Of a stretch of 64,000 nt of DNA, positions 1 through 64,000 are shown one piece after another. The DNA is from Rhodobiaceae bacterium (GTDB lineage Bacteria; Pseudomonadota; Alphaproteobacteria; RS24): contig JABJKE010000029.1 of NCBI GenBank assembly GCA_018660505.1, positions 1 through 64,000 of the forward strand, written 5' to 3'. Position numbers and translations under genes: made by a program. How positions within the stretch are numbered: position 1 is the first letter of the stretch; each line of letters begins with the position of its first letter. Below the pieces are notes generated by a model. The model was not told the DNA's origin. It saw nothing but the letters and a program-made list of their open reading frames with translations, and searched no databases.

Positions 1-1
1 C

Positions 2-180
2 CTAGAAAGTTCCGAACGATGGCCGCAATTTGTTTTGCGTATGTGGCTTGAGCTGACGCTCAAGCCTTTTTTAATGAATTGCTGTGAAAATGTTCACCTC
101 GCCTACTTTAGGTCGGGGTGGCAGCCAAATAAGGTTTCGACTGAATAGGTTGCGGCCGTTCCATCGTTCGGTCTTTCTAG
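2..180. repeat. MITE-like element with imperfect terminal inverted repeats
   Basis: Bases 2-28 and 150-180 are imperfect inverted repeats. Both read CTAGAAAG from the outside, then CCGAACGATGG, then CCGCAA; the right arm carries about four extra bases. They enclose about 120 bp with no coding capacity of their own, although this segment contains the terminator at 45-72. A short non-coding segment bounded by ~27-bp inverted ends resembles a MITE or a solo IS remnant. The left flank is the window edge, so a target duplication cannot be judged; CTAG itself could be the target. Confidence 0.5.
45..72 (+). terminator. Intrinsic terminator of an off-window plus-strand gene
   Basis: A perfect 9-bp stem (GGCTTGAGC at 45-53, GCTCAAGCC at 58-66, loop TGAC) is followed by six T residues (67-72). 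The orientation is plus, so it most likely ends a transcript entering from the left of the window. No gene in this window needs it. Confidence 0.8.
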
Positions 181-183
181 CCC

Positions 184-209
184 CCGACACCAAGGCAACT
201 TGGTGTCGG
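184..209 (+). other. Perfect hairpin upstream of the first small HTH-like gene
   Basis: CCGACACCAAG (184-194) pairs perfectly with CTTGGTGTCGG (199-209) around a GCAA loop, 24 nt before the ATG at 234. No T-tract follows, so it is not a plain terminator. It could be an operator or a 5'-UTR hairpin. The paralogous gene at 4244-4585 also has a perfect hairpin at a similar place, with different sequence. Confidence 0.55.
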
Positions 210-233
210 CAAGCTAGGAAAGAAGAGCCAGAT

Positions 234-575
234 ATGAGCCAAGATCAAAAAACTTTACTGCCGCCCTCCGTGTCCCAAAACATTCGCCATAACCTATGGG
301 TTTACCGAACCTTCCAAAACCGAACCCGCAAGCAATTGGCGCAAGGCAGCTTGCGGTCGGGCATTTTGCGCGCCTATGAATACGGCTTCCGCCCCATAAC
401 GCCAGCCCATCTCACGCTCCTCGCCAAGCGGTTAGAAGTCAGCGAAGACGACCTCACCGCGCCGCCAAATTACGAGCTGGTGCTAGACTGGCAAACGCGG
501 CGCATCGTGGAATATTTTCGCGGGTTAGACAGCCATCAACGCCACGCGATTAAGCGCCTGATGATGCATATGTAA
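234..575 (+). CDS. Small HTH-like protein, paralogue A
   Basis: Unrecognised 113-residue protein, probably a small DNA-binding regulator. Residues ~30-75 look like an Xre-type helix-turn-helix: a short helix after TRKQLA, then the strictly conserved LRAYEYGFRP, then a helix ending RLEVSEDDL. The tail LDWQTRR...QRHAIKRL is basic and helical. A longer reading frame opens at 84, but the ATG at 234 follows a purine-rich AGGAAAGAAG. It also gives exactly the length and N-terminus (MSQDQK) of the paralogue at 4244-4585, with which it shares about 77 of 113 residues by hand count. The stop is 3 bp from the convergent gene's stop. The function is inferred from the fold only. Confidence 0.75.
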   Translation: MSQDQKTLLPPSVSQNIRHNLWVYRTFQNRTRKQLAQGSLRSGILRAYEYGFRPITPAHLTLLAKRLEVSEDDLTAPPNYELVLDWQTRRIVEYFRGLDSHQRHAIKRLMMHM

Positions 576-578
576 GGG

Positions 579-1085
579 CTAGACAGGGGCAGTAAACTCA
601 ACGGTAGATTTCTCTCCGTATAAAGAAAAGTAGGCCAGTTCAAACTTGAATCGTTGGATAAATTCCTCACGCGCTTCCCGAGGGTCAGGACCCTCGAGCT
701 GCAAAATGGTCTGTTTTTGACCACTTTTTAAGGTTGATGGATTGACAATACTTAGTTTAGTGCCTTTTAAGAACAAGGGGTCTGCTTGCTCAACCATATA
801 GTCTCTAAATTTTAATTTTTCAGTTTCTACATACTCGCCTTGGTCATAAAGATTTAGCACAATGTCTAACGCTGGCCCAAATCCTACATTGGCAATGGAA
901 AGCTCCAAACGCTTATCGACACCACCAGAGAGATACTCAAAATCTAAATAAGGTTTAGCTGAAAGCTTATTGTGCTCACGTTGCAAGTGAAGAGACCATA
1001 CACTTATCACCATCGCTGCAAGCGCAACGATGACCTCATAATTAGATTCAAGCCAATTCAGAATTACCTCAATTTCTTCCATCAT
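579..1085 (-). CDS. Unrecognised one-TM membrane protein
   Basis: 168 residues. An acidic N-terminus is followed by one hydrophobic segment (residues ~16-34), then a basic stretch and a soluble domain rich in beta-strand-like segments. NVGFGPALDIVLNL recalls a motif seen in many uncharacterised membrane-anchored proteins of accessory regions, but I assign no family. An ATG-ATG pair opens the frame behind a GAGGAAGAAG ribosome site. Base composition is visibly more AT-rich than the adjacent kdsA, which fits acquired DNA. It lies where eno often follows kdsA in alphaproteobacteria. It may instead be a fragment of a larger accessory protein. Confidence 0.6.
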   Translation of the reverse strand: MMEEIEVILNWLESNYEVIVALAAMVISVWSLHLQREHNKLSAKPYLDFEYLSGGVDKRLELSIANVGFGPALDIVLNLYDQGEYVETEKLKFRDYMVEQADPLFLKGTKLSIVNPSTLKSGQKQTILQLEGPDPREAREEFIQRFKFELAYFSLYGEKSTVEFTAPV

Positions 1086-1180
1086 CCATCTTCTTCCTCG
1101 CGTCTCGTTTGCTGGACGCGTTGTTTGCGAGGGCCTGTCATGGCCGCCCTCTAGCCTCGTCTTTCTTTACCCTCTCGGGC

Positions 1181-1198
1181 CCGTCGCTTAGGCGACGG
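1181..1198 (-). other. Hairpin spanning the kdsA stop codon
   Basis: CCGTCGC (1181-1187) and GCGACGG (1192-1198) form a perfect 7-bp stem whose loop contains the kdsA stop codon. On the minus strand no T-run follows, so it is at best a weak terminator or an mRNA 3'-end stabiliser. Confidence 0.4.
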
Positions 1199-2036
1199 CC
1201 TCATGCACGGCTTTTAGCGTGGTCAACAAACCGCGGGCTTCGTCTAGCGCGAGGCAGCTTGGGGCATCGCATAAGGCGGCGTCTGGGTCTGGGTGGAACT
1301 CTAGGAAGACGCCGTTGGCGCCCGCCGCAATCGCTGATTTGGCCAGCACAGAAACCCCTTCGCGACGACCGCCCGTCGAGGCGCCTGCCGTGCGCGGGTC
1401 GGCGCCAGGCAATTGCACCGCGTGGGTGGCGTCCATGGTGACCGGCACGCCGAGTTTTTTCATTTCCGGAATGCCCAACATGTCGACGACCAAATTATTA
1501 TAGCCAAAGCTGGTGCCGCGATCGCACAGAATAAGCTGAATATCGGGCGCCGCTTCGCGCGATTTGGCGATGATGTTGGCGCAATCCCATGGCGCTAAAA
1601 ACTGCGCCTTTTTGGCGTGCAACCAGCCGCCCTGCGCCGCCACCGCTTTCGCCGTGGCCACCACTAAATCGGTTTGGCGAACCAAAAACGCCGGCAATTG
1701 CACCACGTCGGCCACCTCGCACACGGCTTCGGCTTGCTCGGCTTCGTGCAAATCTGTCACCACGGGCACGCCGTGTTTGGCTTTCACCGCCTGCAACATC
1801 GGCAGACCCGCCGCCAGGCCGGGGCCGCGATAAGAGGTGATGGACGAGCGATTGGCTTTGTCCCAACTGGCTTTGAAAATAAACGGCAAATCTAAATCGG
1901 CGCAAATCGCTTTCAGCTCGGCGCAGACTTCCATCGCCAGCCCTTCGTCTTCCAGCACGTTGAGGCCAGCCATGACGACCATTTTCTCGCCGTCGCCGAT
2001 TTTAAGGTCGTATTCTTTGAGGGTTAAAACGCTCAT
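1188..2036 (-). CDS. kdsA: 3-deoxy-8-phosphooctulonate synthase (KDO-8-P synthase)
   Basis: Condenses phosphoenolpyruvate with D-arabinose 5-phosphate to make KDO 8-phosphate, the precursor of the inner-core sugar of LPS, in the cytoplasm. The 282-residue length is normal for the family. The substrate-binding block KASWDKANRSS sits at residues 55-65. VVTDLHE and CDRGTSFGYNNLVVDM follow as expected. Residue 26 is Asn (GLNVLED), the signature of the metal-independent class typified by the E. coli enzyme. It lies downstream of pyrG with a 44-bp gap on the same strand, the usual secG-pyrG-kdsA order. Confidence 0.97.
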   Translation of the reverse strand: MSVLTLKEYDLKIGDGEKMVVMAGLNVLEDEGLAMEVCAELKAICADLDLPFIFKASWDKANRSSITSYRGPGLAAGLPMLQAVKAKHGVPVVTDLHEAEQAEAVCEVADVVQLPAFLVRQTDLVVATAKAVAAQGGWLHAKKAQFLAPWDCANIIAKSREAAPDIQLILCDRGTSFGYNNLVVDMLGIPEMKKLGVPVTMDATHAVQLPGADPRTAGASTGGRREGVSVLAKSAIAAGANGVFLEFHPDPDAALCDAPSCLALDEARGLLTTLKAVHEAVA

Positions 2037-2080
2037 AATATTTCCAATGCTTGTTTAAACGAGGCGGCTTTGCGCCCCTA

Positions 2081-3772
<1,692 letters not shown>

Positions 3773-3808
3773 TCACTTGAGTTGTGCACAGCTTGTCGGG
3801 GAAACCGA

Positions 3809-4150
3809 TTATTCGGGGGTTGGCAGACTGCTTTCTGGCGGCAGCGGCGCGGGCGCCAAAGTGCCAAGGCCGGGCAGAGTGCCCTCTTGTTCGATCACGC
3901 CATCGAGCACAGAGGCGCGATTTTCCATCGTGCCGAGCACGGTAAGGCCGATAGAGGTTAGGAAAAACATGCCCGCCAGAATGCCCGTTGTGCGGGTCAT
4001 CACGCTGCCGAGGCCGCGCGCGGACATCATGCCATCGCCGCCGCCACCGCCGCCAATACCCAGCGCCCCGCCCTCAGAGCGTTGCAGCAATACCAGCACA
4101 ATCATCGCCACTGCGATCATCAAATGCACAACCAAAAGAATGGTGGTCAT
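3809..4150 (-). CDS. secG: Protein translocase subunit SecG
   Basis: Small accessory subunit of the SecYEG inner-membrane translocon. 113 residues. A first membrane helix (residues ~3-20) leads to LLQRSEGGALGIGGG, the conserved cytoplasmic loop, then a second helix (~50-72) with RTTGILAGMFFLTSI. The C-terminus is Pro/Glu-rich and variable, as in other members. A strong AGGAGAC ribosome site precedes the ATG. pyrG begins 99 bp downstream. Its own promoter is proposed at 4190-4218. Confidence 0.93.
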   Translation of the reverse strand: MTTILLVVHLMIAVAMIVLVLLQRSEGGALGIGGGGGGDGMMSARGLGSVMTRTTGILAGMFFLTSIGLTVLGTMENRASVLDGVIEQEGTLPGLGTLAPAPLPPESSLPTPE

Positions 4151-4189
4151 GGACGTCTCCTAAAGTCTGTCCCGTAAAACAATAGCAGC

Positions 4190-4218
4190 GATATAACGCG
4201 TTTGCGGGCGAATAGCAA
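4190..4218 (-). promoter_or_regulatory. Putative sigma-70 promoter for secG-pyrG-kdsA
   Basis: On the minus strand TTGCTA (-35, 4213-4218) and TATATC (-10, 4190-4195) are 17 bp apart, about 40 bp upstream of the secG ATG. The position between the inserted small HTH-like gene and secG suggests the conserved trio kept its own promoter. Confidence 0.5.
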
Positions 4219-4243
4219 TGTGTTGAGGAAGAAAATGAGCGGC

Positions 4244-4585
4244 TTACATATGCATCAGCAATCGCTTTATGGCGTGGCGTTGGTTGTCGGTGAGGGTGCG
4301 ATAATATTCAACGACGCGCCGCGTCTGCCAGTCGAGCAGCAGCGCGAAATCAGGCGGCGCGGCGAGCGTGGTTTCGCTAACCGATAAACGCTCGGCAATC
4401 AGCGGCAAATGGTCCCGCGTGACGGGGCGAAAGCCGTATTCATAGGCGCGCAATGTGCTGGACTTCAGGCTGGCGTCGGCCATTTGTCGGCGGGTTTGGT
4501 TTTGATAGGTGCGATAAATCCACAGGTTCTGGCGGATGTTCTCAGCTATATCTGGCGGCAGTAGCGGTTTTTGGTCTTGGCTCAT
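4244..4585 (-). CDS. Small HTH-like protein, paralogue B
   Basis: 113 residues, the same length as the gene at 234-575 and about 68% identical to it by hand count. It shares MSQDQK.LLPP, LRAYEYGFRP, LDWQTRR and QRHAIKRL..HM. Changes are mostly conservative and spread along the protein, so both copies look maintained and not decayed. A helix-turn-helix of Xre type is suggested at residues ~30-75. It is on the minus strand upstream of secG, so the two copies face in opposite directions around the kdsA-pyrG-secG block. Upstream are a perfect hairpin (4624-4646) and a GGTCGGGGTG motif also found upstream of copy A. The target is unknown. Confidence 0.75.
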   Translation of the reverse strand: MSQDQKPLLPPDIAENIRQNLWIYRTYQNQTRRQMADASLKSSTLRAYEYGFRPVTRDHLPLIAERLSVSETTLAAPPDFALLLDWQTRRVVEYYRTLTDNQRHAIKRLLMHM

Positions 4586-4623
4586 GCTCTTGGCTCTTTT
4601 GTTTTTGTCGTCACAAACGAAAA

Positions 4624-4646
4624 CGGCACTCGGAAACCGAGTGCCG
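4624..4646 (-). other. Perfect hairpin upstream of paralogue B
   Basis: CGGCACTCGG (4624-4633) and CCGAGTGCCG (4637-4646) form a perfect 10-bp stem with a 3-nt loop, 38 bp before the paralogue B start. On the minus strand it is followed by TTTTCGTTTG, so it could act as an attenuator within the leader as well as an operator. Confidence 0.55.
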
Positions 4647-4763
4647 GGGTGTCAGCAAGACATCACCAAAGTGACAACGGCGTATTCGCCAAGGCTGTTT
4701 TATTTCGCCGTCACCCCGACCAAAGGTCGAAGTGACAATGACGGCAAAGGCTTAAAAAAGCGC

Positions 4764-4815
4764 AAACCGCTTAGCCATTTACCCGTTCTATATGAGCAAA
4801 TGGCAAAAGCGGTTT
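4764..4815. repeat. Long inverted repeat (two-segment stem)
   Basis: AAACCGCTT (4764-4772) pairs with AAGCGGTTT (4807-4815), and GCCATTT (4774-4780) with AAATGGC (4798-4804). A 1/2-nt internal bulge separates the segments and the loop is 17 nt. On the minus strand a run of six T follows after GCGC, so it could stop transcription coming from tpiA, which lacks room for a terminator of its own. It may also be a palindromic repetitive element. Confidence 0.5.
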
Positions 4816-5035
4816 TGCCGTTGGTGAAAGGCTTGCTGATGCCCCATCTGTCGAACGTCAGACAACAGATAGCCTAGCTTGGCACAGTGCGGCTAAACGC
4901 GAAAGAGGCTTAATTTCAATAAGTTAAATGGAGGTTGTTATAAAAAAATAACGTTATAGATTCCCAGCGAGAGTCAGCTCACCGTAAATACATTTTCCAA
5001 AATTCGATAAAATCTGATTTACCCGAGGCAGCTAG

Positions 5036-5713
5036 ATGACCACTCCCTTAAAAAGCACACAAGGCCTTGCCATGGCCTTGCTAGAAACATTGTTTCTAGA
5101 AAAGTGTCCTCATTGCAAAATAACCAACCCGAACATCACTAAACTCACCCCCGTTTTATACAAAAATGATGCCTTAGGGGAAAGGCAGATTTGGAGGCTT
5201 TATTGCTGCGCTTCATGCGGGTCTGGAATCCTAGCGAAAGCTGAGAACTTTCTATTCGAGGGTGCCCAGAAAACATATGTGACCAAGATTTTCCCTCAAC
5301 CTCCCAGAGCAATTAGCAAAGATATACCTAAACTCGCTCAAGACTACCTAACTGAAGCTCGTGACGGATTGTCAAATTCGAGGTCAAGCATAATCGCATC
5401 TTCAACTGCAATCGATGCCATGCTGAGCGCAAAGGGCGCGGACGGAGATACGCTCTACAAACGCATAAAAAGTGCCCAGGAAAAGAATTTACTGAGTGAA
5501 GAAATGTCAAAATGGGCGCATCAAGTCAGGCTGGGTGGAAACGAACAACGACACCTAGTTGATGAACGACCGACTGAAAAGGATGCTCAAGATTGTTTAG
5601 ATTATGCCATGATGCTGGCTGACATATTGTTTGTCATCCCTGCAAGGGTTCAAGCTGGCATCGATAAAACAAAAAAGGAAACAACAGACGAAGAAGGAGA
5701 AAAAAATGGCTGA
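5036..5713 (+). CDS. DUF4145 domain protein with zinc-ribbon-like cysteines
   Basis: 225 residues. Two CxxC pairs (C24/C27 and C58/C61) look like a zinc ribbon. The C-terminal half fits DUF4145: a run of helices including RSSIIASSTAIDAML, a leucine-rich segment with LYKRI, and SKWAHQVRLGGNEQRH near residue 170. DUF4145 proteins occur alone or attached to restriction and other defence enzymes; their function is not established. Its last 8 bp overlap the start of the DUF2158 gene, so the two are translationally coupled. The pair sits in an insertion between secG and tpiA. Confidence 0.75.
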   Translation: MTTPLKSTQGLAMALLETLFLEKCPHCKITNPNITKLTPVLYKNDALGERQIWRLYCCASCGSGILAKAENFLFEGAQKTYVTKIFPQPPRAISKDIPKLAQDYLTEARDGLSNSRSSIIASSTAIDAMLSAKGADGDTLYKRIKSAQEKNLLSEEMSKWAHQVRLGGNEQRHLVDERPTEKDAQDCLDYAMMLADILFVIPARVQAGIDKTKKETTDEEGEKNG

Positions 5714-5900
5714 AAAACTCAAACTCGGAAGTGTTGTCGAACTAAACTCAGGGAGCCCACTTATGACCATCGTCGCCAAAACAGGGGGCAATTTCCAATG
5801 CGCTTGGTTTGCCGATAGCAGCCAAGTCAGCGACGCAATGTTTTCTCCCGCCTCGTTGAAGCTGGCCGAAGAAAAAACTGAGCCAAATGAAGTCTATTAA
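5706..5900 (+). CDS. DUF2158 (YodC-like) small protein
   Basis: 64 residues starting at the ATG at 5706; an earlier in-frame start at 5631 lies inside the DUF4145 gene. The ribosome site is GAAGGAGAAAAA. The pattern LKLGSVVELNSGSPLMTI followed by a Trp-containing strand (CAWF) matches the YodC/DUF2158 family of small beta-rich proteins of unknown role. It overlaps the DUF4145 stop by 8 bp. Its TAA directly abuts the stop codon of the convergent tpiA with no spacer. Confidence 0.75.
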   Translation: MAEKLKLGSVVELNSGSPLMTIVAKTGGNFQCAWFADSSQVSDAMFSPASLKLAEEKTEPNEVY

Positions 5901-6686
5901 TTAAGCGTAAGCTTTAACAATCCCGCCGAAATCTTTGGCCGTCAGACTGGCGCCGCCAACCAGCGCGCCATTGACATTTGGCACTGCCATCAGCTCCGCC
6001 GCATTGGCGGGTTTGACCGAGCCGCCATAGAGAATGCGCATTTTCGCGCCCTCGGCCCCAAAGCGGCGCACCAAAGCTTTGCGAAGCGCCGTGTGGACTT
6101 CCTCGACTTGCGCCACCGTCGGCGTGAGGCCAGAGCCAATGGCCCAGACGGGCTCATAAGCAATCACTGTGTTTTTCGCCGTGCAGCCATCCATCAGCGA
6201 GCCGCGCAATTGCGCTTGCACGACTTTTAGCGTGTCGCCGCTTTTGCGCTGCTTCAGGCTTTCGCCAACGCACATAATGGCCATCAGACCCGCGCCATGG
6301 GCGGCGGCCACTTTGGCTTTGACTTGTTTATCGGTTTCCAAATGGTCAGCGCGCCGCTCTGAGTGACCCAGAATAACCGCCGTCGCGCCCGCATCTTTGA
6401 GCATTTGTGCCGAGACATCGCCGGTATGTGCACCGCTTGACGCGGCATGGCAATCTTGCCCGCCCAGCGCAATGCCTTTGGCTTTCAAGCCCTTCATCGG
6501 CGCCAATAAAGTGGCCGGAGGGCAAATCATCACCGCGCATTTGGCTTTGTTCTTCGCCAGCGCGGTGGCCAGTTTTTTCACTTCGCCGAGGCTGGTTTTC
6601 GTGCCGTTCATCTTCCAATTGCCAGCCACCAGAGGTTTGGGAGCTCTAACTTGAGTGGGGGCTTGAGTGGGTTTGCGCGGGGCCAT
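5901..6686 (-). CDS. tpiA: Triose-phosphate isomerase
   Basis: Interconverts dihydroxyacetone phosphate and glyceraldehyde 3-phosphate in glycolysis and gluconeogenesis. 261 residues. AGNWKMNG carries the active-site Lys25, GHSERR the catalytic His108, and AYEPVWAIG the catalytic Glu178. The phosphate-binding YGGSVKPAN is near the C-terminus. A ~17-residue Pro/Gln/Lys-rich N-terminal extension precedes the core. GGAGACAAGCC upstream of the ATG supports this start. It is divergent from ppiD. In many alphaproteobacteria it is close to secG; here ~1.7 kb of accessory DNA intervenes. Confidence 0.97.
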
Positions 6687-6772
6687 GGCTTGTCTCCATT
6701 TTGCTTATCAAGGTTTCTGTTTAGCTGCTTCGGCGGGGTTTGTCATCTTTCGCCAGAAACCGCGCGCGAGGC

Positions 6773-6801
6773 TTGCGAGATTGGCTGTGCCGCACTATGC
6801 T
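6773..6801 (+). promoter_or_regulatory. Putative promoter for ppiD-trpEGDC
   Basis: TTGCGA (6773-6778) and TATGCT (6796-6801) are separated by 17 bp in the 189-bp divergent tpiA/ppiD region, 75 bp before the ppiD ATG. No trp attenuator-like leader peptide with tandem Trp codons was seen before trpE. Confidence 0.4.
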
Positions 6802-6875
6802 TAGCCAAATTTCATCCGGTCTTCGATTGCCGCTTCGGTTTCAATCAGAGGCCCACCTAGAAAGAGATTAAACTC

Positions 6876-8771
6876 ATGCTCAATTTTATGCGCTCCAAAG
6901 TAAGCGGTGTGCTTGGCATTCTGCTCATCGCCTTGCTGGTTTTCGCTTTTGGCCTATGGGGCATCGCCGATACATTTACCGGTTTCTCGAATGAAGAAAT
7001 CGCGCAAGTCGGCGACCAGAAAATTGATCGGCAGGAATATCAATTGCGCTTTATGCAGCGCACGCAAAGCCTGTCGCAGCAATTGGGCAGCAATATTTCG
7101 CCCGCCATGGCGCGCAACCTAGGCATTGAGGCGCAAGTGCTTAACAATATGCTGGGCAGCGCAGCCCTGCGCGAGGCGGCCGAAGAGCTGGGCCTTGGCC
7201 ATAGCGATGACGCCATTGCCGAAGCGATTGTCGCCGACCCGAGTTTCTTTGGCGCCAATGGTAAATTTGACGCGCCGACCTTTCGCTCGGTCTTGCAGCA
7301 AAATGGGTTGACCGAAAAACTATTCGTCGAAGACCAACGCCGCTTTCACATGCTGGAACAATTAAGCACCGCCACCGTCGATGCGGGGCTGGTGCCAAAT
7401 GTGCTGACGGAAAAACTGTATAAATATTTCCTCGAACGCCGCGTGGCGCGCTATCTCATTCTAACGCTGCAAGAGACCGACGATATTGGCGAGCCGACCG
7501 ACGAAGAATTAGAGACATTTTTCAACCAAACCAAATTGCGTTTCGCCGAACCGGAAAAACGCTCGGGCCAAGCCCTTGTGGTGTCGCCCGCCCGTTTTGC
7601 CGAGCTTATCTCCATCGATGCGGCCACGCTGCGAGAAGAATATGAAGCCTCGCTGGACGAATATTCCATCGCCGAAACCCGCGCCCTCGACCAATTGGTG
7701 TTGAGCGACCAAGACGAAGTGGCGACCGTGCGCGCCCTGTTGGCCGAAAACGCCAGTTTCGCCAAAATCGTTCTGGCCGTAGACCAAACGCTCAGCAACA
7801 CAGACCTCGGTGTGGTGGAACGCCAAGACCTCATTAGCGCCGATTTGGCAGAGAGAGCTTTCGCCATGAACAAAGGCGAGATTAGCGATGTGATTGAAGG
7901 GCCGCTGGGCTATGTGGTTTTGCGCGTGCGCGACATCACCCCCGGCTCGGTAAAGCCTTTGGATGAAGTAGCTGACTTGCTGCGCAATCGCATTATCTAC
8001 GACCGCGCGCTGGACGATATGTTGGCCTTCTCCGAAACCGTGGAAGACGAATTGGCCAGTGGCGAAACGCTGGAAAGCGTCGGCCAAAGATTTGACCTAA
8101 ACGTCATTCGAATTAGAAACATCAATGCCGATGGCGAAAACACCCAAGGCCGAAAAATGGCGCTTCTGGAACGCTATGACACCATCGCCCCCTCGCTATT
8201 TGAAACCGCCGTTGGCGAAGAAACCCCGATGATTGAAATGGACGATGGCACTTATGTATGGTTGCGCCTAACCTCCATCACGCCAAGCGAAGTGCCGCCC
8301 TTGGCCGAGATTCGCGACACCGTGAGCGCGCAATGGGAAGTGGCCGAACGCACCAAATTGCTGGAAGCCATGGCCGAACATATGGTCAAGCAAGGCAATG
8401 AAACAGGCAGCTTTAAATCGGTCGCAGCCAGCTTTAAGCGCGACCCCTTGGTCTCTGAACCGATGACCCGCCAAGCCAGCAATGATACGTTTTCCGATGC
8501 CGCGGTGAAACAATTATTCGCCGTGCCCGACCGCAAATTTGCTTGGGCCAATGTTGGTTTCGGCGGCGAGATTATCGTCATGCAAGTCGATAAAGTCATC
8601 CCGGCCGAGGTCAGCGATGGCGAAGCCAAGGAGCTGATTTTCGATGGCGAGGCGCGCAAATATCACCTCGACCTGACCAATCAATTCGTCCGCAGCTTGC
8701 AAAGCCACTTCGGCCTCAGCGTCAATCAAGCCAATTTGGAGCGCGCCACCAGCGAATTGGTCTCGCGATGA
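6876..8771 (+). CDS. ppiD: Membrane-anchored periplasmic peptidyl-prolyl isomerase / foldase (PpiD-like)
   Basis: 631 residues. A short basic N-terminus and one membrane helix (residues ~11-31, ending FGLWGIADTF) place the rest in the periplasm. Residues ~40-200 form the SurA-like helical chaperone domain. Residues ~230-370 resemble a parvulin (PpiC) domain with GEISDVIEGPLGYVVLRV. The remainder is helical. It probably helps fold proteins leaving the Sec translocon. It directly precedes trpE with an 10-bp gap, the common alphaproteobacterial arrangement tpiA-ppiD-trpE. Confidence 0.9.
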   Translation: MLNFMRSKVSGVLGILLIALLVFAFGLWGIADTFTGFSNEEIAQVGDQKIDRQEYQLRFMQRTQSLSQQLGSNISPAMARNLGIEAQVLNNMLGSAALREAAEELGLGHSDDAIAEAIVADPSFFGANGKFDAPTFRSVLQQNGLTEKLFVEDQRRFHMLEQLSTATVDAGLVPNVLTEKLYKYFLERRVARYLILTLQETDDIGEPTDEELETFFNQTKLRFAEPEKRSGQALVVSPARFAELISIDAATLREEYEASLDEYSIAETRALDQLVLSDQDEVATVRALLAENASFAKIVLAVDQTLSNTDLGVVERQDLISADLAERAFAMNKGEISDVIEGPLGYVVLRVRDITPGSVKPLDEVADLLRNRIIYDRALDDMLAFSETVEDELASGETLESVGQRFDLNVIRIRNINADGENTQGRKMALLERYDTIAPSLFETAVGEETPMIEMDDGTYVWLRLTSITPSEVPPLAEIRDTVSAQWEVAERTKLLEAMAEHMVKQGNETGSFKSVAASFKRDPLVSEPMTRQASNDTFSDAAVKQLFAVPDRKFAWANVGFGGEIIVMQVDKVIPAEVSDGEAKELIFDGEARKYHLDLTNQFVRSLQSHFGLSVNQANLERATSELVSR

Positions 8772-8781
8772 GCCAACAGAA

Positions 8782-10293
8782 ATGAACCAAGCCACGCCCG
8801 AGCGCGATGATTTTATAGCCGCCTATCAGGCCGGCCAGCCGCAGCTTGTCTGGTCGCAATTAATCGGCGATTTGGAAACTCCGGTGGCGGCCTTTTTAAA
8901 GCTCACGCACAATGAGCCGTTTTCGTTTCTGCTCGAGAGCGTGGAAGATGGCGACATTCGCGGCCGCTATTCGATGATTGGTTTCGCCCCCGATTTATTG
9001 TTCCGCGTGTCGGATGGCCAACCCGAAGTCAACACCAAGGCGCGCGACGACCTCGACACATTCGCCCCCATGCAAGGCCAACCGTTAGATGCCTTGCGCG
9101 AAATTCTGGCGCAATCGCGCCTTGATATCCCAGAGGGGTTGGCGCCGATGTCGGCCGGTGTTTTCGGCTATATGGCCTATGACATGGTGCGCCATATGGA
9201 AGACCTGCCCAATGATAATCCCGACGTCATGCAAGTGCCCGACTGCCTGTTCATGCGCCCGACGATGATGGCGGTTTTCGACAGCGTCACCGACACCATT
9301 CGTTTGGTCACGCCGGTGCGCCCAGACAGCCAAAGTGCGCAAATCGCCTATGATGACGCGCTGGCCAAAATAGACGAGGCCACCGAGCGGCTGTATAACG
9401 CCCTGCCCGAAGCCGCCTTGCGCGTGCCCAATCCATTCACCGCGCCCAGCTCCAACATGAGCCGCGAGAGCTATCACCAAATGGTCGATGCCGCCAAAAA
9501 CTACATTGAGGCCGGCGACGTGTTTCAAGTGGTGCTGAGCCAGCGCTTTCATATCGATTTTGATTTGCCCCCGTTCGACTTGTACCGCGCGTTGCGACGG
9601 GTCAATCCATCGCCCTATTTATTCTATTTAAACATGCGAGATTTCGCCGTGGTGGGCTCCAGCCCCGAAGTTTTAGTCGGCGTGAAAGACCGCGAAGTCA
9701 ACATTCGCCCGATTGCGGGAACTCGAAAACGCGGCGCCAATTTAGCCGAAGATGCCGCCATTAGCGCCGATCTTTTGAGCGATGAAAAAGAACGCGCCGA
9801 ACATTTAATGTTGCTCGATTTGGGCCGCAATGATGTCGGGCGCGTCTGCGAGATTGGCAGCGTCAAAGTCAACACGTCTTTTGGCCTGCAAAAAACCTCG
9901 CATCTCATTCACATTGTCTCGGATGTCACGGGCAATTTGCGCCAAGACCTCGACGAAATAGATGCGCTGGTCGCTGGCTTTCCCGCTGGCACCGTGTCGG
10001 GCGCGCCGAAAATTCGGGCGATGGAAATCATCGATGAATTAGAGCCAGAGCGGCGCGGCATTTATGCCGGCTGCGTCGGTTATTTCTCGGCCAATGGCGA
10101 TATGGATACTTGTATTGCCTTGCGCACCGCCGTGGTAAAAGATGGGAAACTATACGCCCAAGCGGGCGGCGGCGTGGTCTATGACAGCACGCCAGAATAT
10201 GAATACGAAGAAACCGTAAACAAAGCCGCTGCCTTGTTTCGTGCCGCCGAAGTCGCGCTCGATTTGGCGAACCAAAGAAAGAACCGGTCTTAA
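8782..10293 (+). CDS. trpE: Anthranilate synthase component I
   Basis: Makes anthranilate from chorismate with ammonia supplied by TrpG, the first committed step of tryptophan synthesis. 503 residues. LLES at residues 50-53 is the tryptophan feedback-binding motif, so the enzyme should be inhibited by its end product. The C-terminal chorismate-binding domain shows PIAGTRKRG, LGRNDVGRV, AGFPAGTVSGAPKIRA and QAGGGVVYDS. The last base of its stop codon is the first base of the trpG start (TAATG), so the subunits are translationally coupled. Confidence 0.97.
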   Translation: MNQATPERDDFIAAYQAGQPQLVWSQLIGDLETPVAAFLKLTHNEPFSFLLESVEDGDIRGRYSMIGFAPDLLFRVSDGQPEVNTKARDDLDTFAPMQGQPLDALREILAQSRLDIPEGLAPMSAGVFGYMAYDMVRHMEDLPNDNPDVMQVPDCLFMRPTMMAVFDSVTDTIRLVTPVRPDSQSAQIAYDDALAKIDEATERLYNALPEAALRVPNPFTAPSSNMSRESYHQMVDAAKNYIEAGDVFQVVLSQRFHIDFDLPPFDLYRALRRVNPSPYLFYLNMRDFAVVGSSPEVLVGVKDREVNIRPIAGTRKRGANLAEDAAISADLLSDEKERAEHLMLLDLGRNDVGRVCEIGSVKVNTSFGLQKTSHLIHIVSDVTGNLRQDLDEIDALVAGFPAGTVSGAPKIRAMEIIDELEPERRGIYAGCVGYFSANGDMDTCIALRTAVVKDGKLYAQAGGGVVYDSTPEYEYEETVNKAAALFRAAEVALDLANQRKNRS

Positions 10294-10910
10294 TGCTAAC
10301 GCTGATTGATAATTACGACAGTTTTACGTTCAACCTCGTGCAGTTTCTGGGCGAGTTGGGCCATGATTGCAATGTGGTGCGCAACGATAAGGCCACGCCC
10401 GAAGAAATCTTTGCCAGCCAGCCCGAAGGCATTGTTATTTCGCCTGGGCCCTGCGACCCCGACAAAGCGGGCATCTGTTTAGACTTAGTCAAAACCGCGC
10501 CCGCCGATATGCCGATTTTTGGTGTCTGCCTCGGCCATCAATGCATCGGCCAAGCTTTTGGCGCCAAAGTGGTGCGGGCCGATAAAATTATGCATGGTAA
10601 ATTGAGCGACATTCAACATTCGGGCAAAGGCCTGTTTGAAACCTTGCCGCAACCGCTGACCGTAACCCGCTATCATTCCCTGATGATTGCCCAAGACAGC
10701 GTGCCAGATTGTCTTGAGGTGATGGCCCAAACCGACGATGGCGTTATCATGGCGGTGCAACATAAAACCCGTCCGGTCTATGGCTTGCAATTTCACCCCG
10801 AGAGCATTGCCTCCGTGGGGGGACATAAAATGATGGCGCGGTTCTTGCGCGTTGCCGGGCTAGAGGTCGAAGAGGCGCTAATACCGCAAGACGCGACGTT
10901 AAAAGTTTAG
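10293..10910 (+). CDS. trpG: Anthranilate synthase component II (glutamine amidotransferase)
   Basis: Hydrolyses glutamine to supply ammonia to TrpE. 205 residues, a stand-alone amidotransferase with no fused phosphoribosyltransferase. The nucleophile is Cys79 in FGVCLGHQ, with an oxyanion-hole motif PGPCDPDKAG and the QFHPES block holding the catalytic His and Glu near residue 168. It overlaps trpE by one base and precedes trpD by 17 bp. The same subunit can also serve aminodeoxychorismate synthase in organisms lacking pabA. Confidence 0.96.
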   Translation: MLTLIDNYDSFTFNLVQFLGELGHDCNVVRNDKATPEEIFASQPEGIVISPGPCDPDKAGICLDLVKTAPADMPIFGVCLGHQCIGQAFGAKVVRADKIMHGKLSDIQHSGKGLFETLPQPLTVTRYHSLMIAQDSVPDCLEVMAQTDDGVIMAVQHKTRPVYGLQFHPESIASVGGHKMMARFLRVAGLEVEEALIPQDATLKV

Positions 10911-10927
10911 AAGTAAGGGAATTTCAA

Positions 10928-11950
10928 ATGGATGCGCTAAAACCAACCCTAGCGATTTTGCAAACCGGGCGCCCGCTCACCTCGAGCGAGGCCAGCACCG
11001 CTTTTGAAGTTATTTTAAGTGGCGAAGCCAGTCCGGCGCAAATCGGGTCTTTCGTTACCGCCCTGCGGGTGCGCGGCGAAACCATCGACGAGATTGCCGC
11101 TGGCGTTTCGGTGATGCGCGCCAATGCGATGAAAGTCAAAACCCCCACCCATGTGCTCGACACTTGCGGCACGGGCGGCGATGGCAGCGGCTCCTATAAT
11201 ATTTCCACCGCCGTGGCCTTGGTCGCGGCCGCCTGTGGCGCCTATGTGGCCAAACACGGCACGCTGGCGCAAAGCTCAAAATCCGGCTCGTCCGATGTGC
11301 TGCAAGCTTTGGGCGTCGAGTTAAACCTCTCGGCCAATGCTTTGGCGCAATGTATTAATGACGTCGGCATTGGCTTTTTATTCGCGCCCAATCATCATGC
11401 CACCATGCGCCATGTCGCGCCCATTCGAAAAGAGCTGGGCTTTCGCACGATTTTTAATTTGCTTGGGCCGCTGTCCAATCCGGCCGGCGCCAACCGCCAA
11501 TTGCTCGGCGTGTTCGACAAGCAATGGGTCGAGCCGCTGGCGCAAGTGTTGAAAAAACTGGGCTCAGAACGCGCTTGGGTGGTGCATGGCTCCGATGGTA
11601 TGGACGAGCTGACCACGACGGGCCCCAGCACCGTGGCGAGCTTGCGCAAAGGCGAAGTCAATGTGTTTGAAGTCACCCCCGAGGACGCTGGCCTGACGCG
11701 CGCCAAGCCCGAGGATTTAGTGGGTGGCACACCAAGCGAAAACGCCGCCGCCATGACCGCCCTCTTAGATGGCGAGGCGAGCGCTTATCGCGATATTGTT
11801 TTGTTCAACGCAGCCGCCGCCTTGGTGGTTTGTCACAAAGCCGAGACGCTGAAAGAAGGCGTTGAGATGGCTGCCTTGGCGATCGACGATGGCGGCGCGA
11901 AAAGCGTCTTGGCCAATCTTGTGGCCACCTCGCAAAAGCTGGCGGATTAA
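10928..11950 (+). CDS. trpD: Anthranilate phosphoribosyltransferase
   Basis: Transfers phosphoribose from PRPP to anthranilate. 340 residues, standard for the family. DTCGTGGDGSGSYNIS is the PRPP-binding glycine-rich loop (residues ~76-91), followed by KHGTLAQSSKSGSSDVL, GFLFAPNHHATMRHVAPIR and FNLLGPLSNPA. A trpC start follows 3 bp after the stop, so trpD and trpC are likely co-translated. Confidence 0.97.
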   Translation: MDALKPTLAILQTGRPLTSSEASTAFEVILSGEASPAQIGSFVTALRVRGETIDEIAAGVSVMRANAMKVKTPTHVLDTCGTGGDGSGSYNISTAVALVAAACGAYVAKHGTLAQSSKSGSSDVLQALGVELNLSANALAQCINDVGIGFLFAPNHHATMRHVAPIRKELGFRTIFNLLGPLSNPAGANRQLLGVFDKQWVEPLAQVLKKLGSERAWVVHGSDGMDELTTTGPSTVASLRKGEVNVFEVTPEDAGLTRAKPEDLVGGTPSENAAAMTALLDGEASAYRDIVLFNAAAALVVCHKAETLKEGVEMAALAIDDGGAKSVLANLVATSQKLAD

Positions 11951-11953
11951 GCC

Positions 11954-12775
11954 ATGGGCTCCGCGTCGCAACCGACAGATATTCTGGCCCATATCACCGC
12001 CTATAAGTTGGAAGAAATCGCCGCCGCCAAAGCGGCGCGCCCGCTCTCGCAAGTGCGCCAAGCGGCGGCTGATTTGCACGCGGCAGGCGACAAACCGCGC
12101 GGCTTCCTCGACGCGTTAAAAGCCAAAGCGGCGCAAAACAAACCGGCTTTAATTGCCGAAATTAAAAAAGCCAGCCCCTCCAAAGGGCTCATTCGGGCTG
12201 ATTTTAACCCGCCGGTTATTGCGCAAAACTACCAGCAAGGCGGCGCCGCTTGCCTATCGGTTTTAACCGATGGCCCCAGTTTTCAAGGGGCGCCAGAATA
12301 TCTATTGGCCGCCCGCGCCGCTTGCACCCTGCCCGTTTTGCGCAAAGATTTTATGTATGACCCCTATCAAGTAGCTGAAGCGCGAAGCTGGGGCGCCGAT
12401 GCCATTCTCATCATTCTGGCCTCGACTAGCGACGCGCAGGCCAGCGAGCTTTATGAGGCCGCCACGCAATTTGGCATGGATGCTTTGTTCGAAGTGCATG
12501 ATGCGCCAGAACTGCACCGCGCCTTGGCCTTGAAGCCGAAGCTGCTCGGCGTCAACAATCGTAATTTGCGGACGTTTGAGACCAGCCTCGACACCACGCG
12601 CCAATTAAAGGCGCTGGTGCCCGACGATATTTTGCTGGTTAGCGAAAGCGGCATTGCCACGGGCGCCGATGTGCGCGCCCTGATGGACGATGGGGTTCGC
12701 GCCTTTTTGGTTGGCGAAAGCTTGATGCGACAAGACGATATTGTGCAAGCGACGAAAAATCTGACCGAATCATAA
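11954..12775 (+). CDS. trpC: Indole-3-glycerol phosphate synthase
   Basis: Closes the indole ring from carboxyphenylaminodeoxyribulose phosphate. 273 residues, a TIM barrel not fused to Trp[18 protein letters not shown] supplies the first catalytic Lys, [12 protein letters not shown] the second block, [11 protein letters not shown] and [12 protein letters not shown] the phosphate site. It ends this trp cluster. trpF, trpB and trpA are not in the window, so they must lie elsewhere, as usual in alphaproteobacteria. The moaC/moeA genes that commonly follow are absent. Confidence 0.97.
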
Positions 12776-12794
12776 TTTTTTAAAAACAAGCCTA

Positions 12795-12823
12795 TTGCAC
12801 CCAAATGCGAATAAAAGTAGAAC
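12795..12823 (+). promoter_or_regulatory. Putative lexA promoter
   Basis: TTGCAC (12795-12800) and TAGAAC (12818-12823) are exactly 17 bp apart in the 85-bp trpC-lexA gap. The LexA box at 12830-12844 then falls across the expected transcription start, as needed for autorepression. Confidence 0.5.
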
Positions 12824-12829
12824 AAAAGA

Positions 12830-12844
12830 GTTAGTGATTCGTTC
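12830..12844 (+). promoter_or_regulatory. LexA operator (one mismatch) upstream of lexA
   Basis: GTTAGTGATTCGTTC matches the alphaproteobacterial LexA box GTTC-N7-GTTC at 7 of 8 defined bases. It lies 16 bp before the lexA ATG and just downstream of the proposed -10. A slightly weakened box is expected for an autoregulated repressor gene. Confidence 0.65.
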
Positions 12845-12860
12845 TTCTTTGGGGGCCAGC

Positions 12861-13523
12861 ATGCTTACGAAAAAACAATATGAACTTTTGTTGTTCATCA
12901 ATGAACGGTTAAAAGAGACCGGCGTGTCGCCCAGTTTTGACGAAATGAAGGAAGCTTTAAACCTGCGTTCGAAGTCTGGCATTCACCGTCTCATCACCGC
13001 TTTAGAAGAACGTGGCTTCATCAAACGCTTGGCTCACCGCGCCCGCGCGCTGGAAGTGGTGAAATTACCCGACACTATGTCATCCAGTCTGGCCAGCCCG
13101 TCTCGCGCCAGTGCGCCGCCCGTGGCAGCCAATGATGATCGCTCGATGTCGATCTCGGTTATGGGTCGCATTGCAGCGGGCACGCCCATTGAGGCGCTGC
13201 AAGAAGAAGTAAACCAAATTTCCGTTCCCCTCGAAATGTTACGCTCAGGAGAACATTATGCGCTCGAAGTGCATGGTGATTCGATGATTGAGGCAGGCAT
13301 TCTAGATGGCGATACAGCGATTATTCAAAATGGCGCGACCGCCGACAATGGCGAGATTGTTGTCGCCTTGGTTGAGGGCCATGAAGCGACCTTGAAACGC
13401 TTGCGTCGTAAAGGCGAAATGATTGCCCTTGAGGCGGCCAACCAAGCTTATGAAACCCGTATCTTTCGGGCCGACCAAGTGCGCGTGCAAGGGCGTCTTG
13501 TCGGGCTCATTCGTAAATATTAA
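12861..13523 (+). CDS. lexA: SOS repressor LexA
   Basis: Represses DNA-damage genes and cleaves itself when stimulated by RecA-ssDNA. 220 residues from [13 protein letters not shown], the standard start; the frame extends 22 codons further upstream through the operator, which is not plausible. Winged helix at residues 1-65, linker ~70-95. The cleavage site Ala106-Gly107 is in [10 protein letters not shown]. The catalytic dyad is Ser141 (HGDSM) and Lys179 (EATLKR). All residues needed for autocleavage are present. A strong terminator follows at 13547-13572. Confidence 0.97.
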
Positions 13524-13535
13524 ACGACGGCTAAA

Positions 13536-15563
13536 TCACTGTTCCCAAAGGCGGCTTCGAGCCGCCTTTTTTATCGACAAATTTCGGCCATCGCTGACCA
13601 CTTGCAGCGGCACATTGCGGCGCAGGCTCGATTCATCAATCAATAAGGCGGCGCATGGATAATCTGGCGCCGGGATGAAGGGCAGAATAACCAAATCGGT
13701 CTGCTGGCAGGCGACCGCAAGCCGTCTCGGATGCGTGAGATAGGCAATGGTCATCCGGTCTTTTGAAATCAGTCCGCAGCCGTTCTCGCATTGGCTTTCC
13801 CCACCCAAGGCAGATATATCTTGGCCATGAAATTGGGCGATGCGCCCCAGCTCAAAGGCCCGTTTGTTTTGCCGCATCAGCAGCAAGCCGCCTTCAGCTT
13901 TTTGCGCGACAATCACATCATTGCCAAACAAATGCGCGATGGGCCGATGGCCCGACCCGATGAACACGAGCCCGAGAAAAATCGGCGCCAAACCAAGCCA
14001 GCGATAGCGGTTCGGCACCAGACAAAGAGCGATAAACCCCAGCCCCGCGAGCGGCAATACCCAAGCAGGACTGGCGCCTGATTTCCACAAAGCGCCATCG
14101 AAACTGGTGATATATTGCGCGATGGCAATCACCGCCTCGATACCCACTTGCATCACCGCACTAAAGGCCGCCTCGCCACCAGCCGGAATCATCAAGAGCG
14201 ATAGCGGCGTCATGGGCATAATCAACGTGGCAAAAATCGGCATGGCCAAGAGGTTGGAGGGCAAACCATAAGTGCCAATTTGATGGAAATGCAGCAGCGC
14301 CAAATATCCCGTCACCGTGCCCGCAATCAGGCTGGTCAGCGCCAAGCCAGACCCATAGCGCCAGCCCATTCGAAGCCAGCGTTGCAGCGGCGCCATTTCT
14401 TCCATGCGCGTATAAAGCGTATCGCGGCGCTGCCAGGCTTCATAAACCGCCACCAAGGCCATAACGGCCGCAAAGCTCATTTGAAACCCGACATGCATAA
14501 TGGCGTTGGGGCGCCACAGCAACACAATCACCGCCGCCCAAAGCACATTGCGCATGGTGACGGCGGGTCGCTCCAGCAAAATGGCGAGGAAGAAAATCGC
14601 GAGCATAATATAAGCCCGCTGCGTGGCCACGCTGGCGCCCGATAAAGCCAGATAGGCCGTGGCCGCCAATAGCGCGACGATGGCACACGGCTTTCGGACA
14701 TCATGGCGCAAAATGAGACCGGGCCAAAGGGCGGCGAGAAACCGCAATAAAGCATAAATCGACCCCGCAAAAAGCGCCATATGCAGGCCAGATATCGCCA
14801 ACATATGCGCCAAGCCGCTATGGCGAAAAGCCTCGCGGACCGGTTTGGCAATCATCCCGCGCACGCCGGTCACCAAAGCCGCGGCCACGGGGCCGGCTTC
14901 CTCGGACATGGTATTTCGATAATGCGCCGCCAGCTTCAGCCGCAAACGCGCCAATCGATGGCCGAGGCTGGGCGCCAGCGTGCAATCTAGCGTCTCCACC
15001 TGACGGATAAAGCCGCGCCCGCGTTGGCCATGAAACCAAGCCGAGGCGCGCGGGTCATAGCCATCGACCACCGTCGGCAAAGCCAGAGGTTCCAGCGCCA
15101 CGTGCATCTGCACCTGACAGCCCGGCGCCAATTGGCTGGCCAAAGCCTGCCCGCCATATAGCCGCAACACGAGAGGCTTGCCCAAATGGTCCCTATATTT
15201 TAAATCGACGCGGCTGCCGCGCGGTGTCGGCTCCGACCAATCGATAACCCCGCTAAGCAGGCGCGGCGCGGGATAAGGCGCATCGGGGGTTTGGTTTGGC
15301 GCGATGTAAATCTGCCCCGTCGAAGCCTGCTGCCAATGCGTATAGGCCTGCGCCCAAGCAAAGCCGCAGCCGAAGGCCAAGAAAAGAATGCCCAAGCGGC
15401 GCACGCGCGGGCGCAGGTTTTGCTCGCCATATTGCAAGACAATCAAGGCGAGGGTGCCCAGCGCAAAACTAACCGCCACCGGCGGCTCGTGCGGCCAGCC
15501 GAAAAACACCGCCATGGCGACTGCAAAACTAACAATCAACATCGAAAAATGGTTTTGGCGCAT
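13536..15563 (-). CDS. comEC: ComEC/Rec2-family DNA uptake channel protein
   Basis: Polytopic inner-membrane protein that forms the channel for single-stranded DNA in natural transformation. The start is set at 15563 (MRQNHF), since the 28 upstream codons are hydrophilic and poorly supported; this gives 675 residues. N-terminal membrane segments and a DUF4131-like periplasmic domain (to ~residue 230) are followed by the Competence core with GLAHMLAISGLHMALFAG. After the last helices, a ~140-residue C-terminal part corresponds to the degenerate metallo-beta-lactamase region and lacks an HxHxDH motif. Its 3' end is overlapped by the lexA terminator. Whether the host is competent is not shown. 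Confidence 0.9.
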   Translation of the reverse strand: MRQNHFSMLIVSFAVAMAVFFGWPHEPPVAVSFALGTLALIVLQYGEQNLRPRVRRLGILFLAFGCGFAWAQAYTHWQQASTGQIYIAPNQTPDAPYPAPRLLSGVIDWSEPTPRGSRVDLKYRDHLGKPLVLRLYGGQALASQLAPGCQVQMHVALEPLALPTVVDGYDPRASAWFHGQRGRGFIRQVETLDCTLAPSLGHRLARLRLKLAAHYRNTMSEEAGPVAAALVTGVRGMIAKPVREAFRHSGLAHMLAISGLHMALFAGSIYALLRFLAALWPGLILRHDVRKPCAIVALLAATAYLALSGASVATQRAYIMLAIFFLAILLERPAVTMRNVLWAAVIVLLWRPNAIMHVGFQMSFAAVMALVAVYEAWQRRDTLYTRMEEMAPLQRWLRMGWRYGSGLALTSLIAGTVTGYLALLHFHQIGTYGLPSNLLAMPIFATLIMPMTPLSLLMIPAGGEAAFSAVMQVGIEAVIAIAQYITSFDGALWKSGASPAWVLPLAGLGFIALCLVPNRYRWLGLAPIFLGLVFIGSGHRPIAHLFGNDVIVAQKAEGGLLLMRQNKRAFELGRIAQFHGQDISALGGESQCENGCGLISKDRMTIAYLTHPRRLAVACQQTDLVILPFIPAPDYPCAALLIDESSLRRNVPLQVVSDGRNLSIKKAARSRLWEQ
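13547..13572 (+). terminator. lexA terminator, inside the comEC 3' coding end
   Basis: AAAGGCGGCT (13547-13556) and AGCCGCCTTT (13560-13569) form a perfect 10-bp stem with a TCG loop, ending in a T6 run (13567-13572). It serves lexA on the plus strand. The same bases encode KKAARSRLWEQ-type residues at the end of ComEC on the minus strand. Confidence 0.9.
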
Positions 15564-15678
15564 GTGAGGCTCTAGGGTGTGAAGTGAATTTGTGCTATGA
15601 GCATGGCGCAATAGTGAAACAGTCCGCGCGTGGGCGCCACCAACCAATAGGTGTAATTAACAACAGCTTCACGCAATA

Positions 15679-15696
15679 GGTTATCCATGGTTAACC
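15679..15696. promoter_or_regulatory. 18-bp near-palindrome in the comEC/gltX divergent region
   Basis: GGTTATCCATGGTTAACC is an inverted repeat with one mismatched pair (positions 6 and 13) centred on CCATGG. It lies 25 bp before the gltX ATG and between two divergent genes, a typical operator position. No cognate regulator is identified. Confidence 0.35.
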
Positions 15697-15721
15697 CTGA
15701 CCCTTGAAGGAGAGCGCTTCG

Positions 15722-17116
15722 ATGAGCGAGCCGAAAAAAATAGTCACCCGCTTTGCGCCCTCCCCGACGGGCTTTTTGCATATCGGCGGTGCGCGCACGG
15801 CTTTATTTAACTGGGCTTTCGCGCGCCACCACGGCGGCAGTTTTTTGCTGCGCATCGAAGACACAGACCGCGCCCGCTCCACCCAGGCGGCCATTGACGC
15901 GATTTTAGACGGCATGCATTGGCTCGGCCTAGATGCCGACGAACCGCCCAGCTTTCAACACGCCCAAGCCGCCCGTCACGTCGAGGTGGCGGAGCAATTA
16001 TTGGCCGATGGCCACGCCTACAAATGTTTTTGCACGGCGGAAGAAGTCGAGGCCATGCGCGAGACCGCCCGCCTTGCCAATCAGCCCTTGCGCTATGATG
16101 GCACCTGGCGCGACCGCAACCCCTCAGAAGCCGCCCCCGAGGCGCCTTTTGTTATTCGCTTCAAGGCACCGCAAACTGGCGAGACGATTATTCAAGACGC
16201 CATTCAGGGCGAGGTGACTTTTGCCAATGCGCAATTTGACGATCTCATTTTGCTGCGCTCGGATGGCTCGCCCACTTATATGCTCTCTGTCGTGGTGGAT
16301 GATTATGATATGGGCGTCACCCATGTTATTCGCGGCGATGACCACCTGACCAATGCCGGTCGCCAAGCGCAGATTTACACCGCGCTCAATTGGCCGCTGC
16401 CGGTATTTGCCCATATGTCGCTTATTCATGGCAGCGATGGCGCCAAATTATCGAAACGCCACGGCGCTTTGGGCGTCGATGCCTATCGCGATATGGGTTA
16501 TTTGCCTGAGGCGATGCGCAATTATCTCGCCCGTCTCGGCTGGAGCCATGGCGATGAGGAGGTTTTTTCTACCGCCCAGCTGGTCGACTGGTTTTCGCTC
16601 GACGCCGTGGGCAAAGCCCCTGCCCGCTTCGACATAGAAAAACTAGACTATGTCAACGCGCAGCACTTAAACCAAGCCGAGGACGCCGATTTAACCGCGC
16701 AAACCCTCGCCTTAGATGCAGATTTAGTGCCTTTCGCGGCGCAACTAGAGGCCGCCATGCCCTTGTTGAAAGAACGCGCCTCGCGATTGGGCGATTTAGT
16801 GGCCGATGCCGCGTTTTTAAAGGCCAAACGGCCTATTTCGGTGGATGAAAAGCTCGCAAAACACCTGCAGGACGATAATCTGGCACATTTATCGGCGCTG
16901 CAAACACAGCTCGAAGCCTTGCAAAACTGGTCTTTGGAGCCTATTGAGGCCTGCATCAAAGCCTATATGGAGGCCAAAGAGCTGAAAATGGGCAAATTAG
17001 CCCCGGCCTTTCGGGCTGCCTTGGTTGGAAACAGCCAATCTCCGGGGATTTTCGACGTTTTGGCGCTTTTGGGCCGCGACGAGGCTTTGGGCCGAATAAA
17101 AGATAAAATCGGCTAA
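15722..17116 (+). CDS. gltX: Glutamyl-tRNA synthetase
   Basis: Charges tRNA-Glu with glutamate. 464 residues from the ATG at 15722, which follows GAAGGAGAGC; the earlier frame start at 15704 overlaps that ribosome site. Class I signatures are FAPSPTGFLHIGGA (HIGG at 20-23) and KLSKR at 242-246. The anticodon-binding helical domain occupies the C-terminal third. Alphaproteobacteria often carry two gltX copies with one acting on tRNA-Gln; whether a second exists cannot be told here. It is followed by gltA on the same strand. Confidence 0.96.
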   Translation: MSEPKKIVTRFAPSPTGFLHIGGARTALFNWAFARHHGGSFLLRIEDTDRARSTQAAIDAILDGMHWLGLDADEPPSFQHAQAARHVEVAEQLLADGHAYKCFCTAEEVEAMRETARLANQPLRYDGTWRDRNPSEAAPEAPFVIRFKAPQTGETIIQDAIQGEVTFANAQFDDLILLRSDGSPTYMLSVVVDDYDMGVTHVIRGDDHLTNAGRQAQIYTALNWPLPVFAHMSLIHGSDGAKLSKRHGALGVDAYRDMGYLPEAMRNYLARLGWSHGDEEVFSTAQLVDWFSLDAVGKAPARFDIEKLDYVNAQHLNQAEDADLTAQTLALDADLVPFAAQLEAAMPLLKERASRLGDLVADAAFLKAKRPISVDEKLAKHLQDDNLAHLSALQTQLEALQNWSLEPIEACIKAYMEAKELKMGKLAPAFRAALVGNSQSPGIFDVLALLGRDEALGRIKDKIG

Positions 17117-17211
17117 AATCGACGATTTTTTAGGGCAAAGCTGGCAGTATCGGCAGTTTTGTGCTAGAAGGTGCCAAGTCAAATAAACATCAAACAAAAC
17201 AGGAGACTGCC

Positions 17212-18504
17212 ATGAGCGGATCGGACAACGCAAAACTTTCAAGCCTAGGAACGGATTATGAATTCGGCATCCATGAAGGCACCGTTGGCCCGAGCGTTAT
17301 TGACGTCTCCTCGCTTTATGGTCAAACTGGACAATTCACCTATGACCCCGGTTTTACCTCGACGGCCAGCTGTAAGTCCGAGATTACCTTCATCGATGGC
17401 GAAAAAGGCGTGCTTTTGCACCGCGGCTACCCGATTGAGCAATTGGCCGACCAAGGCAATTTCATCGAAACCTGCTATCTGCTGCTGAACGGCGAATTGC
17501 CGAACGCCGCGCAACTCGAAGAATTTGAAGGCGCGATTACCAATCATACGATGTTGCATGAGCAAATGAACCGCTTCTTCCACGGTTTCCGCCGCGATGC
17601 CCACCCAATGGCCATTATGGTGGGTGTGGTTGGCGCGCTATCGGCTTTTTATCACGATAGCACCGATGTGAATGACGCCGAGCAACGCAAAATTGCCAGC
17701 CGTCGTCTGATTGCCAAAATCCCGACGATTGCCGCCATGGCCTATAAATATTCTATCGGCCAGCCGTTCGTCTATCCGCGCAATGATTTGGATTACGCAT
17801 CGAACTTCCTCAACATGTGCTTTTCCGTGCCCTGCGAAGAAACCAAAGTAAACCCGGTTCTGGCCCGTGCCATGGACCGTATTTTCATTCTCCACGCTGA
17901 CCACGAGCAAAACGCCTCGACCTCGACCGTGCGCCTCGCGGGCTCTTCGGGGGCCAACCCCTTTGCTTGCGTCGCAGCCGGTATTGCCTGCCTCTGGGGC
18001 CCAAGCCACGGCGGTGCCAATGAGGCAGCGCTCGATATGCTGGCCGAAATCGGCTCGGTCGATCGGATTCCAGAATATGTCGCGAAAGCCAAAGACAAAG
18101 ACGATCCTTTCCGTCTGATGGGCTTTGGCCACCGGGTGTATAAAAACTACGACCCGCGCGCCCGCGTGATGCAAAAAACCTGCCACGAAGTGTTAAAAGA
18201 AATGGGCATTAAAGATGACCCGCTTTTGGATGTGGCCATGGAGCTTGAAAAAATCGCTTTGGAAGACCCTTACTTCGTTGAGAAGAAACTCTATCCAAAT
18301 ATCGATTTCTATTCTGGCATCACGCTGAAAGCCATGGGTTTCCCAACTTCCATGTTCACCGTATTATTCGCGCTGGCCCGCACTGTGGGTTGGATTGCGC
18401 AGTGGAATGAGATGATTGAAGACCCAAGCCAACGTATTGGCCGTCCGCGCCAATTATACATCGGCTCGGCTGCCCGCGATTACGCAGACATTAAAACCCG
18501 TTAA
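17212..18504 (+). CDS. gltA: Citrate synthase (type II, hexameric)
   Basis: Condenses oxaloacetate and acetyl-CoA, the entry step of the TCA cycle. 430 residues from the ATG after AGGAGACTGCC; 17 extra in-frame codons upstream are not used. The large domain carries [10 protein letters not shown]. The active site is seen in [42 protein letters not shown] and [12 protein letters not shown]. Its stop is only 2 bp from the convergent lpxB stop, with no terminator in between. Confidence 0.97.
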
Positions 18505-18506
18505 GT

Positions 18507-19661
18507 CTATTGCGCCAAATCTAGGGTAAGAGCCGCCGCACGCTCGGCTGGCTTTTGCCCTTCATGGCGCATAGCGGGCGCAAATTTAGCCAGCATCGCC
18601 TGATACTGGGCATGCACTTCTTCGTCTTCCAACATCGCTTGCAGCACCGGCGTAATCTCTTGCGGGGTGCAGCGCCATTGCAAAAACTCGGGCATGGCGG
18701 GCGCATCGAGAATGAGATTGACCAATACAGCGCTGGGCACTTGCATGGTGCGCATTAACATATCGCCCATCAGCCCCATATCATAAGCCACCACTGTGGG
18801 TAGGCCCATGAGCGCCAATTCCATCGTGGCCGTGCCCGAAGATGCCAAAGCGGCGCGCGCCGCTTTAAAGGCCGCCAATTTTTCCGCCTCGTCTTCCACA
18901 TAAATCGGTTTGCCCGGCCAAGAGGCGGTTTTCTCGCGCACGATATCTGCCATATGCGGCACCAGCGGGATAATCGGGCGCAGGTTTTCGATGCGACCAT
19001 CGAGGCGGCGCAGCACATCGCCAAATACGGGGCTCAGAGATTTCACTTCGCTGATGCGGCTGCCGGGCATGATGACCAGAGGCACATCGTGTTTTTTCAA
19101 ACGGTGGCGTTTGGCAAAATCTGGCAACGGCTGCAACGCATCAAGACGGTCGCGTATGGGATGGCCGACAAAATGGCACGGCGGGCCATCATTGGCGGCA
19201 AAGACATCTGGCTCAAATGGTAAAAACGCCATCACCGCATCAAAATAGTTCTTCATCTTTTTGGCGCGGCCGCGTCGCCAAGCCCACACATGGGGCGCGA
19301 CGTAGCAAACAATCGGCAAATCAGGCCGCTTGGCCTTCACCCGTTTGGCCACGCGGTGGTTGAACTCGGGGCTATCGATAAGCACCAAAGCATCTGGTGC
19401 GCTGGCCAAAGCATGGGCCACCGCTTGGTCGACCAATTTAAATAATTTCGGCAACCGTGGCAGAATTTCCCGCAAGCCCATCACGGCTATTTCTGACATG
19501 TCAAAAATCGAGGCCAGTCCGGCGGCGCTCATTTTGGGGCCGCCGATACCGGTAATCATCACGCCGCTTTGTTGCGCCCGTAAGGCCAGCATTAAATCCG
19601 CCCCCAGAGCATCGCCCGAGCTTTCGCCCGCGATAATCATAATGTGTTTATCGGCGGACAT
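18507..19661 (-). CDS. lpxB: Lipid-A-disaccharide synthase
   Basis: Joins UDP-2,3-diacylglucosamine and lipid X into the lipid A disaccharide at the inner face of the cytoplasmic membrane. 384 residues of the glycosyltransferase family 19 type. The N-terminus IMIIAGESSGDALGADLM is diagnostic; VLIDSPEFNHRVAK, YVAPHVWAWRRGRAKKM and SSGTATMELALMGLPTVVAYD follow. It starts 2 bp after the lpxI stop and is the last gene of the lpx cluster. Confidence 0.97.
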   Translation of the reverse strand: MSADKHIMIIAGESSGDALGADLMLALRAQQSGVMITGIGGPKMSAAGLASIFDMSEIAVMGLREILPRLPKLFKLVDQAVAHALASAPDALVLIDSPEFNHRVAKRVKAKRPDLPIVCYVAPHVWAWRRGRAKKMKNYFDAVMAFLPFEPDVFAANDGPPCHFVGHPIRDRLDALQPLPDFAKRHRLKKHDVPLVIMPGSRISEVKSLSPVFGDVLRRLDGRIENLRPIIPLVPHMADIVREKTASWPGKPIYVEDEAEKLAAFKAARAALASSGTATMELALMGLPTVVAYDMGLMGDMLMRTMQVPSAVLVNLILDAPAMPEFLQWRCTPQEITPVLQAMLEDEEVHAQYQAMLAKFAPAMRHEGQKPAERAAALTLDLAQ

Positions 19662-19663
19662 GA

Positions 19664-20515
19664 TTATTCCCCTGCGCCATCGGGCGGCGCAATGCCGAGG
19701 AGGAACAAGCCTTGTGCTTCTGCGAGGGCCACCACGGCGTCAAAATCATCGAAGAGCGCGCCGCCCGCCTCATAGACGATACCCGCCAAATGCGCCTGAA
19801 CCGCCAGCTCGACCGTCCGCTGGCCAAGGGTTGGCAAATCAATGCGTCGGTCTTGTTGCGGCTTTGGCAATTTTGCCAAGACCCCCATTTTCGCGGCTGG
19901 CGTGCCTAAAAACGCGGGCGCCAAATCGCCCACCCGCTGCAATAAAGCATCCGTGCCCTCTGGCCCTTCAATGCCCAAGACCAAGCGCTTCGCCACCACC
20001 ACGCTTTGACCAATGTCATAGGCGCCAATGGTTTGGGCAATCTCGCGCGCCAAGGCGATGTCTTCCTCAAAGCCCATATGCGCGTGCGAGGTTTGCGGGC
20101 CCGCCCGGCCAGTTAAATCGGATACCACCGCTTCGGCGGGGAGAATGCTCAAGCCGCGCGATTGAAAATAAGCGAGGATGATTTTCAACATTGTGTCATC
20201 CCCCGTCTGCGGCCCGGCCAAGGCTTGTTCGAGGAACCATTGGCCGCCCTCATCAAAATCCATAGCGTCTAGCTTGGGGCGTTGAATGCCGCCGAGGATA
20301 ACCATTTGCGAGCATCCCGCTTGCCGTAGATGGTCGGCCGCCGCCTTTAAATGGCCAAGCGGTGACCAGACATGCGGATAGGCTTCGATGCCCGCATCGG
20401 CTTCTTTTTCCAATCCAACAATAAAAATATCGCCGCCCGACGCCACTTGCGCCGCCGCGACTTGCAACGGCAAAGCGCCATTTCCAGCAATTAATCCAAG
20501 CGGCCCTTGGCTCAT
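19664..20515 (-). CDS. lpxI: UDP-2,3-diacylglucosamine pyrophosphatase, LpxI type
   Basis: Hydrolyses UDP-2,3-diacylglucosamine to lipid X and UMP. Alphaproteobacteria use this LpxI enzyme in place of the calcineurin-like LpxH. 283 residues from the ATG at 20515 (MSQGPLGLIAGNGALPLQ); an upstream extension would run into lpxA. Recognisable blocks are GLIAGNGALP, MVILGGIQRPKLDA, GDDTMLKIILAYFQSRG, and GALLQRVGDLAP-type sequence near the C-terminal active site. It starts 4 bp after lpxA. Confidence 0.94.
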   Translation of the reverse strand: MSQGPLGLIAGNGALPLQVAAAQVASGGDIFIVGLEKEADAGIEAYPHVWSPLGHLKAAADHLRQAGCSQMVILGGIQRPKLDAMDFDEGGQWFLEQALAGPQTGDDTMLKIILAYFQSRGLSILPAEAVVSDLTGRAGPQTSHAHMGFEEDIALAREIAQTIGAYDIGQSVVVAKRLVLGIEGPEGTDALLQRVGDLAPAFLGTPAAKMGVLAKLPKPQQDRRIDLPTLGQRTVELAVQAHLAGIVYEAGGALFDDFDAVVALAEAQGLFLLGIAPPDGAGE

Positions 20516-20519
20516 GGCT

Positions 20520-21314
20520 CTACCGATTGCGCGGGGTGCAATAACCCCGGTTTTGCTCAACCCGCATAAATTCAACCACCTCGCGAACACACGCGCTGTC
20601 GCCATGTTGCTGCGCGGCCTTGGCCAGACGCGTCATCAGCGCGCCTTCGTCTTCTATGAAAAGGCTTTTATGCAAAGCGCGCAGTGCATTGATTTCAGAC
20701 CGGTCAAAATTACGGCGCTTCAAACCAACCAAATTGAGGCCCGATAGCACCGCGCGATTGCCCGTCGCGGCCCCAAAGGGAATAACATCTTCCACCACAA
20801 GACTTCCCGCGCCAATAAAGGCATGGGCGCCAATGCGGCAAAACTGATGCACGCCCGCCAAACCGCCCAAAATGGCAAAATTGCCAACCGCGACATGGCC
20901 GCCCAAAGTGGCATTATTGGCCAGAATGACATTATCGCCGACCACGCAATCATGCGCCACATGGGCGCCCATCATAAACAATCCATCACTGCCGACTTGC
21001 GTCAGCCCGCCGCCGCCTTGCGTGCCGGGGTTCATGGTTACATGTTCGCGAATGCGGTTGCGCGCGCCAATTTCGAGAAAGACTTCTTCATCGCCAAATT
21101 TCAAATCTTGCGGCACATGGCCAATGGAGGCGAAAGGATAAATATGAGTTTGCGCCCCGACTTTGGTATTGCCAGTCACAATCACATGCGATTCCAACAC
21201 CACTTCATCGCCCAAGTCGACGTTTCCCGTGAGGCAACAATAAGGGCCAATTTTTACCTTGTCCCCTAGCTTGACACTGTCGTCGATAATGGCGGTCGGA
21301 TGTATATCACTCAT
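20520..21314 (-). CDS. lpxA: UDP-N-acetylglucosamine acyltransferase
   Basis: Transfers a 3-hydroxyacyl chain from ACP to UDP-GlcNAc, the first step of lipid A synthesis. 264 residues. A left-handed beta-helix of hexapeptide repeats runs from residue 3 to ~190 (HPTAIIDDSVKLGDKVKIGPYC...). MMGAHVAHDCVVGDNVILAN contains the catalytic His. A C-terminal helical domain follows. In most relatives fabZ sits immediately upstream; here there is only 68 bp of non-coding sequence before lpxD. Confidence 0.97.
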   Translation of the reverse strand: MSDIHPTAIIDDSVKLGDKVKIGPYCCLTGNVDLGDEVVLESHVIVTGNTKVGAQTHIYPFASIGHVPQDLKFGDEEVFLEIGARNRIREHVTMNPGTQGGGGLTQVGSDGLFMMGAHVAHDCVVGDNVILANNATLGGHVAVGNFAILGGLAGVHQFCRIGAHAFIGAGSLVVEDVIPFGAATGNRAVLSGLNLVGLKRRNFDRSEINALRALHKSLFIEDEGALMTRLAKAAQQHGDSACVREVVEFMRVEQNRGYCTPRNR

Positions 21315-21382
21315 AATTTGCTCCTAGGCTCATCTCTAAGCCGAGTTCAAAGGCGCAGCAAATAAACGATTGTGACGATTTA

Positions 21383-22414
21383 TTACGATTTTTTCTCGCG
21401 CTCGGCGGTCTTGCGCAGGCGGCTGACCAAAGCCATCTCGCGATATAGCTCGCTGCGCAGACGACCGGGCGAACCGGCAATTTGACTATCGGCGGGAAAC
21501 GATCGCAGCACCGCCGCTTGCGCCGAAATAACACATCGATCGCCAATGGTGACATGGCCTGTCACCGCCGCACAGCCACCCATTTGCACATAATCGCCCA
21601 GCACACTGCTGCCCGCCACCGCACAACAGGCGGTAATAAAACAATGCCGACCCAATTGCACATTATGCGCCAGATGCACCAGATTATCGAGTTTGCTGCC
21701 CTCGCCAATCACCGTGTCGCCAAAGGCCCCTCTATCGATAGAGGCATTGGCGCCAATCTCGACATCGGCTTGCACGATGACACGGCCCACTTGCGGCACT
21801 TTCGCGTGCGACGCGCCGGGCGCAAAGCCAAAGCCATCGCTGCCAAGCACCGCCCCGCTTTGAATGATTACGCGGTCGCCAATCAGCGCATAGGCCAAAC
21901 TGGCGTTTGGCAAAACTGTGCAATCGCGCCCTAAAACCACGCCGTGGCCAATGCTGACGCCCGCACCTAGGCTGCATCCATCACCAATTTCCGCGCCCGC
22001 GCCAATCGATACATTCGGCGCGATTTCAACATTCTTGCCAATTTTGGCATCCCGATGCACCAAGTGAGCCGCCGAAACGCCGCCCATCGGCCGCGATTGG
22101 GCCGCATCGGGATAGAATATTTGCGTCACCTGTGCCATGGCCCGATAGGGGTCAGGGCAAATAACCGCCAGCGTTTGCTCGGGGCACAAGTCGGCATGTT
22201 CGGCTTTGATAAGCACGGCGCCGGCCTTGGTGTTGGCTAACTCATCGGCCCGTTTGACGTCCGAGAAAAACCCGAGCGCATCGCGCCCCGCTGTTTCTAA
22301 AGAGGCCAGCGTTGCCAGTTCAAGCTCGCCAGCCACCCCGTCCAGCCCAGCTAACTCGGCTAAGCGAGACAGCGTAAACGGCCCTTCGCGTCGAAAGAAA
22401 CGCGGGTCCGCCAT
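21383..22414 (-). CDS. lpxD: UDP-3-O-acylglucosamine N-acyltransferase
   Basis: Adds the second 3-hydroxyacyl chain to the glucosamine nitrogen. 343 residues from the ATG at 22414 (MADPRFF), which is 4 bp downstream of the ompH stop. A uridine-binding N-terminal domain (to ~residue 110) leads to long hexapeptide repeats. LDNLVHLAHNVQLGRHC contains the catalytic His. The C-terminus is a charged helix rich in Arg and Lys. Confidence 0.97.
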   Translation of the reverse strand: MADPRFFRREGPFTLSRLAELAGLDGVAGELELATLASLETAGRDALGFFSDVKRADELANTKAGAVLIKAEHADLCPEQTLAVICPDPYRAMAQVTQIFYPDAAQSRPMGGVSAAHLVHRDAKIGKNVEIAPNVSIGAGAEIGDGCSLGAGVSIGHGVVLGRDCTVLPNASLAYALIGDRVIIQSGAVLGSDGFGFAPGASHAKVPQVGRVIVQADVEIGANASIDRGAFGDTVIGEGSKLDNLVHLAHNVQLGRHCFITACCAVAGSSVLGDYVQMGGCAAVTGHVTIGDRCVISAQAAVLRSFPADSQIAGSPGRLRSELYREMALVSRLRKTAEREKKS

Positions 22415-22418
22415 CGGC

Positions 22419-22976
22419 TTATTTCTTCGCCTTTTGGGCGGCAACCGGTGTGACTTTGACCGATTTCAATTTGTTATCCAGCCGCTTAATCAGCTCTTTG
22501 GTCACATCAATCGCTGGGCTTGCGAAGAACACAGCCTCGCGACGCATCACCATATCGGCCTTGCGTTCTTTGGAAATCGCGCTCAATTCAGCTTCTGCAA
22601 CTTTAATGATTTGTTGCGCGGCGCGTTGTCCACCCGCTTGGATAGATTGGGTTTTCTCGCCCAGCACTTGGCGCATCTCCAGCTCTTTCAACTGCAATTC
22701 TTCTACTTTGCCACGCAGGGCTTCTGGGGCCATGAGCTTTTGCTGCTCGCGCAATTTGGCCGCGTCCTCTTGCAGATTTTTAGCTGATTTTTCGGCTTCC
22801 CCGCGGACGGCTCGCGCCTGTTCTTCCAGCTGTTTGCTCATGCTTTTGCCCGCTTTCGAAAGGGCAATGGCTCGGTCCAAATCGAACACCAGAATAACGG
22901 ATTCGGCAGAAGCCAAGCTTGGCGCGCATAAGACAGCGATAGCCACAATGGCGGCACGTAAGTTCGTTTTAAACAC
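22419..22976 (-). CDS. OmpH/Skp-family periplasmic chaperone
   Basis: 185 residues. A signal peptide (residues 1-24, cleavage after the Ala-Ser-Ala region) is followed by a short strand (SVILVFDLDRAI) and two long coiled-coil helices rich in Glu, Lys and Ala, the tentacle fold of Skp. It would carry unfolded outer-membrane proteins through the periplasm to BamA, which is encoded 14 bp upstream. The C-terminus is Lys/Ala-rich. Confidence 0.9.
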   Translation of the reverse strand: MFKTNLRAAIVAIAVLCAPSLASAESVILVFDLDRAIALSKAGKSMSKQLEEQARAVRGEAEKSAKNLQEDAAKLREQQKLMAPEALRGKVEELQLKELEMRQVLGEKTQSIQAGGQRAAQQIIKVAEAELSAISKERKADMVMRREAVFFASPAIDVTKELIKRLDNKLKSVKVTPVAAQKAKK

Positions 22977-22990
22977 TTTTATATTCCCCT

Positions 22991-25285
22991 TTAAAAGCTG
23001 GCTCCGATGGTAAACCGGAAAAACCGAGTTTCGTCATAATCTTCTTTAGCAATTGGGCGCGCAAAGTCAAACCGCACGGGGCCAAATGGCGAGCGCCATG
23101 AAAAGCTTAACCCATAGGTGGCCCGAAACGCCATCTCGTCTTCAATTTGCGAGTTGGCGCTCGCGACTTGGTCGGTTTCGCCCAAAATACCATAATCAAC
23201 AAAAGCATTGGCGCGCATCCCAACTTCTTTGGGAATGCCCAGCGGCAAAGAGACTTGCGTCGTGCCCGTAATATACCGATTGGAACCCAGCGCGAAGCCA
23301 GTGGTTAAATCGCGCGGCCCCAAGCCGCCGCGTTCAAAGCCGCGGAAGTCGCGCCCGCCCCTAAAGAAGCGGTCGTTATAATTAATGCTGCCGCCTTTAT
23401 AGTCGTGGATAATCCCAAAGTTCAGTTTCGTCTGCAATATCCAGTCTTCGGCAAGCTCTTCGAAGAAGCTGGCCTGCCCTGTGGTGCGCAAGAAAGACAC
23501 ATCGCCAGACGGGCCCGAAATATCTTGCCCAAAACTGACGTTCCAGCCATCGGTCGGGTTCACCACATCATCGCGTTTATCGATGGAATAATAATAGCCG
23601 AACACATGTTTGGTATTTGTATAGCTCGGGTTAATTTCCGCGCTGGTCGTATTATTCGACAGGCTATCCTCGGTAATGCTGGTGAATAAAGACAGCCGCC
23701 CGTCTTCGGAAAGCGGGAAGCCGAGAGAGAAGCTTGCACCCTGCTCCTGGGTCTCTAGCCCATCGCGATACTCATAATCAGTATCCGTATTGAACAGAGA
23801 AAATCCTGCCGAGACATCGCGGCCCAAGAAATACGGCTCGGTAAAGCCGACGCTATAGCGCTGCACCTGATTGGAAACCCCCAAATTCAACCGCAAAGTC
23901 TGGCCACGGCCCAAGAAGTTGCGCTCGGCCACAGAGAACTGTGTGGTCAAATCTTCGGCCGAAGAATAGCCCACCCCAAAGCTCAACTCGCCGGTCGGCT
24001 GCTCGCGCAAATTGACATCGACAATGGTTTGGTCTTCCTGGGTGCCTGGCGTTTCGGTTACCTCAACCGCCCCAAAGAACCCAAGCGCCCGCACGTTCCG
24101 CTCAGAGCGCGACAGCAATACTTTGTTAAACGCATCGCCTTCGCTGAGGCGTATTTCGCGGCGAATAACGTCATCTTGCGTGCGCGTATTGCCATTAATG
24201 TTAATCCGCTCGACATAGACCCGCGGGCCTTCTTCAATAATATAATCGACGGCAACCAGATTGTTTTCGCGGTCGCGGCGCGCGCGCGGGCGGACATCGG
24301 CAAAAGCATAGCCCTGCTCGCCAACCATTTTCACCAGCGCATCCACTGTTCTGTCTAATCTGCGGCTGTCATAGCGCTCGCCCGGCTCATGGGTAATCAG
24401 CTCTTCCAGCTCCACGATATCAATCGCTTCTAATTGGGTCGAAACCCGCGCTTCGCCAAATTTATATAAAGCGCCTTCATCCAATTGATAATTGATGAAA
24501 AACTCTGTGCCATCGCGGGTCAGCTCGATGTTGGTGGCAACCACCCGAAAATCGGCATAGCCTTTCGACAGATAGAACCGACGCAGCAATTCGCCATCAT
24601 AAGCGACGCGGTCGGGGTCATAATTATCGCTACTGGCAAAAATGCGCCACCAGCGTGTCTCGCGCGTCAAAATAATGCCGCGCAATTCATCGTCGGAGAA
24701 GGCGCGGTTGCCAATAATATTAATGGACCGAATGCCCGTCGTCGGGCCTTCGCTGATTTCAAAGATTAAATCAATGCGGTTTTGCGGCAGCTGAATCACT
24801 TTCGGCTCGATGCGAACCGCAAAGCGACCCGACCGGCGATATAATTCAATGAAGCGCTCCACATCGTCTTGCACTTTGGCGCGGGTATAAATTTGCCGTG
24901 CCGATAGGCTGGCTTCTTTGCCCAGATTATCGTCGTTAATGGCGCTATTTCCCTCAAAGCTGACGCGGTTGACAATCGGGTTTTCCACCACGATTACAAC
25001 CAGCCCCTTGCCCTCTCGGCGAATGGTCACATCGGCAAATAGGCCCGAGGAAAACAGCGTTTTTACCGATTGGTCGACGAGGTCGGATTTGTCGATTAGC
25101 CCCTCGCGCACAACCATATAGGCCCGCACGGTTTCATCTTCGACACGCTGTGTGCCTTCCACCCGAATAAAGTCAATCGGCTCGCCCACTTTCGCGACAG
25201 CTGGCGCCACAGATAGCGGCCAAGCCAAAACACCAGCTAAGACAGCCAGCCAAAGGCGGCGGAAATATTTTTCTTTATGGTTCAT
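22991..25285 (-). CDS. bamA: Outer membrane protein assembly factor BamA
   Basis: Core of the BAM complex that folds beta-barrel proteins into the outer membrane. 764 residues. A signal peptide (1-31) precedes five POTRA domains (~35-420; VEGTQRVEDETVRAYM is POTRA1). The Omp85 barrel ends in the aromatic terminus FTIGASF. RGGRDFRGFERGGLGPRD holds the conserved (V)RGF/Y loop equivalent. It lies between rseP and ompH, the standard arrangement. Confidence 0.97.
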   Translation of the reverse strand: MNHKEKYFRRLWLAVLAGVLAWPLSVAPAVAKVGEPIDFIRVEGTQRVEDETVRAYMVVREGLIDKSDLVDQSVKTLFSSGLFADVTIRREGKGLVVIVVENPIVNRVSFEGNSAINDDNLGKEASLSARQIYTRAKVQDDVERFIELYRRSGRFAVRIEPKVIQLPQNRIDLIFEISEGPTTGIRSINIIGNRAFSDDELRGIILTRETRWWRIFASSDNYDPDRVAYDGELLRRFYLSKGYADFRVVATNIELTRDGTEFFINYQLDEGALYKFGEARVSTQLEAIDIVELEELITHEPGERYDSRRLDRTVDALVKMVGEQGYAFADVRPRARRDRENNLVAVDYIIEEGPRVYVERININGNTRTQDDVIRREIRLSEGDAFNKVLLSRSERNVRALGFFGAVEVTETPGTQEDQTIVDVNLREQPTGELSFGVGYSSAEDLTTQFSVAERNFLGRGQTLRLNLGVSNQVQRYSVGFTEPYFLGRDVSAGFSLFNTDTDYEYRDGLETQEQGASFSLGFPLSEDGRLSLFTSITEDSLSNNTTSAEINPSYTNTKHVFGYYYSIDKRDDVVNPTDGWNVSFGQDISGPSGDVSFLRTTGQASFFEELAEDWILQTKLNFGIIHDYKGGSINYNDRFFRGGRDFRGFERGGLGPRDLTTGFALGSNRYITGTTQVSLPLGIPKEVGMRANAFVDYGILGETDQVASANSQIEDEMAFRATYGLSFSWRSPFGPVRFDFARPIAKEDYDETRFFRFTIGASF

Positions 25286-25287
25286 AA

Positions 25288-26451
25288 TTACCCGAAGAGA
25301 CCCGTAATTCGATCAAAGACATTGAGGCGCGATAAATCATTCCATGTGACAAAAACGAATAGCATTAATACCATCGATAAACCAATCCGCATGCCAATAT
25401 CTTGGGCTTTGGCCGACATGGGTTTTCCAAACAATCCCTCATAGGCATAGAAAACCAAATGGCCGCCATCCAACATGGGGATGGGAAACAGATTAATGAG
25501 ACCAATACTGACCGATAACACCGCCGTTAAATTAATCAGCGCCACCAGCCCCAGCGTCGCCGTTTGGCCCGATAATTGCGCGATGCGAATGGGCCCGCCC
25601 AAGCTCTCGGCGCTCTCGCGTCCCATGATGATGCGGCCCAAAACAATGAACGTCTGCTCAACAATAAAATAGCTTTCCTCGACGCCCATCCAAATGGCGG
25701 TAATCGGGTTATAGCGGACATGGCGGATGCTCTCTTCGGTCGCGTTCACCGCGATGCCGAGGTGGCCCAAATTATATTCATTGCCGAAACGATCGGTTTC
25801 CAAAACCCGCTCGGGCGTAATATCAAGCTTTAGAATTTCGCCGCCCCGATCGATGGCAAATTCCAACATCACATTGGCGTTTACCGTTACCGTGCGCCGC
25901 ACTTGTGAAAAAGTCGATATGTCGCTGCCATCAATGGCCAAAATCAAATCGCCAATTTGCAGGCCACCCCGCTCGGCCGCGCTTTCTTCGACCACCAGCC
26001 CCACGACGGGGTCGGTGACGCGCTGGCCGAGGATGGAATAAAGCGACGCAAAGATAATAATCGCCAAAATGAAATTGGCCACCGGCCCCGCCGCCACCAC
26101 AATGGCGCGCTGCCAAAGCGGTTTGTAAAACAGCGTGTCGCCGCGCACATCTTCATCCAGCTTTTCCATCGCTTCTGGATTGCTGGCACTGGCTTCATTT
26201 TCATCGCCGAAGAATTTTACATAGCCGCCAAGCGGCAACCAGCCAATCTTCCAATGCGTTCCATGTTTATCATACCAACTGGCGATGGCCCGGCCAAAGC
26301 CGACGGAAAACACTTCGACGCGCACGCCGCACCGACGCGCCGCATAGAAATGGCCCAGCTCATGAAAAAATACGACAATGGTCAGCACAAACAAGAACGG
26401 AACGATATAGCTCAGCCCTAAAGCACTGTAGAGATTACTGATGATTTCCAC
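25288..26451 (-). CDS. rseP: Site-2 zinc metalloprotease RseP (MmpA)
   Basis: Intramembrane protease that cuts anti-sigma factors or polarity proteins. 387 residues with a GTG start backed by AGGAGCAAGAC. The zinc motif HELGH is at residues 30-34 in the first helix. A PDZ domain covers ~120-205. The second metal motif is NLFPIPMLDGGHL near residue 320. It leads the bamA-ompH-lpx series and lies 103 bp downstream of dxr. Confidence 0.96.
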   Translation of the reverse strand: MEIISNLYSALGLSYIVPFLFVLTIVVFFHELGHFYAARRCGVRVEVFSVGFGRAIASWYDKHGTHWKIGWLPLGGYVKFFGDENEASASNPEAMEKLDEDVRGDTLFYKPLWQRAIVVAAGPVANFILAIIIFASLYSILGQRVTDPVVGLVVEESAAERGGLQIGDLILAIDGSDISTFSQVRRTVTVNANVMLEFAIDRGGEILKLDITPERVLETDRFGNEYNLGHLGIAVNATEESIRHVRYNPITAIWMGVEESYFIVEQTFIVLGRIIMGRESAESLGGPIRIAQLSGQTATLGLVALINLTAVLSVSIGLINLFPIPMLDGGHLVFYAYEGLFGKPMSAKAQDIGMRIGLSMVLMLFVFVTWNDLSRLNVFDRITGLFG

Positions 26452-26554
26452 GTCTTGCTCCTAAAGAATGCCTGCATTATGGCTATTTTTCGGCTGAATA
26501 AAAGCTCGATTTGAAGCTGCGGCAAGATTGCGGCAAAATCAAGTCGACCTTGCC

Positions 26555-27736
26555 TTAACTTAGCTTTTTCACCTGTTGTTCGGCGCCCACACGAGCCGCT
26601 AAATCGGCGGCCATCACCTCGTCCAGCCCGCTCACGCGCGCCACCTCATGGGCTTGTAGAACCGCATCAACCACTTCGCCAATCGCGGTAAAGCCAAGCC
26701 GCCCGTCTAAAAAGGCTGCCACGGCAATCTCATTGGCGGCGTTTAACACGCAAGGGGCGTCGCCATCGGCGCGCATGGCGGCTTCGGCCAGCGCCAAACA
26801 GATAAAGCGGTCGCGGTCGGCGGCTTCGAAATCAAGCCGTCCCTGTGCCGCCAAATCGAGACGCGGCGCGCCCGACGCAATACGCTCCGGATAGGCCATG
26901 CAATAGGCCAGCGGCACGCGCATATCGGGACAGCCTTTTTGCGCCAACACACTGCCATCGTTAAAATATACCAGCCCGTGCACAATCGATTGCGGATGCA
27001 CCAGCACATCCAAGCGCGCCGGTTCGATATCAAATAAATAGCGCGCCTCAATCAACTCCAAGCCTTTGTTCATCAGCGTGGCGCTATCGACCGAAATTTT
27101 CGCGCCCATATCCCAATTCGGATGGGCCACCGCTTGGGCCGGCGTCACCTTGGCCATTTCAGCCAAAGAGTGTTGGCGAAACGGGCCGCCGGAAGCGGTT
27201 AAAACAATTTTCTCAATCGACTTATGTGCGCTCTCATGCCCCGGGTTTTGGGCTTGGGTTTGCAGCAATTGATAAATCGCATTGTGCTCGCTATCGACGG
27301 GCAGCACTTGGGTGTGGTTTTGCTGCGCCGTTTGCATCAGCAAGGGCCCTGCCGCCACCAAGGCTTCTTTATTGGCCAAAGCCAAAACCCCGCCTTGGGC
27401 GGCGCAGGTCATGGCTGGCGCCAGCCCCGCAAAGCCGACAATGGCCATCACCGCGACATCGACTTTATGGCGCGCCGCCTCTAGCAGTCCGGCCTCGCCG
27501 ACAACAATCGTGCCTTTAAAATCAGCTAGGTTTTGTACCAGCGCCTCGCGGCCTTCTTGCGTGCCAATCACCAAAATTTCGGGATTATATTTTTGCGCCA
27601 GCTGCGCCAGCTTATCGCTATTGTTCTGGGCGCTTAACACCTGCACGTCAAAGCGGTCTTGATGCTGGTCGACCAAATCCAACGCATTATCGCCAATGGT
27701 GCCTGTCGCCCCAAAAATTGCAAGCGAGCGGCTCAT
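26555..27736 (-). CDS. dxr: 1-deoxy-D-xylulose 5-phosphate reductoisomerase
   Basis: Makes methylerythritol 4-phosphate with NADPH in the non-mevalonate isoprenoid pathway. 393 residues from the ATG at 27736 (MSRSLAIFGATGTIGDNAL), giving an intact NADPH-binding GATGTIG loop; upstream codons overlap cdsA. LALANKEALVAAGPL, PVDSEHNAIYQLL, ASGGPF and DMGAKISVDSATLMNKGLE are family landmarks. The start codon overlaps the cdsA stop by one base. Confidence 0.97.
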   Translation of the reverse strand: MSRSLAIFGATGTIGDNALDLVDQHQDRFDVQVLSAQNNSDKLAQLAQKYNPEILVIGTQEGREALVQNLADFKGTIVVGEAGLLEAARHKVDVAVMAIVGFAGLAPAMTCAAQGGVLALANKEALVAAGPLLMQTAQQNHTQVLPVDSEHNAIYQLLQTQAQNPGHESAHKSIEKIVLTASGGPFRQHSLAEMAKVTPAQAVAHPNWDMGAKISVDSATLMNKGLELIEARYLFDIEPARLDVLVHPQSIVHGLVYFNDGSVLAQKGCPDMRVPLAYCMAYPERIASGAPRLDLAAQGRLDFEAADRDRFICLALAEAAMRADGDAPCVLNAANEIAVAAFLDGRLGFTAIGEVVDAVLQAHEVARVSGLDEVMAADLAARVGAEQQVKKLS

Positions 27737-28575
27737 TACCAAACCCAGAGCGATTGCGATACGCTGTCTCCGCGCAGCCAAACCACGCCGAGCGAGATAA
27801 TCAAAACGCCGATAAGCCCATCCACCCTGTCGAGCAAGCCGCCATGGCCGGGGATAATATCGCCCGAATCTTTCACATCATATTTGCGCTTAATGGCGCT
27901 CTCAAATAAATCAGCCGCTTGCGCGCATATCGCCAATAGCGGCGCGATGATAAGCAGCGCGATAAAATCAGCCTGCCCGAAACCAAAACCGACCACCACC
28001 AGAAACGTCAAAACGCCCGCAATGGACGCGCCCAAAACGCCGCCGCCCAAGCCAGACCAAGTTTTATTCGGCGAGATGACCGGCGCCAATTTGGGCCCGC
28101 CCACCAATTTGCCCGTAAACATCGCGAAAATATCAACCGCCCAAACCGAAATTAAAACATAGGCAATAACCAACATGCCCAAAGCATCTTCGCGGAAATA
28201 TTGCGCTACCACCAAAGGCAAAGCGATATATAAAAGTCCGCCACACACGGGCGCCCAGCGCGCGCCGCGCCAGAAAACGAAACTGGTGCTCAGCCCCACC
28301 AGCACAAAGCAAAGTGCCAAAGCCTCTGCCGCGCCCCGTACCAAGCCAAAAGCTAAAATCAATACCGTCAGCCCGCCCAGGATTTGCGCACTGCGTTTCG
28401 AGGCGCCCAAAACAAAGCCCCATTCGCGCGCCATTAAAAAACCCGCCACCGCCAATAAGAGCGTAAACGACCAGCCGCCAAAAACCACCGGAGCGATAAC
28501 AAAGGGCAGCAAAATCAGGGCCGAGCGAACGCGCTGCAAGAGGCCCTCAAATTTTGGTTTTACGGGTTTCGACAT
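27736..28575 (-). CDS. cdsA: Phosphatidate cytidylyltransferase
   Basis: Forms CDP-diacylglycerol from phosphatidic acid and CTP at the inner membrane. The ATG at 28575 has GGAG five bases upstream and gives 279 residues; a GTG at 28617 would overlap uppS by 26 bp and lacks a ribosome site. About eight membrane helices. The signature KRKYDVKDSGDIIPGHGGLL followed by DRVDGLI is near the C-terminus. It sits between uppS and dxr. Confidence 0.95.
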   Translation of the reverse strand: MSKPVKPKFEGLLQRVRSALILLPFVIAPVVFGGWSFTLLLAVAGFLMAREWGFVLGASKRSAQILGGLTVLILAFGLVRGAAEALALCFVLVGLSTSFVFWRGARWAPVCGGLLYIALPLVVAQYFREDALGMLVIAYVLISVWAVDIFAMFTGKLVGGPKLAPVISPNKTWSGLGGGVLGASIAGVLTFLVVVGFGFGQADFIALLIIAPLLAICAQAADLFESAIKRKYDVKDSGDIIPGHGGLLDRVDGLIGVLIISLGVVWLRGDSVSQSLWVW

Positions 28576-28591
28576 AGTTTCTCCAACCGAC

Positions 28592-29335
28592 TTAATCGGC
28601 TTCCTTGACTTGCTCACTCAGCAGGCCAAAGCGACGATCGCGCTTGCCATAAAATTCAATGGCGCGCTGCAAAGCGGCGCGGTCAAAATCTGGCCAAAGC
28701 GTATCGGTAAAATAGAACTCTGTATAAGCACTTTGCCAGAGTAAAAAATTGCTCAACCGATATTCGCCACTGGTGCGGATAATTAAATCTGGGTCTGGCA
28801 TGCCGCCGGTTAACATTTCGGCATCCAAAACCTCGGGCGTGATGGAGGCTGCATCCAATGTGCCCGCGGCGGCCCGGCGCGCCAGCCGCGAGGCAGCATC
28901 GGCAATCTCTTCGCGGGCGCCATAATTAAATGCGATTTGCAAATACATCGTGGTGTTATCGGCGGTCAGCGTTTCGGCACGGTCAATCAATTGGCATATT
29001 TTATCCGACAGGCCAGCGCGGCGTCCAATCATGCGCACCCGCACGCCTTCGCTATGCAGCTCTGCCAAATCGCTTTCGATATAGCGTTGCAGCAGCGACA
29101 TTAAAAAATCGACTTCGGGTTTTGGCCGCCCCCAATTTTGCGTCGAGAAAGAAAACACCGTGAGATGGCCAATGCCCTCCGCGCCAGCGTCGCGCACGAT
29201 TTGGCGCAAGGTCTCGACGCCTTTTCGATGCCCTTCTTGGCGCGACAGTCCGCGTTGTTGTGCCCAACGCCCATTTCCATCCATAACAATGGCGACATGG
29301 GTCGGAATATTTATCGGGTCAACGGCCTCTGGCAT
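28592..29335 (-). CDS. uppS: Undecaprenyl diphosphate synthase (cis-prenyltransferase)
   Basis: Builds the C55 carrier lipid for peptidoglycan and O-antigen from farnesyl and isopentenyl diphosphate. 247 residues. HVAIVMDGNGRWA carries the catalytic Asp19. FSFSTQNWGRP, FNYGAREEI and DLIIRTSGEYRLSNFLLWQ are conserved substrate-binding blocks. It lies between frr and cdsA, the usual cluster. Confidence 0.97.
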   Translation of the reverse strand: MPEAVDPINIPTHVAIVMDGNGRWAQQRGLSRQEGHRKGVETLRQIVRDAGAEGIGHLTVFSFSTQNWGRPKPEVDFLMSLLQRYIESDLAELHSEGVRVRMIGRRAGLSDKICQLIDRAETLTADNTTMYLQIAFNYGAREEIADAASRLARRAAAGTLDAASITPEVLDAEMLTGGMPDPDLIIRTSGEYRLSNFLLWQSAYTEFYFTDTLWPDFDRAALQRAIEFYGKRDRRFGLLSEQVKEAD

Positions 29336-29347
29336 GATGCGCTCCGG

Positions 29348-29902
29348 TCAGACTTGCCGGATTTCACTTTCCTTGGTGGCGAGCGTTTCATCGACCAATT
29401 TAATGGTTTTATCAGTCAGCTCTTGCACTTCGTCAGAATAAATTTTCGCGTCATCTTGCGAGATGTCGCTGTCTTTTTCGGCTTTTTTAATTTGGTCCAT
29501 ACCGTCGCGGCGCACATTGCGCACCGACACACGGGCCTGTTCAGCATATGTGCCCGCCACTTTCACCAATTCCTCGCGCCGCTCTTCGTTCAGCTCTGGC
29601 AGCGGAATGCGAATAAGCTGGCCTTCGGTCATGGGGTTCAAATTCAAATTGCTTTCACGGATGGCTTTTTCCACCAGCGCCACTTGGCCTTTGTCCCAAA
29701 CCTGAACCGACAACATGCGCGGCTCTGGCACAGCGATGGTGCCAACCTGCGCCAAAGGCATCATTTGCCCATAGGCATCAACCATAATCGGCTCGAGCAA
29801 GGCCGCACTGGCACGGCCGGTTCTCAGCCCCGCCAAGTCAGCTTTAAAGGCCGTCAGGGCGCCTTCCATGCGGCGTTCAATATCATCTGTATCAATGCTC
29901 AT
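29348..29902 (-). CDS. frr: Ribosome recycling factor
   Basis: Splits post-termination ribosomes together with EF-G. 184 residues, the normal length. A three-helix bundle with [20 protein letters not shown] near the N-terminus, the small beta/alpha domain in the middle and a long C-terminal helix. It follows pyrH by 19 bp on the same strand and precedes uppS. Confidence 0.97.
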
Positions 29903-29921
29903 CTATTTCTTCCTTTAAACG

Positions 29922-30650
29922 TTAAGCCTGCACATCTTCCACAAGGGTGCAAGCGCCTTTGCCTTGTAGCACTTGGGTAAAAGCCCCCGAGGCTTGAATG
30001 GAAAACACAATAATGGGAATTTTATTTTCGCGCGACAAAGACACCGCAGAGGCATCCATCACTTTCAAATCTTTCGACAGCACATCCATATAGCTCAACC
30101 GCTCGAAGCGGGTGGCGCTTGGGTCGGTTTTCGGGTCGGCGCTATACACGCCATCGACATTGGTGCCCTTCATCAGCGCATCGCAATTCATCTCGGCGGC
30201 GCGCAAAGCGGCGGCTGTATCGGTGGTGAAAAACGGATTGCCCGTGCCGGCAGCAAAAATAACCACGCGGCCCTTTTCCATATGGCGCATGGCGCGACGC
30301 CGAATATAAGGCTCGCAAACACTGGTCATTGGAATGGCCGAAAGCACCCGGGTTTGCACGCCTTTGCGCTCCAGGCCGTTTTGCATCGCCAAAGCATTCA
30401 TAATGGTGGCCAACATGCCCATATAATCGGCTGACGAGCGGTCCATGCCATCGGCCGCGCCTGTGAGACCGCGGAAAATATTGCCGCCGCCAATGACCAT
30501 GCAAACTTGCGAGCCTTGCGCCAGCGCTTCTTTTACTTCATCGGCAATGCGGTCGACGGTGGCGACATCAATGCCGTATTGGCCTTCGCCCATCAGAGCT
30601 TCGCCAGATACTTTCAGCAGAACGCGTTTGTATTTTGGACTTGCAGACAT
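29922..30650 (-). CDS. pyrH: UMP kinase
   Basis: Phosphorylates UMP to UDP in pyrimidine nucleotide synthesis. 242 residues of the amino-acid-kinase fold. [44 protein letters not shown] and [17 protein letters not shown] are typical. It is followed by frr. A 118-bp gap separates it from tsf and may hold its own promoter. Confidence 0.97.
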
Positions 30651-30768
30651 ATCACCCTCATCGATTGCTCAAACAATATGGCGCGATTCCTAACCCTCTA
30701 TCGCCTTTAAAAGGCCATGCGAGAGGAAGGCGAAGCTTGCCCGAGACCCCTAACGGAGGCGACGCGGC

Positions 30769-31701
30769 TTACTGGCTACCTACGGCCGCCGCGACTTCAG
30801 CCGCGAAATCCGCTTCTTCGCCTTTGTCGACGCCCTCGCCCAGCTCAAAGCGCACAAAGGCTTTCAAAGCCACCGGCGCGCCGACATCCAACGCCGCGTT
30901 TTCGAGAACTTTCGAAATCCGCGTTTCGCCATCAATCACGAAAACTTGGCTGGTCAGAACCACTTCCTCGAGGAACTTGCGAATGCGACCATCGACCATT
31001 TTCTCAATAATCTCATCTGGCTTGCCGCTTTCTTTCGCTTCAGCCACCAAAACGGCGCGTTCGCGTTCAATCTCGGCTGGGTCCAAATCGGCCTCATTGG
31101 CGGCCAAGGGGCTGGTGGCGGCAACATGCATCGCAATTTGGCGACCCAAGGCTTCCAGTTTAGCTGTATCGCCAGTCGATTCCAGCGCAACCAAAACCCC
31201 AATTTTGCCAAGGCCATCGACCACGGCACCGTGAATATAGCTGGCGATAACGCCATTTTCGACGCTCAGTTTTTGCGAGCGGCGCACATTCATGTTTTCG
31301 CCAATCGTGCCCACCATCTCGGTGACATGGGCTTCGACGGTTTTACCCGCCCCCGGAAAATCTGCGGCTAGCAGATTTTCATGCGTGCCGTCGCCGTTCA
31401 AAGCCACGCCCGCGATTTCGCGAACCATGCCTTGAAACGTATCGTTACGCGCCACAAAGTCGGTTTCCGAGTTTACTTCCACAACTGCACCCGACGTGCC
31501 ATTGGCCATCACGCTCACCAGACCTTCGGCCGCCACACGACCGGCTTTTTTCGCCGCTTTGGCCAAGCCTTTGGTGCGCAGCCAATCGACGGCGGCTTCG
31601 ATATTGCCGTCGTTTTCTTGCAGGGCTGTTTTGCAATCCATCATGCCTGCACCAGAGGTTTCGCGCAGTTCTTTAACCATGCTTGCTGTAATATTGCTCA
31701 T
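30769..31701 (-). CDS. tsf: Elongation factor Ts
   Basis: Nucleotide exchange factor for EF-Tu. 310 residues. N-terminal UBA-like domain with [19 protein letters not shown], then the [10 protein letters not shown]-Tu-binding motif and the two-lobed core. It follows rpsB by 29 bp and is presumably co-transcribed from the rpsB promoter. Confidence 0.97.
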
Positions 31702-31730
31702 GGGATCAATCTCCTAAAATGAAAAGCGGG

Positions 31731-32615
31731 TTACGCTTCTGGCGTTGCTTCAGCTGGTGCTTCTGGCGCCGCTTCCGGAGCCGCTTCAGCTGGGGCTTCC
31801 GCCGCTGCTGGGGCTTCTTCCACTGGCGCTTCCGCAGATGGCGCTTCTTCCGCTGGGGCTGCTTCTAGTGCTGGCTCGGCCATCGGCTCTTCCGCCGCGC
31901 CCAAATCAACACCCGAAGCCGAGCTGCTGGCTTCAATGCCTGCAATCACCGCTTTGGAAATCAAATCGCAATAAAGCTCAATCGCGCGCGACGCATCATC
32001 ATTGCCCGGAATCGGATAATCAATGCTGTCTGGATCGCAATTGCTATCGACCACGGCAATCACCGGAATGCCCAATGTTTTGGCTTCGGCAATGGCGATG
32101 GATTCTTTATTGGTGTCGACCACGAACATCAGCTCGGGCACGCCCCCCATATCTTTAATGCCGCCGAGGGCCAGCTCTAGCTTGGCGCGTTCGCGGGTGA
32201 GGTTCAAAACCTCTTTCTTGGTCAAACCGCCAGCGCCTTCGCCGTCGAGTTTCGCTTCCAATTCGCGCAGGCGCTTGATGGATTTCGAAATGGTTTGCCA
32301 ATTGGTCAGCGTGCCGCCGAGCCAGCGTGAGTTCATGTAATATTGCGCGCATTGCGTCGCGTGGCGCGCAATCGGCTCGGCTGCTTGGCGCTTGGTGCCA
32401 ACGAACAGGATACGACCGCCAGAAGCGATGACATCTTGAACGGCAACCAAAGCTTGGTGCAGCATGGGAACTGTTTTCGACAAATCCATAATGTGAATCC
32501 CATTGCGGCCACCGAAAATATACGGTGCCATTTTAGGGTTCCAACGGTGTGTTTGGTGACCAAAGTGGACCCCTGCTTCTAGCAGTTGTCGCATGTTGTA
32601 ATCGGGCAGAGCCAT
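31731..32615 (-). CDS. rpsB: Ribosomal protein S2, with Ala/Glu/Pro-rich C-terminal tail
   Basis: Small-subunit protein S2. 294 residues from the ATG at 32615 ([20 protein letters not shown]) after GAAAGGAAGGC; a longer frame runs into the leader. The core ends near residue 235. After it comes a ~55-residue low-complexity tail made almost only of Ala, Glu and Pro, similar to tails in other alphaproteobacterial S2 proteins. FVGTKRQA and the conserved [15 protein letters not shown] are present. The leader appears structured (32647-32710). Confidence 0.97.
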
Positions 32616-32646
32616 AGCGTTGCCTTCCTTTCTCTCGTTAATCCGC

Positions 32647-32710
32647 CGCAGGGGGTCATCGCACACCATGTGCGACACGAAGAGTGCCCCGGAAAAAGGC
32701 TTTCCCTGCG
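32647..32710 (-). promoter_or_regulatory. Structured 5' leader of rpsB (candidate S2 autoregulatory element)
   Basis: On the minus strand CGCAGGG (32704-32710) pairs with CCCTGCG (32647-32653) to close a domain. Inside it are GGAAA/TTTCC and CGCACA/TGTGCG (32660-32665 with 32669-32674). This three-way-junction-like fold lies between the promoter and the ribosome site. rpsB-tsf is known to be autoregulated by S2 in E. coli; the same job here is inferred. Confidence 0.5.
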
Positions 32711-32724
32711 TGAGTAATAGGCGT

Positions 32725-32753
32725 GGTATAAGTAATTATAAGCCATCTGGCAA
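32725..32753 (-). promoter_or_regulatory. Putative rpsB-tsf promoter
   Basis: TTGCCA (32748-32753) and TATACC (32725-32730) on the minus strand have a 17-bp spacer and lie 110 bp upstream of the rpsB ATG, just downstream of the dnaE stop. Confidence 0.55.
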
Positions 32754-32784
32754 GCGAATATGCGGGCCTCAAATTATCGAGGGC

Positions 32785-35700
32785 TTAGACTTCCTCAACA
32801 TGCAAAACCCCAGGCACAGCCTTAATCGCGCCCGTGACGCGCGGGTTGATGGCATATTTATTCGGCAGGCGCAATTCCACCTCCCGCTCGGGGCTCATTA
32901 AAATCAGCGAAACCTCGCCGCCGGTTTTATGGCGCGGCTTCTCGACGTCCTCTAGGCGCGCCTTCAGGCCCGCACAGGCTTCGGGTTTTTCGACGAAAAT
33001 CCGCAAGCCGGCTTCCGTATGGGCCGCCACATCATCGACCGGGCGCATGCCTTGCATCAATAGCCGCAATTGCCCGTCATCGCGCTCCAGCTTCACCGTC
33101 GAGATGACCAAGGCGCCCACCTGCATATGCTCGCGCGATGCCTCCAAAGCTTTGGAGAAGGCCATCATCTCAAACTGGCCCGTCGGGTCGGATAAAGTGA
33201 CAAAAGCATAAGGATTGCCTTTGTCTTTCGATTTTCGTTCCTCGACTTTGGTAATCGCGCCCGCCACCATCACCTCTTTTTCGACCCGGGTTTCCAGCTC
33301 TTCAAAACTCGCCACCCGCGCCCGCTTCAACAGGGTTTTATAATCATCCAGCGGATGCCCCGACAAAAAGAAGCCAAGCGCATTATATTCATGGGTCAGC
33401 CGATCAATCGCCGACCAAGGCACCAAAGCAGCAGGCAGCACCACGCTCTCGCTGACGTCGGCCTCGCCAAACAGATTGTCTTGCTGCGTCTCTTTTTCGT
33501 TTTGGGCAATGCTCGCCTCGCCCAGCAAAACTGAAATACCGCCCATCAGCTTGGCTCTATCGGGCTCCAGACTATCGAGTGCGCCGGCGGCAATTAAATA
33601 TTCTAACAGGCGTTTGTTCAGCCCAATGCCGGCCGTGCGCCGCGCGAAGTCAAACACATCTTTATAGGCGCCATTTGCTTTGCGCTCTTCCACCACGCTT
33701 TGCATGGCCAGACTGCCGACATTGCGGATGGCCGAAAGCGCGTAGAAAATCTTATCGCCTTCGATGGAAAAAGCCGCTTGCGAACGATTAACATCGGGAA
33801 TGCAGGTGGTGATGTCATGTTTGGCGGCATCTTGAATGAAACTATTGAGCTTATCGGTGCGCTCAAAATCAAGCGACATGGAGGCCGCATAAAAGGCCAC
33901 CGGATGATTGGCCTTCAACCAGGCGGTTTGATAGGCGATTAACGCATAAGCGGCGGCGTGGCTTTTGTTAAACCCATAGCCAGCAAACCTATCGACTTGG
34001 TCGAAAATCAACGCCGCCTGATTGCGGTTCACTTCCAGCTCCACCGCGCCATCGATGAAACGGGCTTTTTGCGCCGTCATTTCGGCCTGAATTTTTTTGC
34101 CCATGGCGCGCCGCAGCAAATCCGCCTCGCCCAGCGAATAGCCCGACAGGGTTTGCGCGATTTGCATCACTTGTTCTTGGTAAATCATCACGCCGTAAGT
34201 CTCTTCCAAAATAGACTTCAGACTATCGTGCATGTAATCGGGTTCCTGCTCGCCCATTTTACAAGCGATATAGGTGGGAATATTATCCATTGGGCCCGGG
34301 CGATAAAGCGCCACAAGCGCGATAATATCTTCAAATTTATCGGGCCGCATTTTACGCAGCACATCGCGCATGCCCGAGCTTTCGAGTTGAAACACCCCAA
34401 TGGTGTCGCCGCGCCCCAGCAACTCATAGGTCTTTTCGTCATCCAGCGGCAGATTGTGAATATCCACTTTCGTGCCCGTGCCCTCAATCAGCTCGATGGC
34501 TTTTTCCAGCACGGTCAGGGTTTTCAGCCCCAAAAAGTCAAATTTCACCAACCCCGCTTTTTCGACCCATTTCATATTAAACTGGGTGACCGGCATGTCC
34601 GATTTCGGGTCGCGGTACAGCGCCACTAATTCTTGCAACGGCCTGTCCCCAATCACCACCCCCGCCGCATGGGTCGAGGCATGGCGATAGAGGCCTTCTA
34701 ATTTTAAACTAATCTCCAGCAGCTCGGCCACCTGCGGGTCACTATCGCGCTCGGCCTGCATGCGCGGCTCTTGCTCGATGGCTTCCGATAGGGTTACCGG
34801 ATTGGCTGGATTATTCGGCACCATTTTGGTCAGCCGGTCGATTTGCCCATAGGGCATTTGCAACACCCGCCCGACATCGCGCAACACAGCGCGGGCCTGC
34901 AATTTCCCGAAGGTGATGATTTGCGCCACTTGATCGCGGCCATATTTTTGCTGCACATAGGTAATCACTTCATCGCGGCGCGATTGGCAAAAATCAATAT
35001 CGAAATCAGGCATCGACACGCGTTCCGGATTGAGAAACCGCTCGAACAGCAAATTAAACCGCAATGGGTCTAAATCCGTGATGGTCAGCGCCCAAGCCAC
35101 AACCGAGCCCGCGCCCGACCCACGCCCGGGGCCGACGGCGATATTTCGCGATTTTGACCATTTGATGAAATCGGCAACAATCAGGAAATAGCCCGGAAAC
35201 CCCATATCGCCGATGACTTTCAGCTCAAAATCCAAACGCTCGCGATAGACTTTCTCTTCTGCCGCTGGGACAATCTGTTTCAGCCGCTCGCTCAGCCCCT
35301 CATGGGCTTGATTGGACAAGACCTCCAGCTCGTCGCCTTCGGCAAAAGCTGGCAAAATCGGCGGGTGCTCGGTCGGGCGAAAGGCACAGCGCTGGGCAAT
35401 CTCGACGCTGCTTTCTAAAGCTTCGGGTAAATCGGCGAATAAAGCGCACATTTCCTCGGCCGATTTCAGCCGATGGTCCGGCGTTAACCGACGTCGGTCG
35501 ACCTCATTTAAATAGCGTCCCTCGGCAATGCAAATCAGCGCGTCATGGGCCCGATAGTCTTCCGCCGAAGCAAAATAAGCCTGATTGGTCGCCACCAAAG
35601 GAACGTCCATAGCATAAGCAAAATCAATCAAGGTGCTTTCCGTCTCGGCATCTAGCGCATCTGTATAGCGTTGAAGCTCTACATAAATATTATCACCAAA

Positions 35701-36243
35701 GATATTGATATAGCTTGTTAATTTATCTTTTGCTTTATCTTTTCGATTGCTCGCCAGCAGCTTATCTACCGGGCCATCGGGGCCTCCGGTCAGGCAGATT
35801 AGCCCCTCGGCAAGGCGCGCCAATAGGGTCTCCTCGACGCCCGCCCCCAGTTTTCCGTCATCTTGCAAATGCGCCGCGCTAATCAGCGCCATTAAATTAT
35901 CGTAGCCCGTGCGGTTTTTCACCAGGAGAGCAATATCGCCCTCATCGGCCTCGGCGTCGCGCACCCGTAAGGTGGCGCCGATAATCGGCTGTAAGCCCAA
36001 AGCACTGGCCGTTTCGGCAAATTCTAGCGCGCCGAATAGATTATTGCGGTCGGTTACCGCCAAAGCGGGCATGCGCGCCGCCAAAGCCGTCTGGGTCAGC
36101 GTTTTAACCGGCAAGGCGCCCTCGAGCAGCGAATAGGCGCTATGGGTGCGTAAATGAATGAATTTAGGACGCATAAGCTCTACCACGCCCCCTTGTTGCC
36201 CGTGGCCGTGTGTCGGATGAAAAGAATCGGATGTTGCTGACAT
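32785..36243 (-). CDS. dnaE: DNA polymerase III alpha subunit
   Basis: Replicative polymerase. 1152 residues, DnaE1 type. PHP domain from FIHLRTHSAYSLLEGAL, palm with the catalytic aspartates in SMPDFDIDFCQSRRDEV, fingers/thumb with the KMGEQEPDY-to-YQEQVM block, helix-hairpin-helix and a C-terminal OB domain. Either the first Met (36243) or the Met at 36174 (MRPKFIHLR) could be the true start. The second begins closer to the conserved core, but neither has a clear ribosome site. It lies upstream of rpsB and downstream of the small SOS-type gene. Confidence 0.97.
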   Translation of the reverse strand: MSATSDSFHPTHGHGQQGGVVELMRPKFIHLRTHSAYSLLEGALPVKTLTQTALAARMPALAVTDRNNLFGALEFAETASALGLQPIIGATLRVRDAEADEGDIALLVKNRTGYDNLMALISAAHLQDDGKLGAGVEETLLARLAEGLICLTGGPDGPVDKLLASNRKDKAKDKLTSYINIFGDNIYVELQRYTDALDAETESTLIDFAYAMDVPLVATNQAYFASAEDYRAHDALICIAEGRYLNEVDRRRLTPDHRLKSAEEMCALFADLPEALESSVEIAQRCAFRPTEHPPILPAFAEGDELEVLSNQAHEGLSERLKQIVPAAEEKVYRERLDFELKVIGDMGFPGYFLIVADFIKWSKSRNIAVGPGRGSGAGSVVAWALTITDLDPLRFNLLFERFLNPERVSMPDFDIDFCQSRRDEVITYVQQKYGRDQVAQIITFGKLQARAVLRDVGRVLQMPYGQIDRLTKMVPNNPANPVTLSEAIEQEPRMQAERDSDPQVAELLEISLKLEGLYRHASTHAAGVVIGDRPLQELVALYRDPKSDMPVTQFNMKWVEKAGLVKFDFLGLKTLTVLEKAIELIEGTGTKVDIHNLPLDDEKTYELLGRGDTIGVFQLESSGMRDVLRKMRPDKFEDIIALVALYRPGPMDNIPTYIACKMGEQEPDYMHDSLKSILEETYGVMIYQEQVMQIAQTLSGYSLGEADLLRRAMGKKIQAEMTAQKARFIDGAVELEVNRNQAALIFDQVDRFAGYGFNKSHAAAYALIAYQTAWLKANHPVAFYAASMSLDFERTDKLNSFIQDAAKHDITTCIPDVNRSQAAFSIEGDKIFYALSAIRNVGSLAMQSVVEERKANGAYKDVFDFARRTAGIGLNKRLLEYLIAAGALDSLEPDRAKLMGGISVLLGEASIAQNEKETQQDNLFGEADVSESVVLPAALVPWSAIDRLTHEYNALGFFLSGHPLDDYKTLLKRARVASFEELETRVEKEVMVAGAITKVEERKSKDKGNPYAFVTLSDPTGQFEMMAFSKALEASREHMQVGALVISTVKLERDDGQLRLLMQGMRPVDDVAAHTEAGLRIFVEKPEACAGLKARLEDVEKPRHKTGGEVSLILMSPEREVELRLPNKYAINPRVTGAIKAVPGVLHVEEV

Positions 36244-36369
36244 GCACGCCTACACAAATATACGCCAAACTCAGAAACCGCGCGGCGGCGGAATCACTCG
36301 AACGTCTATCAGTTTAGCGCACGCATCGCCCCTGTCAGCAAAGGAGCGCGCACTTGGCGCAAATTAAAG

Positions 36370-36386
36370 GGGATAATTATTATCCC
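36370..36386 (-). other. Perfect inverted repeat over the stop of the 34-codon gene
   Basis: GGGATAAT (36370-36377) and ATTATCCC (36379-36386) flank a single base and include the stop codon of the small peptide gene. On the minus strand CTTTAATTT follows. It may be a weak terminator separating the peptide gene from dnaE, or an operator for dnaE. Confidence 0.4.
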
Positions 36387-36484
36387 GCCAATGCTTGGCC
36401 GATGGATCCCCACATAACAATCGCTGTGCCCATGGCCAGCAAAGTGCAAACGGTCAGAATATCTTCAAGTAAATTTGTCATCAT
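36380..36484 (-). CDS. 34-residue single-TM peptide under LexA control (SidA-like candidate)
   Basis: A 34-codon gene. It starts MMTNLLEDILT, continues as one hydrophobic helix (residues ~9-29, with LLAMGTAIVMW) and ends in a short Ala/Gly tail. A near-ideal ribosome site GAGGAG lies 4 bp before the first of two consecutive ATG codons. The promoter upstream has a consensus -35 and a perfect LexA box in its spacer, so expression should be SOS-induced. Known LexA-controlled one-helix peptides block cell division; Caulobacter SidA (29 residues, acting on FtsW/FtsN) is the closest precedent in size, topology and control. Sequence homology to SidA is not demonstrated, so function is inferred. It sits alone between lolD and dnaE. 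Confidence 0.75.
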   Translation of the reverse strand: MMTNLLEDILTVCTLLAMGTAIVMWGSIGQALAG

Positions 36485-36502
36485 TTTCTCCTCATTAAGA
36501 TA

Positions 36503-36531
36503 ATAATGTTCACTTTTTGTTCTTTTGTCAA
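36503..36531 (-). promoter_or_regulatory. Promoter of the 34-codon gene
   Basis: Minus strand: TTGACA (-35, 36526-36531, full consensus), 17-bp spacer, CATTAT (-10, 36503-36508). The transcription start would fall about 12 bp before the ATG. It begins ~57 bp after the lolD stop, so the small gene has its own strong promoter. Confidence 0.7.
36508..36522. promoter_or_regulatory. Perfect LexA box GTTC-N7-GTTC
   Basis: GTTCACTTTTTGTTC on the plus strand (GAAC-N7-GAAC on the minus) is an exact match to the alphaproteobacterial LexA operator. It sits inside the -35/-10 spacer of the promoter at 36503-36531, where bound LexA would exclude RNA polymerase. Confidence 0.85.
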
Positions 36532-36587
36532 CCCCCTTGGAGAACAAGCTTAAAGGCTCAGTTTTCTGGCGTTTCTTAATATTTAAA

Positions 36588-37265
36588 TTAAACGGTTGTA
36601 ATCAGCCCGTCGCGCAAGCGCACGATGCGGTCGGCGCGCGCCGCCAAATCCATATCATGGGTCGCCAGCAAAACCGAACTGCCTTGCGCGCGCGCTTCGC
36701 TGAGCAAAAGATCGGCAACTTTATCGCCAGCTGCGCCATCGAGGCTGCCCGTGGGCTCATCGGCCAGCACCAAAGCGGGCCTATTGGTCAGCGCGCGGGC
36801 AATGGCCACACGTTGTTGTTCGCCGCCGGAAAGCTGCGACGGCAAATGGCTCGCCCTATCGGCCAAACCCAGTTTCTCAATCAAGGCAGAGGCTTTGGCC
36901 AAAGCTTGTGCTTTGCTATCGCCCGCCAAACGCGCCGGCATGGCGACGTTCTCCAGCGCAGTGAACTCGGGCAATAAATTATGGAATTGATAGACAAAGC
37001 CGATATGTGCGCGGCGCAACGCCGTGCGGGCTTTATCATCGGCATCGGTAACCACCTGCCCCTTTAGGGTAAGGCTGCCCTGCTCTGGCTTTTCCATCAG
37101 CCCGGCGATATGCAAGAGGCTCGATTTGCCCGAGCCGCTGGGCCCGACAAGTGCCACCACTTCGCCTTGGCCAATTTCCAAGGCGGCGCCTTGCAGCACG
37201 GGCAAAACCTTGGTGCCCTGCTGGAAGCTCTGATGGATATTGGTAAGGGCGAAATGGCTACTCAT
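36588..37265 (-). CDS. lolD: Lipoprotein-releasing ABC transporter ATPase LolD
   Basis: ATPase that powers extraction of lipoproteins from the inner membrane for delivery to LolA. 225 residues. Walker A GPSGSGKSS at 41-49, the signature LSGGEQQRVAIARAL, Walker B LVLADEPTGSLD and the H-loop ATHDMDLA. Its first 8 bp overlap the end of lolC, so the two are translationally coupled. Confidence 0.96.
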   Translation of the reverse strand: MSSHFALTNIHQSFQQGTKVLPVLQGAALEIGQGEVVALVGPSGSGKSSLLHIAGLMEKPEQGSLTLKGQVVTDADDKARTALRRAHIGFVYQFHNLLPEFTALENVAMPARLAGDSKAQALAKASALIEKLGLADRASHLPSQLSGGEQQRVAIARALTNRPALVLADEPTGSLDGAAGDKVADLLLSEARAQGSSVLLATHDMDLAARADRIVRLRDGLITTV

Positions 37266-38511
37266 TGCGCAAAGCCTCCACAGGTTCCATGGAAGCCGCT
37301 CGCCAAGCCGGGTAAAGCGTCGAGAAAAACGACAGGGTCAGCGCCATGCCGGTAACTTGCAGCAAATCTTTGGTCAGGATAAGCGCTGGCATGCGCTCGA
37401 GAAAATACACTTCGGCGGGAAACAGATTGGCGCCCGTCGACCAAATGAGGAATTGTCGAATTTCTTCAATATAGGCACAAAACAACGTCCCCAGCCCCAC
37501 GCCCGCTATCGTGCCAAATACGCCAATGCTGGCGCCCGTGATGAAAAACACTCGCAATATCAGCCCGCGCGACGCCCCCATAGAGCGCAAAACGGCGATA
37601 TCCCGCCCCTTATCGCGCACCAACATCACCAGACCGGAAATAATATTCAGCGCCGCGACCAGCAAAATCATCGTCAAAATCATAAACATGACATTGCGCT
37701 CGACCTCTAGCGCACCCGCCAATGTGCTATTGCTCTGTTTCCAATCGACGACATAATGCCCCGCGCCCACCACATCGCGCAATTCGGGCGCGCGTTGGTC
37801 AATCGTATCTGGGTCGTCCAGTACCACATCAATGGCGCCTTGGTTTTCGCTGAGGCCAAAAAACGCGCCCGCCGAACCGATGGGCATAAAGGTGAAATTC
37901 AAATCATATTCCGATAGGCCAATGCGAAAAATCGCCGCCAATTTAAACTGTTTCAACCGCGGCGCCGTGCCAAAGGGCGTTATCGTGCCGCGCGGCGAAA
38001 TGAGCGACACACGGTCGCCAATTTTAAAGCCATGGCGTTCCGCCAAGCGCACGCCCATGGCAATCGTATTGGTTCCGGTTAAATCATCCAGCGACCCGTC
38101 GATGATATTGCCTTGCAAGCTCGGCAATTGTTTCAGCTTATCGAGCGGCAAGCCGCGCACCAAAACACCGCGCACGGCAGACCCAGACGACAACATGGCT
38201 TGGCCATCGACCAAGGGCGTGGCGAACACCACGCCATCCGCCACTTCGAGTTTTTTCACCAAAGCGTCGCGGTCGATAAATTCATTTTGATAGGCGCGAA
38301 TGGTGGCATGGCCATTGACGCCGAGAATACGCTCCAATAAATCAGCGCGAAAGCCCGTCATCACCGCCATCACAACAATCAGCGTGGCGACGCCCAACAT
38401 AATGCCAATAAAGGAAATGCCGGCAATGACCGAGATGAAACTCTCGCGTCGGCGAGAGCGCAGATAGCGGCCAGCAATTTGCCATTCTAGGGCGCCAAAG
38501 GCTCGCGTCAT
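37258..38511 (-). CDS. lolC: Lipoprotein-releasing ABC transporter permease (LolC/LolE family)
   Basis: 417 residues from the ATG at 38511 (MTRAFGALEWQIAGRYLRSRR); the longer frame overlaps proS. One membrane helix near the N-terminus (~28-50), a large periplasmic domain (~50-270) and three C-terminal helices, the LolCE/MacB-permease topology. Only one permease gene accompanies lolD, so the transporter is probably a homodimer of this protein, as in other alphaproteobacteria. Confidence 0.94.
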   Translation of the reverse strand: MTRAFGALEWQIAGRYLRSRRRESFISVIAGISFIGIMLGVATLIVVMAVMTGFRADLLERILGVNGHATIRAYQNEFIDRDALVKKLEVADGVVFATPLVDGQAMLSSGSAVRGVLVRGLPLDKLKQLPSLQGNIIDGSLDDLTGTNTIAMGVRLAERHGFKIGDRVSLISPRGTITPFGTAPRLKQFKLAAIFRIGLSEYDLNFTFMPIGSAGAFFGLSENQGAIDVVLDDPDTIDQRAPELRDVVGAGHYVVDWKQSNSTLAGALEVERNVMFMILTMILLVAALNIISGLVMLVRDKGRDIAVLRSMGASRGLILRVFFITGASIGVFGTIAGVGLGTLFCAYIEEIRQFLIWSTGANLFPAEVYFLERMPALILTKDLLQVTGMALTLSFFSTLYPAWRAASMEPVEALRNE

Positions 38512-38539
38512 AGGGCTATCCTGCTTTCCATCTCTCGTT

Positions 38540-39907
38540 CTATTGGGCGCTTTCGGGCGGCGACGACAGTAAGGCAATCGCCGCGTCCAGAGCCAATACG
38601 TGTTTTTCGCCGGTAGCGCGGTTTTTTATCTCGACTTCTTGCCCCTCGGCCCCGCGCGGGCCAATCACCGCCTGCCAAGGCAAGCCGATGAGGTCCATGG
38701 TCGAGAATTTAGCGCCCGCCCTTTCGTCTCTATCATCATAGAGAACATCAAGGCCGTTTTGTGACAGCGTGTCAAACAGGCGCGCGCACAGAGCATCACA
38801 GCCCTCATGGCCCGGTTTTAGGTTAATCAGCCCCACATGAAAGGGCGCCACCGCCCACGGCCAGACAATGCCATCGTCGTCATGGCTGGCCTCGATAATG
38901 CCCCCCACCAAACGCGATATGCCAATGCCGTAAGAGCCGCTATGCACGGCCGTGTCTTTGCCATCGGGGCCCGCCACCAGCGCTTTCATCGCGGTGGAAT
39001 ATTTTTGTCCGAAGTAGAAAATATGCCCCACTTCAATGCCGCGCGCGGTCACTTGCTTGTCGGCGGGCACTTGCGCTTCAAACATCGCGCTATCATGCAT
39101 TTCGTCGGAACGCGCATAATATTGCGTGAAGCTTTCGATGAGAGGTGCCAAATCGCCAGTGTCGTCCCCCATAAGCTCGGCCTCCGGCACGGGCAAATCG
39201 AGGATATCGCTATGGCAAAAAACCTCCGACTCGCCGGTCTCGGCGAGGATGATAAATTCATGGCTCAAATCGCCGCCAATCGGCCCCGTGTCGGCCGCCA
39301 CCGGCATGGCTTTGAGCCCCATGCGACGAAAGCTGCGCAGATAAGCGAGGAACATTTTATAATAGGCGGTGCGGGCGGAAGCCTCGTCGATATCGAAACT
39401 ATAGCCATCTTTCATCAAAAACTCGCGGCCACGCATCACCCCAAACCGAGGGCGAATCTCGTCGCGGAATTTCCACTGAATATGATACAGGTTTTTCGGC
39501 AAATCCTTATAGCTGACCACATTATCGCGAAAAATCTGCGTAATCAGCTCTTCATTGGTCGGCCCGTAAAGCAGGTCTCTGCCATGGCGGTCGGTGATGC
39601 GCAGCATTTCTTTGCCATAATCTTCATAACGCCCCGACTCGCGCCAAATATCGGCCGATTGCAAAGTCGGCATCAACATTTCAATGGCGCCCGCTTTGGC
39701 TTGCTCTTCGCGCACAATGGTTTCGATTTTGCGCAAAGCCTTGAGGCCCAGAGGCAGCCAGCTATATAGGCCCGCAGCGCTTTGGCGCACCATCCCGGCC
39801 CGCAACATCAATCGATGCGAGACAATTTGCGCCTCGGAAGGGGTCTCTTTCAGCGTCGGTAAAAAATAATTCGACATCCGCTGCGACTGGCTTTGGGGTG
39901 AAGACAT
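38540..39907 (-). CDS. proS: Prolyl-tRNA synthetase, short alphaproteobacterial type
   Basis: Charges tRNA-Pro. About 455 residues from the ATG at 39907; an internal ATG at 39877 ([11 protein letters not shown]) is nearer the conserved core and may be used. Class II motifs are [35 protein letters not shown] and [17 protein letters not shown]. The ~180-residue editing insertion of E. coli-type ProS is missing, as is normal for the shorter alphaproteobacterial form. The C-terminal anticodon-binding domain is complete. It lies 28 bp upstream of lolC. Confidence 0.96.
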
Positions 39908-40040
39908 GCTCAATTCCTTACAGGTTTAAACTTACGTAAGTCATAACATGACGGGTTTCTCACGCAAGCAAATGTCCTTCGGGGCCAAAAGAATTTTACC
40001 CAAAGGGCAAAAAAAAGATGACAGTCGGATGGAATATAGT

Positions 40041-40158
40041 TACCTTTTTTACGTGGATGAGGACCTCGTGTCCTCGGGTTTTGGGAGGAACCTTTCGAGC
40101 TTGCTCGAAGCACATAGATAGCGAGGTCATCGATGCAAATCGAAGATCTCGCTTTTTT
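40041..40158 (+). ncRNA. Candidate plus-strand small RNA in the proS/DUF1467 gap
   Basis: Three consecutive hairpins on the plus strand: GAGGAC/GTCCTC (40059-40075, loop CTCGT), TTCGAG/CTCGAA (40094-40109, loop CTTG) and the terminator stem at 40121-40158. No plus-strand protein gene exists nearby to use this terminator. The 5' end is a guess from a TATAGT at 40035-40040 with no good -35. It does not match SRP RNA, 6S RNA or tmRNA landmarks that I know. It overlaps the proS upstream region in antisense. Confidence 0.5.
40121..40158 (+). terminator. Strong intrinsic terminator on the plus strand
   Basis: GCGAGGTCATCGAT (40121-40134) pairs with ATCGAAGATCTCGC (40139-40152) around GCAA. The stem has 14 positions with one G-U pair and one A-A mismatch. 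Six T follow at 40153-40158. The T-run exists only in the plus orientation. Confidence 0.85.
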
Positions 40159-40166
40159 ATGCCGCG

Positions 40167-40451
40167 CTAGCGCTGGCCGCGATAATCCGGCAAAAACGGG
40201 ATATCCGCATTGGCCAAAGCGCCGCTGGTCAACAGCCAGTAAATCGCCGCATAAAGCACCCCAGACACCAAAGTGGTAATCAGCAATTTACGGCCAATGC
40301 GGGGTTGGGCGGGCGCACTGCCTTCCGAGCCAGGCACCACTTCGCCAGCCTCCGCTTGGGAAACCACGCCGAAAGGCAAAACCATAAACAAGGTTAAAAA
40401 CCAAACGATGCCATAAATCGCGCTTCCAAAAATAAAACCAACCTCAATCAT
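40167..40451 (-). CDS. DUF1467 family membrane protein
   Basis: 94 residues with two membrane helices (residues ~8-28 and ~55-75) separated by a Ser/Glu/Pro-rich linker. The pattern IYGIVWFLTLFMVLPFGV in helix one is the DUF1467 hallmark. Members are confined mostly to alphaproteobacteria and are regularly encoded between rnj and proS, as here. The function is unknown. Confidence 0.88.
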   Translation of the reverse strand: MIEVGFIFGSAIYGIVWFLTLFMVLPFGVVSQAEAGEVVPGSEGSAPAQPRIGRKLLITTLVSGVLYAAIYWLLTSGALANADIPFLPDYRGQR

Positions 40452-40462
40452 ATCGCCTCTCC

Positions 40463-42121
40463 CTAGACCTCAATAAAGCTTACCAGCACCATCGGCTTTT
40501 TGCCCCAACGACGCGCCATCTCGCGGCGCACGCCAATGCGAATATCATTCTCTGCCCGCTCGGGCGTCAACTTGCCGCTAGAAGGAATGGCGCGCTCCAC
40601 CGCATCCAGCGCCCAATCGACGAGTTTCACCAGTCCATCATCTTCGGGCAGACCGGCGGTAGATACTTCAAAGCGTCCGGCCAGACGATTGCCTTGGTCG
40701 ATGGGAATGGCGACAAAGATAACCCCCGTCTCCGACATTTTGCGTCGGTCGCGCGTTGCCAGATGTTTGCCGCTGGTAACAATCGAGCCATCCAAATAAA
40801 GCCGTCCGGTCGGCACCACGTTAATCACTTCTGTTGGCCCCGGCGCGATGCGGACCAAATCACCATTATGAATACGCAAAGGTTCTGGCACGCCCAATTC
40901 TTTGGCCAAGGCCGCATGAGCGATGAGATGGCGGTGTTCGCCATGCACAGGCAAAGCCGCACGCGGGCGCGCCCAGCTATACATATCGGCCAGCTCGTCG
41001 CGGCAGGGATGGCCCGACACATGAATATCGGTGCCATTGGGGGTCACAATCTCGACGTCCAATTGGGCTAATTTATTTTGCAGCGAGAGAATTTCTTTCT
41101 CATTGCCCGGTATCATTTTCGACGAGAAAACCACGCGGTCTCCCGCCTCTAAGGTGAGGTGCGGGTGATGCCCATTGGCCATTCGGCCCAGCGCTGCATT
41201 GGCCTCGCCTTGGCTGCCGGTGCAGCAAATCAGCAATTTATCCGGCGGTAAATAGCCCGCATCCGTATCTTCAATCAGCTCGGGAAATTGCGTCATATAG
41301 CCGGTTTTGCGCGCCGCTTGATAAATCTTATGCATGCCGCGCCCAGCCAAACATAAATGCCGCCCCGACTGCACCGCCACTTCGGCAATGCTGGTCATCC
41401 GCGCGACATTGGAGGCAAAAGTGGTAATCACCACCCGCCCCGGACTGTCTGCCACGACGTCCAAAAGATTTTTCGCCACATCGGCTTCCGAGCCCGAACG
41501 CCCTGGCGACAGCACATTGGTGCTATCGCAAATAATCGCATCTATGCCTTTGTCGCCCAGCGCCTTCAGCCGCTCGACTTCGGTTAAGCGGCCGATAATC
41601 GGATCGGGGTCAATTTTCCAATCGCCCGTATGCAAGGCGCGATAACCATCGACCTCAATGGCAATGGCGCTCGGCTCGGCAATAGAATGGGTCAGGCAGA
41701 TATAATCGATGGAAAACGGCCCTAAGTCCAAATGCGCGTCGGTGTCGATGATATTCAGCTCCACGTCCTCAAGGATACCGCGCTCGGATAATTTGCCTTT
41801 AACCAATTCCGCCGTGAACGGCGTCGCATAGAGCGGGCATTTCAACCGATGCCAAAGATGCGCCACCGCGCCAATATGGTCTTCATGGCCATGGGTCAAT
41901 AAAATGCCCAGCAGCCGGTCTTTGCGCTGCTCGATAAAGTCGATATCGGCGGTAATCAGGTCAACGCCCGGCTCGTAAGAGCCGCCAAAGGTGACGCCTA
42001 AATCCACCATCAACCAGTCGCGGTCGCCGCGCGGGCCATAGCCATAGAGATTGCAATTCATGCCAATCTCGCCAGTGCCGCCTAGAGGTAAAAATACCAA
42101 TTCGCTATTTTGCTCAGCCAT
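40463..42121 (-). CDS. rnj: Ribonuclease J
   Basis: Metallo-beta-lactamase-fold RNase with endo- and 5'-exonuclease activity, used for mRNA and rRNA maturation. 552 residues from the ATG at 42121 (MAEQNSELVFLPLGGTGEIG). The zinc motif HGHEDH is at residues 77-82. The beta-CASP domain has GSQGEANAALGRMA, and PVHGEHRHLIAHA follows. The start overlaps the birA stop by 8 bp. Confidence 0.95.
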   Translation of the reverse strand: MAEQNSELVFLPLGGTGEIGMNCNLYGYGPRGDRDWLMVDLGVTFGGSYEPGVDLITADIDFIEQRKDRLLGILLTHGHEDHIGAVAHLWHRLKCPLYATPFTAELVKGKLSERGILEDVELNIIDTDAHLDLGPFSIDYICLTHSIAEPSAIAIEVDGYRALHTGDWKIDPDPIIGRLTEVERLKALGDKGIDAIICDSTNVLSPGRSGSEADVAKNLLDVVADSPGRVVITTFASNVARMTSIAEVAVQSGRHLCLAGRGMHKIYQAARKTGYMTQFPELIEDTDAGYLPPDKLLICCTGSQGEANAALGRMANGHHPHLTLEAGDRVVFSSKMIPGNEKEILSLQNKLAQLDVEIVTPNGTDIHVSGHPCRDELADMYSWARPRAALPVHGEHRHLIAHAALAKELGVPEPLRIHNGDLVRIAPGPTEVINVVPTGRLYLDGSIVTSGKHLATRDRRKMSETGVIFVAIPIDQGNRLAGRFEVSTAGLPEDDGLVKLVDWALDAVERAIPSSGKLTPERAENDIRIGVRREMARRWGKKPMVLVSFIEV

Positions 42122-42875
42122 TTTGTCCATTCTCAGGGAAGAAAACATCCCCGGCATCTATTACATGCATCCCGCCCGCCGGGTCTTGCAGCTGCAAGGC
42201 GCCTGTTTCATCGATATCTAGAAAGATACCCTCAATCGTTTGGTTTTCCAGCCGCGCCACCAAAGGCCCGCCGATACCATGTGCCACCGCGCGCCAAGCT
42301 TGCAAAACCGGCGCGAAACCACCCATTTTCCATTGCTGGTACAGCCCCTCAAAAGCCGCCGCCAAAACCTCCAGCGCTTGTAAATTGCTGACCGATTTTC
42401 CGGTAATGGCAGATATATTCGTGGCCGGATAGGGCGTGTCTTGCGGATGCGTGGCCAAATTGAGCCCCAAGCCAATGGCCAACCAGCGCCGCTGAGGGTC
42501 TTGCTGCGTGCTTTCCAATAAAATGCCCGAGGCTTTTTTGCCATCAATCAGCACATCATTGGGCCATTTTAAACTGACGCTGGCGCCCTCGCCAATGAAA
42601 TGGCGCACCGTCGTCTCTAGCGCCAGACCTGCCACAAAGGCCAATTGGCCCGCCTGTTTGGGCTCGGGTGCGTGGGGTAAATATAGCGTGGTCATCAAAT
42701 TGCCCGACGGGCTATCCCAAGCCCGGCCGCGCCGCCCGCGCCCTGCGGTTTGCACATCGGCGATAATCCACGTTGGGATAAGGCTGTTTTCGAGCGCCAT
42801 ACGACGCGCTTCTTCATTGGTGCTATCCACCTGCGGGAGGTGGTGCAAGTGATATCCGTTTGGAAGACTTATCAC
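42114..42875 (-). CDS. birA: Biotin-[acetyl-CoA-carboxylase] ligase
   Basis: Attaches biotin to the carboxyl carrier protein. 253 residues: the catalytic and C-terminal domains only, without the N-terminal DNA-binding domain of E. coli BirA, so it should not act as a repressor. DSTNEEARR, the ATP/biotin loop GRGRRGR (45-51) and SLKWPNDVLIDGKKASGIL are present. It overlaps nuoN by 4 bp, and this link from nuoN to birA is standard in the group. Confidence 0.95.
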   Translation of the reverse strand: MISLPNGYHLHHLPQVDSTNEEARRMALENSLIPTWIIADVQTAGRGRRGRAWDSPSGNLMTTLYLPHAPEPKQAGQLAFVAGLALETTVRHFIGEGASVSLKWPNDVLIDGKKASGILLESTQQDPQRRWLAIGLGLNLATHPQDTPYPATNISAITGKSVSNLQALEVLAAAFEGLYQQWKMGGFAPVLQAWRAVAHGIGGPLVARLENQTIEGIFLDIDETGALQLQDPAGGMHVIDAGDVFFPENGQNG

Positions 42876-44347
42876 CTGGCCGATATGCCTCCGCTGGCGG
42901 TCAAAGCCGCGCCCGCCATATCCGCCAGCTCAATGAAGGGCGCTGGATAGACGAAGAATAGCAAAGTGAAAGCGGTCAACCCGCCAGCCAAAATAGCCAG
43001 CTCGCGCGGCATCGGCTCGTTAACATCTTCGCTCGGTGGGTCGAGATACATGATTTTGACAATCCGCAGATAATAATAAGCCCCGACGACACTGGCCAAA
43101 ACGCCCAGAATAGACAGGCTATAAAGCCCCGCATCGATGGCGGCGCGGAAGACGAATAATTTGCCGAAGAAACCAGCCATCGGCGGAATGCCCGCCAAGG
43201 AGAACATCAATATCGCCAGACAGCCCGCCATGAACGGACGGGTTTGGCTGAGGCCCGCCAAATCATCGATTTTTTCAACCGGCCCACTATCGCGGCGCAT
43301 CGAGAGAATGCAGGCGAAAGTGCCAAGCGTCATCACCGCATAAAGCGCCATATATAAAATCACGCTCGAAATACCAGCTGGCGACACGGCGGCAAAGCCA
43401 ACCAGCGCAAACCCCATATGGCCAATAGACGAATAAGCCATCAGGCGTTTGATATTATGTTGGCCAATCGCGGCAAAAGCCCCGAGCGCCATGCTGGCGA
43501 TGGAGATGAGAATGATAATCTGCTGCCAAGCCACCATAGCCTCGCCAAAGCCCGTCATCATGACGCGCAAGAAAATCGCCATGCCAGCCAGTTTTGGGGC
43601 GGCCGCAAAAAACGCCGTGACCGAGGTCGGCGCGCCTTCATAGACATCGGGCGTCCACATGTGAAACGGCACGGCGGAGATTTTAAACGCCAGACCCGCC
43701 ATTAGAAAGACCAGACCGATAACCTGCGCCATCGGCAAAATGCCATCTTCGGGTTGGAAAGCCATCGCAATTTCGTTGAAATTGGTGGACCCCGAAAAGC
43801 CGTAAATCAGCGACGCGCCATAGAGCAACATGCCCGAGGAAAGCGCGCCGAGAACGAAATATTTCAGCCCCGCTTCGGTCGAGCGCAGACTGTCGCGATT
43901 GATCGCCGCGACCACATAAAGCGCCAGAGATTGCAGCTCAATGCCCATATAAAGCGAAATCAAATCATTGGCCGAAATCATCAGCCCCATGCCCGTTGCG
44001 GCGAGAACCAGCAGGATAGAATGTTCAAAACGGGCGAGTTTCTCGCGCCGCAGAAACCGCTGCGACATGATAATCGCCAGCGCGGTGGCGCCAAAAGTCA
44101 GCACTTTCATCAGCGCGGCAAAACTATCCATGACGAAAGATTTGTTAAACGCATAGGCCGTCGCATCGGATGCATAGCCGGCGGCCAAAACCGCCGCCAA
44201 AGCCAGCAGTCCCACGGCGCCATAATCGACCGAGCGCGTGGCATCTTTTTCAGAGAAAGCGCCAACCATTAACAATCCCATAGCGCCGAGGAAAAGCACC
44301 AGCTCGGGCAGGATAAGAAGCATGTCGTTCATAAATTGCGTTGTCAT
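42872..44347 (-). CDS. nuoN: NADH-quinone oxidoreductase subunit N
   Basis: Antiporter-like proton-pumping subunit of the membrane arm of complex I. 491 residues, about 14 membrane helices. ISANDLISLYMGIELQSLALYV carries the conserved Glu of helix 5, and FKISAVPFHMWTPDVYEGAP and RLMAYSSIGHMGFALVG the central lysines. It is the last of the fourteen nuo genes and overlaps birA by ATGA. Confidence 0.97.
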   Translation of the reverse strand: MTTQFMNDMLLILPELVLFLGAMGLLMVGAFSEKDATRSVDYGAVGLLALAAVLAAGYASDATAYAFNKSFVMDSFAALMKVLTFGATALAIIMSQRFLRREKLARFEHSILLVLAATGMGLMISANDLISLYMGIELQSLALYVVAAINRDSLRSTEAGLKYFVLGALSSGMLLYGASLIYGFSGSTNFNEIAMAFQPEDGILPMAQVIGLVFLMAGLAFKISAVPFHMWTPDVYEGAPTSVTAFFAAAPKLAGMAIFLRVMMTGFGEAMVAWQQIIILISIASMALGAFAAIGQHNIKRLMAYSSIGHMGFALVGFAAVSPAGISSVILYMALYAVMTLGTFACILSMRRDSGPVEKIDDLAGLSQTRPFMAGCLAILMFSLAGIPPMAGFFGKLFVFRAAIDAGLYSLSILGVLASVVGAYYYLRIVKIMYLDPPSEDVNEPMPRELAILAGGLTAFTLLFFVYPAPFIELADMAGAALTASGGISAR

Positions 44348-44351
44348 TATC

Positions 44352-45869
44352 TTACTCCACCGGCTTGGCTTCGAAGCCAGAATAGTGATTGGCCACGGCT
44401 TCTTGATAGCCAGCCACCAGTGCCTCGACAGAAGGCGCCGTCAGCTCAAGAATAGGCATGGGCCAGAAACCGAAGACGAGAGTCGCCAGAACCAAAGGCG
44501 CGATGATGAATATTTCGCGCCGATCCATATCGCCGATTTGCTGCAAGCCTTCGTGCTCGATGCGGCCAAAGCTGACGCGGCGATAAAGCGATAAAGCATA
44601 GACCGCCGAGAAAATAACCCCGCTGGCCGCAAATAAAGCCGTCCACGTGCTGACTTGGAAGGTGCCAATAATCGTCAAAAACTCACCCACAAAACCCGAT
44701 GTGCCCGGCAAGCCGACATTGGCCATGGTGAACAATAAGAACACCGTGGCAAAAATCGGCATCCGATTGGCCAAGCCGCCATAGGCCGCAATGTCGCGCG
44801 TGTGCATACGGTCGTAAACCACGCCGACGCATAAAAACAGCGCACCCGAAATCCAACCATGCGACAGCATTTGAAACACCGCACCCTGCACGCCTTGCAT
44901 TGTGGCGGAGAAAATCCCCATGGTCACAAAGCCCATATGCGCGACGGAAGAATAAGCGATGAGCTTTTTCATATCCTCTTGGGCAAAAGCCACCAGCGAT
45001 GTGTAGACAATAGCAATGGCGCTGAGTGCCAGCACCATGGGCGAGAAAAAATCGGAGGCGATGGGGAACATTGGCAAAGAGAACCGCAAGAAACCATAGC
45101 CGCCCATTTTCAAAAGCACGCCAGCCAGAATAACCGAACCCGCCGTTGGCGCTTCCACATGCGCATCTGGCAACCAAGTATGCACTGGCCACATCGGCAT
45201 TTTGACGGCGAAACTGGCGAAGAACGCCAACCATAACCACGTCTGCACATCGGCCTCAAAACCATGTGCCGCCAAGTCTGGAATAAACGTCGTGCCCTCC
45301 TGCCAATACATATACAGAATAGCCAGCAGCATCAGCACCGAGCCGATGAGCGTATAGAGGAAGAATTTAAAGCTCGCATAAATCCGTCGCGCGCCGCCCC
45401 AAATGCCAATAATCAGGAACATGGGAATGAGACCCGCTTCGAAGAAGAGATAGAATAAAATAATATCCATCGAGCAGAAAACGCCAATCATCAGGGTTTC
45501 CAGCACCAAGAAAGCCAGCATATATTCGCGCACGCGGGTTTTTATCGATACCCAACTGGCCAGAATGCAAATCGGCATTAAGGCCGCCGTTAGCAAAACA
45601 AACAGCACGGAAATGCCATCTACGCCCATGGCGTAGTCAATGCCGGGCGCCAACCATTGCGCGCGTTCGACGAATTGATAGCCCGCCTCGCTGCCGTCAA
45701 AGCGGGTGACCATGAAAATACTCAGCAGCAAAGTCACCACTGTGGTCCACAGCGCCACAGCGCGCGAATTGGCGGCTACGGTTTCTTCGTCGCCGCGCAC
45801 CAATAAGATGAACAGCGCGCCAAGCAGCGGCAAAAACGTCAGGGTCGAGAGAAGCGGCCAATCAATCAT
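44352..45869 (-). CDS. nuoM: NADH-quinone oxidoreductase subunit M
   Basis: Antiporter-like membrane-arm subunit. 505 residues, about 14 helices. [18 protein letters not shown] contains the essential Glu; [25 protein letters not shown] and [17 protein letters not shown] hold the pumping lysines and histidines. It is 4 bp upstream of nuoN. Confidence 0.97.
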
Positions 45870-45890
45870 ATGCGTATTCCTATATCTTCC

Positions 45891-47819
45891 CTATTGCGCG
45901 CTCAGCATCAGCCAAGACACGAAGCCAGCCACGCCAAGCAACATGACAAAAGCATAATGATAAACAAATCCGGTTTGCAGACCCACGACCCGGCGCGTCA
46001 CCCGCATCACGCTTGCGGCTATGCCATCGGGGCCAAGCCCATCAATAATGGCGCCATCACCGCCCTTCCACAAAACCCGCGCAATCCATTTTGCCGGACG
46101 CACGAAGAGGAAGTCGTAAATTTCGTCGAAATACCATTTGTTGAGCAGGAACTTGTAAATCAAGTCATGCTGCTGGGCAATTTCGCCCGGCCATTTCGGA
46201 TAACGGATATACATAATATAGGCCAAGACAAAACCAGAGGCCATCATCGCAATCGGTAAAAGCTTGACCCAAGTCGGCACCAAATGCAGGTCATGCAGCA
46301 CATGATTATCGCTGGAGGTGAAAATCGTGCCATCCCAGAAAGCCGTTTGCGTATCGCCGATAAACAATCCGGAGAAAGCAAAACCCGCAATCAAAGCCCC
46401 AAAGGCCAAGACAATCAGCGGCACCAGCATAACCGGTGGGCTTTCATGCACATGGCTCAGCGTTTCATTAGAACAACGAGGGGCTCCAAAAAAGGTGAGG
46501 AACATCAAACGCCAGCTATAAAACGAGGTGAAGAAAGCGGCGACGATGAGCATGGTGAAAGCAAACATATGCGGGCCCGCTTGCGCCGCAAAAGCCCCTT
46601 CGATGATGGCGTCTTTAGAGAAGTAGCCCGCCGTCAGCGGGAAACCCGTCAGGGCAATCGTGCCGATGAACATCATGAAAAAAGTGGCCGGAATGAGCTG
46701 GCGCAGGCCGCCCATTTTGCGCATGTCTTGCTCGTCGCCCATGGCGTGAATGACCGAGCCAGCGCCTAAAAACAATAGAGCCTTGAAAAACGCATGGGTG
46801 AACAAATGAAACATGGCCGCTTGGTAAGCGCCAATGCCCAGCCCGACAAACATATAGCCAAGCTGCGAACAGGTAGAATAAGCAATCACCCGCTTAATAT
46901 CATTTTGCACCAGCCCCACGGTGGCGGCAAAAAAGGCGGTAAGCGCGCCAATGACAATCACGACGTTGAGCGCCGTGGGCGACATCTCGAACAAGGGCGA
47001 ACAGCGCGCCACAAGAAACACGCCCGCCGTTACCATGGTTGCGGCGTGAATGAGCGCCGATACAGGGGTTGGCCCTTCCATCGCATCTGGCAGCCATGTG
47101 TGCAGCAAAAATTGCGCCGATTTACCCATGGCGCCCATGAAGAGCAACAAGCAGATGGTGGTCAGCGTCGGCAGCGTCATGCCGAGGAAATCAAACTTAC
47201 CATTGGCCAAAGCGCCAGCGGCGGCAAACACTTCGTCAAATTGCAAGGAGCCGACGGAATAATAAATCGCCGACATGCCCAAAATGAGCCCGAAATCGCC
47301 GATGCGATTGACCACGAAAGCTTTCATCGCCGCCGCATTGGCCGATGCTTTTTTAAACCAAAAACCGATGAGCAAATAAGACGCCAGCCCCACGCCTTCC
47401 CAGCCAAAGAATAATTGCAAGAAATTATCCGCCGTCACTAGCATCAACATCATGAAAGTAAACAAAGACAGATAGGCGAAAAACCGCGCCCGATGCTCAT
47501 CATGGCTCATATAGCCGATGGAATAGACATGCACGAGCGAGGAAACCCCCGTCACGACCACCAGCATCACCACCGTCAGCGTATCGATACGCAAGGTCCA
47601 ATCAATCGTTAAACTGCCCGATTGCAACCAACTCAGCACTACAATTTTGCTGGCATTGCCATTTAAGCCAACATCGACAAAAGCCACGCAAGAAAGCAGC
47701 GCCGAGATAATCAGCAACCCCGTGGTGACATATTCAGAATTTCGGTGGCCGATAACCCGGCCAAATAAGCCCGCAATAAGCGCCCCGAGGAGCGGGAAAA
47801 AGACAATCGCCTGATACAT
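45891..47819 (-). CDS. nuoL: NADH-quinone oxidoreductase subunit L
   Basis: Largest antiporter-like subunit, at the far end of the membrane arm, with the long lateral helix at its C-terminus. 642 residues. [39 protein letters not shown] and [17 protein letters not shown] are conserved. It starts 3 bp after nuoK and ends 21 bp before nuoM. Confidence 0.97.
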
Positions 47820-47822
47820 GGG

Positions 47823-48128
47823 TTAGCCTTTCATCTGACTGACATCTTCGATAGCGATACCGCCACGATTGCGGAAATAAACAACGAGAATAGCCAAGCC
47901 AATCGCGGCCTCGCCAGCGGCCACCGTCAGCACCAGCAGGGCAAACACTTGCCCCACTAAATCGCCGAGATAGGCCGAAAAAGCCACCAGATTTATATTC
48001 ACCGCCAAGAGCATCAGCTCAATCGACATGAGAATAATGATGACGTTTTTGCGGTTCAGGAAAATGCCAAACACGCCAATGGTAAATAATATAGCGGCCA
48101 GCGTTAGATAATGTGTCAGACCAATCAT
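47823..48128 (-). CDS. nuoK: NADH-quinone oxidoreductase subunit K
   Basis: 101 residues from the ATG at 48128 ([10 protein letters not shown]); the longer frame runs into nuoJ. Three membrane helices with the conserved glutamates in [11 protein letters not shown] and [11 protein letters not shown], part of the proton path next to NuoJ. Confidence 0.97.
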
Positions 48129-48129
48129 C

Positions 48130-48735
48130 TTATAGTCCCTCCCCTGGCTCGATATCGACCAGCTCCACCGCGCCATCGCGCGTGCGGGCGTTTTGTTTGG
48201 CGATGTCTTGGCGTTTCGGATTATTGGATTTGACCAACGTCAGCACGATGGCGCCAATCATGGCGACCAGCAAAATGGCACCGGCGGTTTGGAATAGGAA
48301 AATATAATCGGTGTAAAGCACCCGTCCCAAAGCTTGCGCATTGGTCATGCCGTCGGGCGTGGCACTGGGCAATTGGCCTTTGTCGACTAAGGTCGAGGAA
48401 GCGCCAAAAACCAGCAATAGCTCCAGCAGCAATATCAAGCCAACCGTTGCGCCAATGGGCATATATTGCAAAAACCCCTCGTTCAGCTCGGCAAAATCAA
48501 TGTCGAGCATCATCACCACAAATAGAAATAATACCGCCACGGCCCCGACGTAAACCACGACCAAAATCAGCGCCAGAAACTCCGCCCCCAGCAAGACAAA
48601 GAGGCCAGCCGAGTTAAAAAAAGTCAGAATGAGAAACAGCACCGAATAGACCGGATTGCGCGACGCAATCACCATAAAGGCGCTGGCCACACTAACCGTG
48701 GCAAATAAATAAAAGGCGAGAGAGGTAAGCGTCAT
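48130..48735 (-). CDS. nuoJ: NADH-quinone oxidoreductase subunit J
   Basis: 201 residues, five membrane helices. [27 protein letters not shown] and [18 protein letters not shown] are the conserved blocks; the latter includes the flexible helix involved in coupling. Its stop is one base from the nuoK start. Confidence 0.96.
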
Positions 48736-48742
48736 ATCATTT

Positions 48743-49234
48743 CTACCGGTAAGGAGCGTCTAGCTCGATATTTTTTGCAATCTCAACTTCCCAACGATCG
48801 CCATTGGTCAGCAATTTGGCTTTGTCATAGACAAGCTCTTCGCGGGTTTCGGTTGCAAATTCAAAGTTTGGCCCTTCCACAATCGCGTCCACCGGACACG
48901 CTTCTTGGCAGAAACCGCAATAAATACATTTTACCATGTCGATGTCATAGCGCACGGTGCGGCGCGTGCCGTCATTATTGCGCGGCCCCGCCTCAATGGT
49001 GATGGCTTGAGCGGGACAAATGGCTTCGCAAAGCTTGCAGGCGATGCAGCGTTCTTGCCCGTTGGGGTAGCGGCGCAAGGCATGTTCGCCACGAAAGCGC
49101 GGGCTCAAAGGGCCCTTTTCATGCGGATAGTTAATCGTCGCTTTTTTGCCGAAGAAATAGCCCATCGCCAAGCGAAACGCCGAGACGAATTCAATCAGAA
49201 ACAAACTGCGAGCGGTGCGATCTAACCAAGCCAT
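48743..49234 (-). CDS. nuoI: NADH-quinone oxidoreductase subunit I
   Basis: Peripheral-arm subunit with two [4Fe-4S] clusters (N6a, N6b). 163 residues. Both ferredoxin motifs are intact: [12 protein letters not shown] and [12 protein letters not shown], each followed by a proline. An N-terminal amphipathic helix sits on the membrane near NuoH, encoded just upstream. Confidence 0.97.
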
Positions 49235-49244
49235 ATTAAAACCT

Positions 49245-50255
49245 TCAAGAAGCCATATCGAAATATTGCAAGAAGCCCGCCACCAAAACGACGTAGAACA
49301 GCGAAAGCGGCAGGAAGACTTTCCACCCCAAACGCATCAACTGGTCATAGCGATAGCGCGGCACGATAACTTTCATCATGGCGAACATGAAGAACATGAA
49401 ACCCATTTTGACGATGAACCAAACCGGCCCCGGCACCCAATTAAACGGCGCCAAATCGACAGGCGGCAACCAGCCACCCAAGAATAAAATCGTCATCATG
49501 GCGCACATCAAAACGATATTGGCCAATTCGCCAATCATGAACACCACATAGGGGGTCGAGGAATATTCGGTCATAAAGCCCGAGACCAATTCGCTTTCCG
49601 CTTCGGGCAAGTCAAAGGGCGGGCGATTGGTTTCGGCCAGAGCCGAGATGAAAAACACCACAAACATGGGAAATAGCGGCACAGCAAACCAAACGGTTTT
49701 TTGCGCCAAAACAATATCGGTCAAATTCAACGAGCCGACACACAGCAAAACCGTGATGATAACCAAGCCGATGGAGACCTCATAAGAGACCATTTGCGCG
49801 GCCGAGCGCAGCGCCCCCAAAAACGGATATTTGGAGTTGGAAGCCCAGCCGCCCATAATCACGCCGTAAACGCCGAGCGATGAAATGGCGAAAATATATA
49901 AAATACCGACGTTAATATCGGCCACCGCCCAGCCTTCATTGACCGGAATCACCGCCCAAGCGCTGAGCGCCAAAAACATCGTCACGAAAGGCGCCAATAA
50001 AAACACCGGCTTATTGGCCGTGGTGGGAATGATAATCTCTTTGAACAAATATTTGGCAATATCGGCAAAACTTTGCAGCAAGCCAAAAGGCCCTACCACG
50101 GTCGGGCCTTTGCGCAATTGCGCTGCCGCCCAAATTTTACGGTCGGCCAACATGAAGAAAGCCAGCGACACCAAAAGCGCCAGAATAATCGCTAAGGAAT
50201 GCAGCGTGACCAAAAGGGCTGGCCAGATATAGCTATCGAAAAACACGCTATCCAT
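49245..50255 (-). CDS. nuoH: NADH-quinone oxidoreductase subunit H
   Basis: 336 residues from the ATG at 50255 ([15 protein letters not shown]), which overlaps the nuoG end by 8 bp; the longer frame is inside nuoG. Eight membrane helices. [26 protein letters not shown] and [20 protein letters not shown] form the quinone-channel loops. Confidence 0.96.
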
Positions 50256-52332
50256 GGGTGCCCGTCCCTTCGGTTTCGCCGTCGCGTTGCTGTTTGGCCT
50301 TGGCGCAATCGGCCATCGTGGCCGAGGCGCGCGCAATCGGATTGGTGAAATAAAAATCATTCACGCTATAGGCAAAAGCCTCGCGGCTCATTTTCGCGGC
50401 TGCCATATCTTTCGCAGCTGCTTGCGGCGCGGCGCTCTCGCTTAACCCATCCAGCTGAGCAAAATGCGGCGCGACCTCAAACATCGCGCTTCGCAAATCT
50501 GCCAGATTATCAAACGGCAAAGTCAGGCCCAGAACCTCGGAGAGTGCCCGGAAGATTTTCCAATCTTCGCGCGCTTCCCCTGGCGGGGTGGCGGCGGGCT
50601 CGGTCATTTGCGGACGCCCTTCGGTGTTCACGTAAATCGCTTGCTTCTCGGTATAAGCGGCGGCGGGCAGAATAACATCGGCCCGATGCGCGCCGCGGTC
50701 GCCATGGCTGCCGATGTAAATCACAAAAGCATCGCCTAAAGAAGCACCAGCAATTTCATCCGCACCATAAAGGATAACCGTTTCCACCTCGCCGCTTTGC
50801 GCCGCCTGTTGAATGCCCGCCACGTCGAGCCCGCCCTCGCCTGGCAGCAAGCCAAGGTCGAGGCCAGCCACGCGCGCGGCCGCCGTATGCAGCACGTTAA
50901 AGCCGTTCCAAGTGTCAGAAATCGCCCCGCTCTTCTCGGCCAGCGCAATCGCTGCCGCCAGAACCGCATCGCCATCGGCGCGCGTTAAAGCGCCTTGGCC
51001 AAGGATAATCATCGGACGTTCGGCCTTGGCCAGCACGTCGCTAAAGCCATGCTTGCCAGCTAAAACATCGGCCAGCGTATCGGGGCCAGCGCCAATGTTG
51101 TCGGCTTCATAGGTCAGCTCGGCCGGCGCGCCAAGGGTGGCAATGGGGAAATTGCCCATCAGATAACGCTTGCGAATGCGCGCGTTTAACACTGGCGCTT
51201 CTAACCGCGGGTTGGTGCCGATGAGCAGCAAAGCGTCGGCCTCTTCAATGCCCGCGATGCTGGTGTTGAATATATAATTGCCACGCGGGCCCGACAATTT
51301 GGCGCCATCTTGACGACAATCCACATGCGGGCTTTCCAACTTATCCATCAAGGCCTTCAAGGCAAATTGGCCTTCGCCGCAAACCAAATCGCCGGCAATG
51401 GCTGCTGCCTTGGCGCCTTTGCCGTTCAGCTTTTCCGCGATATGGGCAAAAGCTTCTTCCCAACTGGCGGGAGCGAGGTTTTGTCCGTCGCGCACATAAG
51501 GCCGGTCGAGGCGTTGCGTGTTCAACCCATCCCAAACAAAACGAGATTTATCCGACAGCCATTCTTCGTTCACATCGTCATGGTTGCGCGGCATAATCCG
51601 CATCGCTTCGCGGCCACGCATATCGACGCGAATATTGCTGCCCACCGCATCCATCACATCGATGGTTTCGGTTTTCTTCAGCTCCCACGGACGCGCGGTA
51701 AACGCGTAAGGGCGCGACGTCAGCGCGCCCACGGGGCACAAGTCAATCACGTTGCCCGACAGTTCGCTGTCGAGCGAGGCTTCTAAATAAGTGGTGATTT
51801 CCATATCTTCGCCGCGGCCAATGGCGCCAATCTCTGGCACGCCCGCCACCTCTTGGGCAAAGCGCACGCAGCGGGTGCAATGAATGCAGCGCGTCATAAT
51901 GGTGCTGACCAGCGGCCCCATATGTTTGTTTTCCACGGCGCGTTTATTATCGGCAAACCGACTGGCATCGCCACCAAAACCAAGCGCTTGGTCTTGCAAA
52001 TCGCACTCGCCGCCTTGGTCGCAAATCGGGCAATCGAGCGGATGATTGATCAGCAAAAATTCCATCACGCCTTCGCGCGCCGCTTTCACACTGTCTGATT
52101 TCGTGCTGACCACCATATCGGGTGCCACAGGCATGGCACAACTGGCAACCGGCTTGGGCGCTTTTTCGACTTCCACCAAACACATGCGGCAATTGCCCGC
52201 CACGGATAGGCGTTCGTGATAACAAAAGCGCGGAATTTCAGCGCCCGCTTCTTCGCAAGCCTGCAAAATAGTGGTGCCGGGCGCAACCGAAACGGCGGTG
52301 CCGTCGACGGTAAGATTTACCTTATCACTCAT
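50248..52332 (-). CDS. nuoG: NADH-quinone oxidoreductase subunit G
   Basis: Large iron-sulphur subunit of the NADH-dehydrogenase module. 694 residues. N-terminal [2Fe-2S] cysteines in [15 protein letters not shown], then [18 protein letters not shown] and the CIHCTRC [4Fe-4S] motif. A molybdopterin-oxidoreductase-like domain that has lost the cofactor follows, ending in a helical tail. The first base of its start overlaps the nuoF stop. Confidence 0.97.
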
Positions 52333-53618
52333 TATTCAGCTGCCTCCTGATGGCCGGGCCCTTGCGTCAGACGCGCTTCAATCAGCGGACGGAAATGGCG
52401 AATGAGCCCCTGCACCGGCCAAGCCGCCGCATCGCCCAGCGCACAAATCGTGTGGCCTTCAATCTGTTTGGTCACTTGCAGCAGCATGTCAATCTCTTTG
52501 ACCTGCGCTTGGCCAGCCGCCATGCGTTCCAACACGCGCCACATCCAGCCCGTGCCCTCCCGACAAGGGGTGCATTGGCCACAGCTTTCGTGTTTGTAGA
52601 AATGCGAGATGCGCGCAATCGCCTTAATAATGTCGGTCGATTTATCCATCACAATCACCGCCGCCGTGCCAAGGCCCGACTGCACTTCTTTGAGACTGTC
52701 AAAATCCATCAACACTGTGTCGCAAATTTCTTTCGGCAGAAGCGGCACCGAAGAGCCACCCGGAATCACGGCCAGCAAATTATCCCAACCACCGCGAACG
52801 CCGCCCGCATGTTTCTCAATCAACTCTTTCAGCGCAATGCCCATTTCTTCTTCGACATTGCACGGATGGTTCACGTGACCCGAAATGCAAAACAGCTTGG
52901 TTCCCGTATTGCCATCGCGCCCCAGACCGGCGAACCACGCGCCGCTGCGGCGACAAATCGTCGGCGCCACGGCAATGCTCTCGACGTTGTTTACCGTTGT
53001 CGGGCACCCATAGAGACCCATATTGGCAGGAAAAGGCGGCTTCAAACGCGGCTGACCTTTTTTGCCTTCAAGGCTTTCAATCAGCGCCGTTTCCTCGCCA
53101 CAAATATAAGCGCCCGCGCCGTGGTGGACATAAATATCATAGTCCCAGCCCGAACCAGCCGCGTCTTTGCCCAAAAGGCCTGCCGCATAGGCTTCATCGA
53201 CGGCGCGTTGCAGGGCTTCGCGCTCGCGAATAAATTCGCCGCGCACATAAATATAGCAAACATGAGCGCCCATGGCGAAACCCGCCAGCAGGCACCCTTC
53301 CAGTAATTTATGCGGCTCATGGCGCAAAATATCGCGGTCTTTGCAGGTGCCGGGCTCGGACTCATCGGCGTTAATCACCAAATAATGGGGCCGCCCGTCG
53401 TTTTCTTTCGGCATGAAAGACCATTTCAAACCTGTCGGGAAACCCGCACCGCCGCGCCCGCGCAAGCCAGAGGCCTTAACTTCGTCGATGACCCAATCGC
53501 GGCCTTTTTTAATCAGCTCGCCCGTGCCATCCCAGTCGCCGCGCGCTTTGGCAGCCGTCAGGTCTGCCCCGCCGAGGCCGTAAATGTTTTTGAAAATCCG
53601 GTCTTCATCCCGCAACAT
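52332..53618 (-). CDS. nuoF: NADH-quinone oxidoreductase subunit F
   Basis: NADH- and FMN-binding subunit. 428 residues. [16 protein letters not shown] is the NADH/FMN glycine-rich loop, [15 protein letters not shown] the FMN site, and [11 protein letters not shown] with [10 protein letters not shown] the N3 [4Fe-4S] ligands. It overlaps both nuoE and nuoG by one base. Confidence 0.98.
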
Positions 53619-54214
53619 TATTGCTCACCTTTCAACACAGTCAGCCCGCCTTCGGGCTCTGACCCATGACGGCTATTTTGCGGCCCCGTAGCCACTGTTT
53701 TGCCATCGCGCAAATCTTGCAGCAATTGCTCCAAACTTGCCGCCGTCAAATCTTCGTAAAAATCATCGTTAATCTGCACCATGGGCGCGTTGACACAAGC
53801 GCCCAAACATTCGACTTCAAGCCAGCTCAATTTGCCGTCTTCGGTAATATCGCCCGGCTCGCCGATGACGTTGCGGCACACTGATTTCAAATCATCGGCG
53901 CCGCGCAACCAGCAAGGGGTGGTGCCGCATAGCTGCACAAAATGCTCGCCAACCGGCGATAAGTTGAACATCGTGTAAAAAGTCGCCACTTCCATCGCCC
54001 GAATATGCGGCATATCCAACATATCGGCGATGGTGCGAATGGCCGGCTCAGACAACCAGCCTTCTTGTTTTTGCGCTTGCCAGAGCAGCGCAATTATCGC
54101 GCTGGCTTGGCGGCCTTCTGGAAATTTGGCAATTTGACCGCTTGCCCAGCTGGCGTTTTCATCGCTGAAAGCAAAACTGTCTGGCTGGTCTGCATGTAGG
54201 CGGCGTACACTCAT
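53618..54214 (-). CDS. nuoE: NADH-quinone oxidoreductase subunit E
   Basis: Carries the [2Fe-2S] cluster N1a in a thioredoxin-like fold. 198 residues. The four cysteines are in [11 protein letters not shown] and [10 protein letters not shown]. The helical N-terminal domain begins [20 protein letters not shown]. It overlaps the nuoD end by 4 bp. Confidence 0.96.
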
Positions 54215-55404
54215 CGATCGACTTCCCCAAATACAATATCTAACGAGCCCAAAATCGCTGACACATCGGCCAACATATGGTCGCGGCTCAAATAATCTAG
54301 CGCGTGCAAATGGGCAAAGCCCGGCGCGCGAATTTTACACCGATAGGGTTTGTTCGACCCATCCGAAATCAGATAGACACCAAACTCGCCTTTGGGCGCT
54401 TCCACGGCAGAATAAACCTCGCCTGCGGGCACGTGATAGCCTTCGGTATAAAGTTTAAAATGATGGATGAGCGCTTCCATCGATTGTTTCATCTCGCCAC
54501 GTTTGGGCGGCACCACTTTGCCATCTTGCGACGACACAGGGCCGGACGGCATATTGGCCAAACATTGTTTCATAATGCGAATGGACTGGCGCATTTCTTC
54601 CACCCGACATAAATAGCGGTCGTAGCAATCGCCGTTTTTGCCCAGCGGAATATCAAACTGTAAATCGCTATAAACCTCATAGGGTTGCGAGCGGCGCAAA
54701 TCCCATGCCAGACCCGAGCCGCGCGCCATAACGCCCGACATGCCCCAATTTTGCACATCTTCGGGCGTCACAATGCCAATATCGACATTGCGCTGCTTGA
54801 AAATACGGCTGTCGGTCAACAGGCCTTCAATATCGTCGAGCACTTTCAAAAACGGGTCGCAAAAAGCTTCAATATCGTTCAGCAAATCTTGCGGCAAATC
54901 TTGATGCACGCCGCCGGGGCGAAAATAAGCCGCGTGAAGCCGCGCGCCACATGCACGCTCATAAAAAATCATCAGCTTTTCGCGTTCCTCAAAGCCCCAG
55001 GTAATCGGCGTCAAGGCGCCGACGTCGAGGGCTTGCGTGCAAATATTCATAATGTGGTTGAGAATGCGGCCAATCTCGCAATAAAGAACCCGAATATATT
55101 GCCCGCGAGCGGGCACGGCGACGTCCATCATCCGCTCGACGGCCAGCGCATAAGCATGTTCTTGGTTCATTGGCGACACATAATCGAGACGGTCGAAATA
55201 TGGCAGGCTTTGCAGATAGGTTTTATGCTCGATGAGCTTTTCCGTGCCGCGATGCAGCAGGCCGATATGCGGGTCAATGCGCTCGACGCGCTCGCCGTCC
55301 AAATCCATCACCAGACGCAAAACCCCGTGCGCGGCTGGATGTTGCGGGCCGAAGTTAATGGTAAACTTGCGGTCTTGTGTGTCTTGTGGGCTTTGCGCGG
55401 ACAT
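54211..55404 (-). CDS. nuoD: NADH-quinone oxidoreductase subunit D
   Basis: 49-kDa-type subunit forming the quinone pocket with NuoB. 397 residues, not fused to Nuo[14 protein letters not shown] contains the quinone-binding His, [15 protein letters not shown] follows, and the protein ends near DIVFGEVDR as in relatives. nuoC is 2 bp upstream. Confidence 0.98.
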
Positions 55405-55406
55405 GA

Positions 55407-56069
55407 TTAGCCTTCCTGCTCTTGTTGCGAGGCTTTTTCGTCACCCGGTAAATTATCAGGGGGTAAACTATCGGGAATAAGATTGGCAGCCCGCGCGCCT
55501 TCCCAAGGGCTTTCAAAATCAAAATCGCGGAACTCTTGCACCAAGGAAACCGGCTCTTGGATGACTTTCTTGGCGTCATCATCGTAGCGCACTTCCACAT
55601 GGCCACTGAGCGGGAAATCTTTGCGCAAAGGATGGCCTTCAAAACCATAATCGGTCAGCAGGCGGCGCAAATCTGGGTGGCCCGAAAACAAAATGCCATA
55701 CATATCGAAAGCTTCGCGCTCGAACCAATCGGCGACATCGAAAAGCTCGGTGGCACTCGGCACTTGGGTTTCTTCGCCCGCTTGCAGCTTCACCCGTATG
55801 CGCTGATTTTGGGTCATCGACAGCAGGTGGTAAACCACATCAAAGCGCAACGGACGCTCGGGATAATCGGCACCACATAGGTCGATTAATTGCGTGAAAG
55901 CACAATCGCTATCATCGCGCAAAAACTTCAGCACCGCCTCAATATGGCCGGGGTTTACTTCCAGCGTCAGCTCGCCAAAGCGGACGTAATGATTGGCTAA
56001 TTTATCGCCAAGCTCGGCCTGTAAATGAGCAATCAGTGGCAAATGGGCGAGGGTTTGCTGTTTCGACAT
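55407..56069 (-). CDS. nuoC: NADH-quinone oxidoreductase subunit C
   Basis: 30-kDa-type subunit of the peripheral arm. 220 residues. [20 protein letters not shown] followed by [20 protein letters not shown] is the family signature. The C-terminal tail is acidic and Gln/Glu-rich. Confidence 0.97.
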
Positions 56070-56077
56070 CTCTCGTC

Positions 56078-56623
56078 CTAACGCTCAATCGTGCCCGTGC
56101 GGCGGATTTTCTTTTGCAGCATCAAAATGCCGTAAAACAAAGCCTCCGCCGTGGGTGGGCAACCGGGCACATAAATATCGACCGGCACAACCCGGTCGCA
56201 GCCACGCACCACCGAATAGGAATAATGGTAATAGCCGCCGCCATTGGCGCAAGAGCCCATGGAAATCACATAACGAGGCTCGGGCATTTGGTCGTAAACT
56301 TTACGCAAAGCTGGCGCCATTTTATTGGTCAGCGTGCCAGCCACAATCATCACATCCGACTGGCGCGGACTGGCGCGCGGCGCCACGCCATAGCGCTCAA
56401 TATCGAGGCGCGGCATTTGAATGTGCATCATCTCCACGGCGCAGCAAGCCAAGCCAAACATCATCCAATGCAAAGACCCCGTGCGCGCCCAATTCACCAA
56501 ATCTTCCGAGGACGCCAAAACAAAGCCTTTATCGGCCAGCTGGTCCGACACTTGCTCGTAATAGGGGTCGGCCATCGGCGCAGGCAGGGTCTTCTTTAAT
56601 TCATTTGCATTATTGCTAGACAT
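56078..56623 (-). CDS. nuoB: NADH-quinone oxidoreductase subunit B
   Basis: Holds the terminal cluster N2 that reduces quinone. 181 residues. Ligand cysteines are visible in [23 protein letters not shown] and [11 protein letters not shown]. It lies between nuoA and nuoC. Confidence 0.98.
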
Positions 56624-56635
56624 GCTTGCCCTCCC

Positions 56636-57001
56636 CTAGTCCCAGTCCAACGCGCCTTTGCGCCACTCATAGGCAAAGCCTACGGTCAGCACCGACAGAA
56701 AAAACATCATGGACCAAAACCCAAACAGACCGACCTCGCCAAAAGCCACCGCCCATGGAAACAGGAAGGCGACTTCGAGGTCAAAAATAATGAACAAAAT
56801 AGCGACCAGATAAAACTTCACATCGAACTTCATCCGCGCATCATCAAACGCCTCAAAACCGCACTCATAGGGCGCGTTTTTTTCGGGGTCTGGATTATAA
56901 GGAGCGATGAGAAGCGGCGCGAATAACAAAGCTGCCGTAATAACTGCCGACAGGCCCATGAAAATCAGGATTGGGTAATAAGTGCTCAGCAATTCATGCA
57001 T
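56636..57001 (-). CDS. nuoA: NADH-quinone oxidoreductase subunit A
   Basis: 121 residues, three membrane helices, first gene of the nuo operon. [22 protein letters not shown] contains the conserved loop Cys that lies near the quinone site. A promoter is proposed at 57069-57096. The upstream neighbour is the large autotransporter-like gene on the same strand, although in relatives the tRNA genes are closer. Confidence 0.97.
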
Positions 57002-57068
57002 GGGACGCGCTCTTTCCGTCTTTTAAAGGACAAAAACAAATCAGGGCAAAACAGCCCCTTTGGCGCGG

Positions 57069-57096
57069 AGTATAGTCGCCCTTCTTGGCTTTGCAA
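57069..57096 (-). promoter_or_regulatory. Putative nuo operon promoter
   Basis: Minus strand: TTGCAA (57091-57096) and TATACT (57069-57074), 16-bp spacer, 68 bp before the nuoA ATG. It would drive the 14-gene nuo operon and possibly birA-rnj beyond. Confidence 0.55.
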
Positions 57097-57159
57097 CACC
57101 AATTTATGCTACTTTTTAGCACATAAACCATCGCTATTTTATCGCGCGTAACCGGGCCG

Positions 57160-60100
57160 TTAAAACTGCCAGGTCAGCGACGCAGCCCCCATGGTTTTGT
57201 CGAAATCATTGTCGCTCGACACGCCGCGCAACGAGAGACTGAAAACCAGCCCCGCATCCAAGTTTATTTCCCCGCCTAAAGCCAGCGTCGTATCTTTTGC
57301 CGCTTCGGCGGCATCCACCACGGCGTAAGCTGTCTCCCCCACGGTATAATTTGTCGTCGTCCCCTCCAGCAGATCGGCCACCGAATAGCTGAGCTCTGAA
57401 TAAAGCCGCCAAGGCAAACGAGAAAATGCGTTGCGCCCCTCGAAATTAAACCGCAGGCGCGCAAATTGGCCCAAAGACTGAATATCGCGCTTGCTCGTGG
57501 TCAGATAGGTGCTTTCGGCAAACCGGTCTTGCTGCTCGCTATGCAGGCTGCCACCCAGCGCCATCTCAAGGTTCATCCGATAGGGTTTGCGCCGCGATAA
57601 TTTGCGCTTGGCACCCGATAGGAAAACATCGGCCAAGAGCTCATAAACAATATCCAGATGCGTCGCGTCATAGGACGAGCGCACATCGAAAAACCCGCGC
57701 GTGTTGGTGTTCGAATAAATCCGCCGGGTCGTCGCATTATCCGACAGCCCGCCCATAACCATCAACGAGGCCGAAAAAGGGCCAATGGGTAAAATGTCCG
57801 TGAACCCCAAACCGACGCCCGTGTAGGTCGTGTCGAAACCATAGAGGTCTTTATTCAATTCATACTCACTTGTGCTTTGCATGAAAATTAACTCGGCATC
57901 GAACCAGCCGAAAATATTTTGCTGCACGCTCTGCGCCAAGCCCGAACGGTCGCCCTCCATCAGAAAACTACGCGCGCGATTGCCATCGTCTTCTAGCGAG
58001 CTGGCAAAGCCGACGCTTTTCAGCTTCTGCGTGCGGCCAAGCTCTGACATTTGGCGCCAAACATTGCGTTGCTGGTCTCCATGTTCGTGATGTATCAGCA
58101 AAGCCGAGGCATAATTGCTAGTGCCAGCCGAGAAACCAGAGGCGCGTTCGGTTTCATCGGTGCCGATAAAGAAACGGAAATGAGCGGGCTCGAAATCATA
58201 ATAATAACTGGCATTATCGGCAGCGGCCAAAATCACTCGGTGCTTTTGCCCATCGGTCCATGTGTTGGTGCCATCGAGGGCCGAGATATCGCCCAGCAAA
58301 CGAGCCCCCTCGTTGAGCGTAATCTGACTTGCGGTTCCTTCCAGCGCCAAAGCAATCGGATTTGCGCCAGCCGCTTGCACTTTGCCACCGATGGTAATGG
58401 TCGAGCCCGTGCCGACCCGCATCGCCGTGGCGCCAGCACTGGTAACACTGCCCGTCGACACCAAAGTGACCGGCAGGCCGGTAAAATCGACCGCCAGCCC
58501 GGTGCCGCTGGTGCTTATGGTGCCGCTATTGGTCAGCTGGTACGTGGGTGTGGCGACGGGCGCGCCTTGGGTCACCCGAAACGCCGTGCCGCCAGAGGAA
58601 ATAGTGCCACTATTGGTGAAGACATGGGCGCCCTCAATCGCGCCTTGAAGAAACACCGCCTCGGAGCCAGTGGCGGAAATCGTGCCGCTATTGGTAAATT
58701 GAATATTATCGCCGCCCGTCAGATGCACCGCGTGTTCGCCGCCAGATGAGATAGCGCCCGAATTGGTAAAATTCACATTGCCGCCAAAGCCGCCCATCTC
58801 CACCGCATTGGCCCCGAAAGAGGCAATGGAGCCGCTATTGGTAAAGCTCATACCAGCCTCGGCCGCCACCGTGCCAATAATGGCATTGGTGCCGCTCGAG
58901 GAAATCGTGCCCGAATTGGTGATTTGCACCGTGTTTTGAAAGCTTGAAAAATCCAACACATGATTTGCCGTGCTGGCACTGCCCGAGATCGTGCCCGCAT
59001 TGGTAAAGACAATCGTCGGCGTGGTAGCCGTATTGCCAAATACCACCACATCATCGGTGGCCGAAATCGTGGCGCCGGCAGCATTGGTAAAGCGCAAGGT
59101 GCTGGCTCCTTCTAGCTGCACGGCGCGGGTGCCCGTGGCCGTGAGCGCGCCGCCCGCCAGATTGTCAAAATTGACGATATTGCCATTGATGCCCAAAAGC
59201 CGCACGGCGTCATTGCTTACCTGCGTGGCATGGCCCGCCGATAGGGTGCCGCTATTGTCAAAATCCACCGTGCCATTGAGACCTTGCAAATAAACCGTGC
59301 TGCCGTCTTCGGCCGAAATCGTGCCGCTATTGTTCAGCGTTAAACTGACGCCGCTTGCGTTCACCGTGCCAGTTATCGCGCCAGCTCCCTCGGTCGACAA
59401 AGTGCCGCTATTGGTCAAGCTCAGTGTGGTCGTCACATCGGTGACGTCCAATAAATGCGCAGCGCTATCGTCGGTGGCGGAAATTGTGCCTTGGTTGTTA
59501 AAGGTCAAGCTTGGGGCTTGCGAGGTCGCGTCGATAACCACAACCCGGTCTTCGGCCTCAAGGCTGGCCGTGCCCAAATTGTTAAACGTCAAGCTCGAGG
59601 CGCCCTCAATGGACACGCCATATTGGTTGCTCGCGCTAATGGCGCCCGCCCCTTGGTTGGTGAAGGTGACACTATTATTGCCAATGTCCTCGAGGCGCAC
59701 GGCATAGTCGCTCTCGGTGGTGGCATCGCCCGCGCGAATAATGCCGCTATTGGTCAGGCTAACGGTCGAACCGATATTGGTTAGGTAAATCGCATTGCCG
59801 CCAAGGCTGCTGATGGTGCCGCTTGCGGCATTGGTTATCGACACGGCGACGGCGGCAGCATCCAACGCGCCACGCAGCGCCCCTGCATTCGCACCGACAC
59901 TGCTGGCGCCCGCCAAAATAGAGCCCGCATTGCTAACCGTCAGACTGGTTAAAACGCCCGTCACATCAACCGCCTTATCGCGCCCGGCCGATACAACCGC
60001 GCCCGCATTTTGGGTCAGGGTGACGCTGCGCGAGCCCGTGAAATCGAGCGCCTTATCGCGCCCCGCCGAGAGCGTGCCGCTATTGGTCACGCTCACCGTA

Positions 60101-62070
60101 TCGGTTGCGCTATTGAAAGCGCGCAAGCCCACGGCTCGGTCAGAGTTTGTGGTAACTCGACCCGTCGCCGCATTGGTTACGGCCACAGCGGCGCTGGCGC
60201 TGCCACCGCGCGAGGCATCCACCACGAAGTTTAAACTGTCATCGCTCTCGGCATCGGCTTGCGCATGTGTGGCTTCTATTGTGCCGCTATTGGTAACCGT
60301 CACGCTGCCTGCCACATTTGTGAAATCCACCGTGCGATTATAGGCGCGCACCGTGCCTTCATTGGTCAGGCTGACACTGCCCGAGGCCGACGCGGCACTG
60401 AGCGCGTGGAACGAGCCCGCCGATAGGCTCGACGACGTGCCACTATTGGTTATGGTGACCGTGCCGGCGCGTTCAAAGTCGACCGTGCGGCTTACCCCGG
60501 CGGAAATCGTGCCCGCATTGGTTAAACTGGCGGTGGCGGCAGAGGTGGCGATCAGCGCATGGCTGGCGGTCACGGCAATCGAGCTGCCTGATTTATTGTT
60601 AACGGTAACACTCATGGCGTCGGAGGCGCCCGTATCCGAAAACACCAAGGCGCTATCGCTGGTCGAAATCACCGAGCTAGACGTGCCATTGCCATTGTTC
60701 AAGACGATATCGCCCGAGACATTTTGCAGCGAGATAACCCGACTGCTGACACTCGACATTGTGCCATTATTGTTAATGGTAAAACTACCCGAGCTGCCAT
60801 TGCCAGCAATCGCATTTCTGGTCGAGGCCGTGAAACTACCGCTATTGGTCAGCGTCAGGTAGCCGGTATAATTGGTGACATCCATTGTATCGCTGGATGA
60901 CGCCGACACGGCGCCCGCGTTGACGATTTCAATATTAGCTGAATTGGACAGCACAATCGCTGATTGCGTGGGCGAGGAGACGACGCCCGTCGACGTATTG
61001 GTAAAGGTAAATTGCCCCACGCGGTCGGCGGTCAAGACACCCAGCGTGCCAGAGTTGCTGACCGATGTATTGACATCATCATCGCTGGTATTGGGCAGGC
61101 CATCGGCATTGACCGGATCGCTTTGCGCGTTCAATAAAATACTATCGATCGACCCACCGGTGGCATTGGTGATGGTGAGATTATTGGTGTCTGTGCCATC
61201 AATATGGGCAATCTGGCCGCCCGCGCTGTTTAAAATCGCCAGCACCACATCGACGTTGGTGCCATCCACGCCACTGCCCGCTTCGGTCGAGCCAATGGTG
61301 CCTGTATTGGTCAACTGCACGTTCGAGGTATTCGATAAATCAACATTCTCGACCGAGCCAGCATTGGACAACACCACTTCTGCGGCCGCCACTGCGCCAT
61401 CTTGAAACAGAAGGTCGCCATAAATCTCACTGCCCGTGCCAATGCTCATCGTGATGCCGCTGTTGGTGCCGCCATCATCGAAGCTAATATCGCCGCCCAC
61501 ATCGGCGGTGAAGTCGAGGACTAAATCACCTTCAAAAGAAAACCCAGCCATATCGCGCGAGGCGGCATCAATGCTGGTGCCCGCCACAATCGATTGGGCG
61601 GTGGCATGGGTGTCGGTCGTGTCATCTGCCGCATCGGTATCGGTGCGCGTGGCGCCAATAGCGCAGCGATTGTCGATGTTGAAACTGAGGTTTTGTCCGC
61701 CCGCAACCACAAAGGCGCCATTGCTTGCGCCATCGGCATCGGCGGCCGTGCCATCAAATGGCGAAGCAAGCAAAGCGCTCGGCGTGCCAGACAGCGTCAA
61801 AGTGGTTTCGTTCAAAGCGCCGTTTAATTGCACGGAGCGCGTGTAACTATATAAATCCACGCTGGCAAAATTAGCCCCAAAGCTGCTCGGTAGCGCTTTG
61901 CTGGTCAGCGGCAATTCAGCAAAATCAATGACGCCATTGGTGTTGGCATCGTCGACGCAATAGCCGATAGAAAATTCGGTTGAGACCTGCGCGTAGCTCA
62001 TCTTTGGCCCGGCACTCAAAAGGACTGCAAATGTCACCAAAGGGACAAAAACGCGCGTACTTAGTCTCAC
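57160..62070 (-). CDS. Large repeat-rich autotransporter-like outer membrane protein
   Basis: 1636 residues with a GTG start after GGTTGAGG. A signal peptide (1-27) precedes a mature N-terminus that carries an EF-hand-like calcium loop at residues 41-52 (DANTNGVIDFAE). Residues ~240-1340 consist of some twenty or more degenerate repeats built on [TN]NSGTIS.., typical of a right-handed beta-helix passenger. The last ~290 residues are a beta-barrel with alternating aromatic strands, ending SLTWQF, so it should export its own passenger (type V). The stem likely mediates adhesion or surface interaction; the ligand is unknown. Ser/Thr/Asn/Gly/Ala content is high. It splits the conserved tRNA-Asp/nuoA neighbourhood, suggesting insertion. 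Confidence 0.85.
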   Translation of the reverse strand: MRLSTRVFVPLVTFAVLLSAGPKMSYAQVSTEFSIGYCVDDANTNGVIDFAELPLTSKALPSSFGANFASVDLYSYTRSVQLNGALNETTLTLSGTPSALLASPFDGTAADADGASNGAFVVAGGQNLSFNIDNRCAIGATRTDTDAADDTTDTHATAQSIVAGTSIDAASRDMAGFSFEGDLVLDFTADVGGDISFDDGGTNSGITMSIGTGSEIYGDLLFQDGAVAAAEVVLSNAGSVENVDLSNTSNVQLTNTGTIGSTEAGSGVDGTNVDVVLAILNSAGGQIAHIDGTDTNNLTITNATGGSIDSILLNAQSDPVNADGLPNTSDDDVNTSVSNSGTLGVLTADRVGQFTFTNTSTGVVSSPTQSAIVLSNSANIEIVNAGAVSASSSDTMDVTNYTGYLTLTNSGSFTASTRNAIAGNGSSGSFTINNNGTMSSVSSRVISLQNVSGDIVLNNGNGTSSSVISTSDSALVFSDTGASDAMSVTVNNKSGSSIAVTASHALIATSAATASLTNAGTISAGVSRTVDFERAGTVTITNSGTSSSLSAGSFHALSAASASGSVSLTNEGTVRAYNRTVDFTNVAGSVTVTNSGTIEATHAQADAESDDSLNFVVDASRGGSASAAVAVTNAATGRVTTNSDRAVGLRAFNSATDTVSVTNSGTLSAGRDKALDFTGSRSVTLTQNAGAVVSAGRDKAVDVTGVLTSLTVSNAGSILAGASSVGANAGALRGALDAAAVAVSITNAASGTISSLGGNAIYLTNIGSTVSLTNSGIIRAGDATTESDYAVRLEDIGNNSVTFTNQGAGAISASNQYGVSIEGASSLTFNNLGTASLEAEDRVVVIDATSQAPSLTFNNQGTISATDDSAAHLLDVTDVTTTLSLTNSGTLSTEGAGAITGTVNASGVSLTLNNSGTISAEDGSTVYLQGLNGTVDFDNSGTLSAGHATQVSNDAVRLLGINGNIVNFDNLAGGALTATGTRAVQLEGASTLRFTNAAGATISATDDVVVFGNTATTPTIVFTNAGTISGSASTANHVLDFSSFQNTVQITNSGTISSSGTNAIIGTVAAEAGMSFTNSGSIASFGANAVEMGGFGGNVNFTNSGAISSGGEHAVHLTGGDNIQFTNSGTISATGSEAVFLQGAIEGAHVFTNSGTISSGGTAFRVTQGAPVATPTYQLTNSGTISTSGTGLAVDFTGLPVTLVSTGSVTSAGATAMRVGTGSTITIGGKVQAAGANPIALALEGTASQITLNEGARLLGDISALDGTNTWTDGQKHRVILAAADNASYYYDFEPAHFRFFIGTDETERASGFSAGTSNYASALLIHHEHGDQQRNVWRQMSELGRTQKLKSVGFASSLEDDGNRARSFLMEGDRSGLAQSVQQNIFGWFDAELIFMQSTSEYELNKDLYGFDTTYTGVGLGFTDILPIGPFSASLMVMGGLSDNATTRRIYSNTNTRGFFDVRSSYDATHLDIVYELLADVFLSGAKRKLSRRKPYRMNLEMALGGSLHSEQQDRFAESTYLTTSKRDIQSLGQFARLRFNFEGRNAFSRLPWRLYSELSYSVADLLEGTTTNYTVGETAYAVVDAAEAAKDTTLALGGEINLDAGLVFSLSLRGVSSDNDFDKTMGAASLTWQF

Positions 62071-62165
62071 AACAACCTCAACCCATTTAGGCTATGAAAC
62101 TAAGCTGATTCTAAGCAAGCCTGCTTTCGCAGGGGCCCAGGTATTTTATTTAATTGTGATAAAAA

Positions 62166-62242
<77 letters not shown>

Positions 62243-62355
62243 TAAGGTGTGACAATCCTTACGGCGCGTCTCAAACCCTGTCAAGCCTCTAGCACGCTAG
62301 AAAACCGCTAATGTTTGCCTCGCCTAAGGGAACCAAACTGGCTGCCTCAAGGAAA

Positions 62356-62431
62356 TGGTGGGCGGTGACGGGATCGAACCGCCGACCCTCTCGGTGTAAA
62401 CGAGATGCTCTCCCAGCTGAGCTAACCGCCC
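62356..62431 (-). tRNA. tRNA-Val (anticodon TAC)
   Basis: 76 nt including an encoded CCA. Acceptor GGGCGGT pairs perfectly with ACCGCCC, discriminator A73. D-arm TAGCTCAGCTGG, anticodon loop TTTACAC closed by TCTCG/CGAGA, T-arm GGTTCGATCC. It is followed by tRNA-Asp on the same strand after 113 bp. Confidence 0.97.
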
Positions 62432-62469
62432 CACGGTTGAAGGCTTTAACGCATAGTTCGCAAGAATGC

Positions 62470-62510
62470 AAAAAAAAACATCGGCTGCCCTAAAAAAAGA
62501 ACAGCCGATG
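62470..62510 (-). terminator. Terminator of hup
   Basis: On the minus strand CATCGGCTG and CAGCCGATG (62502-62510 and 62479-62487) form a perfect 9-bp stem with a 14-nt loop, followed by nine T residues (62470-62478). It lies 23 bp after the hup stop. Confidence 0.85.
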
Positions 62511-62532
62511 CTTGATAGGTAAAAAAGAAAGC

Positions 62533-62805
62533 CTAGTTAACGGCGTCTTTTAGCGCTTTACCAGCTTTGAATTTAGGCTGGTTCGAAGCTTTAATTTGAA
62601 TCGCTTCGCCCGTACGTGGGTTGCGGCCGGTTGTTGCTTTGCGGTGCGATACCGAGAACGTACCAAAACCAACGAGACGAACTTCGCCGCCGTTGCCCAG
62701 GGCACCCGCGATATTGTCCAGCACGCTATCTACGGCTTTGGTTGCATCTACTTTCGACAGACCACTGTCGTCAGCGACTTGGCTAATCAGGTCATTCTTA
62801 TTCAT
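62533..62805 (-). CDS. hup: DNA-binding protein HU
   Basis: Nucleoid protein that bends DNA. 90 residues, standard length. NKNDLISQVADDSGLSKVDA forms the helical dimer base, GFGTFSVSHRKATTGRNPRTG the beta-arm entry with the conserved RNPRTG tip, and FKAGKALKDAVN the C-terminal helix. It follows lon on the same strand, the typical order, and has its own promoter and terminator. Confidence 0.97.
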   Translation of the reverse strand: MNKNDLISQVADDSGLSKVDATKAVDSVLDNIAGALGNGGEVRLVGFGTFSVSHRKATTGRNPRTGEAIQIKASNQPKFKAGKALKDAVN

Positions 62806-62847
62806 GGCTAAATCTCCAAAAAAGTTGTTTAAAACATCTACAACCTA

Positions 62848-62877
62848 AGCCTATGCGCCGATTCCAGTATGCGTCAA
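62848..62877 (-). promoter_or_regulatory. Putative hup promoter
   Basis: Minus strand: TTGACG (62872-62877), 18-bp spacer, TAGGCT (62848-62853), in the 112-bp lon-hup gap. A TTTTGGAGATTTAGCC ribosome site precedes the hup ATG. Confidence 0.5.
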
Positions 62878-62917
62878 AGAAAAATACGCAGTTTTTTGCC
62901 CGTTTCGAACAAATCGA

Positions 62918-64000
62918 TCAATGCGTTTGCGAGACACTTCTGGCATTTTCCGCCGCCAATTTTTGACTGGCGTAATAAGCTTCCTCATCCCACTCGATAG
63001 CCGTCGGTGCTTTTTGCAGCGCGTGGTGCAAAACCTCATCCATATTTTCGACCGGAATAATCTCAAGCCCCTCTTTAATATTATCTGGAACTTCCGCGAT
63101 ATCCTTCTCATTTTCCTTTGGAATCAATACTTTAGTGATGCCGCCGCGCAGGGCTGCCAGAAGTTTTTCTTTCAAGCCACCAATGGGCAACACGCGCCCG
63201 CGCAGCGTTACCTCGCCGGTCATGGCAATTTCTTTGCGCACCGGAATGCCCGTCATCACCGACACAATGGCCGTGGCCATCGCCGTGCCAGCCGAAGGGC
63301 CGTCCTTTGGTGTGGCCCCTTCGGGCACATGCACGTGGATATCTTTTCTTTCGAATAAAGGCGGCTCAATGCCAAAAACAGTGGCTCTGGAGCGCACATA
63401 GGACGAAGCAGCGTTGATTGATTCTTTCATCACATCGCCCAATTTACCCGTCGTCGTCATGCGACCTTTTCCAGGCAGCATCACGCCTTCGATGGTCAAC
63501 AGCTCGCCGCCAACTTCCGTCCACGCCAATCCCGTGACGACCCCGACTTGGTCTTCCGTCTCGGCCAAGCCAAAACGGAACCGTTCGACGCCCGCGAAAT
63601 CAGACAGATTAGCGGCATCAATCCCCACGCTTTCGGCCTCGCCTTTGACGATTTTGGTAATCGCTTTGCGGGCCAGTGTCGCCAGCTCGCGTTTCAAGCC
63701 CCGCACGCCAGCTTCGCGCGTATAGGTCTGGACGATTTTGCGAATGGCGCTTTCTTCCAAATCAAACTCACCGACACGCAGCCCGTGCTCTTCGATGACT
63801 TGCGGCAGCAAATGCGCTTTGGCAATTTCCACTTTCTCATCTTCTGTGTAACCGGCGATACGGATAATCTCCATCCGGTCCAACAAAGGCCCTGGAATGT
63901 TCAGCGAGTTCGCCGTGGTGACAAACATCACATTGGAGAGGTCATAATCGACCTCCATGTAGTGGTCGCCAAAAGTGCTATTTTGTTCCGGATCCAAAAC
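62918..64000 (-). CDS. lon: ATP-dependent protease Lon, C-terminal part (cut by window edge)
   Basis: Cytoplasmic AAA+ protease that degrades misfolded and regulatory proteins. The window holds the last ~360 residues; the N-terminal substrate-binding region and Walker A lie beyond base 64000. The frame is open to the edge, and LDPEQNSTFGDHYMEVDYDLSNVMF is the usual continuation after Walker B. The AAA+ small domain follows. The protease domain has the catalytic Ser in PKDGPSAGTAM and the Lys in GGLKEKLLAALRGG. The C-terminus is normal. Confidence 0.96.
   Translation of the reverse strand, partial: VLDPEQNSTFGDHYMEVDYDLSNVMFVTTANSLNIPGPLLDRMEIIRIAGYTEDEKVEIAKAHLLPQVIEEHGLRVGEFDLEESAIRKIVQTYTREAGVRGLKRELATLARKAITKIVKGEAESVGIDAANLSDFAGVERFRFGLAETEDQVGVVTGLAWTEVGGELLTIEGVMLPGKGRMTTTGKLGDVMKESINAASSYVRSRATVFGIEPPLFERKDIHVHVPEGATPKDGPSAGTAMATAIVSVMTGIPVRKEIAMTGEVTLRGRVLPIGGLKEKLLAALRGGITKVLIPKENEKDIAEVPDNIKEGLEIIPVENMDEVLHHALQKAPTAIEWDEEAYYASQKLAAENARSVSQTH

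Follow-up and report, generated by a model that had tools for sequence, protein, structure and literature searches.

SidA of Caulobacter is a peptide of 29 amino acids that binds FtsW and keeps FtsW/I/N inactive, and overproduction of sidA in trans blocks division (PMC4211646). Loss of LexA gives filamentous Caulobacter cells, an effect owing to sidA (PMC12700426), and the structure models reported for SidA with FtsW are all of low confidence (PMC13396833). Outside Caulobacter, no description of SidA was found in the literature searched, which left out the original 2011 description (Genes Dev).

Here we describe an overlooked micro-sized gene that a small marine bacterium of the PS1 clade carries in the gap separating two of its housekeeping genes. 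It lies on a 64-kb stretch of DNA, the whole of which is referred to below as the window. The locus as a whole is best explained as the PS1-clade orthologue of sidA, and probably encodes a LexA-repressed, damage-induced peptide that would delay division.

Layout of the micropeptide gene and evidence for translation

The micropeptide gene occupies positions 36380..36481 on the minus strand. Its downstream neighbour, which served as the synteny anchor, is dnaE (DNA polymerase III alpha; 32785..36243, minus strand), a DnaE1 with all DnaE domains. Upstream, also on the minus strand, are a lolD-like ABC ATPase gene (36588..37265), whose best NCBIfam match, TIGR02211 LolD, is below the cut-off, and a lolC/E permease gene (37258..38577) matching TIGR02212 above the cut-off. 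The elements named in the initial annotation, a GAGGAG ribosome-binding site, a single helix, a TTGACA hexamer, a 17-bp spacer and an exact GTTC-N7-GTTC repeat within that spacer, are all present on the minus strand.

The frame begins with two adjacent ATG codons (36484-36479) and ends with a stop codon at 36382-36380. GAGGAG (36488..36493, minus strand) lies 3 nt from the first ATG and 6 nt from the second. A start at 36484 would give 34 amino acids, as originally proposed; the frame stood, and the first ATG proved not to be the conserved start. The second ATG is kept across relatives, most of which have only that one of the pair, and a member of the genus (locus L004) has ATT where the window has the first ATG. 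The peptide is therefore more likely to be the 33-amino-acid form (MTNLLEDIL...; MTNLLEDILTVCTLLAMGTAIVMWGSIGQALAG), with a ribosome-site spacing of 6 rather than 3 nt.

The gene was found in 12 of 12 genomes of the genus (that of the window and 11 others), each time with an exact LexA box, and a search of 40 relatives recovered it in 8 of 13 other genomes of the family (E <= 2e-5). Among the family genomes beyond those eight, G013 has a diverged form of 26 residues, preceded by a box, and G019 a partly masked copy, both in the same slot. Those relatives that have names are marine PS1-clade and 'Rhodobiaceae' MAGs. Within subgroups of the family set (20 loci), dN/dS of the frame was 0.085, 0.026 and 0.038, and pairwise differences within the genus at codon positions 1, 2 and 3 numbered 265, 130 and 818. 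Low dN/dS and presence throughout the genus thus identify the frame as a real translated gene under strong purifying selection, as judged from the aligned coding sequences. In the pattern M..xxEDI....LL..G...I..WG.IG.ALA, the M, E-D, L, W, I-G and A-L are invariant. AlphaFold2 predicted a single helix spanning residues 2-33 of 34, with a mean pLDDT of 91. Searches of Pfam, NCBIfam, PHROGs and PDB sequences with the peptide gave no useful match, and no phage-encoded relatives were found in viral contigs. SulA, a soluble FtsZ-binding protein, was considered and ruled out, as the product here is a membrane helix of 33-34 amino acids matching no Pfam or NCBIfam family.

Promoter and LexA box

The -35 hexamer TTGACA (36526..36531, minus strand) is separated by 17 bp from a -10 hexamer, CATTAT (36503..36508, minus strand), that agrees with the consensus at four of six positions. 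The LexA box GAACAAAAAGTGAAC (36508..36522, minus strand) lies in the spacer of this promoter and shares position 36508 with the -10 element. Exact boxes were present at all 20 family loci. The initial annotation would have taken a lack of conserved frame and box in related genomes as a refutation; both are conserved in the family, and a box with a peptide was seen in 11 families (see below). Of 39 loci examined in various families, 33 have the arrangement TTGAC-N(2-8)-GAACN7GAAC, which places the repressor site within the promoter spacer. LexA would be expected to bind at 36508-36522.

The only match to a LexA family model in the genome is encoded within the window itself (lexA, 12861..13523, plus strand). 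A near-match box with one mismatch, GAATAAAAGTAGAAC, is found 37 nt before lexA (12809..12823, plus strand), one-mismatch boxes being common in the window (19 found, 36 expected). Exact boxes number only 13 in the whole 1.77-Mb genome (loci L237-L249 of G000), and three of these are in promoter position before a recognised SOS gene or the micropeptide gene, namely at recA, imuA and the micropeptide gene itself. The 15-mer at recA is identical to the micropeptide box in every letter, and that at imuA differs by one base; the imuA gene was called from an NCBIfam match (NF033429, E 9e-16) below the cut-off. Another of the 13, L244 (G000 C37:34504-34518), has a T-rich spacer (GTTCGCTCTTTGTTC), and the only long frame nearby looks spurious; this box may belong to an RNA gene, or to a short gene missing from the annotation, that lies downstream of it.

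The sidA slot in Caulobacter

A CtrA sequence that we take to be that of Caulobacter, used as a genus probe, matched at 100% in five genomes, all of one genus. That genus was taken to be Caulobacter, an assignment supported independently by a nucleoside hydrolase neighbour of the peptide gene and by the FtsW of one of its genomes (G497), in which A31, F145 and A246 agree with the numbering in the literature (PMC4211646). The slot before dnaE in this genus contains a LexA box, GAACATCTTGTGAAC, and a 29-residue one-helix peptide, adjoined by an inosine-uridine nucleoside hydrolase gene and with dnaE on the other side. In the literature, sidA is CCNA_02004 (PMC10769358), CCNA_02005 is a nucleoside hydrolase (PMC3667746) and Caulobacter dnaE is CC1926 (PMC1839093). 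By peptide length, locus tags and neighbours, the slot before dnaE is therefore sidA, which bears out the tentative statement in the initial annotation that sidA is near dnaE.

The alignment with Caulobacter SidA that had been proposed as a check was weak and not significant when done directly: hhalign of PS1 peptides against Caulobacteraceae SidA gave E 0.015 and a probability of 2.9, and 14 of 300 and 23 of 300 column shuffles equalled it. The relationship held up through a third family, f10. PS1 against f10 gave a probability of 95 and E 5e-8, f10 against Caulobacteraceae a probability of 92 and E 5e-7, and in both comparisons none of 150 column shuffles was as good. Peptides of f10 combine the SidA core RE/D..LALASV..F.W with the W-x-x-I tail of PS1, and their genes have a box and occupy the lolD-dnaE slot, as in PS1. 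The initial proposal, that the gene is an analogue or orthologue of SidA under LexA control, is supported by the recA-identical box, the sidA slot and the homology bridged by f10. On these grounds of regulation, position and transitive homology, the window gene can be treated as an orthologue of SidA, albeit distant kin.

Two further observations were made in Caulobacteraceae. Eleven loci of genus g68 (L187, L188, L189, L192, L195, L197, L198, L201, L202, L203 and L205) have, upstream of their sidA-like gene, tandem LexA boxes at a spacing of exactly 18 bp (for example GAACGTAAACAGAAC and GAACATAAACGGAAC), which suggests cooperative or tighter control by LexA. No exact LexA box was seen before dnaE at L230 and L231 (genus g292), L226, L228 and L234, where the gene or the box may be lost or degenerate.

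Alternative explanations of the locus

TisB of E. coli is a tiny LexA-controlled peptide with one helix, amphipathic and lysine-bearing, in the inner membrane. The window gene could likewise encode an SOS toxin, a one-helix peptide under LexA whose effect is membrane depolarisation or entry into dormancy and not an action on the divisome. The shared outline, which extends to DinQ (PMC3567139), is LexA control, tiny size, one helix and an inner-membrane location. Against such a toxin, the slot and the promoter are those of sidA, and there is the sequence link to SidA. In the PS1 alignment the helix carries no charged residues past the N-terminal E-D, whereas that of TisB is amphipathic with lysines. 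An antisense-RNA element was not seen in a scan of the locus, where promoter-like matches do exist on the opposite strand. We consider a toxin of this type unlikely.

Across the class, the orthologue of sidA proposed here is directly upstream of dnaE and co-oriented with it, as would also be expected of a leader peptide or an SOS promoter whose purpose is a damage-induced increase in dnaE expression and whose peptide product has little function of its own. The amino-acid sequence is, however, strongly selected, and Caulobacter sidA inhibits division when overproduced in trans (PMC4211646). Two weak features between the genes also speak against a leader. A tentative terminator-like hairpin formed by GGGATAATAATTATCCC and CTTTAATTT (36370..36386, minus strand) overlaps the stop codon of the peptide gene, such hairpins being about as frequent in shuffled sequence (1 found, 0.7 expected), and a weak promoter-like site, CTGACA..TAAACT, precedes dnaE at 36311-36338 of the window. 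From the hairpin and this site, it appears that dnaE may have a promoter of its own. A GGGG-TTAT-CCCC sequence similar to the hairpin occurs downstream of the peptide gene in several relatives, and the motif TTTGCTGACAG is repeated downstream of the peptide in relatives of the genus. A role confined to dnaE expression is in our judgement very unlikely.

GTTC-N7-GTTC by itself is at chance level in the window (one exact box against 1.36 expected, and at least one in 75 of 100 shuffles), so that the case rests on comparative evidence: the box is above chance because of its identity with the recA box, its presence at 20 of 20 family loci, the purifying selection and its recurrence across the class. 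A random short frame beside a random box has a negligible probability and is already refuted by the comparative data, since frame, box, promoter and position are all conserved, both within the family and across the class.

Distribution in Alphaproteobacteria

A profile of the PS1 peptides was searched over 385 genomes of the class. It returned chiefly noise and weak matches (E 0.01-0.1), and the weak matches were counted only if they were located between lolD and dnaE and accompanied by a box. Those in G033, G166, G027, G013, G264 and G224 fall in a lolC-lolD-[box+peptide]-dnaE slot, the stretch read in G224 covering lolD and the box only. A further survey used the DnaE N-terminus as its anchor, took no account of the peptide and covered 106 loci. 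All 15 gene-oriented boxes before dnaE, three of them at loci of the window's own family, precede a ribosome site and a one-helix membrane micro-ORF. On the opposite strand this was so in 0 of 15 cases, and at loci without a gene-oriented box in 6 of 90 at an equivalent position. Box and peptide were found in 11 families (f1, f4, f10, f41, f57, f63, f70, f82, f91, f121 and f123), and the most diverged of these are linked by position and regulation, not by sequence. In many other genomes the gene is absent and the gap between lolD and dnaE is short.

On balance we favour, with moderate confidence, the view that SidA is no peculiarity of Caulobacter and that Alphaproteobacteria inherited it as their SOS division checkpoint. 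In this view the micropeptide gene, under LexA control, became fixed before dnaE in many families and diverged almost past recognition; its small size keeps it out of annotations, and its promoter is among the very few in streamlined marine genomes to have a consensus LexA box. The single gene is, by function and position, of an already known type; its apparent class-wide spread, of which no description was found in the papers searched, is the more notable aspect, and priority for it is not claimed with certainty.

For the PS1 marine lineage, most of which is uncultured, the locus predicts a division checkpoint that responds to DNA damage, and it suggests that some dozen diverged homologues of SidA are spread over the class. 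Such a set would be usable for co-variation mapping of how a 30-residue helix inhibits FtsW, and a simple synteny rule, a LexA box in the lolD/dnaE gap, could be used to find SOS division inhibitors that escape searches by homology.

Proposed mode of action

From the geometry of box and promoter, LexA bound at 36508-36522, between the -35 and -10 elements, would block RNA polymerase in undamaged cells. On DNA damage, RecA-promoted self-cleavage of LexA would free the near-consensus promoter, and the single-helix peptide of 33-34 residues would be made and enter the inner membrane. By analogy with SidA, it would most likely engage the FtsW/FtsI/FtsN septal wall-synthesis complex and delay constriction until repair is complete. 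The initial annotation named both FtsW and FtsN as the route of SidA action; SidA does bind FtsW, but FtsN is the partner of DidA (PMC4211646). FtsW is present in the PS1 genome, in a mur cluster. At the SidA-suppressor sites A31/F145/A246 it has G/F/A, the SidA-specific A31 being a glycine. Inhibition of division through FtsW by the window peptide is thus a prediction drawn from its Caulobacter counterpart.

Comparison with known systems

The small SOS-induced membrane division inhibitors of Gram-positives, YneA, SosA, ChiZ and DivS, resemble the PS1 peptide as predicted here but are longer, in some cases with a LysM domain, and are unrelated in sequence and in type of LexA box (PMC13396833, PMC4211646, PMC9578287). 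DidA of Caulobacter is also a small, DNA-damage-induced division inhibitor with one helix; it differs in having 71 amino acids, in being SOS-independent (DriD), in binding FtsN (PMC4211646) and in its locus.

The single-helix peptides TisB and DinQ of E. coli are under LexA, as the PS1 peptide is predicted to be, and differ from it in that sequence and locus are unrelated. TisB is under antisense-RNA control and acts on the membrane. The same two differences from the PS1 peptide apply to DinQ (PMC3567139).

The closest described system is SidA of Caulobacter crescentus (CCNA_02004), which, like the PS1 gene, combines a LexA-box promoter with a one-helix micropeptide immediately upstream of dnaE. 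SidA has 29 amino acids and a basic N-terminus (R..RE), whereas the PS1 peptide has 33-34 and an acidic N-terminus with the conserved E-D. The PS1 helix runs on into a C-terminal WGxIGxALA tail that SidA does not have; with the acidic N-terminus, this longer tail could possibly reflect a shift in topology or in binding partner. The gene order also differs, as lolD adjoins the peptide gene in PS1 but is separated from sidA by a nucleoside hydrolase gene in Caulobacter.
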